A stretch of DNA of 64,000 nt from Neorhizobium galegae bv. orientalis str. HAMBI 540 (GTDB lineage Bacteria > Pseudomonadota > Alphaproteobacteria > Rhizobiales > Rhizobiaceae), in the NCBI RefSeq assembly GCF_000731315.1, contig NZ_HG938353.1, positions 868,001-932,000 of the forward strand. The letters run 5' to 3'. The translations under genes and the position numbers were made by a program. The notes beneath the pieces are model-generated. The model did not search any database. It saw nothing but the letters and a program-made list of their open reading frames with translations, and was not told where the DNA came from. Positions 1 through 64,000 of the stretch are shown in pieces. Position 1 is the first letter of the stretch, and each line of letters starts with the position of its first letter.

Positions 1-2316
1 ACGGGCATCCTCACCGATCCGCTCGACGGGTCGGAAGTCTATGGCCGGATGATGCGCCGCCTGATCCGCATCCTGCAGGAACGTACCGCCGACGGTTACG
101 TGTTCCGCACCGACCTGCGCCTGCGGCCGGATCCCGGCTCCACGCCGCTCGCCGTCTCGCTCGACGCGGCGCTGATCTATTACGAGGGCAGGGGGCAGAA
201 CTGGGAGCGGGCAGCCTTCATCAAGGCGCGGCCGATTGCCGGCGACATTGCAGCGGGCGAAAATTTTATGCGGCTGCTGACGCCCTTCGTGTTCCGCAAA
301 TATCTCGACTATGCGGCGATCGCCGACATTCATTCGATCAAGCGGCAGATCCATGTCCACAAGGGTCACGGCGCGATCGCCGTGAAGGGCCATGACGTCA
401 AGCTCGGCCGTGGCGGCATCCGCGAGATCGAGTTTTTTGCCCAGACCCAGCAATTGATCGCCGGCGGCCGCATGCCGCCGCTGCGCGCCCGAGATACGGA
501 AGTGGCGCTTGCCGCACTCGCCGAGGCCAGATGGATCACGCCCGAGATCGCCGCCGAGCTGACCGAGGCCTACTGGTTCCTGCGCGATGTCGAACACCGC
601 ATCCAGATGGTGCGCGACGAGCAGACTCATAACCTGCCGGAAACCGATGCCGAGCTGAAGCGCATCGCCTTCATGCGCGGTTTTGCCGACACTGCCGGTT
701 TTTCCGCCCGGCTGGAAGAGGTGCTGCGAACCGTCGAGAAACGTTACGCACGGCTCTTCGAGCAGGAGGCAAAGCTGTCCGGTGGCGACGGCAATCTCGT
801 CTTCACCGGCCAGCAGGACGATCCGGGCACGCTGAAGACGCTTGCCTCGCTCGGCTTCGAACGGCCGGTCGACATTTCCCGCGTTATCCGCACCTGGCAT
901 TACGGCCGCTATCGCGCCACCCAGTCTGCCGAGGCGCGCGAGCGGCTGACCGAACTGATGCCCGCGCTGCTGCAGGCTTTCGGCGAGAGCAAGCGCGCCG
1001 ACGAGGCGCTGCTGCGGTTCGACAGCTTCCTGAAAGGCCTGCCGGCCGGCATCCAGCTCTTTTCGCTGATCGGCAACAATCCGCCGCTGCTCGCGCTGAT
1101 CGTCACGATCATGTCCTCGGCGCCGCGGCTTGCCGATATCATCGCCTCCAAGCCGCATGTCTTCGACGGCATGCTGGATCCCGGCCTGATGTCCGAACTG
1201 CCGACCCGCGACTATCTTTCCTATCGCCTGACGGCATTTCTCACCGCCGGCCGGCACTACGAGGAAAAGCTCGACCGGCTGCGCATCTTTGCGGCCGAGC
1301 AGCGGTTCCTGATCGGCATCCGGCTGCTGACGGGGGCGATCTCCGGTGCCCAGGCAGGCCGCGCGTTCACCCATCTCGCCGACCTCCTGATCGACGCCGC
1401 CCTGAAGGCGGTGACCGCAGAAATCCGCAGTGCCCACGGCACCTATCCGGGCGGCCGTGTCGCGGTCATGGGCATGGGTAAACTCGGCAGTTTCGAGCTG
1501 ACGGCCGGTTCCGACGTCGATCTCATTCTGCTCTACGACTATGACAATGAAGCCACGGAAAGCGAGGGCGACAAGCCGCTCGATTCCACCCGCTATTTCA
1601 CCCGCCTGACGCAGCGGCTGATCGCAGCCCTTTCCGCGCCGATGGCGGAAGGGGTGATCTTCGAGGTCGACCTGAGGCTCAGGCCGTCGGGCAACAAGGG
1701 GCCGGTCGCCACCCGCATCAATGCCTTCGGCAAATACCAGCGCGAAGAGGCCTGGACCTGGGAACACATGGCGCTCACCCGCGCCCGGTTGATCTGCGGC
1801 GAAGAAAGCCTCGCCGACGAAGCGAAGGGCATGATCGGCGAAGTGCTATCGACCAAGCCCGATATCGCCAAGATCGCCAAGGACGTGGCCGAGATGCGCG
1901 CGCTGATCGACAAGGAAAAGCCGCCGCGTGACATCTGGGATTTCAAGCTCATTCCGGGCGGCCTGATCGATATTGAGTTCATCGCCCAGTATCTGCGCCT
2001 GATTGCGCCAGCCAAAGGCGTAGCGCCCGATACCTACGGGTTCAGCACCGAGGAAGCCCTGAAGGCGCTTGGCGAAAAACTGATGAAGCCCGGCGATCTC
2101 GATACCTGCATCGAGGCGTTACGGCTGTTCACCGAACTGTCGCAGATCGTCCGGCTCTGCGTCGATGGACCTTTTGATCCAGGTGATGCACCCGCCGGGC
2201 TTGTCGAGCGCGTCTGCCGGGCTGGGGATTGCCCGGATATCAGGACGCTGGAGGGTGAGGTGAAGCGGCTGTCGAAGGCGGTGCGGGGAATATTCCAGAC
2301 GGTCGTCCGGAAATGA
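1..2316 (+). CDS. glnE: Bifunctional glutamine synthetase adenylyltransferase/deadenylyltransferase GlnE (5' truncated by window edge)
   Basis: Adenylylates and deadenylylates glutamine synthetase in response to PII and glutamine, so it sets GS activity to nitrogen supply. The frame is already open at base 1 and reads into the first nucleotidyltransferase domain (TDLRLRPDPGS, ENWERAAFIKARPIAGD-like block). A second copy of the same fold follows in the C-terminal half, with the GMGKLG...GSDVDLILLYDYD signature and a second DLRLRPSG block. About 771 codons are present of a protein usually near 950-990 residues, so roughly 200 N-terminal residues lie outside the window. It converges on the histidine kinase gene 50 bases downstream. 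Identity is secure; the true start is not visible. Confidence 0.96.
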   Translation, partial: TGILTDPLDGSEVYGRMMRRLIRILQERTADGYVFRTDLRLRPDPGSTPLAVSLDAALIYYEGRGQNWERAAFIKARPIAGDIAAGENFMRLLTPFVFRKYLDYAAIADIHSIKRQIHVHKGHGAIAVKGHDVKLGRGGIREIEFFAQTQQLIAGGRMPPLRARDTEVALAALAEARWITPEIAAELTEAYWFLRDVEHRIQMVRDEQTHNLPETDAELKRIAFMRGFADTAGFSARLEEVLRTVEKRYARLFEQEAKLSGGDGNLVFTGQQDDPGTLKTLASLGFERPVDISRVIRTWHYGRYRATQSAEARERLTELMPALLQAFGESKRADEALLRFDSFLKGLPAGIQLFSLIGNNPPLLALIVTIMSSAPRLADIIASKPHVFDGMLDPGLMSELPTRDYLSYRLTAFLTAGRHYEEKLDRLRIFAAEQRFLIGIRLLTGAISGAQAGRAFTHLADLLIDAALKAVTAEIRSAHGTYPGGRVAVMGMGKLGSFELTAGSDVDLILLYDYDNEATESEGDKPLDSTRYFTRLTQRLIAALSAPMAEGVIFEVDLRLRPSGNKGPVATRINAFGKYQREEAWTWEHMALTRARLICGEESLADEAKGMIGEVLSTKPDIAKIAKDVAEMRALIDKEKPPRDIWDFKLIPGGLIDIEFIAQYLRLIAPAKGVAPDTYGFSTEEALKALGEKLMKPGDLDTCIEALRLFTELSQIVRLCVDGPFDPGDAPAGLVERVCRAGDCPDIRTLEGEVKRLSKAVRGIFQTVVRK

Positions 2317-2366
2317 GAGGTGGCGTTGCCCCTCATCTAGCGCTTGGTTCGGTATTGCGGCGATCC

Positions 2367-4730
2367 TCAGGCCACCCGCTTGCGACTAACCAGCAGAGGC
2401 TGGTCAGGAATAAGCAGCGAGACGACAGTGCCTTCGCCGACCCGTGAACGGATCCGCATCTTGCCGCCGTGCAGGCCGATCAGCGAGCGGGAAATGGCAA
2501 GCCCCAATCCCGAACCGCCCTTGCTCTTGGCATATTGGCTCTGCACCTGCTCGAACGGCTGGCCGATCTTGTTGAGCGCCTCCATCGGAATGCCGATGCC
2601 GGTGTCGGCGATCGTCAGCAGCACCCCTTTTTCCAGTTTGCGGGCACGCAGCTCGATCCTGCCGCCGTAGTTGGTGAATTTCACTGCGTTGGAGAGAATG
2701 TTGAGCAGCACCTGTTTCAGCGCGCGGCGGTCGGCCACCATGTGGAGGCTGTCGCACAGGCGCTGATGGATGGCGATCTCCTTGTCCTGGGCGGAAATCG
2801 TGGTCAGTCGCAGGCTTTCCTCGATCAGCGGCTTCAGGTCGACCGCCTCGCACTGAATGCGCATATGGCCGGCCTCGATCTTCGACATGTCGAGGATGTC
2901 GTTGATGACGTTGAGCAGATGTTTGCCGCTGTCGTGGATGTCCTTGGAATATTCCGAATATTTCGGCGAACCGAGCGGCCCGAACATGCCGTTGGCGAGG
3001 ATTTCCGAGAAGCCGAGGATCGCATTGAGCGGCGTTCTGAGCTCGTGCGACATGTTGGCGAGAAATTCCGACTTGGCCTTGTTGGCAGCCTCGGCGCGTT
3101 CCTTCTCCGCCTGGTAGTTGGCGTTGGCGATCGAAAGCTCGGATTTCTGGCGCTCCAGCTTCTTCTGAGAGGAAGAAAGGTCGCCGATCGTCGCCATCAG
3201 CCGGCGCTCGCTGTCGCGCAGCCGCTCCTGGTGGCGTTTCAGCAGCGTGATGTCGGTGCCGACCGAGACCAGGCCACCGTCGCGGGTGCGGCGCTCGTTG
3301 ATCTGCAGCCAGCGCTCGTCGGCGAGCTGCACTTCGGTGGTGCGCGAAAGGCCGCTACCGTCCGGGTCTGCAACTCGGCGTTCGATCACCGGTCGCGCTG
3401 CTGCGGCGTTGACCGCATGCCGTTCGGTGCCGGGCACAAGCACGCTGTCGGGCAGACCGTAAGCCTGCTGGAAATGGGTGTTGCACATCACCAGCCGGTC
3501 GTTCTTGTCCCACAGCACGAAGGCTTCGGACGTGCATTCGATCGCATCCGCGAGGCGCTGGTCGGCTTCGGCGTAGCGCTGGGCGAGGCGATGCTGTTCG
3601 GTCACGTCCATGGCGATGCCGATGACATGGGTGCGGCCCTGACTGGTCTTCACCAGCTGGGCGCGGGCGCGCATCCACACGTAATGGCCGGCCGCATGGC
3701 GCATGCGAAAAACCTGGTCGACCTGCTTGGCATTGCCGCGGCTGATGGCGCGGGCGAGCGCATAGATATTACCGTCGGTCGGGTGCATCATCCGGGCCGC
3801 GTCGGTAAACGAAATGACATTGCCGGCGGGGGGCAGGCCGAGCATCTCGTACATCGATCCCGACCAGAACAGGCGCCGGTTGCTGACATCGAAATCCCAC
3901 AGCCCGCAACGGCCGCGCGACAATGCGGTCTCGATACGCAGATTGGATTCGACGAAGGTCTCGTCGGCCTCGCGAGCGCGTTTCACCTGCATGTAATAGG
4001 CATAGAGGATGATCAGCAGGATCGCCGAAATGCCGGTGAAAAGCGTGACGTTGAGCGAGACGTCGTGACGCCATGCCAGATTGATGCTCTCCATCGAATA
4101 GGCCGCCACGATCAGCGCGCCTTCGCTGCCGACCGTCTCGATGGCCGCGTAATGCGGGATTTCGCCGAAATAAGTCTCGATCACACCGCTCTCGTCGCCG
4201 AACCGCCGCAGTGCCGCGGTTTCCGGCAGGACGGAGGTCAGGCGCCTGCCGATATAGCTGGCCGCCTGCTTGGTGCCGCCGAAGATACGGCCGGTCTCGT
4301 CGACGAAAAGAAAGAAGGCGTCCGCCCCCAGATGCTCCTGGGGCAGGAAAGCGCCGAGGCGTTTTTCCGCTGCAGCGCGGTCGCGGCCGATGAGCGCCGT
4401 CGCATCACTGGCAAAGGCAGCGCTAGCCGCGGCTGCCATCAGAGCGGTCGATTGCCGAGCGGCGTTTTCCATCCGCGTGTATTCGGAGACGATGCCGAGA
4501 ATACGCGAGGCGGCGACGACGGTGAGGAATGCGATGATGAGAAGAGGGATCGAACGCTTGAGAACGAGCTCCACCCGCGGCAGCTGCCGTGCGATGGGTT
4601 TGACGGAGAGCCGCGCCTCGTCAGGAATGGCCCGCCGCAAATTTCCAAGGCTCGGAAATTTAAGACGCAGCCGCCCCTCGGCCGCGGTTGCCCGCTGCAC
4701 GTCCGACATGGTTTTCATGGTGTCCCTCAT
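2367..4730 (-). CDS. pleC: Membrane PAS sensor histidine kinase, PleC-like
   Basis: A 787-residue inner-membrane histidine kinase. Visible in order: basic cytoplasmic N-terminus, TM1 (about 60-80), a roughly 145-residue periplasmic domain, TM2 (about 228-247), two PAS-like domains (about 265-385 and 390-500), a coiled coil (about 500-555), a HisKA domain with the phospho-acceptor His562 in SHELRTPLNAILGFSEIL, and a HATPase with N box (LLNILSNAVKFT), DTGIGIP and GGSGLGLAI boxes. No receiver domain is attached. The HisKA sequence and layout match the alphaproteobacterial PleC/DivJ family, which acts on the single-domain regulator DivK in cell-cycle control. A PleC-type kinase beside glnE is, as I recall, the arrangement in other rhizobia. 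The specific PleC assignment rests on layout and context, not on an alignment. Confidence 0.72.
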   Translation of the reverse strand: MRDTMKTMSDVQRATAAEGRLRLKFPSLGNLRRAIPDEARLSVKPIARQLPRVELVLKRSIPLLIIAFLTVVAASRILGIVSEYTRMENAARQSTALMAAAASAAFASDATALIGRDRAAAEKRLGAFLPQEHLGADAFFLFVDETGRIFGGTKQAASYIGRRLTSVLPETAALRRFGDESGVIETYFGEIPHYAAIETVGSEGALIVAAYSMESINLAWRHDVSLNVTLFTGISAILLIILYAYYMQVKRAREADETFVESNLRIETALSRGRCGLWDFDVSNRRLFWSGSMYEMLGLPPAGNVISFTDAARMMHPTDGNIYALARAISRGNAKQVDQVFRMRHAAGHYVWMRARAQLVKTSQGRTHVIGIAMDVTEQHRLAQRYAEADQRLADAIECTSEAFVLWDKNDRLVMCNTHFQQAYGLPDSVLVPGTERHAVNAAAARPVIERRVADPDGSGLSRTTEVQLADERWLQINERRTRDGGLVSVGTDITLLKRHQERLRDSERRLMATIGDLSSSQKKLERQKSELSIANANYQAEKERAEAANKAKSEFLANMSHELRTPLNAILGFSEILANGMFGPLGSPKYSEYSKDIHDSGKHLLNVINDILDMSKIEAGHMRIQCEAVDLKPLIEESLRLTTISAQDKEIAIHQRLCDSLHMVADRRALKQVLLNILSNAVKFTNYGGRIELRARKLEKGVLLTIADTGIGIPMEALNKIGQPFEQVQSQYAKSKGGSGLGLAISRSLIGLHGGKMRIRSRVGEGTVVSLLIPDQPLLVSRKRVA

Positions 4731-4872
4731 GGTGATTCGCCGCGCCGCTCGCCCGAATCTGCCTTAATGAATCATTAGTGATTCTTCGTGTCCAGAGGCT
4801 TGCTAAGATTTTTTTAACGTTTTGATTCAATTGCGAATCGGAAGAGTCCCGCGGGACGGAAAACCGGCTGTC

Positions 4873-6075
4873 TCAGGAGACGGCCGGGCTTTCGGAAAGG
4901 CTGGTGCGGGTGGCCGCGATCGAAATCACCGCCAGCGTGATGATTGCACTGCCATAGATATACGCGGTATTGGAGAGGCCGAGCGTGGGCGCGATCAGTC
5001 CCGCGGCGATCGCGGGGATCGAGAAAGCGAGGTAGCTCTCGACCAGGAAGGCCGCGAACAGGCCGGCTCGTTCGTGGCTTTCGGCAAGCGGCAGGACGAT
5101 CTTCAGAATGTTTGAGAAGATCGATCCGAAGCCGAGGCCGGCGGCCGCGGTGCCGAGGAAGAGAAGCTCGACGGCCTCAAGGTATATCCCGGAGAGCGTG
5201 ATCAGGACGCCGATGATCAGCATGGTCGCGCCGGTAAAGAGAACCCGCTGTGGTGCCCATGTGCGGAAGATGAAGACCGAGGCGGTGGCGCTCAGCATCA
5301 GTGCGGCGACGACCGTGCCGCCGACGAACGGTGAGGTAATGCCGGTCACAACGGCGACCAGTGTCGGCATCAGCGACAGATAGAAGCCCCCGAGCGCCCA
5401 GCCGGCGATATTGACCGGCGTGACCTTGAGAAGCGTCGCGCGGGCTCGCTGCGGTACGCTAATATGCGGGCGCATGGCGGCGAGCGCTCCTGGCCGTCCG
5501 GTGATCGTCTCCGGCATGAGGGCAAGCGCGATGATGCCGGCGACCGTCGCGATGAAAAGAAGCGCGTAGATGAGATGTGTCGGCGCGGGCGCGAAAGCGA
5601 CGAGCGTGCCAGCGGCGAGCGTGCCGACCATCAGGCCGAGGAAGGCGGTGATGCTGTTGAGTGTCGAGCCTCTGCGCTTGTCGGTATCGAGGATCGTCGC
5701 CCCGAAGGTCGGGAAGGCGATGCCGGTCGCGAAACCCTGGACGATACGGCCGACGAGCAGCGTCGTGCCTGATTCAGCCAGCATGAAGACGATCAGCGCC
5801 GCGGCGTTGAAGATCAGCGCCAGCAGGATCAGCGGCCGGCGGCCGAGATAGTCCGAAAGCCCGCCGACCGTCAGAAGCGCCGCGAGCAGCGCGAAAGAAT
5901 AGGAACCGAAGATCAGGGTGATCATCGCCGGGGAGAGATGAAAGAGCTGCTGGTAGAGATGGTAAAGCGGCGTTGGCGCGCTGCTGGTCGCGGAGATCAG
6001 TACCGCGAAGATAAAACTGTAGACCGTCATCCGGAAAGCGGATGGGGAATTGGGCGAGGGGAGGATACTGCTCAT
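4873..6075 (-). CDS. MFS transporter (drug/metabolite efflux type)
   Basis: A 400-residue protein with about twelve hydrophobic segments. The loop 2-3 motif is present as GGLSDYLGRRPLILLA (about residues 73-88), typical of major facilitator transporters, and the overall length fits the DHA1 group. The substrate cannot be read from sequence. The gene is divergent from a TetR-family gene 120 bases away. Its ribosome binding site (AAGGTGA) abuts and partly overlaps a palindromic site at 6087-6109, so repression by that TetR protein and induction by a pump substrate is a reasonable inference. Confidence 0.88.
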   Translation of the reverse strand: MSSILPSPNSPSAFRMTVYSFIFAVLISATSSAPTPLYHLYQQLFHLSPAMITLIFGSYSFALLAALLTVGGLSDYLGRRPLILLALIFNAAALIVFMLAESGTTLLVGRIVQGFATGIAFPTFGATILDTDKRRGSTLNSITAFLGLMVGTLAAGTLVAFAPAPTHLIYALLFIATVAGIIALALMPETITGRPGALAAMRPHISVPQRARATLLKVTPVNIAGWALGGFYLSLMPTLVAVVTGITSPFVGGTVVAALMLSATASVFIFRTWAPQRVLFTGATMLIIGVLITLSGIYLEAVELLFLGTAAAGLGFGSIFSNILKIVLPLAESHERAGLFAAFLVESYLAFSIPAIAAGLIAPTLGLSNTAYIYGSAIITLAVISIAATRTSLSESPAVS

Positions 6076-6086
6076 GGCGGTTCACC

Positions 6087-6109
6087 TTAACGCAATTTTT
6101 TAGCGTTAA
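6087..6109. promoter_or_regulatory. Probable TetR operator 1 (MFS-proximal)
   Basis: Inverted repeat with perfect 7-base arms TTAACGC / GCGTTAA in a 23-base site. It lies 11 bases upstream of the MFS start codon and overlaps its ribosome binding region. It has the same length and the same outer bases as the second site at 6133-6155, which points to one dimeric regulator binding both. Confidence 0.7.
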
Positions 6110-6132
6110 CGGGATATAGTTGCATTGCCGGA

Positions 6133-6155
6133 TTAATGCAATATCTTTGCATTAA
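6133..6155. promoter_or_regulatory. Probable TetR operator 2 (regulator-proximal)
   Basis: Perfect inverted repeat with 9-base arms TTAATGCAA / TTGCATTAA around a 5-base centre, 40 bases before the proposed tetR start codon. Its centre is 46 bases from that of operator 1. The two sites share the pattern TTAAyGCAA...GCrTTAA, typical of autoregulated divergent TetR-transporter pairs. Confidence 0.72.
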
Positions 6156-6195
6156 GGAATTTCATATTCCGGCATGTGCCGGCAAGGAGAACAAA

Positions 6196-6759
6196 ATGGC
6201 CAGGGAAATGGTGCGCCAGGGTGGGCGCAGTGCGCGCATCCAGTCGGAGGTGCATCGCACGGTACGGGATATGCTGAAGACCATGGATCGCGGCGCGATC
6301 ACTGTGCCGATGATCGCCGAAAAATCCGGTGTGACGCCGTCGACCATCTATCGCCGCTGGGGCGATCTGTCCGAACTCCTGGCGGATGTCGCGGTTGCGC
6401 GCATGCGGCCGGTCGCCGACCCGGAAGACACCGGCGCGATGGGGTCCGACCTCGAAACCTTCATTCTCCAATATGCCGAGGAAATGTCATCCAAGGTTGG
6501 CCGCTCGATGCTGGCGGACGTGCTGGGCAGCATAGAAGGCGCCGCGGCGGGCCGCTGCTGCCAGTTCACCTATGATCACCTGGAGACCTTGCGCGAGCGC
6601 GCCCTGACGCGCGGCGAGAAAGCCTTCGACGTCAGCGAAGCGATCGACGCCGTCATCGCGCCGATCATCTACCACATCCTGTTCCGCGACCGCGAACTGA
6701 CGATCGACTATTGCCGCTCGCTGGTCTCCCGCTTCCTGGAAAAATGCGCCGGCGCTTGA
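6196..6759 (+). CDS. TetR/AcrR family transcriptional repressor
   Basis: A 187-residue protein from the ATG at 6196, chosen because AAGGAGAA sits just upstream; an upstream in-frame ATG at 6136 lies inside the operator and has no ribosome binding site. The N-terminal helix-turn-helix reads VPMIAEKSGVTPSTIYRRWGDLSELL (split: AEKSGVTPSTIYRRWG is the recognition core), and the C-terminal part is helical, as in a TetR ligand/dimerisation domain. Divergent from the MFS gene with two matching palindromes between them, so it most likely represses both genes. The ligand is unknown. Confidence 0.88.
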   Translation: MAREMVRQGGRSARIQSEVHRTVRDMLKTMDRGAITVPMIAEKSGVTPSTIYRRWGDLSELLADVAVARMRPVADPEDTGAMGSDLETFILQYAEEMSSKVGRSMLADVLGSIEGAAAGRCCQFTYDHLETLRERALTRGEKAFDVSEAIDAVIAPIIYHILFRDRELTIDYCRSLVSRFLEKCAGA

Positions 6760-6775
6760 AGCCGGCGCTTCAGGC

Positions 6776-9424
6776 TCAACCTTTCAGCATCCGCTCGACG
6801 ATGTCGCGCACGTCGGTCGAAAGCGTTGGGGTCTGTTCGATCGTGGTCAGCGCTGCGCGCGCATGATCGGCGCGCTGCGGTTCCAGCGACCGCCAGGAGC
6901 GCATCGAGGTCAGGATGCGGGCGGCGAGCTGTGGATTGCGCGGGTCGATCGCCAGGATCTGCTCGGCCAGGAACCTGTAACCTTCGCCGTCGGCGCGGTT
7001 GAAGCCGGTCGGATTGCCGAAGGCGAACGTGCCGATCAGCGACCGCACCCGGTTCGGATTGGTGGCGATGAAACGCGGGTTTTCCATCAGCGCCCTGACG
7101 CGGGCAAGCGCACCCGCACCGGGAATGGTCGCCTGGGTCGAGAACCACTTGTCGACGACAAGAGCGTTGCCGTCGAAGCGTGCGAGGAACGTGGCGAGCG
7201 CGTTTGTCGTTTCCGGCGCGTCCGGGAAACGATGGGCGAGCACCGCCAGCGCTTGCGCGAGATCGGTCATGTTGTCGGCGGATGCGAAGGCTGCGGCCGC
7301 GCGGGCTGGCGTTCCTTCCGCATAGGTGAGATAGGACAGCGCGGTGTTGCGCAGCGAGCGCTTGCCGGCGCTTGCCGCATCCGGCGTGAAGGCGCCATCG
7401 ACCTTCATGTCTTCGAACAGGCGCAGGAAAGTCTTGGTTCCGGCCTTGGCGATCTCCGAAAGAATGGCGTCGCGGCCGGCATGGATCGCATCCGGGTCGT
7501 TGTTGCCGCCGAGTTCGCGGGCAATGTCCGCCTCGCTCGGCAGCGTCAGGGCCTGGGCGCGGAACGCAGGTTCGAGCGTCTCATCGCCGGCGGCTTCCAG
7601 AAGGGCCGCGACGAAAGACGGATCGCAGGTGATTTCCTTCCCGTCACGCGCGTCGCGCGCCGCGTGCATCAGGTTCGGCAGCGCAAGGTCGGTCAGCGCC
7701 TGCCAGCGGGCGAAGAGATCGGTGTCGTGGCGGGCGATATGGGCAAGATCGGCCGGCGTCTGGTCGAGATGCAGGTTGATCGGCGCCGAGAACGAACGGT
7801 TGAGCGATAGGACCGGACGGGAGGAGACGCCCGTGAAGGTGAAGCTCTGCCGGCGCTCGGTCAGATGCAGCACATCGCCGGTGACTTCGCCACCCGCGAC
7901 CTTGGTTGGCACTGCCGGCGAGCCGTTGTCGAGGATGAGCGCGAAGGAGAGCGGGATGTGCATCGGTTCCTTGGCCGTCTGGCCAGGGGTTGCCGGGATC
8001 ATCTGCTCGAGCGATAGTTTGAAGGTGCCGCTTGCCTGGTCATAGTCGCTCGACACGGTGACGAGAGGCGTGCCGGCCTGGTGGTACCAGAGCGAGAACT
8101 GCGTAAGGTCGCGGCCGCTCGCATCCTCGAACGACTTGACGAAATCCTCGACCGTCACGGCCTGGCCGTCATGGCGCTCGAAATAGAGGTCCATGCCAGC
8201 CTTGAAATCGTCGCGGCCAAGCAGCGTGGCGATCATCCGGGTGACTTCCGAGCCCTTTTCGTAGACGGTGGTCGTGTAGAAATTGTTGATTTCGCGGTAT
8301 TTGGTCGGGCGGACCGGATGCGCGAGCGGGCCTGCGTCTTCCGGGAACTGTTCCGATTTCAGGTGCCGCACCTCGGCGATGCGCTTGACGGCACGCGAGC
8401 GCTGGTCAGCGGAAAACTCGTGGTCGCGATAGACCGTCAGGCCTTCCTTGAGGCAGAGCTGAAACCAGTCGCGGCAGGTGATGCGGTTGCCGGTCCAGTT
8501 GTGGAAATATTCGTGGGCGATGATCGCCTCGATATTGGCATAGTCCTGGTCGGTCGCGATTTCCGGGTCGGCCAGCACGTATTTGTCGTTGAAGACGTTG
8601 AGACCCTTGTTCTCCATGGCCCCCATGTTGAAGTCGGATACGGCGACGATCATGAAGATGTCGAGGTCGTATTCGCGGCCGAATCGCTCCTCGTCCCATT
8701 TCATCGAGCGCTTCAGCGCATCCATGGCATAGGCCGCACGCGCCTCCTTGCCGTGCTCCACATAGATCTTCAGCGTCACTTCACGCTCGGACATGGTGAC
8801 GAACGTGTCCTCGACCACGCCGAGATCGCCGGCAACCAGTGCAAAGAGGTAGCTCGGCTTCGGATGCGGGTCGAACCAGGCGGCGAACGCGCGGCCCTCG
8901 TCATAGCCGGCTCCCCCTAAGAAATTACCGTTCGACAGCATGACCGGATTGGCGGCCTTGTCGCCGATAATGGTGATCGTATAGGGCGCCAGCACGTCCG
9001 GCCGGTCCGGGAAATAGCTGATGCGGCGGAAACCTTCCGCCTCGCACTGGGTGCAGTAGATCCCGTTCGTGCGGTAGAGGCCCATCAGCTGGCTGTTGGC
9101 TTCCGGATTGATATAGGTGGTGACGGTGATTTCGAACGGAGATTCGGCCGGCAGGTCACGGATCGTTAGGCTTTCCGGCGTCACATCGTATTGCGCCGCA
9201 GGCACTTCGTTCTGGTCGAGCAGCAGTCCAGACAGCGTCAGTTCGTCGCCATCCAGCACCAGCGGCGCCGAGAGGTCGACACCTTCGCGCCGGTGGAAGA
9301 TCAACCGCGCATCAACCTTGGTGTTGGTGGGGTCGAGCTCGAAGGTCAGATCGACGCGTTCCAGGACAAAGTCGGTGGGGCGGTAATCTGCCAGATGAAC
9401 GATCTGGCCCGTATCTGTTCGCAT
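6776..9424 (-). CDS. pepN: Aminopeptidase N (M1 family zinc metallopeptidase)
   Basis: An 882-residue cytosolic M1 aminopeptidase that trims N-terminal residues from peptides. The exopeptidase motif GAMEN is at about 268-272, the zinc motif HEYFH at about 304-308, and the third zinc ligand Glu327 lies in LKEGLT. Full length and the C-terminal helical domain match proteobacterial PepN. It converges with the tetR gene 16 bases away. Transcription starts in the 340-base region upstream, where no other gene is apparent. Confidence 0.96.
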   Translation of the reverse strand: MRTDTGQIVHLADYRPTDFVLERVDLTFELDPTNTKVDARLIFHRREGVDLSAPLVLDGDELTLSGLLLDQNEVPAAQYDVTPESLTIRDLPAESPFEITVTTYINPEANSQLMGLYRTNGIYCTQCEAEGFRRISYFPDRPDVLAPYTITIIGDKAANPVMLSNGNFLGGAGYDEGRAFAAWFDPHPKPSYLFALVAGDLGVVEDTFVTMSEREVTLKIYVEHGKEARAAYAMDALKRSMKWDEERFGREYDLDIFMIVAVSDFNMGAMENKGLNVFNDKYVLADPEIATDQDYANIEAIIAHEYFHNWTGNRITCRDWFQLCLKEGLTVYRDHEFSADQRSRAVKRIAEVRHLKSEQFPEDAGPLAHPVRPTKYREINNFYTTTVYEKGSEVTRMIATLLGRDDFKAGMDLYFERHDGQAVTVEDFVKSFEDASGRDLTQFSLWYHQAGTPLVTVSSDYDQASGTFKLSLEQMIPATPGQTAKEPMHIPLSFALILDNGSPAVPTKVAGGEVTGDVLHLTERRQSFTFTGVSSRPVLSLNRSFSAPINLHLDQTPADLAHIARHDTDLFARWQALTDLALPNLMHAARDARDGKEITCDPSFVAALLEAAGDETLEPAFRAQALTLPSEADIARELGGNNDPDAIHAGRDAILSEIAKAGTKTFLRLFEDMKVDGAFTPDAASAGKRSLRNTALSYLTYAEGTPARAAAAFASADNMTDLAQALAVLAHRFPDAPETTNALATFLARFDGNALVVDKWFSTQATIPGAGALARVRALMENPRFIATNPNRVRSLIGTFAFGNPTGFNRADGEGYRFLAEQILAIDPRNPQLAARILTSMRSWRSLEPQRADHARAALTTIEQTPTLSTDVRDIVERMLKG

Positions 9425-9764
9425 ATTGCTTCCTGAACCGGCTCTTCAAATTGGTTTCGGGCGCTTCGCAGCACTCCCGTCGAACTGGCACACACCCGTC
9501 GCCGCGCGGATAATTGCACGCAATGCTAAACGATTGTTGAAACTTTGGCTAAAATAAAGCGTCATTTCGATCCAGTATATTTCGCGCAATCTTTCACAAG
9601 GTCACGGATATTGATCGACCTATCATCAGATTTGATCCCCCTCACGGCACTTTTCCGTTACTTTGCCGCCAAACTGAATCTCCCCGGATTGCCTCTCCAA
9701 CACGTCCTGTCAGCGCGGACTGGATTTCCGCCAAAATTCCCCCAGAAATCTCCATGAGTTGTTG
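9425..9764. other. Intergenic region between pepN and the DMT exporter
   Basis: About 340 bases between divergent genes. It is more AT-rich than its surroundings and should hold both promoters. A 70-codon frame from a TTG at 9545 lacks a ribosome binding site and recognisable composition, so I see no gene here. Confidence 0.5.
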
Positions 9765-10703
9765 ATGTCCGCCGATGCCCTGAATCCCCTACGCGGGATC
9801 ATGTTCAAAGTCACCTCCGTGGTGATCTTCGTGATGATGCAGACCTGTATCAAATCGGCAGGTCCCGATATTCCGGCCGGACAGATCACTTTCTACCGCT
9901 CCGCTTTCGCGCTCGTGCCGATCATGGTCTATCTCGCCTTCCAGGGCGAGTTGCGCGGCGCCTTCCACACGAACAGTCTGACCGGCCATGTGAAACGCGG
10001 CTTTCTCGGCATCCTGTCGATGGTTTTCGGCTTTTACGGTCTAGTCCACCTGCCGATGCCGGATGCAATCGCGATCGGTTATTCCTCGCCGCTCCTGGCC
10101 GTCGTCTTCGCAGCGATCTTCCTGAAGGAGACGGTGCGCATTTACCGCTGGAGCGCAGTCATGGTCGGCATGGTCGGGGTGGTGATCATCTCCTGGCCGA
10201 AGCTCACCATGTTCGAACAGGGCGGAATGGGTTCGGAACAGGCGATGGGCGCCGCCTCCGTCATCCTCTCGGCAGTGCTGGCCGGCTTTGCGATGATCCA
10301 GACGCGCCAGCTCGTGCGCACCGAAAAGACGGCGACGATCGTGCTCTATTTCTCGCTATCGGGGGCGCTGTTTTCTCTTGCGAGCCTGCCTTTCGGCTGG
10401 GCGGCGCTGACGATGCCGGAAAAGCTTTTTCTGATTGGCGCCGGCTTTTGCGGCGGCATCGGCCAGATCCTGCTGACGGAAAGTTACCGCAACGCGGATG
10501 TCTCGACGGTGGCGCCGTTCGAATACACCTCGATCCTGCTCGGGATCGGCATCGCCTATGTTCTGTTCGGAGATGTGCCGACGGCGGCCATGCTGGTCGG
10601 AACGGCGATCACTGTGTCGGCGGGGATTTTCATCATCTACCGCGAGCACCAGCTGGGGCTCGAGCGGAAGGCGGCGCGCAAGGCATCGCCGCCGGGGGCT
10701 TGA
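9765..10703 (+). CDS. DMT superfamily (EamA-type) transporter
   Basis: A 312-residue membrane protein with about ten hydrophobic segments in two EamA-like halves (for example the stretch GYSSPLLAVVFAAIFLKET in the first half and TVAPFEYTSILLGIGIAYVLFG in the second, each ending in the usual acidic or glycine-rich turn). Such proteins export metabolites or amino acids across the inner membrane; the substrate is not evident. Start taken at the ATG at 9765, although the ribosome binding site is weak and an ATG at 9801 is also possible. Confidence 0.85.
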   Translation: MSADALNPLRGIMFKVTSVVIFVMMQTCIKSAGPDIPAGQITFYRSAFALVPIMVYLAFQGELRGAFHTNSLTGHVKRGFLGILSMVFGFYGLVHLPMPDAIAIGYSSPLLAVVFAAIFLKETVRIYRWSAVMVGMVGVVIISWPKLTMFEQGGMGSEQAMGAASVILSAVLAGFAMIQTRQLVRTEKTATIVLYFSLSGALFSLASLPFGWAALTMPEKLFLIGAGFCGGIGQILLTESYRNADVSTVAPFEYTSILLGIGIAYVLFGDVPTAAMLVGTAITVSAGIFIIYREHQLGLERKAARKASPPGA

Positions 10704-10716
10704 TCAAGCCGGAGGT

Positions 10717-10866
10717 TTAGAGCGGAATGGCCGCGGTGACCGGATTGGTCTCGGCGCAGGCGCGCGCAGCGCCCGCACGGCTATATTCGCGCGAGGCGTT
10801 CACGGCAGCGCCGATATGAGAAAAGTTCTCACGCAGGATGCGGATCGGGTGGAAAATGGCCGTCAT
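10717..10866 (-). CDS. Small hypothetical protein (49 aa)
   Basis: Too short for usual gene calls, but it has an ATG preceded by GGGAAG at a good distance and keeps an open frame to TAA. The peptide starts MTAIFHPIRILREN and ends VTAAIPL; it is basic in the first half and alanine-rich in the second, with no signal peptide. It lies 27 bases downstream of another small gene on the same strand (10894-11085), so the two probably share a transcript. I do not recognise a family. Confidence 0.5.
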   Translation of the reverse strand: MTAIFHPIRILRENFSHIGAAVNASREYSRAGAARACAETNPVTAAIPL

Positions 10867-10893
10867 GGCTGATGCTTCCCTGGTGCCGCGCGA

Positions 10894-11085
10894 TCAACGT
10901 TCGCGGAAATCGTTGAAGATCGAAGCGGGACGGGTGATGCCGACCGGACGCGCCATGGCGCAGGAGGTCAGCTGTTCGTTCGTCGCAGAGCCGAAATGGT
11001 GATAGCCCTTCGTCGAGCGCGGCGACAGGCCGGCGATGCGAAGAGTTTCGAAACCCGAATGGATCGGGCGGAAGCGGGTCGTCAT
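10894..11085 (-). CDS. Small hypothetical protein (63 aa)
   Basis: Start placed at the ATG at 11085, preceded by AAGGAACCAAGG. The peptide begins MTTRFRPIHSGFETLRIAGL and contains the stretches YHHFGSATNEQ and ARPVGITRPASIF; it is soluble, basic and has no signal peptide. The opening (MT..F.PI) resembles that of the next small gene at 10717-10866. I do not know its function. The upstream 170 bases are AT-rich and could hold the promoter. Confidence 0.55.
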   Translation of the reverse strand: MTTRFRPIHSGFETLRIAGLSPRSTKGYHHFGSATNEQLTSCAMARPVGITRPASIFNDFRER

Positions 11086-11261
11086 TGGCCTTGGTTCCTT
11101 AAACCTAGAATTCCTCCCAAGACACACCGCTTATATTGCAGCGCAACATCGATTCTGCAATGCAGCGAAACGCCGCACTGCCATGCGTGGGTTGCATGGC
11201 AGCCTTCATATTTCCGTAACCTTAAGCAAATTTTGGGCAATTCTGCCTGAAATGCGGGCAT

Positions 11262-12161
11262 TCAGTGCCCGGAAAACCGCATTTTGAACATCAGCAGGTC
11301 CTGCCAGGCCAGCGCCTTGTTGGCGGGTGCCGCCAGCAGTTCCTGCGGATGCAGCGTGGCGATCGCCGACACGGTGATTCCGCCGAAGGAGAGATCGCGC
11401 CATTCGCCGCGCATCGAATGGATCGTGCCATTGCCGCCGAAGAAGAAACGGGCAGGAAAATTGCCGAGCAGCAGCAGCAGTTTCGGTTCGGCGAGCGCCA
11501 CCTGGCGCTCCAGGAACGGCCGGCAGATATCCATCTCGGCCTGCGAGGGCATGCGGTTACCCGGCGGCCGCCAGGGGATGACATTGGTGAGCAGAACGCC
11601 GTCGCGGGAAAGCCCGATCGCGCCGAGCATGCGGTCCAGCAACTGCCCTTGCCGTCCGGAGAAGGGAATGCCGTCACGGTCGTCGTCAGCATTCGGCATC
11701 GGGCCGATGACCATGATGCCGGAAGCGGGGTTGCCGCTCGCAAACACCGTGTTGCGCGCGCCGTTCTTCAGGTTGCAGCCGTTGAAGGCTTCGAGCGCGG
11801 TTTTGAGCTCGTCGAGCGACCGGGCGCTTTCGGCCGCGAATCGCGCCGAGGCGACTGCCTGTTCGTCTGGTACCGATACGGGCGCGGAGGCGGGTGGAGG
11901 TGCTGACGCGCGTGTGGTTGGCGTGGTGCGTTTTGGCGTTGCCGCGGCTGCCTGGGAGGTCGGCGCCTGCTCATAGTTCGTCGGCTGCTGCTGCCGGGCA
12001 GACGCCGGCGCTCGCGCTTCGGCCTGCGCTGCCTTCTGGGCCGCAAATTGCGCGAACCGGTCGACCGGCTCATCCTCGACAAGCCACTCGACACCCGCAT
12101 CCGCATAGAAATGCAGAAGGGCGGCGAGCTCGGGAGCGTCCATGTCTTTGGCGAGGTTCAT
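11262..12161 (-). CDS. Uracil-DNA glycosylase superfamily protein (family 4-like)
   Basis: About 299 residues. The C-terminal 200 residues form the UDG fold: GIPFSGRQGQLLDRML, the NVIPWRPPGNR segment, LLLLGNFPARFFF and the HPQELLAAPANKALAW motif. Cysteines in FNGCNLK and DICRPFLERQ occupy positions where family 4 enzymes bind an iron-sulfur cluster. The usual GEAPG at the first active-site motif is replaced by GPMPN. A Pro/Ala/Gln-rich linker (about residues 50-110) separates a short helical N-terminus. Start at ATG 12161 (MNLAKDMDAPEL); a longer frame upstream only reads through the RIME-like repeat. Role: removal of uracil from DNA. Confidence 0.85.
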   Translation of the reverse strand: MNLAKDMDAPELAALLHFYADAGVEWLVEDEPVDRFAQFAAQKAAQAEARAPASARQQQPTNYEQAPTSQAAAATPKRTTPTTRASAPPPASAPVSVPDEQAVASARFAAESARSLDELKTALEAFNGCNLKNGARNTVFASGNPASGIMVIGPMPNADDDRDGIPFSGRQGQLLDRMLGAIGLSRDGVLLTNVIPWRPPGNRMPSQAEMDICRPFLERQVALAEPKLLLLLGNFPARFFFGGNGTIHSMRGEWRDLSFGGITVSAIATLHPQELLAAPANKALAWQDLLMFKMRFSGH

Positions 12162-12249
12162 CGGATTCACACTACAGCATGTGGCGTGGGAGAGGGAACC
12201 GGTTTTGGCTCGAATGGGCGACGGCCTGTGGACGGAGACGGAGCGTCTT

Positions 12250-12394
12250 GCCGGGCATCTCCCCCCTTGAGGGGGAGATGCCCGGCAGGGCAGAGGGGGG
12301 TAACCTCTCGGCAGATTCATTGGCCGAATGTTTTGCCGCACCGTCGCTACCCCCTCTGTCACCTTCGGTGACATCTCCCCCTCAAGGGGGGAGG
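12250..12394. repeat. RIME-like intergenic mosaic repeat, copy 1
   Basis: Two palindromes flank a less ordered centre. The left is a perfect 16-base stem (12250-12265 with 12271-12286, arm GCCGGGCATCTCCCCC). The right combines GTCACC-TTC-GGTGAC with CTCCCCC-TCAA-GGGGGGAG and ends near 12394. A second copy of the same design lies at 34108-34236. Dual GC-rich palindromes of this size match the Rhizobium intergenic mosaic element RIME as I remember it. Confidence 0.75.
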
Positions 12395-12414
12395 TCAGTG
12401 GGAGTATGCCGCCC

Positions 12415-13707
12415 TCAAGCCGCCCATTGTCCGATATCGTCGCTCTCGCCGATCAGCGCCAGGCCGTGGGCAATCGACAGCAATTCGCCGCCGGTCTCGA
12501 TCTTGCTCGCATCGAATCGCCGCGTGAAGATGCTGCGCACGGCCGGCACGAAGGAGGTGCCGCCGGTCAGGAACACCTTGTCGATCTCGGAAGGTGCGGT
12601 GCCAGTCTTTTCCAGCACCTCGTCGAGCGCGCCTTCGATGCGGCCGAGGTCTTCGGCGATCCAGCCTTCGAAATCGGAGCGCTTGACCATCTTGCGGCCG
12701 GCACGCCCAAGCGGCGCAAAGTTGAATTCCGCTTCCTCGGCTCCCGACAGCGCCATCTTGGTTGCCGAAATCGCCTGGTAGAGCGGATAACCCTCGTCGT
12801 GGTCGACGAGATCGACAAACAGTTCGAGCTTTTCCGGCTCCAGCGCCGAGCGCACCAGCGATTTGAGGTCGGTGAATTCGCGCGTGGTCTTGAAGATCGA
12901 CAGCTGGTTCCAGCGGCCGAAATTGACGTAATAACCGGCCGGCACGTCCAGTACCTTGTCGAAACTCTTGAACTTGCTGCCCTTGCCGATTTCCGGGGAC
13001 ACCAGGTTGTCGATCATCCGGTAGTCGAAATGGTCGCCCGCGACGCCGACGCCGGAATGGCCGATCGGGGTGGCGGTCAACTTGCCGGCCCTGGTTTCGA
13101 AGCGGATCAGCGAATAGTCGGTGGTGCCGCCGCCGAAATCGGCGACGAGGACGGTGGCATCGCTCTTCAGCGTCTGGGCGAAATAATAGGCGGCCGCGAC
13201 TGGCTCGTAGACATAGTGGATTTCCGGAAAGCCGAGCCGGGTCAGCGCCTCGTTGTAGCGTTCGGTCGCAAGCTTCGGATCCGGATTGGCGCCGGCGAAA
13301 TGCACCGGCCGTCCGGCGATCACCCGCGACACGTCGCTCGGCCAGCTGTCGTCCGCGTAGATCTTCAGGCGCTTCAGGAAAATTTCCATCAGGTCCTCGA
13401 AGACGTGCCGGCGGGCAAACACAAGCGTGCCCTGGAAGAGCGCGCTTGCCGCAAACGTCTTGATCGACTGCAGGAAACGACAATCGCCGGGATTGTCGAT
13501 GAACTGGCGGATCGCCGCCTGGCCTGCCTCGACCTTCAGCGCCTGCGCCCCCATCACCGGATCCTTCATGAAGGAAAGTGCGGTGCGCATCGAATCGCTC
13601 TCGCCGGCGCTGCTGGTGAAGCGCATCGAATGCGTGGTGCTGCCGCCATCCGCCAGTGCCAGAACCGTATTGGTCGTGCCGAAATCAAGCCCGAGCGCCC
13701 GTGCCAT
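12415..13707 (-). CDS. Hsp70 family protein, YegD-like
   Basis: A 430-residue actin/Hsp70-fold ATPase. The phosphate-1 motif LGLDFGTTNTVLALADGG opens the protein, phosphate-2 appears as LVADFGGGTTDYSLI, and the adenosine motif as VFLTGGTSFVPAVRSIF near the C-terminus. It is much shorter than DnaK and lacks the substrate-binding domain and lid, as in the YegD group, whose role is poorly known. It is followed by the RIME-like repeat. Confidence 0.87.
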   Translation of the reverse strand: MARALGLDFGTTNTVLALADGGSTTHSMRFTSSAGESDSMRTALSFMKDPVMGAQALKVEAGQAAIRQFIDNPGDCRFLQSIKTFAASALFQGTLVFARRHVFEDLMEIFLKRLKIYADDSWPSDVSRVIAGRPVHFAGANPDPKLATERYNEALTRLGFPEIHYVYEPVAAAYYFAQTLKSDATVLVADFGGGTTDYSLIRFETRAGKLTATPIGHSGVGVAGDHFDYRMIDNLVSPEIGKGSKFKSFDKVLDVPAGYYVNFGRWNQLSIFKTTREFTDLKSLVRSALEPEKLELFVDLVDHDEGYPLYQAISATKMALSGAEEAEFNFAPLGRAGRKMVKRSDFEGWIAEDLGRIEGALDEVLEKTGTAPSEIDKVFLTGGTSFVPAVRSIFTRRFDASKIETGGELLSIAHGLALIGESDDIGQWAA

Positions 13708-13851
13708 CGCCGTGCTCCTTTTATCCGTCGAAAATCATTGAACCGAAGCCGACAAGGCTTCGAACGCGAAAAAGGGCGCTTCTGGCACCCCGGAATTTTT
13801 GAGAGGGCGGGTGATCGCACAAGGTCGCCGGGATGGCAACCCCCGAAAGCC

Positions 13852-14748
13852 CTAGATTTCCAACTGCCGCCGCGTCTCCGCCGCCTGTTGCACAAGCCAA
13901 TTCCTAAACATTTCCATGGCCGGCGTCACGCTGCGGGATTTGAGCCGCGTCAGCCAGTAACTGCCCTTGGAAATAGTGATTGGAAACGGTTGTTCGATCA
14001 TGCCGGCGGCAAGCTGGCGGGAGAACATCAGGGGAGGAGCCAGCGCCACGCCGGCCCCTTGTATCGCCGCCTCGACCATCAGCACGGAACTGTCGAACAC
14101 CAGCCCGCGGATCTGCGGCGGGGCGACATGCGCGGCCTCGAACCAGCCCGGCCATTCGTCGGCGCGGTAGGAGCGCAGCAGCACCTGGTGCGCCACGTCT
14201 TCCGGGGTCTTGAGCTGCCTTGCGATCGCCGGAATGCAGAGGACGGACAGCGGCGCCTCGAACAGCGGTTCCGCCTCGATATCGTGCCAGGCGCCGTTGC
14301 CGAACTTGATCGTGTAGTCGAGACCCTCGGCGGCGATGTCGACGCGGTTGTTGTTGGTGGAAAGCCTGAGATCGATGAACGGGTATTTCTCGCGGAAGTC
14401 GGAAAGCCGCGGCAGCAGCCAGCCGACCGCCAGCGTGCCGACCGCCCCGAGCTTCAGCACCTCGCGCACATGCCCGTCTTCAAAGCGCTCCAGCATGGCG
14501 GCCATGCGGTCGAAACTGTCCTGCAGCGCCGGCAGCAGCGCCAGGCCTTCCTCGGTGATCATCAGCCCACGCGGCAGGCGCCGGAACAGGGTCACGCCGA
14601 GCCGCTCTTCGAGCAGCTTCACCTGATGGCTGACGGCGGCCTGGGTGACGCAGAGCTCGATCGATGCGCGGGTGAAGGAGAGATGCCGGGCGGCCGCCTC
14701 GAAGGCGCGCAGCGCGTTCAGCGGCAAATATGGTCGAACCATGGCCAT
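13852..14748 (-). CDS. LysR-family regulator of the AmpR type
   Basis: A 298-residue LysR regulator. The N-terminal helix-turn-helix segment (about residues 7-70) runs PLNALRAFEAAARHLSFTRA then IELCVTQAAVSHQVK and LFRRLPRGLMITEEG, which is close to AmpR of beta-lactamase systems. The effector half also has AmpR-like stretches (STNNNRVDIAAEGLDY, FGNGAWHDIEAEPLFEAPL). AmpR proteins activate beta-lactamase genes in response to muropeptides. It is divergent from a class D beta-lactamase 98 bases away, the same layout as ampR-ampC. Regulation of that gene is inferred from position and similarity. An alternative start is the ATG at 14742. Confidence 0.85.
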   Translation of the reverse strand: MAMVRPYLPLNALRAFEAAARHLSFTRASIELCVTQAAVSHQVKLLEERLGVTLFRRLPRGLMITEEGLALLPALQDSFDRMAAMLERFEDGHVREVLKLGAVGTLAVGWLLPRLSDFREKYPFIDLRLSTNNNRVDIAAEGLDYTIKFGNGAWHDIEAEPLFEAPLSVLCIPAIARQLKTPEDVAHQVLLRSYRADEWPGWFEAAHVAPPQIRGLVFDSSVLMVEAAIQGAGVALAPPLMFSRQLAAGMIEQPFPITISKGSYWLTRLKSRSVTPAMEMFRNWLVQQAAETRRQLEI

Positions 14749-14846
14749 GCCCTAATTTGATTCATGCCTGACCGCAGATATCATCGTTTGATTGGGGCTT
14801 GCAAGCCGACCTAGAAAAGCCGCGTCACCCCAATTGGAGCACCTCG
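14749..14846. promoter_or_regulatory. Divergent regulator/beta-lactamase control region
   Basis: A 98-base intergenic region between the AmpR-like gene and the beta-lactamase. TTGATT (14757-14762) and TATCAT (14779-14784), 16 bases apart, could be the -35 and -10 of the beta-lactamase promoter. A perfect 12-base palindrome GGCTTGCAAGCC is at 14796-14807. A LysR T-N11-A site is expected here but I cannot assign one uniquely. Confidence 0.45.
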
Positions 14847-15671
14847 ATGGCTTTCAGAAATTCTTTTCTTCTGGCATTTTCTCTCGGAATTATCGTGACT
14901 TTTCTCGATTGCACCTCCGCTGGTGCCGCCGACCCGATCCGCTGCACCGTCATCATCGACGAGGACAGCGGCGACGCGCTTTACCGCCAGGGCACCTGCG
15001 ATCAGGGCTTTTATCCCCAGTCGACCTTCAAACTGCCTTTGGCCATGATGGGCTATGATGCCGGCATTCTGACCGACGCCCAGAACCCGCGCTGGAAATA
15101 CCAGGCGAAGTTCGGTGGCCCGGAGCGGGTGAAGAAGGATGTCGATCCGGTGATATGGGAAAAGGACTCGATCGTCTGGTACTCGCAGGAAGTCGCCCGC
15201 AAGCTCGGCAAGCCCAAGTTTGCGGACTACATCCAGCGCTTCGGTTACGGCAATCGCGATGTCTCCGGCGGCCCAGGCAATACCGACGGATTGACCGAAT
15301 CCTGGCTGATGTCGTCGTTGAAGATTTCGGCGGACGAGCAGGTGCGGTTCCTGCGCCGGTTCCTGAATGGCGGCCTGCCGATCTCCGAACATGCGGTCGA
15401 CATGACGCTGGCGATCGTGCCGCATTTCGAGGCCGGCGACGGCTGGGACATCCAGGGCAAGACCGGTTCCGGCTGGCTGCGCGACAAGGCCGGCAAGGTG
15501 GATTACGACCGCCCGCTCGGCTGGTTCGTCGGCTGGGCAATGAAGGACGAACGGCGTGTCATCTTCGCAAGGCTGCTGGTCGATACCAAGCGGTATCCGA
15601 ACGAGCCGATCAGCTTCGTGGTGCGGGATGGGCTGATCAAGGATTTCCCGAAACTGGCGGAAGGGTTCTAG
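14847..15671 (+). CDS. bla: Class D (OXA-type) beta-lactamase
   Basis: A 274-residue periplasmic serine beta-lactamase. Start at ATG 14847, giving a signal peptide that ends near TSAGAA (residue 28). The class D motifs are all visible: STFK with nucleophile Ser59 and Lys62, SIV at 108-110, YGN at 134-136 and KTG at 205-207. Cys33 and Cys51 could form a disulfide. It hydrolyses beta-lactams; spectrum and carbapenem activity cannot be told. Its divergent AmpR-like neighbour suggests induction by cell-wall damage. A longer frame begins at 14799 but lacks a good ribosome binding site. Confidence 0.94.
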   Translation: MAFRNSFLLAFSLGIIVTFLDCTSAGAADPIRCTVIIDEDSGDALYRQGTCDQGFYPQSTFKLPLAMMGYDAGILTDAQNPRWKYQAKFGGPERVKKDVDPVIWEKDSIVWYSQEVARKLGKPKFADYIQRFGYGNRDVSGGPGNTDGLTESWLMSSLKISADEQVRFLRRFLNGGLPISEHAVDMTLAIVPHFEAGDGWDIQGKTGSGWLRDKAGKVDYDRPLGWFVGWAMKDERRVIFARLLVDTKRYPNEPISFVVRDGLIKDFPKLAEGF

Positions 15672-15869
15672 GCTCTCGGCCTGAAGCTGAAAGCGGCCGG
15701 GCGACCCCCAAGCCCGACCGCCCAGCGCGTACGCAACACTGCGCTGCGCCACCTATAAGAAGCTTTAGCAGTGGCTAATGCAAACGGAGTCGTCCGTTCA
15801 GGTTATCGGTTAAGGTTACCTGCACTGGCGCTTGCCCGCCGGCCCTTTTTGGGGCGGCGGTCAGGGGCG

Positions 15870-18800
15870 TCACTCCGCGGCGATCTGCGTCGGCGCGTCG
15901 TCGTTTGCCTCGTGCAGGTCCTTGTCCTTCTTCGACCAAAGCCTCCCGAGGAACCGCCCGAACCGGTCCATTTCCACGAAGATGACGGGCGTGATGAACA
16001 GCGTCAGCGCCTGGGAAACGATCAGGCCGCCGACCACAGCGACGCCGAGCGGCTGGCGCAGTTCCGACGAGGCACCGGTGCCGAGCGCGATCGGCAGCGC
16101 CCCGAGCAGGGCGCAGAAGGTCGTCATCATGATCGGCCGGAAACGCCGTACGCAGGCTTCGTGGATCGCGACGGCCGCCGTTTCTCCCTTCGAGCGCATC
16201 GTTTCCACCGCCACGTCGATCATCATGATCGCGTTCTTCTTGACGATGCCGATCAGCATCAGCAGTCCGATCAGCGCGATGATCGACAGGTCGAAGCCGA
16301 ACAGCTTCAGTGCCAGCAACGCTCCGAAGGCCGCAGCCGGAAGGCCCGACAGGATCGTCAGCGGGTGGATGAAGCTCTCGTAGAGCACGCCGAGGACCAC
16401 ATAGATGGTCAGCACCGCAGCGAGAATCAGCAGCGGCGTATTGCCCTGGCTCTGCTGAAAGATCTGCGCCGTGCCGCCATAGGAGGTGAACACGTCATTC
16501 GGCATCTGCAGCTGAGTCTTGATCTGGTCGATCGCCGCCGTCGCATCGGAGAGCGACACGCCGGCCGGCAGGTTGAACGATACGGTCGTCGAGACCAGCT
16601 GGCCGGTCTGGTTGATGGTGACCGGCGCCGTCTGGCGCACGACCGTCGCAAAATTCGAGAGCGGCACCAGCGAGCCGTTCGAGGACATCACCCTGACACC
16701 CTGCAGCATCTGGTCATTCCACTGCTGGGTATTGTCGAACTCGGTGATGACGTCGTAGCTGTCACCGGTCGACTGGATTTCGGCGGCCGTATAACCGCCG
16801 AAGGCCATCTGCAGCGTCTTGCGCAGTTCGTCGTCGGTAATCCCGAACGACGCCGCCTTTTCCGGGTCGACCTTGATATTGGCTTCGATCGCGTTGTTCT
16901 GCGCGTCGGAGGTGACGTCGGTGAAATGCGTTCGGTCGGCGCGCATCGCGGTCTGGATCTTGTCCGACCATTCGCTGGTTTGCGAGGCATTCAGCGCCTG
17001 AACGACGAGCTGGTATTGGCTGGCCGTCGCGCGGCCGCCGAAGCGCAGGCTCTGCTGCGGGGTGATGAAGGTCTTCATGCCGGCGAACCTGGATGTCGCC
17101 TGCCGGAGTTCGCGCAGCGTCTGGTCGAGCGGCGGACGCTGGTCGCGGTCCTTCAGTTCCACCCAGATCGTGCCGTTGTTGAGCGAGCTGCGGCCATTGC
17201 TGCCGACGATCGAGGTGACGTGGTTGACCGCCGGGTTTTTCTGCACGGCGGCAGCCACCTGTGCCTGCAGGTCGCGCATCGCCGGATAGGAAATGTCCTC
17301 GCGGGCGCGGGTCGAGATCGTCAGGCGGCCGATATCCTCCTGCGGGAAGAAGCTCGTCGGCAGCGTTCTGAACAGATAGACCGAGGCGCCGACCGAGGCG
17401 AGGAAGACGAGGAGGATGACCCCTCGGTTTCTGAGGCACCAGCCGACCGCCCGGTCATATCCCTTGAGTGTGCGGCTGAAGCCGGCATCGAAGATGCGCA
17501 CCAGCAGGCCTGGGTGATGTTCGGCACCGGACAGACGCGACCCGAGCATCGGCGTCACCGTCAGTGAGACGATCGCCGAGGCGACGATGGCGAGCGCCAC
17601 CACCATGCCGAACTCGTTGAACAGCCGCCCGACTACCCCGCCCATCAACAGGATTGGGATGAACACCGCAATCAGCGACACCGACATGGAAATGATCGTC
17701 GAACTGACTTCACCTGCCCCCTGCAGGGCCGCCTGCATCGGCGGCATGCCATCCTCGACATGCCGCATGATGTTTTCCAGCATGACGATCGCATCGTCGA
17801 CCACGAGGCCGACCGAGAGCGTCAGTCCGAGCAGCGAGATATTGTCGATGCTGTAGCCGAGCACATACATGGCGCCGAACGTGGTGATCAGCGACAGCGG
17901 CACGGCAAGCCCCGGAACGAGGGTGGCGGTGATCCGGCCGAGGAAGAGATAGATGACCAGTACGACGAGGCCGATCGTCAGCATCAGCGTGAACTGCACG
18001 TCCGATATCGAGGAGCGGATCGCCGTCGAGGAATCGTTCATGACGCTGATCGACACCGACGCCGGCAGCTCGGCGGAAAGTCCGGGCAGTTTTGCGCGCA
18101 CCGAATCGACGACATCGACCGTGTTGGCGTCCGGCTGGCGCTGGATGGCGAGGATGATCGACTGGTTGCCGTCATACCAGCTTCCCGCGTCGAGATTGGC
18201 AACGCTGTCCTGAACGTTGGCGACATCGCCGAGATGGACGGGCGCACCGTTCGGGCTGGCGATCACCAATGAGCGGAACTGGTCGGCATTGGTGCGCTGG
18301 GTATCGGCATTGATGGTCAGCCGCTGGCTGTTGTTCTCGAGCGAGCCCACCGGCGCCTGGCTGTTGGCGTTGGAGATCGCATTGGTGACGTTGTCGACGC
18401 CGAGATTGCGCGCCTGCAGCTTGTTGGGATCGACCTCGACGCGCACCGCATAAGTCTGGGCGCCGAAGATCGACACTTCCGCTACGCCGGGAAGCGTCGA
18501 GAGGGAAGGGGAGAGAACGTCCTCGGCGATCTCGTCGATCTTGCTGCGCGGCATCGTATCGCTGCGGATCGACAGGAGCAGGACCGGCGCGTCGGCTGGG
18601 TTCGTCTTGCGGTAGCTCGGCGGCGTCGTCATGTTGTCGGGCAGCTGCCGGGTCGCATGCGAGATCGCCGCCTGCACGTCGGCGGCCGCCGCGTCGATAT
18701 TGCGGTTCAGGTCGAACTGCAGCACGATCGAAGTATTGCCGAGCGAGTTGGTGGCGCTGATCTCGCTGATGCCGGGGATCGTCTCGAACTGCTTGATCAG

Positions 18801-18995
18801 CGGCGTCGAGACCGCCGTCGCCATCGTCTGCGGCGAGGCGCCGGTCAGCTGTGCGGAGACGTTGATGGTCGGGAAATCGACCTGCGGCAGGGCGGCGACC
18901 GGCAGCAGTTGATAACCGGCAATGCCGGCGAGCACGGCGCCGATGGCAAGTAGCGTGGTGGCGACTGGGCGGCGGATGCAGAATTGCGGGATCAT
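15870..18995 (-). CDS. RND multidrug efflux permease (HAE1; MdtB/MdtC-like)
   Basis: A 1041-residue inner-membrane pump. It opens with the RND start IPQFCIRRPVATTLL and PVAALPQVDFPTINVSA, has the first TM and periplasmic loop, the membrane motif block around GLTLSVGLVVDDAIVMLEN (with the proton-relay aspartates DD), a second periplasmic loop, and a repeated C-terminal half ending in RFRPIMMTTFCALLGALPI. The gene starts inside the end of the fusion-protein gene (ATGA overlap at 18992-18995), so both are co-translated. It would form a tripartite pump with a TolC-type outer-membrane protein that is not in this window. Confidence 0.93.
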   Translation of the reverse strand: MIPQFCIRRPVATTLLAIGAVLAGIAGYQLLPVAALPQVDFPTINVSAQLTGASPQTMATAVSTPLIKQFETIPGISEISATNSLGNTSIVLQFDLNRNIDAAAADVQAAISHATRQLPDNMTTPPSYRKTNPADAPVLLLSIRSDTMPRSKIDEIAEDVLSPSLSTLPGVAEVSIFGAQTYAVRVEVDPNKLQARNLGVDNVTNAISNANSQAPVGSLENNSQRLTINADTQRTNADQFRSLVIASPNGAPVHLGDVANVQDSVANLDAGSWYDGNQSIILAIQRQPDANTVDVVDSVRAKLPGLSAELPASVSISVMNDSSTAIRSSISDVQFTLMLTIGLVVLVIYLFLGRITATLVPGLAVPLSLITTFGAMYVLGYSIDNISLLGLTLSVGLVVDDAIVMLENIMRHVEDGMPPMQAALQGAGEVSSTIISMSVSLIAVFIPILLMGGVVGRLFNEFGMVVALAIVASAIVSLTVTPMLGSRLSGAEHHPGLLVRIFDAGFSRTLKGYDRAVGWCLRNRGVILLVFLASVGASVYLFRTLPTSFFPQEDIGRLTISTRAREDISYPAMRDLQAQVAAAVQKNPAVNHVTSIVGSNGRSSLNNGTIWVELKDRDQRPPLDQTLRELRQATSRFAGMKTFITPQQSLRFGGRATASQYQLVVQALNASQTSEWSDKIQTAMRADRTHFTDVTSDAQNNAIEANIKVDPEKAASFGITDDELRKTLQMAFGGYTAAEIQSTGDSYDVITEFDNTQQWNDQMLQGVRVMSSNGSLVPLSNFATVVRQTAPVTINQTGQLVSTTVSFNLPAGVSLSDATAAIDQIKTQLQMPNDVFTSYGGTAQIFQQSQGNTPLLILAAVLTIYVVLGVLYESFIHPLTILSGLPAAAFGALLALKLFGFDLSIIALIGLLMLIGIVKKNAIMMIDVAVETMRSKGETAAVAIHEACVRRFRPIMMTTFCALLGALPIALGTGASSELRQPLGVAVVGGLIVSQALTLFITPVIFVEMDRFGRFLGRLWSKKDKDLHEANDDAPTQIAAE

Positions 18996-20218
18996 TGCGC
19001 GGCCCCCACTTCGATCGACTGATCATTACCCTTGGCGCCGGCCGTCTTCTGGCCGTTGCCGAACTGCTCGACGACGGTCGCGCCATCGACGAGCTGCACC
19101 TGGCCCTCGATCACCACATGCGCGCCTTCGGTCAGCCCGCTGGCAATCGCCGTATCCGGACCACTGGAGCGGGCAATTTTGACCGGCGTTACGTGAACCT
19201 TCCTGTCGTCGCCGACCGCATAAACGAACGGGCTGTCGACGCCCGGATTGACCGCCACCGTCGGCACCACGATGTCCTTGTCGTCGCTCTCAAAATGCGC
19301 GGTGACATTCAGCGATTGCCCCGGCCAGAGCGTTCCGGATGGATTGTCGAACCGTGCCTTGGCAAGGATCGTGCCCGAAGCCGGATCGACCGTGTTGTCG
19401 AAGAAGCTCAACATTCCTTTGGCCGAGGTGCCGCCGCCCTGCGGTACGGCATCGACCGTTACCGCATTCGCCGTCGAACCCTGCTTGAGTTGGCCGAGAT
19501 AGGCTTCGGGAAGATGGAATTTCACATAGATGGGATCGTATTTGGCGATCGTCACCACTGCCGAGCCGGCGCTGAGATAGGCGCCGGTGCTGATGTCGAT
19601 ATCGCCCAGCCTACCGTTGAACGGCGCGCGGATGTCCGTGTGGTCGATTGCGATCTGATCGGAGACAATCGCCGCATTGTCGCTCTGCACGGTGGCGGCT
19701 GCGGTGTCCTGTGCCGCTTTCGCCTGGTCGACGGTCTGCTGCGTGCCGGCATTGCCGCGCAGCAGGTCGTTGGCGCGGGCAAGCGCCGTTTGAGCCTGGG
19801 TCAGCGTCGCCTGGTCGCGGACCAGCAGCGCCTTGTCCTTGTCGAGCGCGGCCTTGGCGGTGCGGTCGTCGAGCTTGGCGATCAGGTCACCCGCCTTGAC
19901 GAAGGCGCCGTCAGTCGCAGCGATGCTGACGACGATGCCCGGCTGCTGTGCGGCGATCGTGGTATTCTGGTCGGCATTGGCCGCGCCCGAGGCGGTCACG
20001 TCCATTGGCAGGGCGGTGCGGGTGGCTGCAACGGTCTTCACCGCCGGCGGCGGACCGCCTGTTCCGCGACGCCGCTGCGTGCCCGTCGACTGGCCGTCGC
20101 CGGTATCGGCGGATGCCTGCTGGATGAAGGGTGAGAGAAAGGGAAGCCGATCGCGGAACTCCCAGCCCGCAACGCCGGCAGCGACAAGAATGCCAGCAAA
20201 AATCCAGATCTTCTTCAT
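18992..20218 (-). CDS. RND efflux membrane fusion protein (MdtA-like)
   Basis: A 408-residue periplasmic adaptor. An N-terminal membrane anchor (about residues 3-20) is followed by a low-complexity linker (STGTQRRRGTGGPPPA), a lipoyl half-motif (ITIAAQQPGIVVSIAATDGAFVKAG), an alpha-helical hairpin rich in Ala/Asp/Gln (about 125-190), the second lipoyl half (IRAPFNGRLGDIDISTGAYL) and beta-barrel domains. It couples the permease to the outer-membrane channel. First gene of the operon; a short inverted repeat about 85 bases upstream may be its operator. Confidence 0.92.
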   Translation of the reverse strand: MKKIWIFAGILVAAGVAGWEFRDRLPFLSPFIQQASADTGDGQSTGTQRRRGTGGPPPAVKTVAATRTALPMDVTASGAANADQNTTIAAQQPGIVVSIAATDGAFVKAGDLIAKLDDRTAKAALDKDKALLVRDQATLTQAQTALARANDLLRGNAGTQQTVDQAKAAQDTAAATVQSDNAAIVSDQIAIDHTDIRAPFNGRLGDIDISTGAYLSAGSAVVTIAKYDPIYVKFHLPEAYLGQLKQGSTANAVTVDAVPQGGGTSAKGMLSFFDNTVDPASGTILAKARFDNPSGTLWPGQSLNVTAHFESDDKDIVVPTVAVNPGVDSPFVYAVGDDRKVHVTPVKIARSSGPDTAIASGLTEGAHVVIEGQVQLVDGATVVEQFGNGQKTAGAKGNDQSIEVGAAQ

Positions 20219-20302
20219 GAGGTGACCGCTCGCCTATGGTTGTGCTCGATGGTATCGGCCCATCGAACCGCCCCTATTGCGGCGCAAAAAAGACAAGTTT
20301 TG

Positions 20303-20317
20303 AGTGACCGGCTCACT
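20303..20317. promoter_or_regulatory. Inverted repeat upstream of the RND operon
   Basis: AGTGA-CCGGC-TCACT, a 15-base inverted repeat directly followed by ACCGGT, about 85 bases before the fusion-protein start. Its length suits a TetR-type repressor, but no such gene lies next to the operon, so the assignment is tentative. Confidence 0.35.
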
Positions 20318-20419
20318 AACCGGTGAAAGCGGATTAAAGGTTTGTAATGAAGGGCTTAGATGAACTGGAGTTAATCTTTCTCGCCTTCTGGATGCGCCGC
20401 TGAACTGCGCTCGCCGCAG

Positions 20420-20623
20420 CTAGCGCAGAAACCGCCGGGCGCCCCAGATGACAACGACGCCGACGATCGCGGCGATGGCGCCCCTGATGATCCAGGGCGT
20501 CTGGTTGATCATGAAACTGCTGGCGGGATAGGGGAAGGCGCCGCTGCCCTGGCCGATCCAGATGAGGCCGAGCACGACCAGCAGGGCGCCGATGATCGAA
20601 AGCGCAAGTCGAGTGAATTTCAT
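20420..20623 (-). CDS. Small two-TM membrane protein
   Basis: A 67-residue protein. The first hydrophobic helix spans about residues 6-25 (LALSIIGALLVVLGLIWIGQ) and the second about 47-63 (GAIAAIVGVVVIWGARR). The linker holds the conserved-looking GSGAFPYPASSFM. Small proteins of this layout are common in rhizobia and are annotated only as membrane or DUF proteins. No functional residue is recognisable. It stands alone between the RND operon and another hypothetical gene on the same strand. Confidence 0.72.
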   Translation of the reverse strand: MKFTRLALSIIGALLVVLGLIWIGQGSGAFPYPASSFMINQTPWIIRGAIAAIVGVVVIWGARRFLR

Positions 20624-20723
20624 CGAAAAGTCTCCGAGGACAGGGTCTGGAGATCATAGGCTTGAGCGGGTGCTCCCGCGAAACGAATTTGCGTGATGTC
20701 ACATCGTCCCGAACCGTGTCCGG

Positions 20724-21092
20724 TCAGACATCTTCGTAATAGGTGGCGATCAGCGAGCGTGGCGCTGGTTCCTCGCCGTCGGCCAGGAAGAAGCTGCCGG
20801 CGATGCGACTCGATGGAGACAGGCTGTCGAGGAGGTTGCGGACCACAACATCGTCCACGGCCTCAAGGCTTCGCGCATGCATCATGCCCGGCCGGCTGGA
20901 GATCGCCGAAGTCTCGGCTGCGTGCCGGGTTGCTGCTTCCCAGGTGCCTGCATATGTCGCGACCTGTCCGGCCGCAAGCGTCGCCGAGATCGAGGCAGCC
21001 GAGGAGGCTGCCGAAGGCGCCGCGACGTGAGGCACGGCGGAGGGGATACTGGGCGATGCAGCTTCGGTCGCCCCCGAAACACTTTCGATCAT
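20724..21092 (-). CDS. Hypothetical protein, Ala/Ser-rich (122 aa)
   Basis: A soluble 122-residue protein. The first 45 residues are almost only Ala, Ser, Pro and Val and probably disordered; the C-terminal half (about 60-122) is ordered-looking, with ARSLEAVDDVVVRNLLDSL and RSLIATYYEDV at the very end. The start is preceded by AAAGGAT. No signal peptide, membrane segment or known motif is present. It is separated from the SDR gene upstream on the same strand by a hairpin-bearing 122-base gap. Confidence 0.6.
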   Translation of the reverse strand: MIESVSGATEAASPSIPSAVPHVAAPSAASSAASISATLAAGQVATYAGTWEAATRHAAETSAISSRPGMMHARSLEAVDDVVVRNLLDSLSPSSRIAGSFFLADGEEPAPRSLIATYYEDV

Positions 21093-21140
21093 GCCGGCGA
21101 TCCTTTAATTTTGGGGGCCGGCTTGCCTCTTAGCTGAGGC

Positions 21141-21175
21141 GAATTGAGATACCGCCAACAGCGGCAGCTCAATTC
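21141..21175. other. Strong hairpin between SDR and hypothetical gene
   Basis: GAATTGAG...CTCAATTC outer stem (8 base pairs), a 3+3 internal loop, then CCGC/GCGG around CAACA. It lies downstream of the SDR stop codon. There is no clear T-tract on either strand, so it may protect an mRNA end or be part of a regulator site instead of a classic terminator. Confidence 0.4.
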
Positions 21176-21214
21176 GATTTAATGTTTAACGACCTCAGTT
21201 TAACGGTCCGAAGA

Positions 21215-22003
21215 TCAGATCGAACGCGACGCGCCTCCGTCGACCCGGAGCATCGTGCCGGTGACATAGCTTGCCGGGACCGAGCAGAGGAAAGCACCGG
21301 CGGCTGCGAATTCCTCGACCCTGCCAAGCCGGCCGGCGGGAATGGTCTTCAGCGAGGCGGAGCGGATTTCCTCCACCGATTTGCCGGTGCGCTTGGCATT
21401 GGCGCCGTCGAGTTCATCGATGCGGTCGGTATGGATGCGGCCGGGAAGCAGCATGTTGCAGGTAATGCCGAACCCCGCCACTTCGGTGGCGATCGTCTTG
21501 TTCCAGCCGACCAGCGCCGAGCGCAGGGTGTTGGACAGCGCAAGGTTGGCGATCGGCTCGTAGACACCCGACGAGGCGCAGGTGAGAATGCGCCCCCAGC
21601 CCTGTTCCTTCATCTGCGGCAGGAAGGCGTTGGTGAGCGTGATGACGCGCAGAACCATGGACTGGAAGAAGATGTCGAGCTTATCGGCAGTCATTTCTTC
21701 CGCGGTACCCGGCGTCGGGCCGCCGGTATTGTTGACCAGGATGTCGATGCCGCCGAGCTTCTCCTTGACCGCGGCCTTCGTCGCCTCGACGAAATTCTCT
21801 TCGGCGAGATCGCCCCAGACCCAGTCGGCCTTGCCCTTGCCTTCGGCATTGATCGCCTTGCAGTTTTCCGCCAGCCGGTCGCCGGAGCGGCCGACGAGGA
21901 GAACGTGTGCGCCTTCGCTTGCAAGCGCCTTGGCAATGCCGAGGCCGAGTCCGCGCGACGAGGCGAGCACGAGGGCGCGTTTACCGGTGAGACCGAGATC
22001 CAT
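21215..22003 (-). CDS. SDR family protein with substituted catalytic motif
   Basis: A 262-residue Rossmann-fold protein of the FabG-like type. The cofactor motif is SSRGLGLGIA (residues 15-24), NNTGG follows near residue 90, and the Ser of the active site is kept in TCASSGVYEP. The YxxxK catalytic pair is replaced by SxxxR in LALSNTLRSALVGWNK. The C-terminal GTMLRVDGGASRSI is standard. A subgroup of SDRs with this replacement exists, so the gene need not be dead, but normal ketoreductase chemistry is doubtful. Divergent from ETF-QO. Confidence 0.85.
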   Translation of the reverse strand: MDLGLTGKRALVLASSRGLGLGIAKALASEGAHVLLVGRSGDRLAENCKAINAEGKGKADWVWGDLAEENFVEATKAAVKEKLGGIDILVNNTGGPTPGTAEEMTADKLDIFFQSMVLRVITLTNAFLPQMKEQGWGRILTCASSGVYEPIANLALSNTLRSALVGWNKTIATEVAGFGITCNMLLPGRIHTDRIDELDGANAKRTGKSVEEIRSASLKTIPAGRLGRVEEFAAAGAFLCSVPASYVTGTMLRVDGGASRSI

Positions 22004-22110
22004 GGTTCTGTTCCTTCCCCAATTCCTGTGATCGGTTGTCGGGCCTTTATAGCAGCGACAGAAGGCTGCGAAAGGCCGATCTTGCTTTCTGCGGTTCGGT
22101 GCCTATAACT

Positions 22111-22130
22111 GACGTGTACGTAAACGTAAT
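22111..22130. promoter_or_regulatory. Possible LiuR-type (MerR family) operator upstream of ETF-QO
   Basis: The segment GTACGTAAACGTAA lies in the SDR/ETF-QO intergenic region. It resembles the binding motif, as I recall it, of LiuR, which controls branched-chain amino acid and fatty acid catabolism and often ETF-QO in proteobacteria. No regulator gene is adjacent. Confidence 0.35.
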
Positions 22131-22261
22131 ATGAGAAAACCGAAACTCCATTTGCGCGAATGACAAGGCGGAGGACGTTTTCCCGCCTCGACAAGCCGGG
22201 GCGGTTTTGTCAAACAGGTTGCCTGAATAAAGCCGGAAGGGGCCGGCGAGCGGAGTTGGAT

Positions 22262-23938
22262 ATGAGCGAGCAAGAACTTCCTGTCCACGAATTGCCAGAG
22301 CGCGAGAGCATGGAATTCGACGTGGTGATCGTCGGCGCGGGTCCTGCGGGGCTTTCGGCGGCGATCCGCCTGAAACAGGTCAATCCGGACCTGACCGTCG
22401 TCGTGCTCGAAAAGGGTTCGGAAGTCGGCGCCCATATCCTGTCTGGCGCGGTCGTCGATCCGGTGGGCATCGACGCGCTGCTGCCCGGCTGGCGCGACGA
22501 GGACGGTCATCCGTTCAAGACCCCGGTCACCGCCGACCACTTCCTGTTCTTAGGGCCGGCCGGCTCAATCCGCCTTCCGAACTTCATGATGCCGCCGCTG
22601 ATGAACAATCACGGCAACTACATCGTCTCGCTCGGAAACGTCTGTCGCTGGCTCGCCGAAAAGGCGGAAGCCTTGGGCGTCGAAATCTATCCAGGCTTTG
22701 CCGCCACCGAAGTGCTCTACGACGAGAACGGCGCCGTCAAGGGCGTCGCCACCGGCGACATGGGCGTCGAGAAGAATGGCGAGCCCGGCCCGGCCTTTAC
22801 CCGCGGCATGGAACTGATTGGCAAATACACGTTGATCGGCGAAGGCGTGCGCGGATCGCTCGCCAAGCAGTTGATCCTGCGGTTCGACCTGCAGAAGGAT
22901 CGCGAGCCCCAGAAATACGGTATCGGCGTCAAGGAACTCTGGCAGGTGAAGCCGGAAAACCATCGTCTGGGCCTAGTGCAGCACTCGTTCGGCTGGCCGC
23001 TCGGCATGAAGACCGGCGGCGGTTCGTTCCTCTATCACCTGGAGGACAACCTCGTCGCCGTCGGCTTCGTGGTGCACCTGAATTACAAGAACCCGTATCT
23101 CTATCCGTTCGAGGAATTCCAGCGCTTCAAGACGCATGACGCGATCCGCGGAACGTTCGAGGGCGCGAAGCGCCTTTCCTACGGCGCCCGCGCCATCACC
23201 GAGGGCGGATACCAGTCGGTGCCGAAACTGACCTTCCCGGGTGGCGCGCTGATCGGCTGTTCCGCCGGCCTCGTCAACGTGCCGCGCATCAAGGGCAGCC
23301 ACAACGCCGTCCTGTCCGGCATTCTCGCCGCCGACAACATCGCCAAGGCAATCGAAGCCGGCCGCGCCAATGACGAGGTGATCGAGATCGAGGCCGAATG
23401 GCGCTCGACGCCGATCGGCACGGACCTGAAGCGGGTGCGCAACGTCAAGCCGCTCTGGTCGAAACTCGGCACCGGCCTTGGCATCGCGCTCGGCGGCCTC
23501 GACATGTGGACCAACCAGCTGTTCGGCCTGTCGATCTTCGGCACGCTGAAACACGGCAAGACCGACGCAGCCTCGCTGGAACCGGCAGCCCGGCACAAGA
23601 AGATCGACTACCCGAAGCCGGACGGCGTCTTGACCTTCGACCGCCTGTCTTCGGTCTTCCTGTCGAACACCAACCACGAGGAAGACCAGCCGGTTCATCT
23701 GCAAGTAAAGGACATGGACCTGCAGAAGCGCTCGGAGCTGGAAGTCTATGGCGGCCCGTCGACGCGCTACTGTCCGGCCGGCGTCTACGAGTGGGTGGAG
23801 AAGGGCGGCGAAGAAGTCTACGTGATCAACGCCCAGAACTGCGTCCACTGCAAGACCTGCGACATCAAGGACCCCAACCAGAACATCAACTGGGTTCCAC
23901 CGCAGGGCGGCGAAGGGCCGGTTTATCCGAATATGTGA
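22262..23938 (+). CDS. Electron transfer flavoprotein-ubiquinone oxidoreductase
   Basis: A 558-residue inner-membrane-associated flavoprotein that passes electrons from reduced ETF (from acyl-CoA and other dehydrogenases) to ubiquinone. FAD-binding DVVIVGAGPAGLSAAI is near the N-terminus, the family block LPGWRDEDG...FLGPAGSIRLPN follows, and the C-terminus has the 4Fe-4S ligands: CPAGVYEW and then CVHCKTC, followed by DPNQNINWVPPQGG. Start at ATG 22262 (MSEQELP) with GGAG before it; an upstream frame from 22160 is not supported. Confidence 0.96.
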   Translation: MSEQELPVHELPERESMEFDVVIVGAGPAGLSAAIRLKQVNPDLTVVVLEKGSEVGAHILSGAVVDPVGIDALLPGWRDEDGHPFKTPVTADHFLFLGPAGSIRLPNFMMPPLMNNHGNYIVSLGNVCRWLAEKAEALGVEIYPGFAATEVLYDENGAVKGVATGDMGVEKNGEPGPAFTRGMELIGKYTLIGEGVRGSLAKQLILRFDLQKDREPQKYGIGVKELWQVKPENHRLGLVQHSFGWPLGMKTGGGSFLYHLEDNLVAVGFVVHLNYKNPYLYPFEEFQRFKTHDAIRGTFEGAKRLSYGARAITEGGYQSVPKLTFPGGALIGCSAGLVNVPRIKGSHNAVLSGILAADNIAKAIEAGRANDEVIEIEAEWRSTPIGTDLKRVRNVKPLWSKLGTGLGIALGGLDMWTNQLFGLSIFGTLKHGKTDAASLEPAARHKKIDYPKPDGVLTFDRLSSVFLSNTNHEEDQPVHLQVKDMDLQKRSELEVYGGPSTRYCPAGVYEWVEKGGEEVYVINAQNCVHCKTCDIKDPNQNINWVPPQGGEGPVYPNM

Positions 23939-23944
23939 GGCTGG

Positions 23945-24310
23945 TTAAGGCTCGTACCCGATGCCGAGCGCGGTCGCGATCCGCGCGAGGCGTTTGTCGC
24001 GGGTTAACAGTCGGGTACCTTCGTGCAACTTGGTCGACGCCAATAGATGTGCGTCGACATAGCCGACGCCGCTTCCCATGAGAGAGTGCTGTCTGATGAG
24101 CAAGAGAACCTCAGGGTCGCTGGCTACTAGCGCTTGAGGCAATTCCGAGAGGGACTGTAGAACAAGATCGTAGCGTGGCATCGGGCCGAGGGCCACTTCC
24201 CCGATGACGAAAGGATGCACGAGAATCTGCTTTCGTTTCAGAAGAAATTCAACAGCCTCCTCGCGCTTTCGGAGATGATCAATCCAGATCGAGGTGTCGA
24301 GCAGGATCAC
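23945..24310 (-). CDS. vapC: VapC-type PIN-domain toxin
   Basis: A 121-residue PIN ribonuclease. The four acidic residues are visible: Asp5 in ILLDTS, Glu38 in IGEVALG, Asp86 in GYVDAHLLA and Asp104 in LTRDKRL. VapC toxins cleave specific RNAs, often tRNA, when freed from their antitoxin. The start codon overlaps the antitoxin stop by four bases, so the pair is translationally coupled. The 3' end lies seven bases from the ETF-QO stop codon on the other strand. Confidence 0.9.
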   Translation of the reverse strand: MILLDTSIWIDHLRKREEAVEFLLKRKQILVHPFVIGEVALGPMPRYDLVLQSLSELPQALVASDPEVLLLIRQHSLMGSGVGYVDAHLLASTKLHEGTRLLTRDKRLARIATALGIGYEP

Positions 24311-24540
24311 TCCGATTTATCCCAATCTGATCCTCCCCATGTCCCGTCAAGGTTCCACCGCCGCCTGGGCGGGGCTTCCAAATCGGGCGCGCTTCCCCCC
24401 AGCGCGATAAGGCGACGCGCAGCTTCTTCCTGAATCAGCCGCGTCAAGGCCTCCTTCAAAAGGAGGGATCGCTCCTTGATGCCAGTGACTTCTTGAGCTC
24501 TTGCGAGCAATTTATCATCGATCGTCACCGTCGTGCGCAT
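24307..24540 (-). CDS. vapB: VapB-type antitoxin (ribbon-helix-helix)
   Basis: A 77-residue antitoxin. The N-terminal MRTTVTIDDKLLARAQEVTG is the ribbon and first helix of an RHH DNA-binding domain, continued by RSLLLKEALTRLIQEEAARR. The acidic/aromatic C-terminus (WNLDGTWGGSDWD) should bind VapC. It precedes the toxin gene and overlaps it by four bases. An imperfect palindrome at 24564-24586 is the likely autoregulatory operator. Confidence 0.9.
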   Translation of the reverse strand: MRTTVTIDDKLLARAQEVTGIKERSLLLKEALTRLIQEEAARRLIALGGSAPDLEAPPRRRWNLDGTWGGSDWDKSE

Positions 24541-24563
24541 GGCTTATCTCCTGCTGCATCAAA

Positions 24564-24586
24564 GATAGCATCAAATGATGCCTATC
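24564..24586. promoter_or_regulatory. Probable VapB operator
   Basis: GATAGCATCA-AA-TGATGCCTATC, an inverted repeat broken only by one extra C, starts 24 bases upstream of the vapB start codon. Position and symmetry fit RHH autorepression. Confidence 0.55.
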
Positions 24587-24732
24587 TCAACACAGGCATG
24601 GTACGTAGCATCTCTACCTCAGCGTCCTTCTGACGCGTTCGTGATGACTGCTTCAATCACCCGTTTAGCACTTCATTAACCATAATATTCTTAAATTCGG
24701 CGTCATCTTCTCGACGCATCAAGGACACATTC

Positions 24733-25344
24733 ATGTCGATTTCCCGTCGCGGCTTTCTTGGCGGTCTGCCGCTTCTGCTTGCCGGCTGCGCTTCCACCAT
24801 CAATGATCAGACGAATTACGCAGCGCTGCCCAACGAACAGTTCCCGTTGAAGACCGTACCGGTAGAGAACATTAAGCCGGAGCTGCGCCGCACGGAAGTC
24901 GCCTATGTCACCCCGCATGCCGCCGGCTCCGTGGTCGTCGACACGCCGGCCCGCCGCGCCTATTACATTCTCGGCAACGGCCGCGCGATCCGGTATGGCG
25001 TCGGCGTCGGCCGTGCCGGACTGGCGCTTGCCGGCAATGCCTATGTCGGCCGCAAGGCCGAATGGCCGACCTGGACCCCGACGGAAAACATGCAGCGCCG
25101 CGAGGAGCGGTACCGGAAACTCGCAGGCGGCATGCCTGGCGGCCCGAACAATCCGCTTGGCGCCCGCGCCATGTATCTCTATCGCGGCGGCAACGACACG
25201 CATTTCCGCATCCATGGCACCAACCAGCCGCAATCGATCGGGCTTGCTATGTCGAGCGGCTGCATCCGCATGATGAACCATGACGTCGTCGATCTCTACA
25301 GCCGCGTCAATGTCGGCGCCAAGGTCGTTGTCATCCAGGCCTGA
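24733..25344 (+). CDS. L,D-transpeptidase (YkuD domain), lipoprotein
   Basis: A 203-residue envelope enzyme. An N-terminal MSISRRGFLGGLPLLLAGC shows twin arginines and a lipobox (LAGC, Cys19), so it is probably exported and lipidated. The YkuD active-site signature is HGTNQPQSIG then SSGCIRM with the catalytic Cys, followed by NHDVVDLY. Such enzymes make 3-3 peptidoglycan cross-links or attach outer-membrane proteins to the wall, which is frequent in Rhizobiales. It ends at a strong bidirectional terminator. Confidence 0.93.
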   Translation: MSISRRGFLGGLPLLLAGCASTINDQTNYAALPNEQFPLKTVPVENIKPELRRTEVAYVTPHAAGSVVVDTPARRAYYILGNGRAIRYGVGVGRAGLALAGNAYVGRKAEWPTWTPTENMQRREERYRKLAGGMPGGPNNPLGARAMYLYRGGNDTHFRIHGTNQPQSIGLAMSSGCIRMMNHDVVDLYSRVNVGAKVVVIQA

Positions 25345-25363
25345 TCCACCGCCAGGCCGCTAA

Positions 25364-25400
25364 GAAAGCCCGCCGTTTCAGCCACGGCGGGCTTTCTTTG
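25364..25400. terminator. Bidirectional rho-independent terminator
   Basis: A perfect 13-base stem (GAAAGCCCGCCGT with its complement) and a 7-base loop, followed on the plus strand by TTTGTTTCTTT. It separates the convergent L,D-transpeptidase and quinone oxidoreductase genes and could serve both. Confidence 0.85.
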
Positions 25401-25419
25401 TTTCTTTCACAGGGCTGCG

Positions 25420-26436
25420 TCAGAAGCCCGAAAGCACGAGCTTGCCCTTGGTGCGATTGCTTTCGACCATCGCATGCGCCTTCTTCAGGTTTGCGGCGTT
25501 GATCGGCCCCAGCGTTTCGGCAAGCGTCGTCCGGATCTTTTTGGCATCGACCAGTTCCGCGACGTGGTTCAAAAGCTTGTGCTGCTCGATCATGTCGGCG
25601 GTCTGGAAGACGGCACGCGCGAACATCATCTCCCAATGCACCGACAGCGCCTTGCTCTTGAAGGCGCGCAGGTCCATCGGCTCCTTCGGGTCGTCGATCA
25701 GCGCCAGGCGGCCCTGCGGTGCGATCAGCTCCAGGATATCCTTGAGATGGTTTTCCGTATGGGTCGTGGAGAAGACGAAGGCGGGCGCGCCGATCGCCAT
25801 CTGGGCAAGTTGCGGCGCCATCGGCTTCGAATGGTCGAGCACGTGGTGGGCGCCGAGTTCCTTGATCCACGCTTGCGTCTCCGGCCGCGAGCCGGTGCCG
25901 ATGACCGTCACGTCCGACAGTTCGCGCAGGAGCTGGATGGCGATCGAGCCGACTCCGCCAGCGCCACCGATGACCAGCACCGCGTTCCAGGCGCCCGCTA
26001 CCTTGTCCTGCACCTTCATGCGATGGAACAGCGTCTCGTAGGCGGTGATCGCCGTCAGCGGCAGGGCGGCTGCTTCCTCGAAGCTCAGGGTCTTCGGCTT
26101 GAAGCCGACGATGCGCTCGTCGACCAGATGGAATTCCGCATTGGTGCCCGGCCGGTTGATCACGCCGGCATAATAGACCTCGTCGCCCGGCTTGAAGAGC
26201 TTGACGCCCGGGCCGACCGCCTTGACCACGCCGGCAGCATCATAACCGAGGATCCGGTGCTGGCCGGGTTCGACCGGTGCCGAGCGGCGCACCTTGGTAT
26301 CGACCGGATTGACCGAGATCGCCCTGATCTCGACCAGCAGGTCGCGGCCCGCCGCCTCCGGCATGGGCAGCTCGATGTCGATCAGCGAGGTTTCGGCGGT
26401 GATGGGCTGGGGCGTGTTGAAGCCGACGGCGCGCAT
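25420..26436 (-). CDS. Zinc-type alcohol dehydrogenase-like NAD(P)H quinone oxidoreductase
   Basis: A 338-residue MDR-family reductase. GroES-like N-terminal part with SVNPVDTKVR and ILGYDAAGVVKAVG, then a Rossmann domain with VIGGAGGVGSIAIQLLREL. The structural-zinc cysteines of alcohol dehydrogenases are absent, which fits the quinone oxidoreductase / ZADH branch. It lies divergent from an HxlR-type regulator, an arrangement known for quinone- and electrophile-responsive systems (QorR, YodB). Probable role: reduction of quinones or related electrophiles. Confidence 0.86.
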   Translation of the reverse strand: MRAVGFNTPQPITAETSLIDIELPMPEAAGRDLLVEIRAISVNPVDTKVRRSAPVEPGQHRILGYDAAGVVKAVGPGVKLFKPGDEVYYAGVINRPGTNAEFHLVDERIVGFKPKTLSFEEAAALPLTAITAYETLFHRMKVQDKVAGAWNAVLVIGGAGGVGSIAIQLLRELSDVTVIGTGSRPETQAWIKELGAHHVLDHSKPMAPQLAQMAIGAPAFVFSTTHTENHLKDILELIAPQGRLALIDDPKEPMDLRAFKSKALSVHWEMMFARAVFQTADMIEQHKLLNHVAELVDAKKIRTTLAETLGPINAANLKKAHAMVESNRTKGKLVLSGF

Positions 26437-26559
26437 GGAACGTCTCCTTGGTTTGTGTCCTGTTGTCCGGAGACTAGATGGCGTCTATGTTCAGAGAGCG
26501 CAAGAATGCACATTTTTGGTCTATAGTACCGAAAAGTATACCGCGAAAGGACGCTGACC

Positions 26560-26955
26560 ATGTCGAAACCCCGCGCCAAGCTCACTGGCAATTTCCCAGG
26601 CTGCCCGGTGGAATCGACCCTGAGTTTCCTCGACGGGAAATGGAAGGGCGTCATCCTTTATCATCTGCTGGAAGACGGCACGTTGCGCTTCAACGAACTG
26701 CGCCGCCGCATTCCGGCGGTCACCCAGCGCATGCTGACCAAGCAGCTGCGGGAACTGGAAGAGGCAGGCTTGCTGTCCCGCACCGTATTCCCGGTCGTGC
26801 CGCCGCGCGTCGATTATGCGCTGACGCCGATCGGCCGCAGCCTGGAACCGGTCATCGCCGCGCTTCGCCTCTGGGGCAAGGAACACGTCATCTGCGAAGG
26901 CGGCAAAAAGTACATGGTCATGCCGGAGGCTGAAAAGCCATCGAGGGCGGCCTGA
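26560..26955 (+). CDS. HxlR-family transcriptional regulator
   Basis: A 131-residue winged helix-turn-helix protein: FPGCPVESTLSFLDGKWKG at the N-terminus, LRFNELRRRIPAVTQRMLT as the recognition region and RVDYALTPIGRSLEPV as the wing. A single Cys near residue 12 sits where YodB/QorR/HypR proteins carry their redox-sensing cysteine; one more Cys occurs at the C-terminus (VICEGG). Divergent from the quinone oxidoreductase, which it probably represses until its cysteine is oxidised or alkylated. Its stop codon abuts that of the convergent MFS gene. Confidence 0.88.
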   Translation: MSKPRAKLTGNFPGCPVESTLSFLDGKWKGVILYHLLEDGTLRFNELRRRIPAVTQRMLTKQLRELEEAGLLSRTVFPVVPPRVDYALTPIGRSLEPVIAALRLWGKEHVICEGGKKYMVMPEAEKPSRAA

Positions 26956-28197
26956 TCAGGCCGCGGCGACCTTCCGGTCGAGCGCCGCTGAGATCGCGAA
27001 TACGCCGAAGCCGAGCAACGATAGCACCGCTCCCACATAGCCGGTCGCGGCGAAACCCCATCCCCAGGCAATCACCAGCCCGCCGAGCCAGGCGCCGAGT
27101 GCATTGGCGATGTTGAAGGCCGAATGGTTGGAGGCGGCGGCCAGCGTCTGCGCGTCGGCGGCGACATCCATCAGCCGCGTCTGCAGCGCGGGTCCGGCGG
27201 CAAACCCGCAGCCGATCAGGAAGACGCAGAGGCAGAGCACGGCCGGATATTGCGCCCACAGGCCGAAGGCGCCCATGACGACGATGTTGAACAGCATCAC
27301 GCCGCCGATCGTGCCCTTGAGCGACAGGTCGGCCAGCCGCGAGCCGATGATATTGCCGACATTCATGCCGATGCCGAACAGCGTCAGCACGATCGCCACC
27401 ATGCCGACCGACATTCCGGCCGTCACCGTCGTGGTCGAGGCTATGTAGCTGAACACCGAGAACATGCCGCCGAAGCCGACCGCGGCAATGCCGAGCGTCA
27501 GCCACACCTGCGTGCGGCCGAAGGCGCTCAGCTCGCGCCAGATGCCGGCGCCTTCCTGCACCGTGTCGCGCGGCTGGAAATACCAGAGCAGCGCCACGGT
27601 CACGACGCCGATGCCGCCGACCAGAAAGAAGGCGGCGCGCCAGTTGAGTATTTGTCCCATGAAGGTGGCGATCGGCGTGCCGACCAGGGTGGCGACGGTG
27701 AGGCCGAGCATCACCCGGCCGACGGCGCGGGCGCGCTTGTTGGGCGGCACCATCGAGGCGGCAACGAGCGCTGCGACCCCGAAATAGGCGCCATGTGGCA
27801 GGCCGGTGATAAAGCGCAGCGCCGTAAAGCTCCAGAAATCCGGGGCGGCGGCGCTCAAGATATTGCCGAGTGCAAACACCGTCATCAGGATCAGCAGCAG
27901 CGACCGCCGCGTCATCCGGGCAGCGGCGACCGCGATGATCGGCGCGCCGATGACGACACCAAGGGCATAGGCGCTGATCACGTAGCCCGCCATCGGAATG
28001 CTGACCTGGTAGGTCGCGGCGACATCCGGCAGCAGGCCCATGATCGCGAATTCGCCGGTGCCGATACCGAAGCCTCCGACCGCCAATGCGATCTCGATCA
28101 GGATGACGGCGAGCCGCGAAAGAGCGGGTGCACTATCAAAGTCTTGGGCTTCCGAACGGTCCCGTGCGGATTGAAAATCGGCGGCAGTATCGGTCAT
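26956..28197 (-). CDS. MFS transporter (DHA1, sugar-efflux/arabinose-efflux-like)
   Basis: A 413-residue protein from the ATG at 28197; an in-frame ATG at 28329 would add a polar 44-residue extension that looks non-coding. About twelve TM segments are present, with GFGIGTGEFAIMGLLPDVAATY at the first helix (split: GTGEFAIMGLLP is the family hallmark), RMTRRSLLL in loop 2-3 and GLPHGAYFGVAA, which are typical of the YdhP/AraJ group. The substrate is unknown. It converges with the HxlR gene with no bases between the stops. Confidence 0.88.
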   Translation of the reverse strand: MTDTAADFQSARDRSEAQDFDSAPALSRLAVILIEIALAVGGFGIGTGEFAIMGLLPDVAATYQVSIPMAGYVISAYALGVVIGAPIIAVAAARMTRRSLLLILMTVFALGNILSAAAPDFWSFTALRFITGLPHGAYFGVAALVAASMVPPNKRARAVGRVMLGLTVATLVGTPIATFMGQILNWRAAFFLVGGIGVVTVALLWYFQPRDTVQEGAGIWRELSAFGRTQVWLTLGIAAVGFGGMFSVFSYIASTTTVTAGMSVGMVAIVLTLFGIGMNVGNIIGSRLADLSLKGTIGGVMLFNIVVMGAFGLWAQYPAVLCLCVFLIGCGFAAGPALQTRLMDVAADAQTLAAASNHSAFNIANALGAWLGGLVIAWGWGFAATGYVGAVLSLLGFGVFAISAALDRKVAAA

Positions 28198-28469
28198 AAC
28201 GTTGAATCTGCTGGAAAAAGACGCGGGTAGGATGTGGGAGACATCCACCCGCTCTGGAGGTGAGCGGGTCACCGAAATGACCGAACTTGAAATTAGCATG
28301 GCATTGTGCATTGCGGTAGTATCCGCCACTTATTCAGGCGTCCCCCTCACGGGATTGTGAGTTTTTCCCTGAAGCGACGGCGGGCTTGTTGATAAAGCTG
28401 CCGGTCGCAACCATTTCTCTGATGGGCCGTTGTCCCGCGCCAAATCCGCTCCTCTGCAAGCGAGATCAG

Positions 28470-29408
28470 ATGAACCTCTTTGCCGTCTTCAACCGCGATG
28501 GCGGTACCTTCCGAACCACCGACATGGACGCCTATTGCGCTCGAGCAGTCGAGACGTTCAAGGCGGCCGGTCACGAGATCGAATGCCATGTAGTGTCCGG
28601 CAAGGACGTGGTCGCGACCATGGAAAAGGCGGCCTCGACGCGAGGCGTCGAAGGGTTGATCGCCGGCGGCGGCGACGGCACGATCTCGGCGGCTGCCGGC
28701 ATCGCCTGGAAAAGCAGCATCGCACTTGGCGTCGTGCCGGCCGGCACCATGAACCTGTTCGCCCGCTCGCTGAAACTGCCGCTCGATATCTGGCAGGTGC
28801 TGGATGCGTTGGCGCAGGCGCGGCCGGAAAACATCGATATCGCCAGCGCCAACGGCAAGAGCTTCGTGCACCAGTTTTCCGCCGGCATGCATGCGCGCAT
28901 GGTGCGGTACCGCAATTCGATGACCTTTGCCTCGCGGCTTGGCAAGATACGCGCGAGCACACGGGCGGCGATCGGCGTCATGTTCAATCCGCCGGAATTC
29001 GAGGTGGAGTACAATGCGGGCGGCAAGGTTGGGCACCGCAGGGTCTCGGCCATCTCCGTCTCCAACAACGAATTCGGCCGCGACCCGCTGATGTTTGCCG
29101 ACAGCCTGACCGGCGGCCATCTCGGCTTCTATGTCGCCGATCCGCTGACGCCGGCGGGCGTGGCGCGGCTGACTTTCGATATCATGCGCGGCCGGCTGAA
29201 GGAAAACGCTGCCGTCACCGCGATGACGGTGACCGAACTGGAACTGCATTTCCCCCGCGAGCGCCACGATATCCGCTGCGTCATCGACGGCGAATTGCTG
29301 CCGATGGATCGCGATGTGCTCCTGAAGATCCATGCGGGCGAGCTGACGGTGCTGGTCAACCGGCCGCAGGAACGCGTGACACAGGAACGGGACGGCAGCG
29401 GCATCTGA
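28470..29408 (+). CDS. Diacylglycerol/sphingosine kinase-family lipid kinase
   Basis: A 312-residue protein of the DAGK catalytic fold. The nucleotide motif GGGDGTISAAA and the substrate-loop PAGTMNLFARSL are clear, and the C-terminal HDIRCVIDGELLPMD completes the YegS-type second domain. These enzymes phosphorylate membrane diacylglycerol or related lipids. Start at ATG 28470; the frame is open from 28386 but that part looks unrelated. The last 26 codons occur again 1016 bases downstream beyond the diguanylate cyclase gene. Confidence 0.88.
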   Translation: MNLFAVFNRDGGTFRTTDMDAYCARAVETFKAAGHEIECHVVSGKDVVATMEKAASTRGVEGLIAGGGDGTISAAAGIAWKSSIALGVVPAGTMNLFARSLKLPLDIWQVLDALAQARPENIDIASANGKSFVHQFSAGMHARMVRYRNSMTFASRLGKIRASTRAAIGVMFNPPEFEVEYNAGGKVGHRRVSAISVSNNEFGRDPLMFADSLTGGHLGFYVADPLTPAGVARLTFDIMRGRLKENAAVTAMTVTELELHFPRERHDIRCVIDGELLPMDRDVLLKIHAGELTVLVNRPQERVTQERDGSGI

Positions 29409-29417
29409 GCGAGTTCG
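29331..29417 (+). repeat. Direct repeat, left copy (3' end of lipid kinase gene)
   Basis: An 87-base segment covering the last 25 sense codons, the stop and nine following bases of the lipid kinase gene. It is repeated at 30347-30433 with 7 mismatches by my count (about 92% identity), in the same orientation. The two copies flank the diguanylate cyclase gene. Confidence 0.88.
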
Positions 29418-29447
29418 AGGCGGTATCCGAACCGTTCTGCCGCCTCT

Positions 29448-30191
29448 TCAGATGGATGAAACCACCCGATTTCGCCCGAGCGATTTTGCCTCGTATAGAT
29501 TTATATCGGCGGCTCTGAGACATCCATGAGGATCGAAGCCCGGAGCACAGTGGATAGCTCCGATGCTGGCCGATACCGGCACACTCGATCGTGAGGCGGA
29601 GCGCACATCCATGCCTTCGATGAGCTCTCGAATATCCTCGCACCACCTCAACATCTCGTCGACGGTCAGGCCACCTTGAAACAGAGCGAATTCTTCCCCT
29701 CCGAGGCGGCCCGCTATGTTGAATTGCCCGTCATACGTGGCGAGTATCTGCCCGGTGCGGCGAAGGACCTCGTCACCGGCTGCATGGCCGTGGCGATCGT
29801 TGATCGATTTGAAGTGGTCGAGATCCAGAAAAATAAGGGCTCCGGTTACACCCTCCCGGCTGAATGTCTGCAGTTCTTCCATGAAGGCGCTGCGGTTCAA
29901 CAGCCCCGTCAATCCGTCGTGGCGGGACTGCCGGTGAAGTTCCTCGTAGGCAGCTGCCAGTTTGGCGAGGGCGTCAGAAGCCATGGCTTCCGCACGCCGG
30001 ATTCGTTCCGACTGGCTGTAAAGCACGGCCGAGGCGGGGATAGAGATGGCAAGCGGGCAAACGATGGTCATCACCAGGCCGGCACCGGCTACTTCCCCGC
30101 CCAGCATCGGAACGAAGGCAAACGATAGAGCCAGAGATGCGAGCAGGGATAACAGTCCGGTAAAGAGTGACTTGGCGATAACAATACGCAT
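29448..30191 (-). CDS. Membrane diguanylate cyclase (GGDEF domain)
   Basis: A 247-residue protein with two N-terminal TM helices (about 8-28 and 35-58), a short coiled linker and a GGDEF domain from about residue 85. DGLTGLLNRSAF, FLDLDHFKSINDRHGH and the active-site loop RLGGEEFALF are intact, so cyclic-di-GMP synthesis is likely. The RxxD inhibitory site five residues before GGEEF is absent, so product feedback may be lost. It lies on the opposite strand to its neighbours and between two copies of the lipid-kinase 3' end, which suggests insertion or a partial duplication. Confidence 0.9.
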   Translation of the reverse strand: MRIVIAKSLFTGLLSLLASLALSFAFVPMLGGEVAGAGLVMTIVCPLAISIPASAVLYSQSERIRRAEAMASDALAKLAAAYEELHRQSRHDGLTGLLNRSAFMEELQTFSREGVTGALIFLDLDHFKSINDRHGHAAGDEVLRRTGQILATYDGQFNIAGRLGGEEFALFQGGLTVDEMLRWCEDIRELIEGMDVRSASRSSVPVSASIGAIHCAPGFDPHGCLRAADINLYEAKSLGRNRVVSSI

Positions 30192-30596
30192 CGGATGTGC
30201 CGCAAGACTTCAAATATCCAGCTTCCTTAGGCCTCATGAATTTAAGATAGGTTGAAACATTCGCTTAAACATCGATCCTGTGCGGCCGATGCCTAGTCCC
30301 GCTACCACAGATCGTCACTGTTTATGGTGAGGCAGTGCTGTCGGTCCACGCAGGCGAACTGACCGTGCTGGTCAACCAGCCGCAGGAACGCGTGACACAG
30401 GAACGGGACGGCAGCGGGATATGAGCGAGTTCGCTGCCGGCAATACAACCTTTCGCATCCAGCCATTCATATCTCGTTAATCCCCGGGTCCTAATTTCTC
30501 AACCATTGATAGAATCATTGGTTGGTCTGGCCATGAAGCGCCCGGCAAATCGCGGCAATGCCCATTAGGGGTGGTGCGTCGCGGACGAGGGCCGGC
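30192..30596. other. Intergenic stretch with duplicated gene end
   Basis: About 405 bases between the diguanylate cyclase start and the next gene. The cyclase promoter should lie at the left. The only other recognisable content is the right copy of the direct repeat (30347-30433). Nothing else was seen. Confidence 0.5.
30347..30433 (+). pseudogene. Remnant of a lipid kinase 3' end (right copy of direct repeat)
   Basis: Twenty-five sense codons and a stop (30347-30424) encode HAGELTVLVNQPQERVTQERD and the following GSGI, the same C-terminus as the intact kinase at 28470-29408 except Arg to Gln. No upstream part of the gene is present and there is no start codon in frame nearby. The reading frame is kept, most changes being silent, so the duplication is old enough to drift or was copied from a relative. 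Confidence 0.8.
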
Positions 30597-31307
30597 ATGA
30601 CTTCAATCTCCGTCGTTCAACCTGCGGCTTTGCTGATCCTTCAGCAGGCGAACGCGCAGCCTGCCGAAACTGACGAAGACAAGGAAAAGAAAGCCGATCT
30701 CGTCCAGGTGGCGAACGGTATTACCGGAGAGCCCGCTGAAGAGACGCTGAAGGCGGCCTTTGCGATCAGCGTCGCGTTCATGGAGCTGGACGCCAAGGGC
30801 GAACTGGCCGTCGAGGCGGCGGAGTTTATCGACTCGGATCAGTTCATGGTCACCGACCTCGCCGTCAAGCAGACGCTGAAGCAGGTGATCTCCGAGAAGG
30901 GATGGGAATTCATGCAGCTGGTGAAGCAGCAACAGGAGGCCCATGACGGTGCTATTTCGCGCGAAAACCTCTTCGCAATCGTGCTTCCCCAGATGATCGT
31001 CAAGAACCGCGAGCGTTTCACCGAAGACGAGATCGAGCTTTCGGTGAAGTTCGAGGACAAGAGCGGCATCATCGTCTTCATTCCCGACAGCGGGGGGAAC
31101 AGCACCTATAGCGACCTCATGAAAGCGGTGGCGGAGGAGGAGATCAACGCTGCCAAGACCGGCGACGAGACGGCCTTACGTGAACTCAACATGGAACTCG
31201 GTTCATATGCCACCGCCTGGAGTGATGCATTCGGCTTCAAGCCAGGCGATGTATTTATGTTTGTTGACGTGAAGGATATTCTCTACGCAGCATGGATGAA
31301 GCCCTAG
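30597..31307 (+). CDS. Hypothetical protein (236 aa)
   Basis: Start at ATG 30597 (MTSISVVQPAALLILQQA). A soluble acidic protein without signal peptide or membrane segment. Regions: a polar charged stretch ETDEDKEKKADLV (about 25-37), helical middle, and a C-terminal part containing GSYATAWSDAFGFKPGDVFMF. I do not recognise the family. It converges with the glutamylputrescine synthetase-like gene and overlaps its stop codon by four bases. Confidence 0.7.
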   Translation: MTSISVVQPAALLILQQANAQPAETDEDKEKKADLVQVANGITGEPAEETLKAAFAISVAFMELDAKGELAVEAAEFIDSDQFMVTDLAVKQTLKQVISEKGWEFMQLVKQQQEAHDGAISRENLFAIVLPQMIVKNRERFTEDEIELSVKFEDKSGIIVFIPDSGGNSTYSDLMKAVAEEEINAAKTGDETALRELNMELGSYATAWSDAFGFKPGDVFMFVDVKDILYAAWMKP

Positions 31308-32638
31308 ATCCGCGGCAGATAGGTCTGATAGTCGAAATCCGAGACCGTGCGCAGGTAGCTGATCGCCTCCTTGCGCTTCGTGTCGCCATAGAGCTTCTGG
31401 TATCGCGCCCCAAACACGTCGGCGATGAAGGGCGAGGCGGAAAACTCCTCGACTGCCGTCAGGAAATCGTGCGTTAGCTTTTTCGTACCGGCCGGCGGCT
31501 CCTTGCCCGGTTCGGTCGCAGGACCCGGATCCAGCGTTTCACCCAACCCAAGAAGCATTCCGCCGAGGATGGCGGTCAGCAGCAGATACGGATTGACGTC
31601 GGCGCCGGCGACGCGATGTTCAATGCGGGCGGCCGGCCCTTGAGCGTCCGGAATGCGCACTGCGGTGCCGCGATGGCCGAAACCCCAGTCGATATCGACC
31701 GGCGCGAACGAGCCCGGCTGGAAGCGGCGATAGGAATTGGCGAATGGCGCGAAGATCAGCTGCGCATCCCGCATCGTCATCAGCATGCCGGCGCAGACGG
31801 ATTTGAGCCGCACCGGATCGCCGCCCTTCGCGTCCAGCACATTGTTGCCGTCGCGGTCGATGACGCTTGCATGGACATGCAGGCCGGATCCGGCGTGATC
31901 CGCATAGGGTTTCGCCATGCAGGTGGATTTCAGCCCATGCTTCTTCGCCGCCTGTTCGGCAATGCGCTTGAGATAAATGCAATCGTCGGCCGCCGCCAGC
32001 GCATCGGGGCGGTGTAGAAGGTTGATCTCGAATTGGCCGGGGCCGAATTCTGCGGTCGTCGCATCCGCCGGCAGTCCTTGAGCCTTCGCCCAGGTCCGCA
32101 CCGTCTGCAGGTAGTCGTCGAGCGCATCGACAGCGCTCATGTCGTAGAGCTGGAAGCCGTTCGGCTGGTCGCGATAGGTCAGCTTCGCCGGCGGTCGCGG
32201 CCTGCCGGTCTCGCGCCAGTCGTCCTGCACCACGTAGAATTCGAGCTCCGTCGCCACGACCGGCGTCAACCCGCGCTCCTCGAAGCGCTTGAGGAGGGCC
32301 GCTAGAATGGCGCGCGGATCCATAAAGGAAGGCGTGCCGTCGAATTCGTGCATGGTCGAAAGCACCTGCTTGGACCCTTCCGGCGCCCAGGGCATTGGCG
32401 CAAGACTACGCTTGTCGGGAATGCATAGGCCGTCGGGATCGCCGATCGACATGGAAAGCCCGGTGATCTCGTCATTGTCGTAGCCCCAGATGTCGAGCGA
32501 TTGGGTGGAGGAGGGCAGGCGCACGGTGCCGTCCCAGACCTTCTTTTCGGCTTCGAGCGGGATCTGCTTGCCGCGCAAGTCGCCGTTCATGCCGACGAGC
32601 AGGATTTCGATGCGGGGCGGTGCGGAATCGGAAGCCAT
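31304..32638 (-). CDS. puuA: Glutamine synthetase-family protein, gamma-glutamylputrescine synthetase-like
   Basis: A 444-residue type III-like GS. The metal/ATP segments are visible as VVATELEFYVV, TTAEFGPGQFEINL, HAGSGLHVHASVIDRDG (GSGLHVH) and FGHRGTAVRIPDAQGPAARIEHRVAGADVNPYL (RIEHR/ADVNPYL motifs). Sequence style matches enzymes that glutamylate putrescine or other amines, not the central GlnA. Divergent from a putrescine-type aminotransferase, which supports polyamine catabolism. Start at ATG 32638 (MASDSAPPR); a longer in-frame extension to 33544 is only the reverse complement of the aminotransferase gene. The exact amine substrate is uncertain. Confidence 0.85.
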   Translation of the reverse strand: MASDSAPPRIEILLVGMNGDLRGKQIPLEAEKKVWDGTVRLPSSTQSLDIWGYDNDEITGLSMSIGDPDGLCIPDKRSLAPMPWAPEGSKQVLSTMHEFDGTPSFMDPRAILAALLKRFEERGLTPVVATELEFYVVQDDWRETGRPRPPAKLTYRDQPNGFQLYDMSAVDALDDYLQTVRTWAKAQGLPADATTAEFGPGQFEINLLHRPDALAAADDCIYLKRIAEQAAKKHGLKSTCMAKPYADHAGSGLHVHASVIDRDGNNVLDAKGGDPVRLKSVCAGMLMTMRDAQLIFAPFANSYRRFQPGSFAPVDIDWGFGHRGTAVRIPDAQGPAARIEHRVAGADVNPYLLLTAILGGMLLGLGETLDPGPATEPGKEPPAGTKKLTHDFLTAVEEFSASPFIADVFGARYQKLYGDTKRKEAISYLRTVSDFDYQTYLPRI

Positions 32639-32722
32639 GAGGAATGTCTTTTGACGGGTGTTGCGGAACTCTGTTCGTAACCGATAAGAATTGACGGCAC
32701 AATCTAAGGCAGAGAGACAGTC

Positions 32723-34090
32723 ATGACCGATATGCCGCCGCTTTCCAATCTCGCCGCCATCGATGCCGCCCATCACCTCCATCCGTTCTCGGACATGAAG
32801 CAGTTGAACGCCAAGGGTGCACGGGTCATCCAGCGCGCGGAAGGCGTCCATATCTACGACTCGACGGGCAGGAAATATCTCGATGCCTTTGCCGGGCTCT
32901 GGTGCGTCAATGTCGGTTACGGCCGCAAGTCGATCGCCGATGCCGCCTACAAGCAGATGCAGGAGCTGCCCTACTACAACACCTTCTTCGGCACCACGAC
33001 CGAGCCGGCGGCGCTGCTCGCCCAGAAGATCGCCTCGCACACGGGCGAAAACCTGAAGCGCGTCTTCTTCACCAATTCCGGCTCGGAGGCGACCGACACC
33101 TGGTTCCGCATGGCGCGGGTCTACTGGAAGGCCTTGGGCAAGCCGGAAAAGACCTTGGTCATCGCCCGCAAGAACGCCTATCACGGCTCGACCGTCGCCG
33201 GCGCCTCGCTCGGCGGCATGAAGCTGATGCACGAGCAGGGCAACCTGCCGATCGAGGGCATCCACCACATCAACCAGCCCTACTGGTACGCCGAGGGCGG
33301 CGACCTTTCGCCTGCCGAATTCGGCCTGAAGGTCGCCCGCGAGCTGGAGGCGAAGATCGACGAACTCGGCGAGGAGCGCGTCGCAGCCTTCGTTGCCGAG
33401 CCGATCCAGGGGGCAGGGGGCGTTATCATTCCGCCGGAGACCTATTGGCCGGAAATCGCCCGAATCTGCAAGGCGCGCAACATCCTGCTTGTCGCCGACG
33501 AGGTGATCTGCGGTTTCGGCCGTCTTGGGCATTGGTTCGGCCACCAGTATTACGGCTTCGAGCCAGACCTTGCCCCGATCGCCAAGGGCCTCTCCTCCGG
33601 TTACCTGCCGATCGGCGGAGTGCTGGTCAGCGACCGCGTCGCCGATGTCATGGTCGAGGAGTTAGGCGATTTCTACCACGGCTTCACCTATTCCGGTCAC
33701 CCGGTCTGCGCCGCCGCAGCGCTGGAAAACATCCGTATCATCGAGGAGGAGGGGCTGGTCGAGCGCGTCCGCGACGATATCGGCCCCTATTTTGCCGCCG
33801 CGTGGAAAAGCCTTGAGGATCACGCGGTGGTCGGTGAGGCCGAAAGCGTCGGCCTGATCGGCGGTCTGCAGCTTGCAGCCGACAAATCCACCCGCCGCCG
33901 ATATGCAAAGCCCGACGATATCGGCTCGCTGGTGCGCAACCACTGCCTCGAAAATGGCCTCATCCTGCGCGCCACCGGCGACCGCATGCTGGCCTCGCCG
34001 GCGTTGACGATCAGCCGTTCGGAAGTGGACGAAGTGATCGAAAAGCTGCGGGCGGCGCTGGATCATCTGAGAGATAGCGTCAGCGGGTGA
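32723..34090 (+). CDS. spuC: Class III aminotransferase, putrescine-pyruvate type (SpuC-like)
   Basis: A 455-residue PLP enzyme of the omega-aminotransferase group. Cofactor-binding segments FFTNSGSEATDTWFRMAR, LLVADEVICGFGRLGHWFG and the Lys in PDLAPIAKGLSSGYLPIGG are present; AYHGSTVAGASLGG is typical of SpuC and related enzymes that transfer the amino group of putrescine or other diamines to pyruvate. Divergent from the puuA-like gene with 84 bases between, implying joint polyamine use. Followed by a RIME-like repeat. Confidence 0.87.
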   Translation: MTDMPPLSNLAAIDAAHHLHPFSDMKQLNAKGARVIQRAEGVHIYDSTGRKYLDAFAGLWCVNVGYGRKSIADAAYKQMQELPYYNTFFGTTTEPAALLAQKIASHTGENLKRVFFTNSGSEATDTWFRMARVYWKALGKPEKTLVIARKNAYHGSTVAGASLGGMKLMHEQGNLPIEGIHHINQPYWYAEGGDLSPAEFGLKVARELEAKIDELGEERVAAFVAEPIQGAGGVIIPPETYWPEIARICKARNILLVADEVICGFGRLGHWFGHQYYGFEPDLAPIAKGLSSGYLPIGGVLVSDRVADVMVEELGDFYHGFTYSGHPVCAAAALENIRIIEEEGLVERVRDDIGPYFAAAWKSLEDHAVVGEAESVGLIGGLQLAADKSTRRRYAKPDDIGSLVRNHCLENGLILRATGDRMLASPALTISRSEVDEVIEKLRAALDHLRDSVSG

Positions 34091-34107
34091 GCGCCGCCGC
34101 GATTCAA

Positions 34108-34236
34108 TGTCCCCCCTTGCGGGGGAGGTGCCCCGGCAGGGGAAGAGGGGGGGCGCGGCATACTCTCCGGCAATTGAGTTCGCAGACCCACCCCCCCTCT
34201 GTCACCTCTGGTGACATCTCCCCCGCAAGGGGGGAG
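34108..34236. repeat. RIME-like intergenic mosaic repeat, copy 2
   Basis: Same architecture as 12250-12394: a left GC-rich palindrome (CCCCCC-TTGC-GGGGGAG), a variable centre, then GTCACC-TCT-GGTGAC and CTCCCCC-GCAA-GGGGGGAG. It lies between the spuC-like stop and the end of the GT39 gene. The centre differs strongly from copy 1 while both ends are conserved. Confidence 0.75.
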
Positions 34237-34253
34237 AGGGAGTTTGCCGGCCT

Positions 34254-35762
34254 CTATGTGCCCGGCTCCACCCAGGCATACCCAAACGTGACGCTGTTCC
34301 GCCCACCGGAGAAGAGATAGGGCACGGCCTTGGTCGCCGGCGTCAATCTTTCCGCCGCAATCCCGTTCGCCTGCAGATAAGGCCTGAGGGCATCGAGCGT
34401 ATCACCGCTTTCCTGCCAGACGATCAGCCCCGGCTGGCTTCTCTCCGCCTCGCCGAGCGGCGGCGTCTGCCCGAAGCTTTGCAGCAGCACGCGGGCCTGC
34501 GGCAGTTCCAGCCGGGCGCTTCCGGCAAGATAGGGGTCGGCGGTGATCACATAGGCGGGCTTGGCGCCGGCATGCTCCGCCACCGCCTGTTCGATGAACC
34601 GCCCGGACGGCAGGTTTTCCTTCGTGTAATTGCCGAATATCGGGCCGATGACATTGCCGAGCGCGATATAGACGACGAAGCCGAGCGCCAGCACGGCCAC
34701 CGGAAACAGCAGCCGCGGAATGCTGCGGCTCGTCTCCGCATTGGCGGCTTCCAGCTTCAGGCAGAGATAGAGCGACAGCAGAACCAGGAAGGGCGACAGC
34801 CATTTTTCGCTGATGCTGGTGGCTCCAAAACCGAGCCCGATCAACCCGACCGCGATCAAGCAAATGACGAGCGTCCGGCCAATCACCCGCGTCCAGTGGT
34901 TCGTCGCTCGCCATGCATCGACCAGCGACCGCCGGAAGGCGATCAGGAAAAAGGCGAGCACCGGCAGCCCGCCGGTCAGTATTGCGACGAAAAGCGTGCC
35001 GATGCCGGACAGCCGGTCGAGGATGGGGTTGCCCGATGCATCTTCCCGCATCGCCTTGATCGTCCCCGCCGTCGCTTCGCTGAGGTTTCCGAGCACCCAC
35101 AGCCCGTGCGGCAGGCAGATCACTCCGACCACGGCAAGTGCTGGGATCAGCCGCCAGTCGAGGATGCGCTTGCGCAGGTCCGGTTCCGGCAGGATCGCGA
35201 GGATTGCCGCAACCGGTACGATGACGAAATTATACTTGGCGATCAGCCCGAACCCGACCGCAATGCCGGTCAGCAGATACGTCCACAGGCTCGGCCGCGT
35301 CAGCGTCTTGAGGAAACCGCAGAAGAACAGCGCGACGGCAAACAGCGTGGCGATCGCGTGCGTCAGGTCCCGCTGCGCCATGACGCTGACCGCCGGCATG
35401 GCGATCACCCCGATCATGGCGACGGCGACCAGCCTCTGGTCCTTCAGCAACACCCGCGCCGCCAGCCCATAGACCGCACAAGTGAGAAACAGCAGCAGGT
35501 TCTTGACCAGGGCGATCGCCAGGATCGACGGGCCGATCAGGTGGACGATCCCGTATTGCAGCCAGTTGTAGAACGGCGGCTGGCGGCCGTACCCCATCAG
35601 CAGGAACTGCGACTGGTAGAGCTGTTCTGCCTCGTCGCTTTCGAGCGCCTCCGATCGCAGCACCCGAAGGATGACCGCGAGCACATAATATGCAGCGATC
35701 AGCCAGAGGATGAGGTGGGGACGGCGGGCAAGCGCGTCACTGATGCGCCGCATCGCCCTCAT
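34254..35762 (-). CDS. GT39/ArnT-like membrane glycosyltransferase
   Basis: A 502-residue polytopic membrane protein with a catalytic-type first periplasmic loop (LRSEALESDEAEQLYQSQ, with two acidic pairs, then GYGRQPPFYNW) as in ArnT/PMT enzymes, which take sugar from a polyprenyl phosphate carrier. About eleven TM helices and a C-terminal periplasmic domain follow. The start ATG at 35762 has GGGAAG upstream and overlaps the end of the GT2 gene by 26 bases, so the two are coupled. The acceptor (lipid A, core or other glycan) cannot be read. Confidence 0.85.
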   Translation of the reverse strand: MRAMRRISDALARRPHLILWLIAAYYVLAVILRVLRSEALESDEAEQLYQSQFLLMGYGRQPPFYNWLQYGIVHLIGPSILAIALVKNLLLFLTCAVYGLAARVLLKDQRLVAVAMIGVIAMPAVSVMAQRDLTHAIATLFAVALFFCGFLKTLTRPSLWTYLLTGIAVGFGLIAKYNFVIVPVAAILAILPEPDLRKRILDWRLIPALAVVGVICLPHGLWVLGNLSEATAGTIKAMREDASGNPILDRLSGIGTLFVAILTGGLPVLAFFLIAFRRSLVDAWRATNHWTRVIGRTLVICLIAVGLIGLGFGATSISEKWLSPFLVLLSLYLCLKLEAANAETSRSIPRLLFPVAVLALGFVVYIALGNVIGPIFGNYTKENLPSGRFIEQAVAEHAGAKPAYVITADPYLAGSARLELPQARVLLQSFGQTPPLGEAERSQPGLIVWQESGDTLDALRPYLQANGIAAERLTPATKAVPYLFSGGRNSVTFGYAWVEPGT

Positions 35763-36756
35763 AGACTTCCCTGACGATGTAGCTGAGCGAGTTGTCATCG
35801 CGGTAATAGGTGCGGGCGATCATTTCCGCGATAATGCCGGTGGTGATCATCTGCACTGCCGACAGGAACAGCATGACGCCGATGAGGAACAGCGGCCGCG
35901 TACCGATGTCGTTGCCCATGACGAACTTGTCGATGAACAGGTAGAAGAGGATGATCGCAGACAGCGCGCCGAGCCCGAGGCCGAGCGAGCCGAAGAAATG
36001 TCCTGGCCGCGCCTTGAAGCGCATGAAGAACATCACCGACAGAAGATCGAGAATAACCCGGAAGGTGCGGGAAATGCCGTATTTCGAAACCCCGTGCTGG
36101 CGCGCATGGTGGGTCACCGGCATCTCGCCGATCCGCGAGCTCGGCACCACGCCGGCAACCCAGGCCGGAATGAAGCGGTGCATCTCGCCCATCAGCTTGA
36201 CCTGCTTGATCACTGATCCGCGATAGATCTTCAGGGAACAGCCGTAATCATGCAGCCGCACGCCGGTGATCCGGCCGATCAGCCGGTTGGCGATGAAGGA
36301 GGGCACCTTGCGCAACAGCAGCCCGTCCTGGCGGTTCTTGCGCCAGCCGACGAGAAGGTCGAGTTCGCGGCGTTCCAATTCCGCAACCATCCCCGGAATG
36401 TCCTTCGGGTCGTTCTGCAGGTCGCCGTCGAGCGTGGCGATCAACCGTCCTTCGGCCTGGTTGATGCCGGCCTGCATGGCGGCCGTCTGGCCGAAATTGC
36501 GCTGCAGCGCGACGATCTTCAGGTCTAGGCCGGGGCGGTTCAGCGCTTCGCGGGCATTGGCGATCGTCGCATCGGTGCTGCCGTCGTCGACCAGAATGAG
36601 TTCCCAGGTCGCGGCGTAGTTATCCATCGCCACGCAGATCCGCTCGATCAGCGGGCGCACGCTTTCTTCTTCGTTGAAGAGCGGCACGACCAGAGACAGT
36701 TCGATCGGCTCGGCCGTCTCGATGAGGCCCGTCACCGACTCTGCTGTTGTACGCAC
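35737..36756 (-). CDS. Family 2 glycosyltransferase, polyprenyl-phosphate sugar synthase (ArnC/GtrB-like)
   Basis: A 339-residue protein: LSLVVPLFNEEESVRPLIE opens the GT-A domain, LILVDDGSTDAT holds the nucleotide-binding Asp, IATLDGDLQNDPKDIP is the DxD region, and LLVGWRKNRQDG follows. Two C-terminal TM helices (about 240-265 and 275-300) give the GtrB/ArnC layout that loads a sugar onto undecaprenyl or dodecaprenyl phosphate on the cytoplasmic face. With the coupled GT39 gene it forms a donor-plus-transferase pair. Confidence 0.9.
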   Translation of the reverse strand: MRTTAESVTGLIETAEPIELSLVVPLFNEEESVRPLIERICVAMDNYAATWELILVDDGSTDATIANAREALNRPGLDLKIVALQRNFGQTAAMQAGINQAEGRLIATLDGDLQNDPKDIPGMVAELERRELDLLVGWRKNRQDGLLLRKVPSFIANRLIGRITGVRLHDYGCSLKIYRGSVIKQVKLMGEMHRFIPAWVAGVVPSSRIGEMPVTHHARQHGVSKYGISRTFRVILDLLSVMFFMRFKARPGHFFGSLGLGLGALSAIILFYLFIDKFVMGNDIGTRPLFLIGVMLFLSAVQMITTGIIAEMIARTYYRDDNSLSYIVREVYEGDAAHQ

Positions 36757-36841
36757 CTTGCGTTTCTCCTAAACCACGGGCTTGAAACGGCACGCCTCGA
36801 TGGCGGCAAAACCCGGAATATCACATGGGGCACCCTACTAT

Positions 36842-37804
36842 ATGAAGAATTCTCCGGTTGCCAGCCGGGCGTGGATAATTCGCCACGCGATGACGCTCGG
36901 AACGGTGTCGATCATCCTCGTCTACGCCGCTTTCATCCAGTGGGTCTGGGGCTGGCAGAGCGTCGTGTCTTTGTGGAGCAGCGCCGGCTGGGGCTCAGCG
37001 GCAATAGCGCTCGTGCTGCTGCTCGGTACCTATGTCCTGCGCACCTGGCGTATCTACGACTATTTCCCGGCCGAAACCGGCGGTCATTTCGGCACGCTGC
37101 TGAGGCTCGTCCAGGTCCATAACCTGTTGAACATCATGCTGCCCTTCCGCACCGGCGAGGCGAGCTTTCCGCTGCTGATGAAGCGTGAATTCGGCCTCGG
37201 CGTCGCCCGCGGAACCGCCGCGCTGTTCGTCATGCGCCTCTTCGACCTGCATGCCCTGCTCGCCGCTGCCGGCACCGGGCTGGCGCTGCAGACGGGAAAA
37301 CTCTGGGCCTGGGCACTCTGGCTCGCCTTCCTCATCCTTCCCGCCATCGCCTTCGCGCTGCGCGGCCAAGCATTCCGTCTTGCGGCCAAGGTTCTGCCGG
37401 ACAAGGCGAAAAAGCTGCTCGACGAGGTCGAAGCCGGCCTGCCGCTCGATGCGAAAGCCTTCGCCCGCGCCTGGGGCGCGACGCTGATCAACTGGTTCAC
37501 CAAGATTGCCGTGCTCGCCTGGGTGCTTGGCCTGCTCGGCGGCTTGTCTACCGCTGCAAGCTTCGGCGGCGCCCTCGGCGGCGAACTCTCTTCGGTGCTT
37601 CCCGTCCACGCCCCCGCCGGCGTCGGCACCTATCCCGCCGGCATCACCGCCGGCGCCATCGCCTTCGGCGCCGGCACGGCCGGGCTGCCCTTGGCGGAAC
37701 TCGGCCAAGCGGCAGTCAACACGCATCTGCTGGTGATCATCTCGTCGCTGGTGGGGACGGCGCTGTCCTTGCTGGTGGCGCGGCCGACACGCGATCGCGG
37801 CTAG
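36842..37804 (+). CDS. Flippase-like / lysylphosphatidylglycerol synthase TM-region protein
   Basis: A 320-residue membrane protein with about eight TM segments and family signs VHNLLNIMLPFRTGEASFPLL and PVHAPAGVGTYPAG. Members are often encoded next to GT2/GT39 genes and are proposed to move lipid-linked sugars or lipids across the membrane. It is divergent from the GT2 gene, 85 bases away. Start chosen at ATG 36842; an in-frame ATG at 36782 would add 20 polar residues. Its stop codon overlaps the stop of the convergent vapC gene. Confidence 0.8.
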   Translation: MKNSPVASRAWIIRHAMTLGTVSIILVYAAFIQWVWGWQSVVSLWSSAGWGSAAIALVLLLGTYVLRTWRIYDYFPAETGGHFGTLLRLVQVHNLLNIMLPFRTGEASFPLLMKREFGLGVARGTAALFVMRLFDLHALLAAAGTGLALQTGKLWAWALWLAFLILPAIAFALRGQAFRLAAKVLPDKAKKLLDEVEAGLPLDAKAFARAWGATLINWFTKIAVLAWVLGLLGGLSTAASFGGALGGELSSVLPVHAPAGVGTYPAGITAGAIAFGAGTAGLPLAELGQAAVNTHLLVIISSLVGTALSLLVARPTRDRG

Positions 37805-38229
37805 GCCAGTTCGCTCAGCGATACCGCCATGTCCCGAAGTCTCTTGTCGGCGCTTTGCCGCAGCTTGCGAATGAGGCTTTCATCCGCAGTGACGAAGCGA
37901 AGGTTTTCCTTCAGCGCAAGGGCCAGATAGATGCAGTCATAAGCCGGATGATCGAGTTCGATCGCGAGTTCGAGACTGGCGTTCAAGATCGGTAGCATTT
38001 CTCGCAATTGCAGGTCCGAGCCCTCGATGAGCCGGGCGCCGAAATGTGCCTCTACGGCGGAAAGCTCTCTCCGCCGTACCTTCTTCCAGAGGATGTTGGC
38101 GCATTCGACAAGGATCAGATCCGGGGCAATCAGCGCATTGCCGTCGAGTAGGGACAGCGCCTCGGAAGTCCCTGTCTCCTGGATGACCCATTTGATGACG
38201 ACGCTTGCGTCGACGACGAAGGTCGTCAC
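37801..38229 (-). CDS. vapC: VapC-type PIN-domain toxin (second system)
   Basis: A 142-residue PIN ribonuclease with acidic residues Asp7 (FVVDASVV), Glu43 (LVECANILW), Asp98 in HPAYDCIYLALA and Asp116 in VTADESL. It belongs to a different PIN subgroup from the first VapC in this window. The start overlaps the antitoxin stop by four bases. The 3' end overlaps the stop codon of the flippase-like gene on the other strand. Confidence 0.9.
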   Translation of the reverse strand: MTTFVVDASVVIKWVIQETGTSEALSLLDGNALIAPDLILVECANILWKKVRRRELSAVEAHFGARLIEGSDLQLREMLPILNASLELAIELDHPAYDCIYLALALKENLRFVTADESLIRKLRQSADKRLRDMAVSLSELA

Positions 38230-38504
38230 CGTTCTTGGCGTCCTTCGCGCATCAGCATTTCGGAGGGCGTATGGTCGCGATTGGCGGTCAGGGCTCGAAA
38301 TTCGGATGCCAGGGTCTCGAAGGTCGGCCGGCTGTGATGAGGGCCATCCCAGCCCATGCCTTCAAGCTCCTTGAAAGCGCGGCGTCGGCGTTCGTTCGTG
38401 ACCAGATGATGAAGGATCTCCTCCACGGTTGCCGTCGTCGGCAAGCCGGTGATTTCCTTCGCCTCGTTCAAGAGGTCGTCGTCGATATTTAAGGACATGC
38501 GCAT
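38226..38504 (-). CDS. vapB: VapB-type antitoxin (second system)
   Basis: A 92-residue protein whose N-terminus MRMSLNIDDDLLNEAKEITG matches RHH antitoxins; the helix TVEEILHHLVTNERRRRAF and a C-terminal tail with SEFRALTANRDHTPSEML follow. AGGAGGG lies seven bases before the start. It precedes and overlaps vapC, so the two form one operon. No convincing operator palindrome was found in the 48 bases to the next gene. Confidence 0.85.
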   Translation of the reverse strand: MRMSLNIDDDLLNEAKEITGLPTTATVEEILHHLVTNERRRRAFKELEGMGWDGPHHSRPTFETLASEFRALTANRDHTPSEMLMREGRQER

Positions 38505-38552
38505 CGGGAGCCCTCCTGAGAGTCCAGAATATAGTCCTAAATTATGGCGCCG

Positions 38553-40055
38553 TCACTGAAACGCCGTCTCATAAAAGCTTCTCAGCTTGCGCGAATGCAG
38601 TGTCTCGGTCGGCATGGCTGCAAGCTTCTGAACGGCGCGGATGCCGATCTGCAGGTGCTGGCTGACCTGGGTGCGGTAGAAGGCGGTTGCCATGCCGGGC
38701 AGTTTCAGTTCGCCGTGCAGCGGCCGGTCGGAGACGCAGAGCAGCGTCCCATAGGGCACACGGAAGCGGAAACCGTTCGCTGCGATGGTCGCCGATTCCA
38801 TGTCCAGCGCGATGGCGCGCGACTGGGAGAGCCGCTTCACCGGCCCGCGCTGGTCGCGCAGTTCCCAGTTGCGGTTGTCGATCGTCGCGACCGTACCGGT
38901 GCGCATGATCCGCTTGAGCTCGAAACCCTGGTAGCCGGTGACTTCCTCGACGGCGCTTTCCAGCGCCTGCTGCACTTCGGCAAGTGCCGGGATCGGGATC
39001 CACACCGGCAGGTCGTCGTCGAGCACATGGTCTTCGCGCACATAGGCATGCGCCAGCACATAGTCACCCAGGCGCTGGCTGTTGCGCAGGCCGGCGCAGT
39101 GGCCGACCATCAGCCAGGCATGCGGGCGCAGCACGGCGATATGGTCGGTAATCGTCTTGGCGTTCGAAGGCCCGACACCGATATTGACGAGCGTGATGCC
39201 GGCATGCCCCTTCTTCTTCAGATGATAGGCAGGCATCTGCGGCAGGCGGACGACCGCATCGGTTTCCGGTTTGTCGCCGCCGGCAAGCGTGACGATATTG
39301 CCGGGCTCGACGAAGGCCGTGTAGCCGTCGCCGCCCTTTGCCATCATCTCACGGGCCCAGGCCGCGAATTCATCGATGTAGAACTGGTAGTTGGTGAACA
39401 GCACGAAGTTCTGGAAGTGATCGGCACTGGTCGCGGTGTAGTGGCTGAGCCGCGCCAGCGAATAGTCGATCCGCTGGGCGGTGAACGGCGCAAGCGGCGC
39501 CGGCTCGCCAGGCACCTGGTCGTATTCGCCATTGGCGATCAGGTCGTCGGTATTGTTGAGATCCGGCGTGTCGAAGAGATCGCGCAGCGAAATGTCGGCG
39601 AGTGAACTGGTCGCCGACGCTTCCACATGCGCACCTTCGCCGAAAGCGAAATGCAGCGGGATCGGCGTAGTCGATTCGGAAATCGTCACCGGAACGCTGT
39701 GGTTGCGCATCAGCAGGCCGAGCTGTTCCTTGAGGTAATGCCGGAACAGTTTTGGCCGGGTGATGGTCGTCGTATAGACGCCGGGGGACGACACATGGCC
39801 GTAGGAGAGGCGCGAGTCGGCGTGTCCGAATGAGGTCGTCTCGATGCTGACCTGCGGATAGCAGGCGCGGTAGCGGCCGGTCACGGCGGCGCCGTCGGCA
39901 AGCGCTCCGAACGCCTCGATCAGGAACCGCGTGTTGCGCTCGTAGAGCTCGGTCAGGGCATCGACCGCCTCGACCGGATTGTCGAAAGCGCGCGGCTCGA
40001 CCGGGCTCGGGCTGATGAAGGAGAGCGGGGATAGGGAAAAGATTCGTGTGTTCAT
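38553..40055 (-). CDS. amn: AMP nucleosidase
   Basis: A 500-residue cytosolic enzyme that splits AMP into adenine and ribose 5-phosphate. The N-terminal regulatory domain (about 1-180) includes SYGHVSSPGVYTTTITRP, and the C-terminal phosphorylase-like domain includes HAGITLVNIGVGPSNAKT, HAWLMVGHCAGLRNSQRLGD and ALDMESATIAANGFRFRVPYGTLLCVSDRPLHGE, a family hallmark. Length equals the usual 480-500. It stands alone, with vapB 48 bases downstream on the same strand. Confidence 0.95.
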   Translation of the reverse strand: MNTRIFSLSPLSFISPSPVEPRAFDNPVEAVDALTELYERNTRFLIEAFGALADGAAVTGRYRACYPQVSIETTSFGHADSRLSYGHVSSPGVYTTTITRPKLFRHYLKEQLGLLMRNHSVPVTISESTTPIPLHFAFGEGAHVEASATSSLADISLRDLFDTPDLNNTDDLIANGEYDQVPGEPAPLAPFTAQRIDYSLARLSHYTATSADHFQNFVLFTNYQFYIDEFAAWAREMMAKGGDGYTAFVEPGNIVTLAGGDKPETDAVVRLPQMPAYHLKKKGHAGITLVNIGVGPSNAKTITDHIAVLRPHAWLMVGHCAGLRNSQRLGDYVLAHAYVREDHVLDDDLPVWIPIPALAEVQQALESAVEEVTGYQGFELKRIMRTGTVATIDNRNWELRDQRGPVKRLSQSRAIALDMESATIAANGFRFRVPYGTLLCVSDRPLHGELKLPGMATAFYRTQVSQHLQIGIRAVQKLAAMPTETLHSRKLRSFYETAFQ

Positions 40056-40126
40056 GCGCTATTATAGTGGGAACTCAATAACAATCAAACGACGTCAGAA
40101 GGCTTGTGCCGATTGATCCATGAGTT

Positions 40127-40297
40127 TTAAAGCGCCGCGACGCAGTTCGGCGTCGCGGGATGATAGCAAGGCACGGTCGTGCCGAGATGCACGCGCAGAT
40201 CGTTGCGCGCCGGAGCTGCGACAAGCGCGGCAAAGGCAAATGCGAAAATGGTCATGATCAGCGTTACGATTGTCAGGCGACGTGCGAGGACGGTCAT
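40127..40297 (-). CDS. Small membrane or secreted protein (56 aa)
   Basis: Start at ATG 40297 because GGGGAGAG lies just before it; a longer frame to 40504 has no support. One hydrophobic helix at about residues 8-26 (LTIVTLIMTIFAFAFAALVA) is followed by a short polar tail with CYHPATPNC, two cysteines nine residues apart that could form a disulfide in the periplasm. Function unknown. Confidence 0.6.
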   Translation of the reverse strand: MTVLARRLTIVTLIMTIFAFAFAALVAAPARNDLRVHLGTTVPCYHPATPNCVAAL

Positions 40298-40623
40298 GGT
40301 TCTCTCCCCAAAGCCAATGGCGGCAGAATAAAGGCGCGGGGCTGAATGCGTGCTGAGAGAGGGCTTCATCCTGGGTTCAGAATGGTTAACGCCGGCGGAA
40401 CAGAACGGGCGTTTGAATAGCCGCACATGACGGCGTCCTTGCCGGAACCATGACCGCGCGCCGTCACCAGGTGATCGGATGTCGCCATGCGTCTTCGAAG
40501 CCAATGCCGATCGCGAAAAAGCCGACCCGTGAGGGCCGGCTTTGAAATTGGTTCTATCGGTGGAGACGTCATCCCGTGCATTGGCTGCGACCTGCGCGAG
40601 ATGCGGTATCTTGAAGCAACTGC
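40298..40623. other. Intergenic stretch with terminator
   Basis: About 326 bases between two minus-strand small genes. Apart from the terminator-like hairpin at 40518-40543 and the expected promoter for the gene at 40127, I see nothing coding. Confidence 0.5.
40518..40543 (-). terminator. Probable terminator downstream of the isolated YY-protein gene
   Basis: AAAGCCG-A-CCC / GGG-C-CGGCTTT stem with a GTGA loop and a single A/C mismatch. On the minus strand it runs into TTTTTCG, as expected for termination of the gene ending at 40624. Confidence 0.65.
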
Positions 40624-40920
40624 TTAGTTATGCGGACGCAACGTACCGTCGTAGTAGTCGCCTTCGTCCTGTCCACCATCCAGATCGGCATTGCCGCTGG
40701 TATTATTGTTATACATGTAGCCGGTGCCCGGATAGATGCTGCCGGTCGACATGGTATCAACGCCCTGGCCACGATCCCGGCCGCGATCCTGCTGGATGGT
40801 CGGCGGCGACTGCGGCAGGCCGTTCGGGTCAGGATAGACGGCATCCTGTGCCATGGCGGCACCAGTATAACCTGCCGAAATGATAAGAGCGGCAATACCG
40901 GACGTCAGATAGGTTTTCAT
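40624..40920 (-). CDS. Small secreted YY-motif protein, isolated divergent member (gene 7)
   Basis: A 98-residue protein from the ATG at 40920 (AGGACAGGAC before it). Signal peptide MKTYLTSGIAALIISAGYTG ends near AMAQ. The mature part is Pro/Gln/Asn/Gly-rich, holds a central MSTGSIYPG and ends EGDYYDGTLRPHN, the same tail as the six tandem genes upstream but with one extra residue. It lacks the YY motif right after the signal peptide, having DAVYPDPNG instead. It is separated from the array by 453 bases and has its own promoter region and terminator. Function unknown. Confidence 0.78.
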   Translation of the reverse strand: MKTYLTSGIAALIISAGYTGAAMAQDAVYPDPNGLPQSPPTIQQDRGRDRGQGVDTMSTGSIYPGTGYMYNNNTSGNADLDGGQDEGDYYDGTLRPHN

Positions 40921-41205
40921 TGTCCTGTCCTTTCCATCTGTTCTTATGGTGCGAAGCGATAGTCGCATCGCTCCGCCGAAGATAGAAATCCCTGGAAGGA
41001 CGGATCGTTCCAATAGAAATGGAGCGGAGTTGCCACTAAGGGTTTTTCGTCTAGGCGGTGAAAAAGCCTGAAATACCGCGAAAACCGGGCCGTGCGCTGC
41101 CAAATGCAGGAATCTCACGAAGAAGAGCATCAACGTGATTGATTCGTGGAAAAGCTTCACTTAATCTTGAAGACGGTGGCTGGTTTCAGAGTCCTGCCAC
41201 CCACG

Positions 41206-41288
41206 CACCGGAAAGACGATTGCGACCCGTCTTTCCAATCGGTGTCTTGAATGAACTGCGAATACCAGCCGCGCAAGCGGCTGGTATT
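41206..41288. other. Two strong stem-loops downstream of the YY array
   Basis: Hairpin 1: GGAAAGACG (41210-41218) pairs with CGTCTTTCC (41228-41236), extended by CACCG/CGGTG. Hairpin 2: a perfect 12-base stem AATACCAGCCGC (41261-41272) with its complement (41277-41288) and a GCAA loop. On the plus strand hairpin 2 is followed by TCATTTTTCC. The second may be a terminator for a plus-strand transcript, and both together could be a small RNA or an mRNA 3' end of the array. Confidence 0.5.
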
Positions 41289-41373
41289 TCATTTTTCCAT
41301 ATCTTTTCAGTCTGTCCGATCCCGCACGGGGCAAAGCCTCTGTGCGATTATCGATCGCGAGCGAACTCAAGAA

Positions 41374-41634
41374 TTAGTTCGGGCGATTTGCGCCGCTGTA
41401 GTAGTCGCCGCTGTCCAGATCGGAGATACGGTTATCCCGTCCGCCGCCATTGTTGAACGGAAGCTTGCCGTCCTGGCGATCGATGCTGCCGGTGTTGGTG
41501 CGATCGATGGAGGTGGAGACGGAAGGCGCAGTCTTCTGAACGCCCTGGTAATAGTCGCCTTCAGCAAGTGCTGCACCGGCGAACGAAACCGAAGCAAACA
41601 GGGCTGCGGCGAGTGCGGAAGTCATCTTGGTCAT
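41374..41634 (-). CDS. Small secreted YY-motif protein, array gene 6 (type B)
   Basis: An 86-residue protein. Signal peptide MTKMTSALAAALFASVSFAG ends at ALA; the mature chain starts EGDYYQGVQ, has TNTGSIDRQDG in the middle and ends SGDYYSGANRPN. The middle also holds a Gly/Asn/Asp stretch (FNNGGGRDNRISDLDS) not shared by others. It is the last gene of the tandem array; the two stem-loops at 41206-41288 lie downstream. The mature protein is about 62 residues, polar, with no cysteine. No known family or function recognised. Confidence 0.82.
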   Translation of the reverse strand: MTKMTSALAAALFASVSFAGAALAEGDYYQGVQKTAPSVSTSIDRTNTGSIDRQDGKLPFNNGGGRDNRISDLDSGDYYSGANRPN

Positions 41635-41645
41635 TGTCTTATGCC

Positions 41646-41690
41646 TTTCAGAGTTGCCCGCGGCAGTGAGTTTGCGACCCGGCCTGCGGA
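41646..41690 (-). repeat. Conserved spacer element, copy 5 (genes 5-6)
   Basis: In the sense direction it reads TCCGCAGGCCGGGTCGCAAA then CT...GCCGCGG...ACTCTGAAA, shared by all five spacers of the array. This copy is slightly diverged (GGGTCGC for AGGTCGC, GGGCAA for GGAACA). It leads directly into the ribosome binding site of gene 6. Confidence 0.75.
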
Positions 41691-41719
41691 CATATGTTTA
41701 GTATTTTGAATAACGGCGG

Positions 41720-42004
41720 TTAGTTCGGACGAACTGCGCCTTCGTAGTAGTCGCCACGGTTCAGGGTGACCGTGCCGTCGAAGGACTGGCTCGAACCCTG
41801 GGCGCTGGAGACCGAGCCCGTGTGGCCGTAGCTGACGCCCGGATGCTGGGCCTTCGGAGCCGCCTGATGGCTGGAGGCAACCGACTGGCTGGGAGCCGGT
41901 TCGACGGCGCCTTCGTAGTATGTGCCGCCGCTGGCAAGGGCGGCCGTGGCGAAGGAAGCGGTAGCGATCAGCGTAGCAGCGATCGTCGAAGTGATCTTGG
42001 ACAT
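41720..42004 (-). CDS. Small secreted YY-motif protein, array gene 5 (type A)
   Basis: A 94-residue protein with signal peptide MSKITSTIAATLIATASFAT...ALA, a mature start SGGTYYEGAVEPAPSQS, a His/Ala/Pro-containing variable region, then YGHTGSVSSAQGS, QSFDGTVTLN and the tail RGDYYEGAVRPN. The block SFDGTVTLN(R/H)GDYYEGAVRPN defines type A and is shared with genes 2 and 4. The longest member. Spacer copies flank it on both sides. Function unknown; the absence of membrane segments other than the signal peptide implies periplasmic or extracellular location. Confidence 0.82.
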   Translation of the reverse strand: MSKITSTIAATLIATASFATAALASGGTYYEGAVEPAPSQSVASSHQAAPKAQHPGVSYGHTGSVSSAQGSSQSFDGTVTLNRGDYYEGAVRPN

Positions 42005-42016
42005 GGTCCTATTCCT

Positions 42017-42063
42017 TTTCAGAGTGACCCGCGGCTTTAAAGTTTGCGACCTTGGCCTGCGGA
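42017..42063 (-). repeat. Conserved spacer element, copy 4 (genes 4-5)
   Basis: Same element as the other spacers, with one extra base in the CCAAGGTCGC part. The spacer containing it is the longest (106 bases), the others being 85-89. Confidence 0.75.
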
Positions 42064-42110
42064 TGTGGTTGTCTTGGATGACTTGCGGAGTAGCTCGGGC
42101 GAACTTTCAA

Positions 42111-42377
42111 TTAGTTCGGGCGAACTGCACCTTCGTAATAGTCGCCCCGGTTCAGGGTGACCGTGCCGTCGAACGACTGGTTCGACTGGGCGGAGCCCTG
42201 AGCGCGAGCGATCGAACCGGTGTAGCCGAAGCTATCGACGCGGGCGCCCTGGACGGACTGAGCCTGCTGGGTGGGCTGTGCGCCTTCGTAATAATCGCCT
42301 TCTTCGGCAAGAGCGGCGGTGGCGAACGAAGCCGAAGCGATGAAGGCTGCGGCGATAGCGGAGGTGATCCTGGTCAT
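42111..42377 (-). CDS. Small secreted YY-motif protein, array gene 4 (type A)
   Basis: An 88-residue protein. Signal peptide MTRITSAIAAAFIASASFAT...ALA, mature start EEGDYYEGAQPTQQ, a Gln-rich linker, then FGYTGSIARAQGS, a short SNQ insert, SFDGTVTLN and RGDYYEGAVRPN. Closest to gene 5 and gene 2. Preceded by a good ribosome binding site (AAAGGACTACC). Function unknown. Confidence 0.82.
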   Translation of the reverse strand: MTRITSAIAAAFIASASFATAALAEEGDYYEGAQPTQQAQSVQGARVDSFGYTGSIARAQGSAQSNQSFDGTVTLNRGDYYEGAVRPN

Positions 42378-42388
42378 GATGGTAGTCC

Positions 42389-42434
42389 TTTCAGAGTGTT
42401 CCGCGGCGCATCAGTTTGCGACCTGGCCTGCGGA
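42389..42434 (-). repeat. Conserved spacer element, copy 3 (genes 3-4)
   Basis: Sense strand CCGCAGGCCAGGTCGCAAAC, then CTGATGC, then GCCGCGGAACACTCTGAAAG. Taken as the reference form of the element. Confidence 0.78.
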
Positions 42435-42463
42435 AATTGTTTATGTGTCTTGAACGTCTGCGG

Positions 42464-42679
42464 TTAGTTCGGGCGGTTTGCGCCGTCGAAATAGTCGCCG
42501 CTGTTGACGTCTGCCTTCTGGGCTTCGGCCTTCTGACCGATGCTGCCGGTCTGGACCTGGTCGGTCGTGACGGAAACCTTGGAGGCGCCTTCGTAATAGT
42601 CGCCTTCAGCGAGAGCGACGGAAGCGAAGGAAGCCGAAGCGATGAGGGCTGCGGCGATAGCGGAAGTGATCTTGGTCAT
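42464..42679 (-). CDS. Small secreted YY-motif protein, array gene 3 (type B)
   Basis: The shortest member, 71 residues. Signal peptide MTKITSAIAAALIASASFAS...ALA, mature start EGDYYEGASKVSVTTDQ, then VQTGSIGQKAEAQKADVNS and the tail GDYFDGANRPN, where the second Tyr is Phe and Glu is Asp. It is very similar to gene 1 over the first 45 residues. Mature size about 47 residues. Function unknown. Confidence 0.82.
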   Translation of the reverse strand: MTKITSAIAAALIASASFASVALAEGDYYEGASKVSVTTDQVQTGSIGQKAEAQKADVNSGDYFDGANRPN

Positions 42680-42691
42680 TGTGGTAGTCCC

Positions 42692-42736
42692 TTCAGAGTG
42701 TTCCGCGGCTCATGAGTTTGCGACCTGGCCTGCGGA
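42692..42736 (-). repeat. Conserved spacer element, copy 2 (genes 2-3)
   Basis: Nearly identical to copy 3 (CCGCAGGCCAGGTCGCAAAC, CTCATGA, GCCGCGGAACACTCTGAA), placed directly upstream of the gene 3 ribosome binding site. Confidence 0.78.
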
Positions 42737-42768
42737 TTGTTTGTTTCGGTATCTTGCGTGAGCTGCAG

Positions 42769-43038
42769 TTAGTTCGGACGAACTGCACCTTCATAATAGT
42801 CGCCGTGGTTCAGGGTGACCGTGCCGTCGAACGACTGGTTTGAACCCTGAGCGTTGGAGACCGAGCCCGTGTAACCGTAGCTGGCCGAACCCTGGGTATT
42901 CTGATGTATTGACGGATGCTGCTGGCCAGCCGACGGCGGGGTGACGCCTTCGTAATAGTTGCCCTCAGCAAGAGCGGCGGTGGCGAAGGAAGCCGAAGCG
43001 ATGAGGGCTGCGGCGATAGCGGAAGTGATCCTGGTCAT
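42769..43038 (-). CDS. Small secreted YY-motif protein, array gene 2 (type A)
   Basis: An 89-residue protein. Signal peptide MTRITSAIAAALIASASFAT...ALA, mature start EGNYYEGVTPPSAGQQ, His/Gln linker, YGYTGSVSNAQGSNQ, SFDGTVTLN and the tail HGDYYEGAVRPN. The N-terminal motif has Asn in place of Asp. It follows gene 1 after an 87-base spacer. Function unknown. Confidence 0.82.
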   Translation of the reverse strand: MTRITSAIAAALIASASFATAALAEGNYYEGVTPPSAGQQHPSIHQNTQGSASYGYTGSVSNAQGSNQSFDGTVTLNHGDYYEGAVRPN

Positions 43039-43050
43039 GATGGTAGTCCC

Positions 43051-43094
43051 TTCAGAGTGTTCCGCGGCTTCAAAGTTTGCGACCTGGCTGCGGA
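43051..43094 (-). repeat. Conserved spacer element, copy 1 (genes 1-2)
   Basis: Same element with GG lost after CCGCA (CCGCAGCCAGGTCGCAAAC). It is absent upstream of gene 1 and of the isolated gene 7, so it belongs to the internal junctions of the array only. Confidence 0.75.
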
Positions 43095-43125
43095 TTATTG
43101 TTTCGGTGTTTTGAATGAGCTGCGG

Positions 43126-43350
43126 TTAGTTCGGGCGATTTGCGCCTTCATAATAGTCGCCGCGGCCGATCGGAGCCTGGATCTGGTTGGCGGCCTGTTG
43201 ATCCTTCGCAATGCTGCCGGTCTGAACGTGGTCGACAGTAGCGGAGGCCTTGGAGGCGCCTTCATAATAGTCGCCTTCAGCAAGGGCGACGGAAGCGAAA
43301 GAAGCCGAAGCGATAAGAGCAGCGGCGAATGCGGATGTGATCTTGGTCAT
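43126..43350 (-). CDS. Small secreted YY-motif protein, array gene 1 (type B)
   Basis: A 74-residue protein at the head of the array. Signal peptide MTKITSAFAAALIASASFAS...ALA, mature start EGDYYEGASKASATVD, HVQTGSIAKDQQA in the middle and the tail RGDYYEGANRPN. Its upstream region (43351 onward) lacks the spacer element and instead carries palindromes at 43429-43438 and 43470-43488, so the main promoter of the array is probably there. Function unknown. Confidence 0.82.
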   Translation of the reverse strand: MTKITSAFAAALIASASFASVALAEGDYYEGASKASATVDHVQTGSIAKDQQAANQIQAPIGRGDYYEGANRPN

Positions 43351-43924
43351 TGTCTTTATCCTTGGAGTATGTTCGGTTCGGTCTTGGGGCGAACCAGAGT
43401 GAATTTCTGTTTGCGATGCTGATATCGGACCGATCGGTTCGATCCGAAAGCCCCACTTTTGACGACTGCTGTCAACGAAACGTTGACAACCAAAATCGGC
43501 TTTTAAAAATGCACGCTAAAAGTGCTAAGCAAGCTAATTTTTTTTGAAATTGCCGCAAATAAACCGATTAAGTTACGGTTTGGTAAGATAATTATCTATG
43601 TATATCAAGTGCATAGATAGGTCTGACAGAATTTGCAGCGCCTGCGTGTGTATTTTGGCAGAACAAGGCTTTTTTGAGACTTCTATGTGGCAAAAATTGC
43701 GTTCAAGGCCTATTCAAGCTTTTCACAAAACTGTGACATCCAAAAATCCACCGGACTTGGCGGTCAAATCCGATGCCGTTTCCGTGATCATGGTGCCTCT
43801 TGTTGGTGCGACGCAGCAAAAAAATCAGGCAGTCCTTGACGTCGCGAGACGAAAAATGGCCGCGGCCCTTGCCGGCGCGACCATCTCTGCACTTCTTATA
43901 TAAGGAATATGGGACGAGCCGACC
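43351..43924. other. AT-rich region upstream of the YY array
   Basis: About 570 bases, clearly more AT-rich than the genes around it. It should hold the array promoter (minus strand). A plus-strand frame from ATG 43685 to 43903 would encode 72 residues (starting MWQKLRSRPIQAFHK, ending GATISALLI) but has no convincing ribosome binding site, so I do not call it a gene. Confidence 0.5.
43470..43488. promoter_or_regulatory. Palindrome upstream of the YY array
   Basis: TGTCAACG-AAA-CGTTGACA, a perfect inverted repeat with 8-base arms, 120 bases before the gene 1 start codon. A smaller palindrome ACCGATCGGT is at 43429-43438. On the minus strand TTGACA within the right half could also act as a -35 element. 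Candidate operator. Confidence 0.5.
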
Positions 43925-44263
43925 TTAGAGGCGCGTCCAGGTCTGCGATTTGCAAAAGATCGCGAGGACACAGCCCTTCATCTTCAGCGAATTGCCGCTG
44001 ACCGAGCCTGAGCCGCTATAGGTCTTGTCGTCCGCAGGATCGGTGATCTCGCCGCTATATTCGCCGTCCTTGCCGGAGAGCTTGCCGATCTGCTTGCCGG
44101 AATGTTTGCCGGTCTTCAGCGTCACGCAATAGGCGGTGTCGCATTTGCCGATCGCTGCGGTCTCGCCGCTGGCGGTTTTCCAATTGCCTTCGATCGGCTC
44201 GGCGGCCTGGGCCCCAGCTGCGGCAAGTGTCAGCGCGGCAGCAAGCATCAGTCTGCGCATCAT
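43925..44263 (-). CDS. DUF2147-family exported protein
   Basis: A 112-residue protein with a signal peptide (MMRRLMLAAALTLAAAGAQA, cleaved before AEPIEG). The mature domain begins EGNWKTASGETAAIGKC and ends CVLAIFCKSQTWTRL, as in DUF2147 proteins, which form a small beta barrel of unknown function. Four cysteines in two close pairs suggest disulfides. Stands alone. Confidence 0.85.
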   Translation of the reverse strand: MMRRLMLAAALTLAAAGAQAAEPIEGNWKTASGETAAIGKCDTAYCVTLKTGKHSGKQIGKLSGKDGEYSGEITDPADDKTYSGSGSVSGNSLKMKGCVLAIFCKSQTWTRL

Positions 44264-44786
44264 GATTGTTTCCTCCTTTGCTTCCGCCGTCAGACCTTCT
44301 CAAGCGATAGACGGCGCGGTTTCCTCTAATTCGCACCCCTTTGCGCGAACCCGGTTCGAAATTTATCTTACCCGTACGTAAAGGTAAATATCGGATTGGC
44401 TTGGAAAACGGGGGATTTACAGCGTCGGGGAGGGCCAGGTTTTTCCACAGATCCCCGATGCGACCCGGATTCGTAGTTAGCGATCAGTTTAAATCGATTT
44501 CTAAATTTTTCGTAAAAATCTCCGCAAATTCCTTAAAATGCAAGGCATCCCATGTTTAACAAAAAGCCAAGTTTACCAAGCGTTTGTACTTTGTTTTCGT
44601 TGAATTAATCATGCTTTTTAGGCGTCTTTTGGAAGGTTGGGCGCATAGTGAAGTCATCAAACGAGCGGGAAAAACCGCCGGCCGGAAGGATCGAAACAGC
44701 CGCTTTAAGACGGTGATCCGGACGGAGCCCGAAAGGGCAAAAACAGGGCAGACGACGAACAACAGGCTTTAACAGGGATCAAACCG
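44264..44786. other. Long intergenic region between DUF2147 and Sel1-like genes
   Basis: About 520 bases, AT-rich, between divergent genes. TTACC...GGTAA with CGTACG in the centre lies at 44368-44387 and resembles the 22111-22130 site. A 62-codon frame at 44584-44772 is basic and has no recognisable features; I see no gene. Confidence 0.5.
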
Positions 44787-45053
44787 ATGGCACGCTTTGA
44801 AATGAACAATTCCGGAATGGCCACCATGGGTGGCGAAACCCGCGCCGACACTTTCTGCGAAATGGGTCTGATGTATGCGACCGGCCGTGGTTGCGACGTC
44901 GATCTCGTTTCCGCTCACAAATGGCTCAACATCGCCGCGATCAAGGGCTCCGACCGCGCCGCCGAACTGCGCGCCGACCTGGCCCAGACGATGAGCAAGA
45001 TGCAGCTGGCCGCAGCCCTTCGCGCCGCTCGCGAATGGATGACCATGCACTGA
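44787..45053 (+). CDS. Small Sel1-repeat protein
   Basis: An 88-residue soluble protein. The central part AFCEMGLMYATGRGCDVDL-like (exactly DTFCEMGLMYATGRGCDVDL) and VSAHKWLNIAAIKGSDRAAE form one Sel1-like helical repeat; the C-terminus LAAALRAAREWMTMH forms another helix. Sel1 proteins are scaffolds for protein contacts. Short single-repeat forms like this are common in rhizobia; the partner is unknown. Two hairpins follow before the convergent aminotransferase. Confidence 0.8.
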   Translation: MARFEMNNSGMATMGGETRADTFCEMGLMYATGRGCDVDLVSAHKWLNIAAIKGSDRAAELRADLAQTMSKMQLAAALRAAREWMTMH

Positions 45054-45194
45054 GCTCCTCGAGGGAGCGCTGTGGTCGAAGAATTTGACCGGCCCCGCAA
45101 GAGGGCCGGCGGGAGAACAATCCAAAAGACATCAACCCAAAAGGGGATCGGGAGAGGGCGGTCGGGTCTGGACGGGGACGACGCCTGAAATTGA

Positions 45195-45238
45195 GACCGC
45201 GACCGGCAGGAACAAGGCCGGCGCGGTCATTTTCTTTT
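45195..45238. terminator. Rho-independent terminator (Sel1-like gene; convergent aminotransferase)
   Basis: GACCGCG-A-CCGGC pairs with GCCGG-CGCGGTC (one bulged A) and is followed by ATTTTCTTTT on the plus strand. A second GC-rich stem CCGGCCC/GGGCCGG lies at 45089-45109 without a T-tract. Confidence 0.75.
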
Positions 45239-45241
45239 GGC

Positions 45242-46351
45242 CTATAGGCTTTTCAGCACCTTCGGCAGCGCTTCTTCAAGCAACGCCATGTCCGGCTCCG
45301 GTCCCGTGCTCACGCGGATGCAACGGTTGAGCGGTGCGACACCCGGCATGCGGATGAAAACGCCGTGCTCCATCAGCCCATCGACGATCGAGCGCGCATA
45401 GGCGCCGTCGCGGCCGCAGTCGATCGCCACGAAATTGGTGGCAGACGCCAGCGGCTTCAGACCGTTGGTTTCAGCGATTGCGGCTATCCGTTCGCGCGAG
45501 GCCTTGATCTGCCCAATCACCTGGGAGAGGTAGGCTTGGTCTTTCAGCGCCGCGAGCGCCGAGGCGACGCCGATCCGGTTCATGCCGAAATGATTGCGGA
45601 TCTTGTCGAAGGCCTCCGCCGTGCCGGGCGTCGAGATCGCATAACCCACCCGCGAGCCGGCCATGCCGTAGGCCTTCGAGAAGGTTCGAGTGCGGATGAT
45701 GTTCGGCCGGTCGATCAGGGCGGCGATATCGGGCGTCGCGCCGGCTGGGCCTGTCTCGCAATAGGCCTCGTCGAGAATCATCAGGCAGGTTTCCGGCAGC
45801 GCCTTGGCAAACGCGACGATGCTGTCGGCATCCCACCAGCTTCCCATCGGATTGTCGGGATTGGCGAAATAGACGAGCGGCGCGTTTTCGCGGCGAACGG
45901 CTTCCATCAGCCCGTCGAGATGCTCGCGGTCGTCGACATAAGGCACCGTTACCAGCCGGCCGCCGTGGCCTGCCACATGGAAGTTAAAGGTCGGATAGGC
46001 ACCGAAGGAGGTGACGACCGGCATGCCCGGCTCGATCACCATCCGGACGATCAGCCCGAGCAGGCTGTCTATGCCTTCGCCGACGGCAATATTGTTGACC
46101 TGACAGCCCAGATGCGCCGCAAGCGCCTGCTTGAGCTCGAAATTTTCCGGATCCGCATATTTCCAGGTGCCTGCCGCCGCCGCGCCGATCGCCTCGATGA
46201 CGGAAGGCGCCGGTCCGAAACCGTTTTCATTGGCGCCGATGCGGGCCTTGACCATGAGACCGCGATTGCGCTCGATGGCTTCGGGGCCGACGAAGGGGAC
46301 GCTGGCGGGAAGGGCGCTGATCAGCGGTGTGAAGCGCGAGAATGCAGGCAT
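45242..46351 (-). CDS. Class I/II aminotransferase, histidinol-phosphate aminotransferase-like
   Basis: A 369-residue PLP enzyme. ARIGANENGFGPAPSVIEA at the N-terminus, YFANPDNPMGSW, LMILDEAYCE and the PLP lysine in TRTFSKAYGMAGSRVGYA match HisC-type enzymes, and IRVSTGPEPDM fits the C-terminal phosphate-binding Arg region. Since rhizobia carry several HisC-like genes, this may be a paralogue for aromatic amino acids. Start at ATG 46351 (MPAFSRF). The LysR gene upstream on the same strand is 46 bases away. Confidence 0.82.
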   Translation of the reverse strand: MPAFSRFTPLISALPASVPFVGPEAIERNRGLMVKARIGANENGFGPAPSVIEAIGAAAAGTWKYADPENFELKQALAAHLGCQVNNIAVGEGIDSLLGLIVRMVIEPGMPVVTSFGAYPTFNFHVAGHGGRLVTVPYVDDREHLDGLMEAVRRENAPLVYFANPDNPMGSWWDADSIVAFAKALPETCLMILDEAYCETGPAGATPDIAALIDRPNIIRTRTFSKAYGMAGSRVGYAISTPGTAEAFDKIRNHFGMNRIGVASALAALKDQAYLSQVIGQIKASRERIAAIAETNGLKPLASATNFVAIDCGRDGAYARSIVDGLMEHGVFIRMPGVAPLNRCIRVSTGPEPDMALLEEALPKVLKSL

Positions 46352-46397
46352 GGACTTCAGTTCCGGTTCTCTAAAACCGGCACACAATAAGATCGAT

Positions 46398-47291
46398 TCA
46401 TCGGTAAGCAAGTCTGCTTGCTGCCGATTGCGCCCTCTCGCCGCTGAATCTTCTCTCTTGCCGTTTGAAAAGCGCTCCGAGGCCTTCGATCACCTGGCGC
46501 ACCTCCGGCCGGTGCCGGTCGTCGTCATTGGCGACGATCCACATCGTATAGGTGAGTTCTTCGATGATGCCGCCCTCGCGCACCAGGCTAGGGAGCGAAT
46601 CGCCGATGAAGCACGGCAGCACGCCGCGCCCGTTGCCGCCGGCAATCAGCCGCAGCAGCAGTTCCGGCGAATTGGTCCAGGTGCGGATATCCGCTTCGTG
46701 ATGCTGAAACACCCATTTGTCGGCTGGCGAATGGGAGCTTTCGGTGCCGATCGAAACCCAAGGCGTGGTCTCGTCTTCGGCAAGGCTATGCGCTCTATAT
46801 ATACAGTGTGCGACAGTGACCGAGCGGCGGATAGCCACATTGCCGGATTCAGGCCTTCGGCCGAGGATCCCGACATCCGCCTCGCGATAGGTGAAATCGA
46901 GCCCCTTGTGCAGCGATTTGCAGCAGAGCCGGAACCGGTCCTCCTTGCCCCTGATCTCGGACGTATGATCGCTGACGAAGCCGGAAAGCCAGGCGTCGGC
47001 GCCGATCGAAACGATCGGCAGCGCGAAGGCCTGCGCCTTCCAGTCGGCGATGCTGTCGGCCGTCTTCTGCATGGCACGGACATGTTCGAGCAGCGTCTCG
47101 CCGTCCGGAGCCAGCCGATAGCCCTGCTGGCTGCGCACGAAAAGGGTCCGGCCTGTCGTCCGTTCGAGCGCCAGCATCCGCCGGCCGACCGTCGGCGCGC
47201 TGAGGCCCGTGCGGGCGGCGGCGCCACTCAAGGCACCTTCGCTCGCCACATGCAGGAACAGTTTGAGATCATCCCAGCCCGCGTCTGTCAT
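46398..47291 (-). CDS. LysR-family transcriptional regulator
   Basis: A 297-residue regulator. The N-terminal helix-turn-helix is FLHVASEGALSGAAARTGLS then APTVGRRMLALERTTGRTLF, in the LysR style. The C-terminal effector domain is less conserved. Start at ATG 47291 with AAGGTG seven bases before it. It precedes the HisC-like gene on the same strand, so the two may be co-transcribed; the target is unknown. Confidence 0.84.
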   Translation of the reverse strand: MTDAGWDDLKLFLHVASEGALSGAAARTGLSAPTVGRRMLALERTTGRTLFVRSQQGYRLAPDGETLLEHVRAMQKTADSIADWKAQAFALPIVSIGADAWLSGFVSDHTSEIRGKEDRFRLCCKSLHKGLDFTYREADVGILGRRPESGNVAIRRSVTVAHCIYRAHSLAEDETTPWVSIGTESSHSPADKWVFQHHEADIRTWTNSPELLLRLIAGGNGRGVLPCFIGDSLPSLVREGGIIEELTYTMWIVANDDDRHRPEVRQVIEGLGALFKRQERRFSGERAQSAASRLAYR

Positions 47292-47635
47292 GCGAGACAC
47301 CTTATTGTTTCACTGGTGATCGTCCCATCGTTCATGGATGAAAAACGGCGTTCGCCGGCGCGTCTACAAGCCGCGCCGCAAACCACTAGCTCGATGGCAT
47401 CACATCATAGATGGAGTGACTGCCATGTTTCTCAACCGGGTGAGGTTTTGGAAACAACTGAACAAGGAGAAGAGCGGGCGCTGCCGGAACGGGCTGGGGG
47501 ATCCGCTCGCCGACCCTCTGGAGGGCGCCGAATGGCGCGGGCTGTTATGGGCGGTGCCGCTTTTGTCGCGGCTGACGAACGGCAACCACAAGCGGCGAGA
47601 GAGGAGGGCCCTCCGGCCGCGAGACTATCAGCCGG
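47292..47635. other. Intergenic stretch between LysR and PilZ genes
   Basis: About 340 bases. A plus-strand frame from ATG 47425 (preceded by GGAG) codes for a basic 92-residue peptide but runs 68 bases into the PilZ gene from the other strand and has no recognisable feature. I leave it uncalled. Confidence 0.4.
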
Positions 47636-47989
47636 TCAGTGGCTGGTCTCGAAGTTCAGCCGGATCACGTGATGCAGAAATTCGGCATCGATCAGCATGT
47701 TGAAGCCGACGGTGACCTTCTCTTCCTCGCGGCGGATCACCGTGCAGCCGATGTCGTCATGGATGCCGAGGATTTCGAGGAAGAAATTGTTGGGCACCGG
47801 CAGGTGTGGGCTGACCTCGAGTTCCGCGCCGTGAAGCGAGATGCTGCGGATCAGGCAGCGGAAACTCGTCTTGGTGCTGAGGTGATGCCCGACGAAGATG
47901 ATCTTGCCCGGCCGATCGATCGAGAACTTTTCGAAGGCGTGCTCGCGTGAGCCGTTTGTTTTTGTGTCTTGGTCCATGTTCAAGGGCAT
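47636..47989 (-). CDS. PilZ-domain protein
   Basis: A 117-residue protein from ATG 47989, which has AGGAGGG before it. The core SIDRPGKIIFVGHHLSTKTS, CLIRSISLHGAELEVSPHLP and VGFNMLI match a PilZ beta-barrel; the RxxxR part of the cyclic-di-GMP site is degenerate (a single Arg in DRPGK) while the (D/N)xSxxG part appears as SISLHGAEL. Binding of cyclic-di-GMP is therefore uncertain. Stand-alone PilZ proteins of this type are numerous in rhizobia. Confidence 0.75.
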   Translation of the reverse strand: MPLNMDQDTKTNGSREHAFEKFSIDRPGKIIFVGHHLSTKTSFRCLIRSISLHGAELEVSPHLPVPNNFFLEILGIHDDIGCTVIRREEEKVTVGFNMLIDAEFLHHVIRLNFETSH

Positions 47990-48270
47990 GACACCCTCCT
48001 GTTGCGCTCCTAGGATGTGACTATATTCCTCGTCCGCTGACACATTCTGAAACGGAATGGTAAAATGCGACGGATAACGGGAATATCGCCAAAAAATCCG
48101 GCATTTAAGTGCAGCAGAGGCGGTTTTTCCTTTCCGTGTGGGACAGCTGCGAACTCAAAGCCCGTAATCGACCATGTCGCGTTGTTGACGGGCCGGTGTC
48201 GCGGGGATACCCCTTGCGATCGGATGAGTGGTGCTATCAACGAAACCATGATCGGCGTGGGGAGTGAGAC

Positions 48271-49500
48271 GTGACGGGCAGGTTGGTGATAATTGGCGCG
48301 GGCCAGGCGGGTTTCGCGCTCGCTGCAAAACTCCGGGCCCTGAAGGATGCGCGGCCGATTACGATCATCGGTTCGGAAAACGTGATCCCCTACCAGCGCC
48401 CACCGCTCTCCAAGAAATATCTGCTCGGTGAGATGGAATTCGAGCGGCTGACCTTCCGGCCTGAAAGCTGGTTTGCCGAGAATGCCGTCGAGCTTCTGCT
48501 CTCGACCTATGTCGAGGAAATCGACCGCAAGGCAAAGTCCGTCCGCATGCAGGATGGCGCGGTCATCGAATACGACACCCTGGCGCTCGCTACCGGCTCG
48601 ACGCCGCGCACGCTGCCGGCAAGTGTCGGCGGCGATCTCGACGGCGTCTTCACCGTTCGCGACAAGCGTGATGCCGACCTGCTCGTAGGCGAAATGAAGC
48701 CGGGCCGCCGACTCCTTATTATAGGCGGCGGTTATATCGGCCTCGAAGCCGCTGCCGTCGCCCGCCATCTCGGCCTCGAAGTGGCGCTGATTGAAATGGC
48801 CGACCGCATCCTGCAGCGCGTCGCCGCAAAAGAGACCGCCGACGTGATGCGCACCATTCACGACAGCCACGGCGTGGTCATCCGCGAAAAGACCGGCCTG
48901 CATCGGCTGATCGGTGGAGGCGGTCCGGAAGGGAATCACGTGCGCGCCGCCGAGCTTTCCGACGGCAGCACGATCGAGGTCGATTTCGTCATCGTCGGCA
49001 TCGGCGTCAAGCCGAACGACGAACTGGCGCAGGAATGCGGCCTCGAAGTCGGCAATGGCGTCATCGTCGACGAATTCGCCCGCACCTCCGATCCGTCGAT
49101 CTTCGCCATGGGCGACTGCGCCATGCTGCCCTGGAAGGGCGAGCGCATCCGTCTCGAATCGGTACAGAACGCCGTCGACCAGGCGGAAGCCGCCGCAGCG
49201 ATCCTTGCCGGCGGCTCCGCGCCCTACGACGCAAAGCCCTGGTTCTGGTCCGATCAATACGACGTCAAGCTGCAGATCGCCGGTTTCAACCTCGGTTACG
49301 ACGAGACGCTGGTGCGCAAGGGCGCCCGCGAGGGCAGCCTGTCGATCTGGTATTTCCGTGAGGGGCGGTTCATCGCCGTCGATGCGATCAACGATGCCAA
49401 GGCTTATGTGAGCGGCAAGAAGCTGCTCGACGCCGGCATCGAACCGAGCCGCGCCATCCTCGCCGATCCCGCTGCCGACCTGAAACAGCTCCTCGCCTGA
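48271..49500 (+). CDS. FAD/NAD(P)H-dependent ferredoxin reductase-type flavoprotein
   Basis: A 409-residue protein starting at GTG 48271 with GGGGAG upstream. FAD motif LVIIGAGQAGFALAAKL, the family block YQRPPLSKKYLLGEM, NADH motif LLIIGGGYIGLEAAAVA and FAD-closing ADDV-type box SIFAMGDCAMLPW are in order, as in putidaredoxin/rubredoxin reductases that serve cytochrome P450 or Rieske oxygenases. No ferredoxin or oxygenase gene is adjacent. The aldolase gene follows 11 bases on, so the two form an operon. Confidence 0.9.
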   Translation: MTGRLVIIGAGQAGFALAAKLRALKDARPITIIGSENVIPYQRPPLSKKYLLGEMEFERLTFRPESWFAENAVELLLSTYVEEIDRKAKSVRMQDGAVIEYDTLALATGSTPRTLPASVGGDLDGVFTVRDKRDADLLVGEMKPGRRLLIIGGGYIGLEAAAVARHLGLEVALIEMADRILQRVAAKETADVMRTIHDSHGVVIREKTGLHRLIGGGGPEGNHVRAAELSDGSTIEVDFVIVGIGVKPNDELAQECGLEVGNGVIVDEFARTSDPSIFAMGDCAMLPWKGERIRLESVQNAVDQAEAAAAILAGGSAPYDAKPWFWSDQYDVKLQIAGFNLGYDETLVRKGAREGSLSIWYFREGRFIAVDAINDAKAYVSGKKLLDAGIEPSRAILADPAADLKQLLA

Positions 49501-49511
49501 AGGGAAATGCC

Positions 49512-50312
49512 ATGCCGTCTCCGAAGAATCACTTCAAGGCGGCGTTGAAGGCCCGCCTGCCGCAGATCGGCCTCTGGCTGAACATGGGGGAGGCGCTGAC
49601 CGCCGAGATCGCCGGCCATGCAGGTTTCGACTGGCTGGTGATCGACGGCGAACACGGGCCGAACGACCTGCGCAGCATTCTGGCGCAATTACAGGCGCTT
49701 GCCACCTCGCCCTCGGAAGTGGTCGTGCGGCCGCCGATCGGCGAGACCTGGGTCATCAAGCAGATGCTCGACATCGGCGCCCGTACGCTTTTGGTGCCGA
49801 TGGTCGATTCGGCGGAGCAGGCGAGGGAACTCGTCCGCGCCGTGCATTATCCGCCACGCGGCGTGCGCGGCGTCGGTGCCGCCGTTGCCCGCGCCTCCGC
49901 CTTCAACTCCATTCCCGATTATGCCGAGACGGCCGCCGACGAAATCTGCCTGATCGTCCAGGCCGAAACCATGGCCGCGATCCGCGACCTGGAGAACATT
50001 GCAGCCGTAGATGGCGTCGACGGCGTGTTCATCGGCCCGGCCGACCTTTCGGCCGACATGGGTTATCTCGGCCGCATGGAGGCGCCGGAGGTCCAGGAAG
50101 TGATCGAGAAGGCGATCGGCACGATCGTGAAGTCCGGCAAGGCGGCCGGCATCCTCACCTTCAGCGAATCCCTGAACCGCCATTATCTCGATCTCGGCGC
50201 GAGCTTCGTGGCGGTTGGCGCCGACGTCACCGAGTTTTCCGGCGCGTTGCGATCGCTTGCGGGCCGCTACGGTCGCGGTGGCGGGATCGGCAAGCAGCGT
50301 TCGGGCTACTGA
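49512..50312 (+). CDS. HpcH/HpaI-family aldolase (2-oxo acid aldolase)
   Basis: A 266-residue TIM-barrel class II aldolase. IGLWLNMGEALTAEIAGHAG, FDWLVIDGEHGPND (His and Glu metal/base residues), VVRPPIGETWVIKQMLDIGA, CLIVQAETMAAI (metal Glu) and DGVFIGPADLSADMG (metal Asp) follow the HpaI pattern. It cleaves 4-hydroxy-2-oxo acids to pyruvate and an aldehyde; the true substrate is not clear. Operon with the flavoprotein gene upstream. Confidence 0.9.
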   Translation: MPSPKNHFKAALKARLPQIGLWLNMGEALTAEIAGHAGFDWLVIDGEHGPNDLRSILAQLQALATSPSEVVVRPPIGETWVIKQMLDIGARTLLVPMVDSAEQARELVRAVHYPPRGVRGVGAAVARASAFNSIPDYAETAADEICLIVQAETMAAIRDLENIAAVDGVDGVFIGPADLSADMGYLGRMEAPEVQEVIEKAIGTIVKSGKAAGILTFSESLNRHYLDLGASFVAVGADVTEFSGALRSLAGRYGRGGGIGKQRSGY

Positions 50313-50438
50313 GAATCACCGAAGTGGCAAGAATGGAATCACTTGTTGCGATTCGTGTGTCGTGACCGGTGGGAATCGCATGACATTTCCATAAAAGACC
50401 TTGCCATCGATATCGTTTCCCAATAATCAGGCCCGACC

Positions 50439-50528
50439 GGAGAGGTGGCCGAGTGGTCGAAGGCGCTCCCCTGCTAAGGGAGTATACCCGAGAGGGTATC
50501 GTGGGTTCGAATCCCATCTTCTCCGCCA
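50439..50528 (+). tRNA. tRNA-Ser (anticodon GCU)
   Basis: A 90-base class II tRNA with an encoded CCA end. Acceptor stem GGAGAGG pairs with CTTCTCC (one G-U), D-arm GGCCGAGTGGTCGAAGGC, anticodon loop CCTGCTAAG with GCT, a long variable arm (TATACCCGAGAGGGTATC) and TpsiC arm GGGTTCGAATCCC. Identity Ser follows from anticodon and long variable arm. Confidence 0.97.
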
Positions 50529-50946
50529 TTCCAGGCTCGAAACGCCCGCCCAATTCTGAATCCCAATGCCGTTCTGATCGACCTTTGCCAGCTGCTCGCA
50601 CGGCCGTGCACCCGCGCCACCTGACGGGCGAGGTGATTCCCTTCCGAGGCTTCTCCGCGGCGCTAAGTGGCTGCCGGATAAGCCCTTTCTTAACAAAACG
50701 TAAAATACCACCTAAGGCAGTCCCCGGCTTTGTGTCCTTTCGGCAACAGACTTCTGGGAAGCGGGTACCGGAATGGCGTCCGGTTGAAGTTCCAGATTGC
50801 ATGACCCTCCCCGTCTTGTATTTTCAAATCCGGAAGCGAGGCGGTGGATCGTCCTTCTTCTAGCAATCGACGGGGATGGGGCAGGGAACGCTGTCCTTCA
50901 GCCAAAAGAACCCAGACCCATACGAAACTTTGACTGGAGGTCAAAA
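50529..50946. other. Region between tRNA-Ser and the first porin
   Basis: About 420 bases. It should contain the porin promoter and a leader; the stretch just before the porin has GACTGGAGGTC, which is also found before the second porin. No gene is supported. Confidence 0.5.
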
Positions 50947-52011
50947 ATGAACATCAAGAGCCTTCTTCTCGGCTCCGCTGCTGCCCTCGCAGCAGTCTCC
51001 GGCGCTCAGGCAGCTGACGCCATCGTAGCTGCTGAACCGGAGCCCATGGAATACGTTCGCGTTTGCGACGCTTTCGGCACCGGCTACTTCTACATCCCGG
51101 GCACCGAAACCTGCCTCAAGATCGGCGGTTATGTCCGTTTCCAGGCTGATATCGGCCAGGACGTAAACTCCTTCAACGACTCGGACTGGGATACTTTCAG
51201 CCGCGTTCAGCTCGACTTCACCGCGAAGTCTGACACCGAACTTGGTACGCTGACCTCGGTTGCTTCGGTTCGTTTCGAAGCTAACCAGGACGTTGGTTAC
51301 ACGTCCAACGGCAGCTCCAACGGCGCTTACATCAACGAAGCCTACATCCAGCTGGGCGGCTTCAAGGTTGGTCGTTACTACAACCCTTGGGATAAGGGCA
51401 TCAACGGCGAATCCGATTGGAACTCTGCTGGCCAGACCCGTATGCAGTCTGTCGGCTACTTCTACACGGGCTCTGCCTTCACCGCTGGCGTCCAGGTTGA
51501 CGAACTGTCGCGTCTCAAGGGCCTTGGTAGCCAGGACGTCGGTATCGAAGCTATTGTCACTGCTAAGTTCGGCGCTGTAGCGTTCGACCTTCTCGGCGCT
51601 TATGACTTCGCCGCTGAAAATGGCGCAGTCCGCGCTCTCATCTCGGCTCCGGTCGGTCCGGGCACCTTCCAGGCTCTCGCCATCTGGTCGAGCGGTGTGG
51701 GTGATGCGAACTTCGATAATGCCTACTACGCACGTGGTGAATGGGCTCTCGCTGCTTCGTACGCCTTCAAGGTCTCCGACAAGCTGACGATCACCCCCGG
51801 TGGTACGTATGTCTGGAACTCCCAGGTTGACGGCGATGGTGATTTTGGTGGCGACGAAGCCTACCGCGTTGGTCTGACGGTCGACTACACGATCGTTCCG
51901 GGCTTCACTGCAAAGGTCACTGCGAACTACAACCAGACGCAGGCCGACGGTGCGACGGTGCGTGAAAACAAGTTCTGGGATGGCTTTGTCCGTCTCGACC
52001 GCACGTTCTAA
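50947..52011 (+). CDS. Outer-membrane porin, RopA/Omp2b family (first copy)
   Basis: A 354-residue beta-barrel porin. Signal peptide MNIKSLLLGSAAALAAVSGA is cleaved before ADAIVAAEPEP. The porin hallmark EYVRVCDAFGTGYFYIPGTE-TCLKIGGYVRF follows, with a conserved cysteine pair, then repeated amphipathic strands, and the last residue is the Phe of LDRTF, needed for barrel assembly. It forms general-diffusion trimers. TGGAGGTCAAAA before the start is a strong ribosome binding site. Base use is unlike neighbours, with many GCT, GGT and AAC codons expected for a highly expressed gene. A second copy follows 182 bases downstream. Confidence 0.93.
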   Translation: MNIKSLLLGSAAALAAVSGAQAADAIVAAEPEPMEYVRVCDAFGTGYFYIPGTETCLKIGGYVRFQADIGQDVNSFNDSDWDTFSRVQLDFTAKSDTELGTLTSVASVRFEANQDVGYTSNGSSNGAYINEAYIQLGGFKVGRYYNPWDKGINGESDWNSAGQTRMQSVGYFYTGSAFTAGVQVDELSRLKGLGSQDVGIEAIVTAKFGAVAFDLLGAYDFAAENGAVRALISAPVGPGTFQALAIWSSGVGDANFDNAYYARGEWALAASYAFKVSDKLTITPGGTYVWNSQVDGDGDFGGDEAYRVGLTVDYTIVPGFTAKVTANYNQTQADGATVRENKFWDGFVRLDRTF

Positions 52012-52020
52012 TCATAACGG

Positions 52021-52050
52021 AACTCCCCCGGTTCGCCGGGGGAGTTTTCT
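52021..52050 (+). terminator. Terminator of first porin
   Basis: A perfect 11-base stem AACTCCCCCGG with its complement and a stable TTCG tetraloop, followed by TTCT. Confidence 0.88.
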
Positions 52051-52193
52051 ATAAGTGGTTGGCCTCTATGCAGGGCCTCCATATGGGGAGTTGATACCGG
52101 GGGATGGGGCTGCTTATGCGGCCTTTACGTGTTTGATTAATTTTCGATCGGGCGCGAATTAGCATTCAGAGAAATTGACTGGAGGTCAAAAGA

Positions 52194-53234
52194 ATGAACA
52201 TTAAGAGCCTTCTTCTCGGTTCTGCAGCGGCTCTCGCGGCAGTTTCCGGTGCTCAGGCTGCCGACGCCATCGTCGCTGCCGAACCGGAGCCTATGGAATA
52301 CGTTCGCGTCTGCGACGCGTTTGGCACTGGTTACTTCTACATCCCGGGCACGGAAACCTGCCTCAAGGTCGGCGGTTATGTCCGTTTCGAAGTCGGCTTT
52401 AGCAATGGCGAGAACGCCTTTAACGGCGCTGACTGGGATTCGTACAGCCGCGCTCAGCTTGACTTCACGGCCAAGAGCGACACGGAACTTGGTACGCTGA
52501 CCTCGGTTGCTTCGGTTCGTTTCGAAGCCAACCAGGATGTTGGTTACACGTCCAACGGCAGCTCCAACGGCGCTTACATCAACGAAGCCTACATCCAGCT
52601 CGGCGGATTCCGCGTCGGCCGTTGGCTGAACTGGTGGGATGCCAACGACCTTCCGGGCGAAGCGGACAACCTCGGTTCGAACCGTCTCCAGTCGATCTCG
52701 TACACCTATACCGGCTCTGCCTTCACGGCTGGCGTTCAGGTTGACGAACTGTCGCGCCCTGCTGGCGTTGGCGGTCAGAACGTCGGTGTCGAAGCTGTCA
52801 TCCAGGCTGCAATCGGCCCGGCTAAGCTCGAACTGCTCGGTTCTTATGACTTCGGCGCAGAAGAAGGCGCTATCCGTGCGATCGGCTCGGTTGCCGTTGG
52901 TCCGGGCACCTTCTATCTTTCCGGTGTTTGGTCTTCGGGTGAGAACGCATATTACGGCGTGAGCGATACCGCTGCTGGTGAAGCAGCCGTTGCTGTAGCC
53001 TATTCCTTCAAGGCGACCGACAAGCTCGAAATCATTCCGGAAGCCCAGTACACCTGGAACACGGAACTGACCGCTGATAACGAATTCACCGGTGCTGACA
53101 CCTGGACCGCTGGTGCAACCATCAACTACCAGATCGTCGAAGGCTTCGCAGCCAAGGTTGCCGTCAACTACTTCAAGGTCGAAGACGGCGCCGACCAGGT
53201 TCGCGGTCTCGTCCGCTTGCAGCGCGACTTCTAA
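52194..53234 (+). CDS. Outer-membrane porin, RopA/Omp2b family (second copy)
   Basis: A 346-residue paralogue of the preceding porin. Its first 60 residues and the block from LDFTAKSDTELGTLTSVASV through AYINEAYIQLGGF are the same as in the first, while other strands and loops differ (for example RVGRWLNWWDANDLPGEADN for the GRYYNPWDKGINGES region). It ends with Phe in LQRDF. The ribosome binding site is identical. Own promoter probably lies in the 180 bases between the copies. Confidence 0.93.
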   Translation: MNIKSLLLGSAAALAAVSGAQAADAIVAAEPEPMEYVRVCDAFGTGYFYIPGTETCLKVGGYVRFEVGFSNGENAFNGADWDSYSRAQLDFTAKSDTELGTLTSVASVRFEANQDVGYTSNGSSNGAYINEAYIQLGGFRVGRWLNWWDANDLPGEADNLGSNRLQSISYTYTGSAFTAGVQVDELSRPAGVGGQNVGVEAVIQAAIGPAKLELLGSYDFGAEEGAIRAIGSVAVGPGTFYLSGVWSSGENAYYGVSDTAAGEAAVAVAYSFKATDKLEIIPEAQYTWNTELTADNEFTGADTWTAGATINYQIVEGFAAKVAVNYFKVEDGADQVRGLVRLQRDF

Positions 53235-53259
53235 TCTGACTTGATCAGGTTGAGTTCAG

Positions 53260-53289
53260 AAGCCCGGCCTCGTGCCGGGCTTTTTTCTT
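53260..53289 (+). terminator. Terminator of second porin
   Basis: AAGCCCGGC / GCCGGGCTT stem with CTCGT loop, followed by TTTTCTTTG. Confidence 0.88.
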
Positions 53290-53402
53290 TGAGGAACTTC
53301 GGGATCCAACGGCATAGCGGGTGCAATGAGCCCCAGTGTCGCCGTGGAAGACGCGACCCCTCTTGTTCAAAAGAAGAGTGATCTCGGTCGAGCAGCAGCC
53401 TG

Positions 53403-55478
53403 CTACTGCCGCCCGAACCGCAAATCCGCATCTATATCCGCCTTCTGTCCAAGCCTCGTCTTGTAGACCTGGTAGTTCTCCATCACCCGCTGCACGTAGT
53501 TTCGGGTTTCGGGGAAGGGGATGCGCTCGATCCAGTCGACCACTTCGTCGAGGGACTTGCCGCGCGGGTCGCCATAGCGGGTGATCCATTCGGGCACCCG
53601 TTTCGGACCGGCATTATAGGCGACGAAGGTCAGGATGTAGGAACCGCCGAACGTGTCGATCTGTTCGCCGAGGTAATGCGCGCCGAGCGTGGCATTGTAA
53701 CCAGCATCCGTGGTCAGCCGTGCGGCCGCGTAGGTGAGGCCGTGCCGCTTGGCGACGCCCTGTGCCGTGCCGGGCAGGATCTGCAGGAGCCCGCGGGCAT
53801 TGGCGGGCGAAACCGCGCCCGGGTTGAAGGCGCTTTCCTGGCGAGCGATCGCATAGGCGAGTGCCTTGCCGGAACCTTCGATATCGGCGCCGGCCGGGAT
53901 GACGCCGACCGGGAAGGCGAGTGCCGCCACATCGATGCCGCGGCTGAAAGCGGTCTTGCCGATCTGCAGCGAAAGGGCGTGATTGTCTTCCGATTCGGCC
54001 CTGGCGGCGAGGATCGCCAGTTCCCCAGGACTGGTCATTTCTTCCGCCAGCGCGCGATAGAGCACCGCGGCGCGTTTGCCGTGGCCGGCATCTTCGAGCC
54101 TTGCGATCGCCCGGACGGCTTCGCGGCTTTCGAAATTCTGGCGGTCGGCCCCGCTCGCCGCCGGATAGGTGACGTCGAGCGACTTGAGGTCGAGCCGTGC
54201 GGCGGCAAGCTGGCCGTAGAACGTGCTGGAGAAATGCGCCGCCTTGGCGAAGAACTCCTTGGCGCTGCCCGGACCGCCGTCTTCCGCCGCGCGGCCGAGC
54301 CAGTAGAGGGCGCGCGAAGCGGATAGCGGCTTGTTCGAAGTGTCGAGGATCTTGCGGAAGTGTTTCTCGGCGGTTGCCGGCTCATGCAGCGCCCGCAGCG
54401 CATACCAGCCCGCGTGGAACTCCGCATCGACAATATCGGTGGAGGAGGCGGCGACATAATTGGCCGCGGTCCGGTAGGCCAGCTTGAATTCGCCCTGGTC
54501 GGCAAGGCCGCGCGCCACGATGCGCCGCTCGTTCCACCACTCCGTCGTATTGACCAGTTTTGCCGCCTCGCGCGGCGCCTTTTCGAGCAGGTCCGCCGCA
54601 TCCTGGTATTTGTCCTGGCGGCGAAGATATTCGACGCGGGCAAAGAGATAACCCGCATCATCCTTCAGCGAGCCGTCGACGCCGGTGAGCAGGGCCTCTG
54701 CATTCTTGGCATTGCCGATGACGGCAGCCCAGGCCTTGTAGAGCGATTGCGCCTTGCCGAGATCACCGAACCGCTTGGCCTGCGCCGCGCGCGCCTTGTA
54801 CATCAGGAAGTCCATGCGCGCCTTATGGTCGGCGGCGGTGAAAAGCGCCGAGAACTCGGCGAGGATCTTGTCCTCGGTCGGCTTGTCGAGTGTGTCGGTG
54901 AGCCAGATCTGCCGTAGCGGACGGGCAGCTTCCGCTTGTTTGCCGGAGGCGACGAGCGCGCGGGCGAGGATGATCGTGCCCTCGGTGGTTTCCGGCCGGG
55001 TCGCGCCGAAGGCAGCGAGCACGGTCGGGACGGGCGGGTTTTCACGATAAAGCGCCCGTTCGGAGTTGGCGCGCAGGCCCTTGAGCCCCGGCCAGCCCTT
55101 CAGTTCCGTCTGCGCCGCCGCGATCTCGCCCGACGGCACGCCCGGCGCGCCGGATGTGGCGATCGCCCAGGTGAGGATATGGCGGTCGAGCGAGCCTTCG
55201 GCGAGACCGTTCCGCGTGGCAAGGGCGGCGGCGATGTCGTTGCCTGCAAGCGCATCGAGCCCGGCTTTCAGCTGGGGAGCAACGACCAGTGGATCGGTTC
55301 TTGGGATCGTGCCGGTCACATCAGGCGCGGGCATCGCGGCGGGCATGGTGATCGCGACCGGGTTTTCGGGCTTCACATAGGGCAGCGGTGCCATGCTCTC
55401 GGGAAGCGATGCGGCAAATGCATGCATGCTCACAGCGCCGAGCCCCAGTGCTGCGAGGATCAGAACAGGCCTGTACAT
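53403..55478 (-). CDS. slt: Soluble lytic murein transglycosylase (Slt-type)
   Basis: A 691-residue periplasmic enzyme. A signal peptide (about residues 1-23), a long alpha-solenoid (about 60-500) and a C-terminal SLT domain: AIARQESAFNPGAVSPANAR (catalytic Glu in RQES), GLLQILPGTAQGVA and FVAYNAGPKRVPEW. It cleaves the glycan strands of peptidoglycan to 1,6-anhydromuropeptides, the kind of signal that AmpR proteins sense. Domain order equals that of Slt70. Divergent from dapA. Confidence 0.92.
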   Translation of the reverse strand: MYRPVLILAALGLGAVSMHAFAASLPESMAPLPYVKPENPVAITMPAAMPAPDVTGTIPRTDPLVVAPQLKAGLDALAGNDIAAALATRNGLAEGSLDRHILTWAIATSGAPGVPSGEIAAAQTELKGWPGLKGLRANSERALYRENPPVPTVLAAFGATRPETTEGTIILARALVASGKQAEAARPLRQIWLTDTLDKPTEDKILAEFSALFTAADHKARMDFLMYKARAAQAKRFGDLGKAQSLYKAWAAVIGNAKNAEALLTGVDGSLKDDAGYLFARVEYLRRQDKYQDAADLLEKAPREAAKLVNTTEWWNERRIVARGLADQGEFKLAYRTAANYVAASSTDIVDAEFHAGWYALRALHEPATAEKHFRKILDTSNKPLSASRALYWLGRAAEDGGPGSAKEFFAKAAHFSSTFYGQLAAARLDLKSLDVTYPAASGADRQNFESREAVRAIARLEDAGHGKRAAVLYRALAEEMTSPGELAILAARAESEDNHALSLQIGKTAFSRGIDVAALAFPVGVIPAGADIEGSGKALAYAIARQESAFNPGAVSPANARGLLQILPGTAQGVAKRHGLTYAAARLTTDAGYNATLGAHYLGEQIDTFGGSYILTFVAYNAGPKRVPEWITRYGDPRGKSLDEVVDWIERIPFPETRNYVQRVMENYQVYKTRLGQKADIDADLRFGRQ

Positions 55479-55755
55479 CCGGTAACTCGCGAAAATATGT
55501 CGTCCCCTTATTAGCCGCCAGCCACATTAACGAAAGCTTACCGCATTTATGAAAATGCGCGGTTTCTTATATGAGATTCCATATGAAATCCCTGGCACTT
55601 GCGCTTGTCGTCGCTTTCCCGCCGCTTTATGGTGCGCGACCTGAGAGGCTTTCGGGAAAAGATCGGCTGCGTCGCTGCCCGTCCAAATGTCCTGAACGTC
55701 CCTCATAGTCATGGATTGCGGCAGCAGAATGAACGTTGCCGACTGGGAGTATTGC

Positions 55756-56640
55756 ATGTTCAAGGGATCGATGCCCGCCCTGGTTACCCCGTTCACGGCC
55801 GATGGCGCTGTGGATGAGCAGGCTTTTGCCGCGCATGTGGATTGGCAGATCGTCGAAGGCAGCAGCGGAGTGGTGCCGGTCGGCACCACCGGTGAATCGC
55901 CGACGCTCAGCCATGACGAGCACAAGCGCGTCGTGGAACTCTGTATCGAAGTCGCCAAAAAGCGGGTTCCCGTGATCGCCGGCGCCGGCTCCAACAACAC
56001 GCGTGAAGCCGTCGAGCTGGCCGTGCATGCCGAAAAGGCAGGCGCCGATGCTGTCCTGGTCGTGACACCCTATTACAACAAGCCGACGCAGAAGGGCCTG
56101 ATCGCTCATTTCTCGGCGATCGCGCAAGCGACAAAGCTGCCGATCATCATCTACAACATCCCGCCGCGTTCGGTCATCGACATGTCGCCGGAAACGATGG
56201 GCGCACTCGCGAAGGCGCACCGGAATATCGTCGGCGTCAAGGATGCGACCGGCAAGATCGAGCGTGTCTCGGAACAGCGCATCACCTGCGGCAATGATTT
56301 CGTTCAGCTCTCGGGGGAGGACGCGACAGCGCTCGGCTTCAACGCTCATGGCGGCGTCGGCTGCATTTCAGTAACGGCCAATGTCGCGCCGCGCCTCTGT
56401 GCGGAATTCCAGGCGGCGACGCTTGCCGGCGATTACGCCAAGGCGCTCGAATACCAGGACCGCCTGATGCCGCTGCACAAGGCGATCTTCCTGGAACCCG
56501 GCCTCTGCGGCGCTAAATACGGCCTTCACAGGACCCGCGGCATGAACCGCACGGTCCGCTCGCCGCTGGTCTCGACGCTGGAGCCGGCAACCGAAGCGGC
56601 GATCGACTCCGCGCTGCGCCATGCCGGGCTGCTGAACTGA
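55756..56640 (+). CDS. dapA: 4-Hydroxy-tetrahydrodipicolinate synthase
   Basis: A 294-residue TIM-barrel aldolase that condenses pyruvate with aspartate semialdehyde in lysine and meso-diaminopimelate synthesis. [63 protein letters not shown] (Tyr general acid) and [12 protein letters not shown] (Schiff-base Lys) are all present. Start at ATG 55756 with GGGAG before it. Ends at a hairpin terminator ahead of smpB. Confidence 0.96.
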
Positions 56641-56698
56641 GAGACGTCAGCGCTCGCCGCTTCACTTTCGGCATCCGCCGCATTACATAGGTAACCAA

Positions 56699-56732
56699 CC
56701 CCGCTCATTGCCCATGGGCGGGGATTTGTTTT
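56699..56732 (+). terminator. Terminator of dapA
   Basis: CCCCGC / GCGGGG stem with a 13-base loop, followed by ATTTGTTTTC. Confidence 0.65.
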
Positions 56733-56762
56733 CGGATAAAAAGGGCGGAACGGAATATACCC

Positions 56763-57239
56763 ATGGCCCCCAAAGGCAGCCAGCGCACGGTCAACAAGAT
56801 TGTCGCGGAGAACCGCAAGGCCCGCTACAACTATGAAATCCTGGATACCTATGAGGCCGGCCTGGTCCTGACCGGGACCGAGGTCAAGGCGTTGCGCGAA
56901 GGCAAGGCCAACATTGCCGAATCCTACGCATCGGACGAGGGTAACGAAATTTGGCTGATCAACTCGCATCTGCCGGAATACCTGCAGGCCAACCGTTTCA
57001 ATCACGAACCGCGCCGCCGCCGCAAGCTTCTCCTGTCGAAGCGCGAGATCAACCGCCTGCGCGTCGGCATCAATCGTGAGGGCATGACGCTGGTGCCGTT
57101 GAAGATCTATTTCAACGAAAAGGGCCGCGCCAAGCTCGAACTCGCGCTCGCCAAGGGCAAAAAGCTGCACGACAAGCGCGAGACCGAGAAGGAACGCGAC
57201 TGGAACCGCCAGAAGTCGCGGCTGTTGAAGTCGAACTGA
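56763..57239 (+). CDS. smpB: SsrA-binding protein SmpB
   Basis: A 158-residue RNA-binding protein that delivers tmRNA to stalled ribosomes. [58 protein letters not shown] and [20 protein letters not shown] (C-terminal tail entering the decoding channel) are diagnostic. The tmRNA gene itself is not in this window. Confidence 0.97.
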
Positions 57240-57334
57240 TCAACCGCGCACTTCCCGCCGAAGCCATTTTCGCCGTATATCGATCGTGAACTTCCCTGCC
57301 TCCCGGCCGTTAAGGGAGACACCAGGGAGTTCTC

Positions 57335-57628
57335 GTGCGGAAGATAAGCTATCCGAATATCATCATCGGTGCGATCGAGCGGCGGCGGATCATCGAACTC
57401 CGCTACAAGGACGTAAGGCGCAGGGTGCGGCCGCATATCCTCGGTTATGTCGGCGAGGGCGCGCTCGCTCTCAGCGCCTGGCAGGTTGCCGGAACGGGTT
57501 CCGGGTGGCGTCTGTTTCATGTCGATGATATCGGCGATCTGACCGAGACCGAGGCGGGCTTCCGCAGCCCCGCGCGCGGATATAATCCCAACGACCCCGC
57601 TTTTTCGCGAATCATCGAGCGGCTGTAA
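57335..57628 (+). CDS. Stand-alone WYL-like domain protein
   Basis: A 97-residue protein starting at GTG 57335, with AGGGAG upstream. AIERRRIIELRYKDVRRRVR-PHILGY and the later WQVAGTGSGWRLFHVDDI match the WYL ligand-binding fold usually fused to DNA-binding domains. Here no DNA-binding part is present. Such short forms may bind nucleotide or nucleic-acid ligands. Its partner is unknown. The assignment is from pattern, not alignment. Confidence 0.6.
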   Translation: MRKISYPNIIIGAIERRRIIELRYKDVRRRVRPHILGYVGEGALALSAWQVAGTGSGWRLFHVDDIGDLTETEAGFRSPARGYNPNDPAFSRIIERL

Positions 57629-57709
57629 AATCCCGCCCTAGGAACAAAATCCACCTTCGCCCGTTCGTTTTTCATCTCTGAGCGCGAGCGGGCAATAGGC
57701 AATGGGGCA

Positions 57710-58675
57710 ATGACGCGAAAGAAAATCCTGACCTATGGCATGCTGGTGATCGGCTTCGGCGCCGCCGGCTACCTGCTTTATCACACCTTTCGCGAATACT
57801 CGCTCTCCGACATCGTCGAATCCGTCCGCGCCATCCCCACCTTCAACCTCCTGATGGCACTCCTTTTTGCCTTCGGTTCCTATCTCTGCCTCTCGGGCTT
57901 CGATTGGGCCGGCGTGCGTTATGTGAAGAACGACCTCGCCTATCCGAAGATCGGGCTTGCCTCGTTTATCGCGCTGTCGATCAGCCAGAGCGTCGGTCTT
58001 GCGGGCTTGAGCAGCGGCGCGCTGCGCTACCGCTATTATGCCCATTGGGGCATGAGCACCGAGGACGTGGCGAAGATCGTTCTGCTGTCGGGCGTCACGG
58101 TCGGTATCGGCATGGCAATGCTGTCGGGCATCGTCATGGTCCTCAATCCCAAGGATGCCGCTTCGGTGCTGGGCCTGAGCGAAGCCGTGATCGTCGCGAT
58201 CGGTTTTATCTGCCTTGCCGCAACAGCCGGCTACCTGGTGCTTGCGGCCTTCGTCCGCACGCCGCTCAAAATCCGTGCCTGGACTTTTGAGATGCCGACG
58301 CTGAAGATCGCTATAGCCCAGGTGGTGATCGGCACGATCAATTTCGCACTGGTTTCCGCCTGCCTGCGCGAGGTCATGGCCGCCACGGCGGATGTCAGCT
58401 ATCTCAAGGCGGCGACCGCCTTCGTGCTCGCCAACCTGGCGATACTGATCACCCATGCGCCGGGTGGTCTCGGTGTACTCGAGGCGACGGTTCGCCACGT
58501 CATGGGGGACCAGGCCTCGATCGGTTCGCTGGTCGCCTTCCGGGTCATCTATTTCTTCATCCCGTTCTTCATCGGCCTGCCGCTGTCGCTGGTTGTCGAG
58601 GCGGTGTTTCGGGCGCGGAAGGCGAAGCGGTCTTCGGCGGAGGGGCTTCAGATGCGCGAGCCGGCATCGGTTTGA
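57710..58675 (+). CDS. Lysylphosphatidylglycerol synthase TM-region family protein (YbhN-like)
   Basis: A 321-residue inner-membrane protein with about eight TM segments. Family blocks LSISQSVGLAGLSSGALRYRYY and LITHAPGGLGVLEATVRHVM are clear; the cytoplasmic C-terminal synthase domain of MprF is missing, so it is not an MprF enzyme. It may move lipids or act with lipid-modifying enzymes. It is a second, distant relative of the flippase-like protein at 36842. Confidence 0.85.
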   Translation: MTRKKILTYGMLVIGFGAAGYLLYHTFREYSLSDIVESVRAIPTFNLLMALLFAFGSYLCLSGFDWAGVRYVKNDLAYPKIGLASFIALSISQSVGLAGLSSGALRYRYYAHWGMSTEDVAKIVLLSGVTVGIGMAMLSGIVMVLNPKDAASVLGLSEAVIVAIGFICLAATAGYLVLAAFVRTPLKIRAWTFEMPTLKIAIAQVVIGTINFALVSACLREVMAATADVSYLKAATAFVLANLAILITHAPGGLGVLEATVRHVMGDQASIGSLVAFRVIYFFIPFFIGLPLSLVVEAVFRARKAKRSSAEGLQMREPASV

Positions 58676-58750
58676 GCGCTTTGGCTCAGGCCAGTTTCGA
58701 TCCCTCCGGGGCGGACGGCAATCGACTCAAGCAGAAAGGAGCACCCATAT

Positions 58751-59164
58751 ATGGCAGCAAGTGCCACGATGTTCGTTCAATCGTTCTTCCACGGAACGCG
58801 GGCCGATTTGAAAGCCGGTGATGTGATCCGTGTCGGCCATCGATCAAACTTCGCCGGTGACCCGCTATCTTGGGTTTATTTCTCCGGGACTTTGGACGCC
58901 GCGATTTGGGGAACGGAACTTGCGGCCGGCGGCGAACGGCAGCGCATTTATGTCGTGGAGCCAACCGGACCGATCGTTGATGACCCCAATCTGACGGACA
59001 AGAAGTTCCCCGGTAACCCGACCTTGTCTTACCGATCTCGCGATCCGCTGCGGATCATCGGCGAGGTAACCGAATGGCAAGGACATTCACCTGAACAGGT
59101 CGAGCAGATGAAGGCCGGTCTCGCCCGCCTGACAGCCGAGGGGCTCAACAAGATCATCGACTGA
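58751..59164 (+). CDS. arr: Rifampin ADP-ribosyltransferase (Arr)
   Basis: A 137-residue enzyme that transfers ADP-ribose from NAD to rifamycins and inactivates them. FFHGTRADLKAGDVI (NAD-binding His), TLDAAIWGTELAAGGERQRIYVVEPTGPI, DDPNLTDKKFPGNPT and YRSRDPLRIIGEV follow the known Arr sequence almost throughout. Length equals the family. It would give intrinsic rifampin resistance if expressed. Start at ATG 58751 with AAAGGAG; ATG 58769 is possible. Confidence 0.93.
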   Translation: MAASATMFVQSFFHGTRADLKAGDVIRVGHRSNFAGDPLSWVYFSGTLDAAIWGTELAAGGERQRIYVVEPTGPIVDDPNLTDKKFPGNPTLSYRSRDPLRIIGEVTEWQGHSPEQVEQMKAGLARLTAEGLNKIID

Positions 59165-59223
59165 TCATTTTGATCAGCAGCCGGATCCCGTTGATTGACG
59201 ACTGGCGCGGCCGGGGCGCAAAC

Positions 59224-60288
59224 CTAACCGCCATCCCTGGCCGCCATCCGCCGCTCATGCTCCAACAGCCAGCGTTTGCGCCACAGCCCGCCGCCGTAAC
59301 CGGTGAGGCTGCCGTCGGCGCCGATCAGCCGGTGGCAGGGGATGACGATGGCGATCTGGTTGGCGCCGTTGGCGCCCGCCACCGCGCGGGTGGAGGAGGG
59401 GAGGTTGAGTTCGGCGGCGACCGCCCCATAGGTCGTGGACACCCCGGCCGGGATTGCCCGCAAAGCCTCCCAGACCTGCCGTTGAAATGGCGATCCATGC
59501 CCGGCAATCCGCGTCTTGAACCCCCTGTCCTCGCCGGCGAAATAGGCCTTCAGCTCCTCCTCGATCTGATCGATCGGCGGATGACGTCCCATGACGATGC
59601 CGCTGCCGGTGAATTTCTGCAGTTTCTTGATTTCCGCCGGCAGCGCCTTGCGCTCGGCGAATTCGAGGAGATGCAGGCAATGCTGGTCGGCGATCGCCAT
59701 CATCGGTCCGATCGGCGTCTCGATCCAGTCGGCCCTGAGCAGCACCTTGTTACGCAGGTTGGCGGGGGCCACACCGAACAGCTTTGTCACGGCGCTGCGA
59801 AAGCCGCTGCCGGATTCGTAACCGGCATCGAGCTGCGCATCGAGAACGCTCGCGCCCTCCTTCAGTGTTTCTGCCGCTTTGCCCATGCGCCTGAGCCTGG
59901 CGATCTCGAGAAAACTCATGCCGAACTGCCGCTTGAAGGCACGCCGTGCGGTCGACGGATCGATGCCGAGAGAAACGACATCATCCTCGCTCCAGCGGCG
60001 GAAGGGTTCGGTATCGAGCGCCGTCAGCAACCGCGTCACCATCGGATCCGCCTCGCCAAGTTTCAGCATCGGCCGGCAGCGGCTGCAGGGTCTGAAGCCG
60101 GCCTCCAGGCATTCGGCGATCGTCTCAAAGAAACTGGTGTTTTCACGCTTCGGCTTGCGGGCCGGGCAGGTCAGGCGGCAGAAAATGCCGGTCGTCTTCA
60201 CCGCAGCCCAGGTAAAGCCTTCATAGGAGGCGTCGCGGGCGACCAGCGCATCGTAAAGAAGATCGTCGGAAGGGCGTTCGAAAAGCAT
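59224..60288 (-). CDS. ada: Bifunctional DNA alkyl-phosphotriester/O6-methylguanine repair protein and regulator Ada
   Basis: A 354-residue adaptive-response protein. The N-terminal Zn domain has FCRLTCPARKP and FRPCSRCRP, the four Cys including the methyl acceptor. An AraC-type domain follows (about 95-190; ARRAFKRQFGMSFLEIARLRR), and the C-terminal methyltransferase ends with IVIPCHRLIGADGSLTGYGGG, with the acceptor Cys in PCHR. It repairs methylated DNA and activates alkylation-response genes. Its promoter lies between 60289 and the terminator of the NYN gene. Confidence 0.95.
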   Translation of the reverse strand: MLFERPSDDLLYDALVARDASYEGFTWAAVKTTGIFCRLTCPARKPKRENTSFFETIAECLEAGFRPCSRCRPMLKLGEADPMVTRLLTALDTEPFRRWSEDDVVSLGIDPSTARRAFKRQFGMSFLEIARLRRMGKAAETLKEGASVLDAQLDAGYESGSGFRSAVTKLFGVAPANLRNKVLLRADWIETPIGPMMAIADQHCLHLLEFAERKALPAEIKKLQKFTGSGIVMGRHPPIDQIEEELKAYFAGEDRGFKTRIAGHGSPFQRQVWEALRAIPAGVSTTYGAVAAELNLPSSTRAVAGANGANQIAIVIPCHRLIGADGSLTGYGGGLWRKRWLLEHERRMAARDGG

Positions 60289-60315
60289 GAAGCCTTTCTA
60301 GCCCAGAACGAAAAA

Positions 60316-60340
60316 AGGCGCCGCCGAAAAACGGGCGCCT
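60316..60340 (-). terminator. Terminator of the NYN-domain gene
   Basis: AGGCGCC / GGCGCCT stem with an 11-base loop. On the minus strand it is followed by TTTTTTCG. Confidence 0.7.
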
Positions 60341-60386
60341 ATTCTTCTTTTGATATGCCGGATAGCGATCCGGGCAAAGGGCCGGA

Positions 60387-60962
60387 TCAGAGATCGGCGG
60401 CTTCGGTCGATTCCGCCGGACGGGCCGGGCGTTCGGACGGATCCCGACCGACTTCGGCTTTCAGCGACACCAGGTCGATGAAGTGGTCGGCTTGGCGACG
60501 CAGGTCGTCGGCGATCATCGGGGGCTGGGTGGCCATGGTCGAAACCACGGAAACCTTGCGGCCCTTGCGCTGCAGCGCCTCGACGAGCGTAGTGAAGTCG
60601 CCGTCGCCGGAAAACAGCACGAGATGGTCTACGGTTTCCGACTGCTCCATGGCATCGATCGCAAGCTCGATATCCATGTTGCCCTTGATCTTGCGGCGGC
60701 CCATCGAGTCGGTAAATTCCTTGGCCGGCTTGGTGACGACCTTGTACCCGTTATAGTCGAGCCAGTCGATCAGCGGGCGGATGGAGGAATATTCCTGATC
60801 CTCAATCAGGGCGGTGTAATAATAGGCGCGAAGAAGATAACCGCGCTTTTGAAAGGCCTTCAGCAATTTCCGGTAATCGATGTCGAAACCGAGGCTTTTC
60901 GAAGCAGCGTAAAGATTTGCGCCGTCTATGAAGAGAGCAATCTTCTCCCTTGGGTCAAACAT
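60387..60962 (-). CDS. NYN-domain (LabA/DUF88-like) putative ribonuclease
   Basis: A 191-residue protein with a PIN-like NYN fold. The acidic residues are in IALFIDGANLYAA, GNMDIELAIDAME and LVLFSGDGDFTTLVEALQ, the three NYN motifs. Such proteins are thought to act on RNA. The C-terminal 30 residues are acidic and rich in Pro/Ala and probably disordered. Alternative names in databases: LabA-like, DUF88. Confidence 0.88.
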   Translation of the reverse strand: MFDPREKIALFIDGANLYAASKSLGFDIDYRKLLKAFQKRGYLLRAYYYTALIEDQEYSSIRPLIDWLDYNGYKVVTKPAKEFTDSMGRRKIKGNMDIELAIDAMEQSETVDHLVLFSGDGDFTTLVEALQRKGRKVSVVSTMATQPPMIADDLRRQADHFIDLVSLKAEVGRDPSERPARPAESTEAADL

Positions 60963-61251
60963 ATGGTCTCCATCCCCTTTTCTTATGAACCTGCTTGGCA
61001 GGTGGAGGCCTGGTCAATATAAGCCGAGCCAAATCTCCGGAATAATCCACTACATTACGAACTATTCATATAACTGTCATTTATGGCACGATTCGCAATA
61101 ATCCAAGCAGCTTGGGGTTGAATTTCGCCGGCACCCCCAGAAGGCGTGGCCTCACTTGCCGAAAGTCAATTATCAGGAAAAACTTGAATTTGCCGCGCAA
61201 TGCCTGTATCGGGCGTATCAATTCCGAAAATCACTGATCAAAGGACAGGCA

Positions 61252-61659
61252 ATGGCCCGTGTCACAGTAGAAGATTGCATCGACAAAGTCGACAACCGGT
61301 TCGAACTGGTCCTGCTCGCGAGCCACCGCGCCCGCCAGATCTCGCAGGGTGCTTCGATCACCATCGACCGCGACAATGACAAGAATCCTGTCGTCGCTCT
61401 TCGCGAAATCGCCGACGAGACGCTTTCGCCGGACGACCTCAAGGAAGACCTCATCCATTCGCTGCAGAAGCATGTCGAAGTCGACGAGCCCGAGCCCGAT
61501 CCGGCTTCGCTGATCGCTGCCGGCGGCGTTGCCGTCGCCTCCGATCGCGACGAGGAAGACGACGCTCCGGAGACCGTCACCTTCGACCAGATGTCGGAAG
61601 AAGAACTGCTCGCCGGCATCGAAGGCCTCGTGCCGCCGGAAAAGAGTGACGATTACTAA
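61252..61659 (+). CDS. rpoZ: RNA polymerase omega subunit
   Basis: A 135-residue protein. [20 protein letters not shown] and [20 protein letters not shown] are the omega signature; the C-terminal acidic tail ([22 protein letters not shown]) is usual in Rhizobiales. It helps assemble RNA polymerase and binds ppGpp in proteobacteria. Start at ATG 61252 with AAAGGACAGG. The rsh gene is 159 bases on, the common rpoZ-spoT order. Confidence 0.96.
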
Positions 61660-61725
61660 GCGAAACACCTGCTTAGCAAGTTTTCGTTCATTCTCTCGCC
61701 CTAATCTGCTTGAATGTTTTATGAT

Positions 61726-61765
61726 GGCTGCGCCAACCTTCCCGGTTGGCGCGCCATTTTCTTTT
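61726..61765 (+). terminator. Terminator of rpoZ
   Basis: GCGCCAACC / GGTTGGCGC stem (61730-61738, 61744-61752), TTCCC loop, TGGC/GCCA extension, then TTTTCTTTT. Confidence 0.85.
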
Positions 61766-61818
61766 CGTCCGGTGCCCATTCGCAGGCACTGAAGCGGTAT
61801 CGAGGACATTTTTCAGGA

Positions 61819-64000
61819 TGATGCGGCAATACGAGCTCGTGGAGCGGGTTCAGAAATACAAACCCGAAGCCAACGAAGCTCTGCTCAACAAAGCCTATGT
61901 CTACGCCATGCAGAAGCATGGTCAGCAGAAGCGCGCCAGCGGCGACCCCTATATTTCCCACCCGCTGGAAGTCGCAGCCATCCTCACCGACATGCATCTC
62001 GACGAGTCGACCATCGCGGTCGCCCTGCTGCACGATACGATCGAGGACACCACTGCCACCCGCGCCGAGATCGACGAACTGTTCGGCGAGGATATCGGCC
62101 GGCTGGTCGAGGGGCTGACCAAGCTGAAACGCCTCGACCTCGTCTCGAAGAAAGCCAAGCAGGCGGAAAACCTGCGCAAGCTGCTGCTTGCCATTTCCGA
62201 CGACGTGCGCGTCCTTCTCGTCAAGCTCGCCGACCGGCTGCACAACATGCGCACGCTCGAGCACATGAAGGCCGAGCAGAAGGCGCGCATTTCCGAAGAG
62301 ACCATGGACATCTATGCGCCGCTTGCCGGCCGCATGGGCATGCAGGACATGCGCGACGAGCTGGAGGAACTGTCCTTCCGCTACATGAATCCCGAAGCCT
62401 ACGACACCGTCACCGGCCGGCTCGCCGATCTCGAAGCCCGCAACGAGGGCCTGATCAAGAAGATCGAGGACGAGTTGCGCGAGCTGCTGATCGCCAACGG
62501 CCTCAAGGATGCCTTCGTCAAGGGTCGCCAGAAGAAGCCTTATTCGGTGTTTCGCAAGATGCAGTCGAAGTCGCTCTCCTTCGAGCAGCTTTCGGACGTC
62601 TATGGTTTCCGCATCGTGGTCGGCGACATTCCATCCTGTTACCGCGCGCTCGGCATCGTCCATACGCGTTGGCGCGTCGTGCCCGGCCGTTTCAAGGATT
62701 ATATCTCGAACCCGAAGCAGAACGACTACCGCTCGATCCACACCACCATCGTCGGCCCCTCCCGCCAGCGCATCGAACTGCAGATACGCACCCAGCTGAT
62801 GCAGGAAATCGCCGAATACGGGATCGCAGCGCATGCGCTCTACAAGGACGGCAGGGGCGGGGAACTGCTCCCGAAGGAGTCCAACGCCTATTCCTGGCTG
62901 CGGCACACCATCGAGTCGCTCGCCGAAGGCGACAATCCGGAAGAATTCCTGGAACATACCAAGCTCGAACTGTTCCAGGACCAGGTCTTCTGTTTCACGC
63001 CGAAGGGCAAGCTGATCGCGTTGCCGCGCGGCGCCACTCCGATCGACTTCGCCTACGCGGTCCACACCAATATCGGCAACACCACGGTCGGCGCCAAGAT
63101 CAACGGCCGCATCATGCCGCTGGTGACGCGGCTCAACAATGGCGACGAAGTGGAGATCATCCGTTCCGGCGTGCAGGTGCCGCCCGCCGCCTGGGAAGAG
63201 ATTGTCGTCACCGGTAAGGCGCGCTCGGCGATCCGCCGCGCCACCCGCATGGCGATCCGAAAGCAATATGCCGGTCTCGGCCACCGGATCCTGGAGCGCA
63301 CCTTCGAGCGCGCCGGCAAGGTGTTTTCCCGCGAGACGCTGAAGCCCGCGCTGCCCCGTCTGGCGCACAAGGATGTCGAGGATGCGATCGCCGCCGTCGG
63401 CCGCGGCGAACTCTCCTCCCTCGACGTGCTGCGCGCCGTCTTCCCCGACTACAAGGACGAGCGTGTCACCGTGAAGCCGGCCGCCGACGATGGCTGGTTC
63501 AACATGCGTAGCGCCTCCGGCATGATCTTCAAGCTGCCGAACCAGCGGCGCGTCTCGCCGGAGGAGCTGGAAGCAGGCCCCGATCCGCTGCCGATCCGCG
63601 GCCTTTCGGGCAATCTGCAGGTACGCTTCGCGCCGAGCGGCGCCGTGCCCGGCGACCGCATCGTCGGCATCATGGAAAAGAACAAGGGCATCACCATCTA
63701 CCCGATCCAGGCGTCCGCCCTGCAGCGGTTCGACGATCAGCCGGAAAGCTGGATCGACGTGCGCTGGGATCTCGACGAGGCCAACAAGTCCCGCTTCCTT
63801 GCCCGCATCGAGGTCAACACGCTGAACGAGCCGGGCACGCTCGCCACCGTCACCCAGACGATCGCCCATCTCGACATCAACATTCGCACGCTGACCATGG
63901 GCAGCAACCGCGCCGCCGACTTCTCCGAGATCACCATGGAAGTCGAGGTCTGGGACCTGCGCCAGCTGAACCAGCTGTTGAGTCAGCTGAAGGATCTCGA
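61819..64000 (+). CDS. rsh: Bifunctional (p)ppGpp synthetase/hydrolase Rsh (3' end beyond window)
   Basis: About 727 codons of a protein usually near 740-750. HD hydrolase domain (about 25-180) with ALLHDTIEDT and VKLADRLHNMRTL; synthetase domain with GRQKKPYSVFRKMQ, SDVYGFRIVV and GRFKDYISNPKQNDYRSIHT (the RFKD form found in bifunctional enzymes); TGS domain (VFCFTPKGKLIALPRGAT-PIDFAYAVHT); and a C-terminal ACT domain entering the edge (EPGTLATVTQTIAHLDINI). It makes and breaks the stringent-response alarmone. Rhizobia have a single long Rsh, which fits. Confidence 0.96.

Follow-up and report, generated by a model that had tools for sequence, protein, structure and literature searches.

The nearest named family to the proteins studied here is, by profile comparison, Pfam PF05079 (DUF680), itself uncharacterised. 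In the window, a 64,000-nt stretch of the genome of the soil and root bacterium Neorhizobium galegae bv. orientalis HAMBI 540, seven genes (g1-g7) encode small exported-looking proteins that we call YY proteins. These share with DUF680 a signal peptide, short length, D-[HN]-Y or a like motif following the cleavage site and a central D-x-x-x-T-(G/A)-S-(I/V), whereas seven aligned DUF680-type proteins end in (F/W)G(N/R) and the YY proteins in GDYYxGxxRPN. Comparison of the two families with hhalign gave a probability of 96.2 % over 50 columns, which cover the DxxxTGSI region and lie partly in the signal peptide. None of the seven window proteins matched DUF680 at E 1, nor did any protein of the same genome at E 0.01. 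Ten proteins from relatives, when rescanned, scored 16.1-21.1 bits, all below the gathering cut-off of 24, and one protein of the same genus (G140) passed it with 26.8 bits. Neighbouring DUF680-type copies occur at two further loci (L029 and L056), six of them scoring 29-75 bits for DUF680. Measured by these profiles, the YY family is related to DUF680 but fails the cut-off for membership. The sequence-only reading had known of no described system with this layout; this stands as regards function, for we found none described, but has to be amended for the sub-threshold relationship to DUF680, a family itself of unknown function.

Moreover, hypothetical proteins of Sinorhizobium/Ensifer (P0121-P0155; GGSYYEG...TGSV...GEGEYYQGISR) have the same three-motif layout over their full length, with a profile match of 98.7 %. 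They differ in the tail and are found in 1-3 copies per sampled genome (groups g46 and g71), and P0121 matched no Pfam family at E 0.1. Other candidates from Pfam, NCBIfam and PDB (Ca_hom_mod, penta_MxKDx, BhsA, CALHM and others) were rejected, being below cut-offs or at E ≥ 0.37, many of them on the signal peptide. Our literature searches found no work with GDYYEG or on DUF680 in rhizobia, and no published expression, proteomic or localisation results for the family. Judged by title, no paper on Neorhizobium matched the array genes, and strings of the RNA element described below occurred, among the matches listed, only in unrelated papers.

The array and its family

All seven open reading frames lie on the minus strand where they had been called, and encode 71-98 residues. 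They are g1 (74 aa; 43126..43350; CAI 0.660), g2 (89 aa; 42769..43038; 0.654), g3 (71 aa; 42464..42679; 0.804), g4 (88 aa; 42111..42377; 0.758), g5 (94 aa; 41720..42004; 0.752), g6 (86 aa, with an internal GRDNR motif; 41374..41634; 0.625) and the divergent last gene g7 (98 aa, tail GDYYDGTLRPHN; 40624..40920; 0.602), each with its ATG at the higher coordinate. From g1 to g6 the genes are separated by 87, 89, 86, 106 and 85 nt, and g6 and g7 by 453 nt. The proteins are acidic, cysteine-free and exported-looking, with a mature length of ~47-74 residues. A central TGS(I/V) and the tail GDY(Y/F)xG..RP(H)N, both noted from the letters alone, are indeed present in 7/7, g3 having the variant GDYF. 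Two further claims of the sequence-only reading held in part: near-identical signal peptides are found in g1-g6 and a different one in g7, and the (G)DYYEG motif given for six proteins after the presumed cleavage site is there as YYxG (6/7), the exact DYYEG being limited to g1, g3 and g4. An AlphaFold2 model of g1 contains no secondary structure (pLDDT 56.1, pTM 0.12), and the protein is predicted to be disordered.

Codon adaptation of the array genes (CAI 0.60-0.80) compares with a mean of 0.703 for 22 ribosomal-region genes. All seven exceed the mean of 67 background ORFs (0.543), and g3, g4 and g5 exceed every one of them. Bias is weaker in g6 and g7, and in two single-copy members of the family (0.489 and 0.467). 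With most array genes resembling strongly expressed ones in codon bias, these uncharacterised small proteins become testable. Purifying selection is evident from pN/pS values of 0.05-0.38 over segments of six orthologue groups (g1, g2, g4, g6 and g7, with a tailless pair's first gene as the sixth; g3 and g5 were left out). Because synteny is kept in relatives and pN/pS is in this range, the array is not a product of chance. It had been suggested that the C-terminus is the working part, an idea that this comparison does not support: the N-terminal YY motif and signal peptide are constrained about as strongly as the tail, the middles are also under purifying selection in each tested group (0.21-0.32), and a conserved subfamily lacks the YY tail altogether.

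The genome holds 13 family members at 5 loci. Gene number, which the sequence-only reading had proposed comparing between strains, varies between relatives: at 15 of their loci DUF2147 and amn flank the array, which has 2-6 genes in tandem followed by a divergent one, the g7 orthologue. Not every amn locus carries the array: 28 such loci from other genus groups (flanks up to 1.5 kb) contain no family-like ORF, and the family profile at E 1 had no match in these and ten longer stretches (38 in total). Family members also occur in records named Pseudorhizobium. Among 166 distinct members none has a cysteine beyond residue 22; by regular expression, the N-terminal YYxG is missing in 21 and the tail YYxG in 23, so two-endedness is not universal. 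Endings of g7 orthologues include RPFG, RPTN, RPQ, RPQD, TPHN and PPTN, and the final HN is therefore not universal. These comparisons support a lineage-specific family of putative signal-peptide paralogues with a conserved tail.

The tailless subfamily is found at L011, L090, L094, L095 and L097-L100. At L011 a tailless paralogue pair adjoins ABC-transporter genes with solute-binding and permease domains, a transporter that looks, by eye, to be of the molybdate type. These paralogues, a [STG]RD[ND][RN] motif present in 34/166 distinct members and the intergenic RNA hairpins had all escaped the sequence-only reading.

Promoter motifs and inverted repeats

Upstream of g1 is an operator-like dyad, GTCAA-N7-TTGAC (43471..43487, minus strand), which is invariant in 18 aligned loci; the sequence GTCAAYNTNTYRTTGAC at this dyad is present in a single copy in the genome. 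Alignment of upstream regions revealed a second conserved block, CTTTCGGATCGAACCGATCGGTCCGATAT, at 43422..43450 on the same strand. Passages of two papers give GGAAC-N18-TT as the EcfG/RpoE2 general-stress promoter consensus (PMC6011840, PMC3892343). Such a motif precedes g7 (40987..41011, minus strand) and is found in 20/20 g7-type genes: 19/19 g7-type upstreams contain it, as against 1.8 % of shuffles, and the 20th g7 (at L078) has it too. Scanning 140 nt upstream of the other, non-g7 members found none among 153, a set into which the L078 g7 had fallen through a wrong start. The window motif does not keep the CG before TT (compared with GGAAC-N16-CGTT). Thus g7 may share the described promoter of the EcfG/RpoE2 general stress regulon, a likeness of the motif alone.

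After g6, an inverted-repeat scan identified a 13-bp terminator-like repeat (41260..41289) that recurs after g6-type genes in relatives. Its T run is on the plus-strand side, and termination of a minus-strand operon here is therefore uncertain. A terminator-like hairpin with a T run follows g7 (40516..40543, minus strand), seen by eye and not listed by the scan.

A box and hairpin in the intergenic spacers

Between the cistrons and after the last gene we found an RNA element comprising an upstream UUCAAGAYAYCG box and a hairpin whose stem covaries and whose GGUCGC loop hardly varies. Searching with a model of the hairpin placed minus-strand copies before g2 (loop GGTCGCAAACT; 43048..43103; 49.4 bits), g3 (42689..42745; 59.4 bits), g4 (42387..42443; 57.9 bits), g5 (42015..42072; 45.7 bits) and g6 (41644..41699; 57.0 bits), the last four being among the sequences from which the model was built. 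Two variants of box and hairpin on the same strand were missed by the model, one in the g6-g7 gap after the strong inverted repeat (loop GGGTCGCAATC; 41208..41253) and one in the 3′ UTR of g7 (40570..40617). Spacing is nearly fixed, the hairpin mostly lying 43-47 nt upstream of the next start codon. Between species the stem varies, whereas the loop and box are nearly fixed.

Duplexes of each hairpin's own arms averaged -17.6, against -11.05 (sd 0.69) for permuted arms, with 0/20000 permutations as good; the own arm was the very best partner in only 11/20 hairpins. Two-sided changes occur at all 8 lower-stem pairs (55 cells vs 17.7 shuffled). RNAalifold predicted no structure on the first alignment of the hairpins (MAFFT, A4), which we attribute to arms out of register in that alignment and still count as a negative result, and single-sequence folding of five spacers gave weak z-scores (-0.08 to -0.85). 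We rejected an outer helix that would pair the UUCAAGA box with a UCUGAA before the Shine-Dalgarno, as its probability exceeded 0.5 in 3/72 copies only; UCUGA(A/G) itself is present in 60/72 hairpin copies.

The element accompanies the family closely. Of 112 hairpin-model matches, which include the 34 copies from which the model was built, 107 adjoin a family gene, and all 8 matches with E < 1e-4 in the genome are at family genes. The box is coupled to the loop in 90/91 boxes; the box word occurs four more times in the genome, lacking the loop and lying within long open frames. Under the grouping of the genome database, nearly all copies of the element fall within one genus. It was not seen in the more distant family arrays L042 and L043 or in the Sinorhizobium-type L047, so that YY proteins do not need the hairpin; the model gave only two weak matches in L044-L050 (E 0.11 and 0.93), and none at E 1 in the DUF680-type loci L029 and L056. 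Rfam 15 covariance models run over 40000-44500 of the window matched no family even at E 5. The element combines a covarying helix, conserved unpaired residues and a fixed place relative to the gene, as looked for in cis-regulatory RNA, and with the structured RNA families of Rfam it shares the cis-regulatory traits of a conserved box and a covarying hairpin. This family-specific, covarying hairpin is the strongest and most unusual feature of the locus and possibly a new RNA family.

Possible roles of the proteins and the hairpin

Our preferred reading, which we hold at somewhat short of even confidence, is that of an amplified, lineage-specific operon of g1-g6 with a separate g7, producing exported, disordered, two-ended linkers, with the hairpin as a cis-acting element. 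The first six genes would form one operon for small, probably abundant, Sec-exported proteins, and g7 would be transcribed apart under the general-stress promoter. Since most members have YYxG at both ends, we infer that the proteins serve as two-ended linkers, either periplasmic or extracellular; spacer length and internal motifs (TGSI, RDNR) would vary among the paralogues. The box and hairpin may act post-transcriptionally, through RNA stability, processing or factor binding, and so set the output of each cistron. A bolder version, which we offer only tentatively, is that an undescribed RNA family is read at loop and box by a dedicated factor, either a small RNA or an RNA-binding protein, that tunes all YY genes together, a private post-transcriptional regulon of Neorhizobium and its kin for an abundant two-ended surface tyrosine linker.

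Hairpins between cistrons are found in other settings, as in REP elements and the hairpin of photosynthesis operons, and a generic mRNA stabiliser or processing site without a dedicated factor would suit spacers of a codon-optimised operon and 3′ regions ahead of terminator-like hairpins. Such a stabiliser would need the stem alone, whereas here it is the stem that changes and the loop and box that are nearly fixed between species; we consider this explanation doubtful. The hairpin also travels with duplicated genes, being present in exact gene duplicates of N. vignae (L072), as would a functionless repeat copied along with them. Its nearly fixed distance from the start codon that follows speaks against this, and it takes selection for stems to change in a compensatory manner between species while the loop stays nearly invariant, so that we regard a functionless repeat as very improbable.

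With regard to the proteins, acidic and cysteine-free composition, the predicted disorder of g1, the EcfG-type motif on g7 and the tailless pair beside an ABC transporter (solute-binding and permease domains, molybdate type by eye) would all suit periplasmic stress protectants, or binders of metals or ligands through tyrosines and acidic residues, in place of linkers. We think this unlikely, as cysteine is absent, no His-rich metal motif is visible by eye, and the YY motif sits at two ends and is not repeated along the chain. Being short, exported-looking and rich in paralogues, with motifs repeated at their ends, the proteins could also be precursors of secreted signal peptides, cut around the YY motifs for kin or plant-host signalling, and the DYY...RPHN tail of g7 resembles tyrosine-sulfated plant peptides. 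Yet the final HN is not kept in all g7 orthologues, no gene for a processing protease, transporter or receptor was noticed in passing at the locus, and the family extends to records named Pseudorhizobium. We therefore view peptide precursors as quite improbable, and mimicry of the sulfated plant peptides as unsupported given the varying orthologue tails.

The genome-unique dyad, the EcfG-type promoter motif and the hairpin provide regulatory handles on the array. The loop is open to mutation in a laboratory strain. Moreover, the element also marks further members of the family: a YY gene in another genome (L151) came to light through a search for the RNA pattern.

The array proteins and their nearest families

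The array consists of seven minus-strand ORFs (g1–g7, window 40624..43350), and the coordinates and lengths in the sequence-only reading were confirmed on the sequence. That reading also placed a (G)DYYEG motif after the cleavage site in six of the seven proteins; six have YYxG there, the exact DYYEG being present in three (g1, g3 and g4). Its C-terminal GDYY(E/D/S)GAxRPN-like tail (YY tail) needs a small correction, as g3 ends in GDYFDGANRPN. Identity to g1 is 57, 75, 62, 53, 54 and 40% for g2 to g7, respectively. By a simple A-x-A rule all seven would be cleaved after residue 24, leaving predicted mature chains of 47–74 residues with a net charge of −2 to −7 and no cysteine. AlphaFold2, given g1 with 58 sequences, predicted no secondary structure (pLDDT 56.1, pTM 0.12).

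No window protein exceeded the Pfam or NCBIfam cut-offs, nor did any family from these databases reported for the 58-member alignment (by its first member, best E-values), and the best PDB match reached only E 0.37. The nearest named family is DUF680 (PF05079), a precomputed label on 20 of the 120 homologues listed. All 10 labelled homologues that were rescanned score under the cut-off; one same-genus protein exceeds it (26.8 bits). In profile comparison the YY family is related to DUF680-type proteins over the signal peptide and central TGSI region (96.2 %), and to Sinorhizobium proteins from end to end (98.7 %).

Uncorrected pN/pS was 0.05–0.38 over four segments in six ortholog groups (g1, g2, g4, g6, g7 and the first gene of the tailless pair), each represented by five or six sequences. 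Middle segments gave 0.21–0.32 in these six groups, thus the variable middles represent differences between paralogues, not absent constraint. Against 22 ribosomal-region genes (own mean 0.703, minimum 0.544), CAI of g1–g7 was 0.660, 0.654, 0.804, 0.758, 0.752, 0.625 and 0.602, corresponding to percentiles 84, 84, 100, 100, 100, 72 and 69 among 67 background ORFs (mean 0.543, sd 0.117). Elsewhere in the genome, family genes gave 0.740 and 0.745 (L009 pair), 0.703 and 0.624 (L011 pair) and low values as single genes (L012, 0.489; L023, 0.467). All such single values are noisy because the genes are short. Judged from sequence, the array genes are real and under selection, and probably well expressed.

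Family members in this genome and in relatives

A profile built from g1–g7 found 13 members at five loci of the genome (E ≤ 1.1e-7): the seven of the main array in the window, pairs at L009 (C1:2751 kb) and L011 (C2:47 kb), and one each at L023 and L012. The L011 pair adjoins genes with solute-binding and ABC-permease domains, which we read by eye from the sequence as molybdate transport. Both EGDYY(E/Q)G and TGSI are retained in this pair, but the YY tail is missing and the C-terminus is RDNR. Tailless pairs or triplets occur at L011, L090, L094, L095 and L097–L100, with the hairpin described below between copies; most terminate in [ST]RDNR, one exception being the first copy at L090. RDNR-like motifs are present in 34 of 166 distinct members, lying before the tail in g6-type proteins.

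A search of Rhizobiaceae genomes returned matches in 22 of 297 (own included) and 9 of 109 genera at E 0.001, with at most 17 candidates scored per genome. The strongest came from same-genus genomes (13, 12, 11 and 5 copies), a fifth such genome having none; the weakest, near 1e-3, may reflect signal peptides only. A scan of named genomes gave 45 loci under the record titles Neorhizobium, Rhizobium, Pseudorhizobium, Xaviernesmea oryzae and Rhizobiales bacterium. At least one Pseudorhizobium-like genome (G259) grouped with the window's genus, its locus L041 matching L084, so that going by record titles makes the family look more widespread among genera than it is. In total, 172 members were found in the window, at four further loci of the own genome and at the 45 loci of the named-genome scan; none was found at a fifth own-genome locus, L010.

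Gene number, which the sequence-only reading had proposed to compare between strains, varies between relatives. At 15 loci with both a DUF2147 gene and amn (AMP nucleosidase), the main array comprises 2 to 6 tandem genes followed by a divergent g7 type. In other genus groups, amn and DUF2147 genes are present and the array is absent from the stretches examined. N. vignae carries a second array (L072, 5562-7381), a tandem amplification of a two-gene unit with identical protein copies; duplication therefore looks recent there.

A box and hairpin between family genes

A GGTCGCA-like loop lies within 110 nt upstream of 97 of the 172 members, 40–57 nt (mostly 43–47 nt) from the start codon. Those lacking it are for the most part first genes, genes of the g7 type, single genes and distant members. 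Of 91 copies of the box TTCAAGAYAYCG or a variant, 90 are followed by the loop. This box-hairpin element also occurs 3′ of g7 (box 8 nt past the stop), 3′ of some single-copy genes and once in the g6-g7 gap. At L089 6287, L092 6290, L107 6221 and L087 6276 a hairpin lies just 3′ of a family-gene stop, with no further member after it within the stretch examined.

Across 20 non-redundant hairpins, each arm pairs with its own partner at a mean of −17.6 kcal/mol versus −11.05 when permuted (sd 0.69; 0 of 20000 permutations); in 11 hairpins none of the 20 arms pairs better than the own one, which takes rank 2 to 7 in the remaining nine. Once fitted to the model, an alignment of 100 distinct rows has 85.2 % paired cells versus 78.1 % shuffled, with 55 two-sided changes versus 17.7, present in all eight lower-stem pairs; slid controls gave 33–46 % pairing. 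An unfitted alignment of 34 gave 76.0 % versus 68.7 % shuffled. Against the hairpin, RNAalifold predicted no structure for this unfitted alignment, and spacers folded one at a time are only slightly more stable than shuffled sequences. The g7 leader (window 40918-41040, minus strand) is predicted to fold much more stably than shuffled versions of itself (z −3.18; none of 200 was as good), whereas array spacers show no such margin. A strong 13-bp inverted repeat after g6 (window 41260-41289), with a box-hairpin element immediately downstream, recurs in relatives.

Across 74 sources, 107 of 112 hairpin-model matches (E 1) adjoin a family member, and the remaining five reach no better than E 0.11; the model was built from 34 of the copies, whose matches are given by construction. 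All eight own-genome matches with E < 1e-4 lie at family genes, the next best (E 0.08) being in DNA that reads like coding. Two variant copies, one between g6 and g7 and the other past g7, escape the model, as does the L012 copy in the genome search; all three rest on box and loop words. Genome-wide, the loop word GGTCGCAAACT has 11 occurrences, against 2 for its reversed control; seven of the 11 are in family spacers, and the other four lie in coding-like DNA and lack the flanks. Five of the nine box words in the genome are at family genes, and the other four lie without a loop inside open frames 172 to 743 codons long.

A stricter box-loop pattern, covering only copies with a short gap, was found at 15 places in 7 of 394 Rhizobiaceae genomes, with 3 control matches. 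Five of the seven belong to the window's genus (eight genomes surveyed); the two matches in other genera are probably chance. One place, L151, pointed to an additional YY gene, whose stop is closely followed by the element. Rfam gave no match in the searched window stretch.

Putative promoters and proposed organisation

The region upstream of the first gene contains, in all 18 loci aligned, an invariant GTCAA-N7-TTGACA dyad together with a block that ends in CCGATAT; the genome has a single copy of GTCAAYNTNTYRTTGAC. GGAAC-N17..19-TT lies upstream of 19 of 19 g7-type genes versus 0 of 153 other members (1.8 % of shuffles), and a 20th g7-type gene, L078, whose start had been misassigned, likewise carries the motif. 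PMC6011840 and PMC3892343 give this as the RpoE2/EcfG consensus. A single match would be weak, because PMC6011840 places the motif upstream of 469 genes in that paper's strain; the argument for the putative EcfG-type promoter of g7 is its conservation.

We propose that the array is an operon, strongly expressed, for YY proteins that are exported, disordered and two-ended, with an RNA element specific to the family between its cistrons and a last gene, g7, that would be under stress control. The gene, regulation and RNA parts of this reading are supported by sequence; from the anatomy alone we infer a linker role for the proteins.

Between g7 and amn lies an exported-looking ORF of ~55 aa (window 40130-40294, minus strand; MTVLARRLTIVTL...) with no Pfam match at E 0.01; similar ORFs occur near amn in L201–L205. 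At window 50797-53234, a tandem pair of similar, porin-like genes encodes identical signal peptides, and both mature chains start ADAIVAAEPEP.
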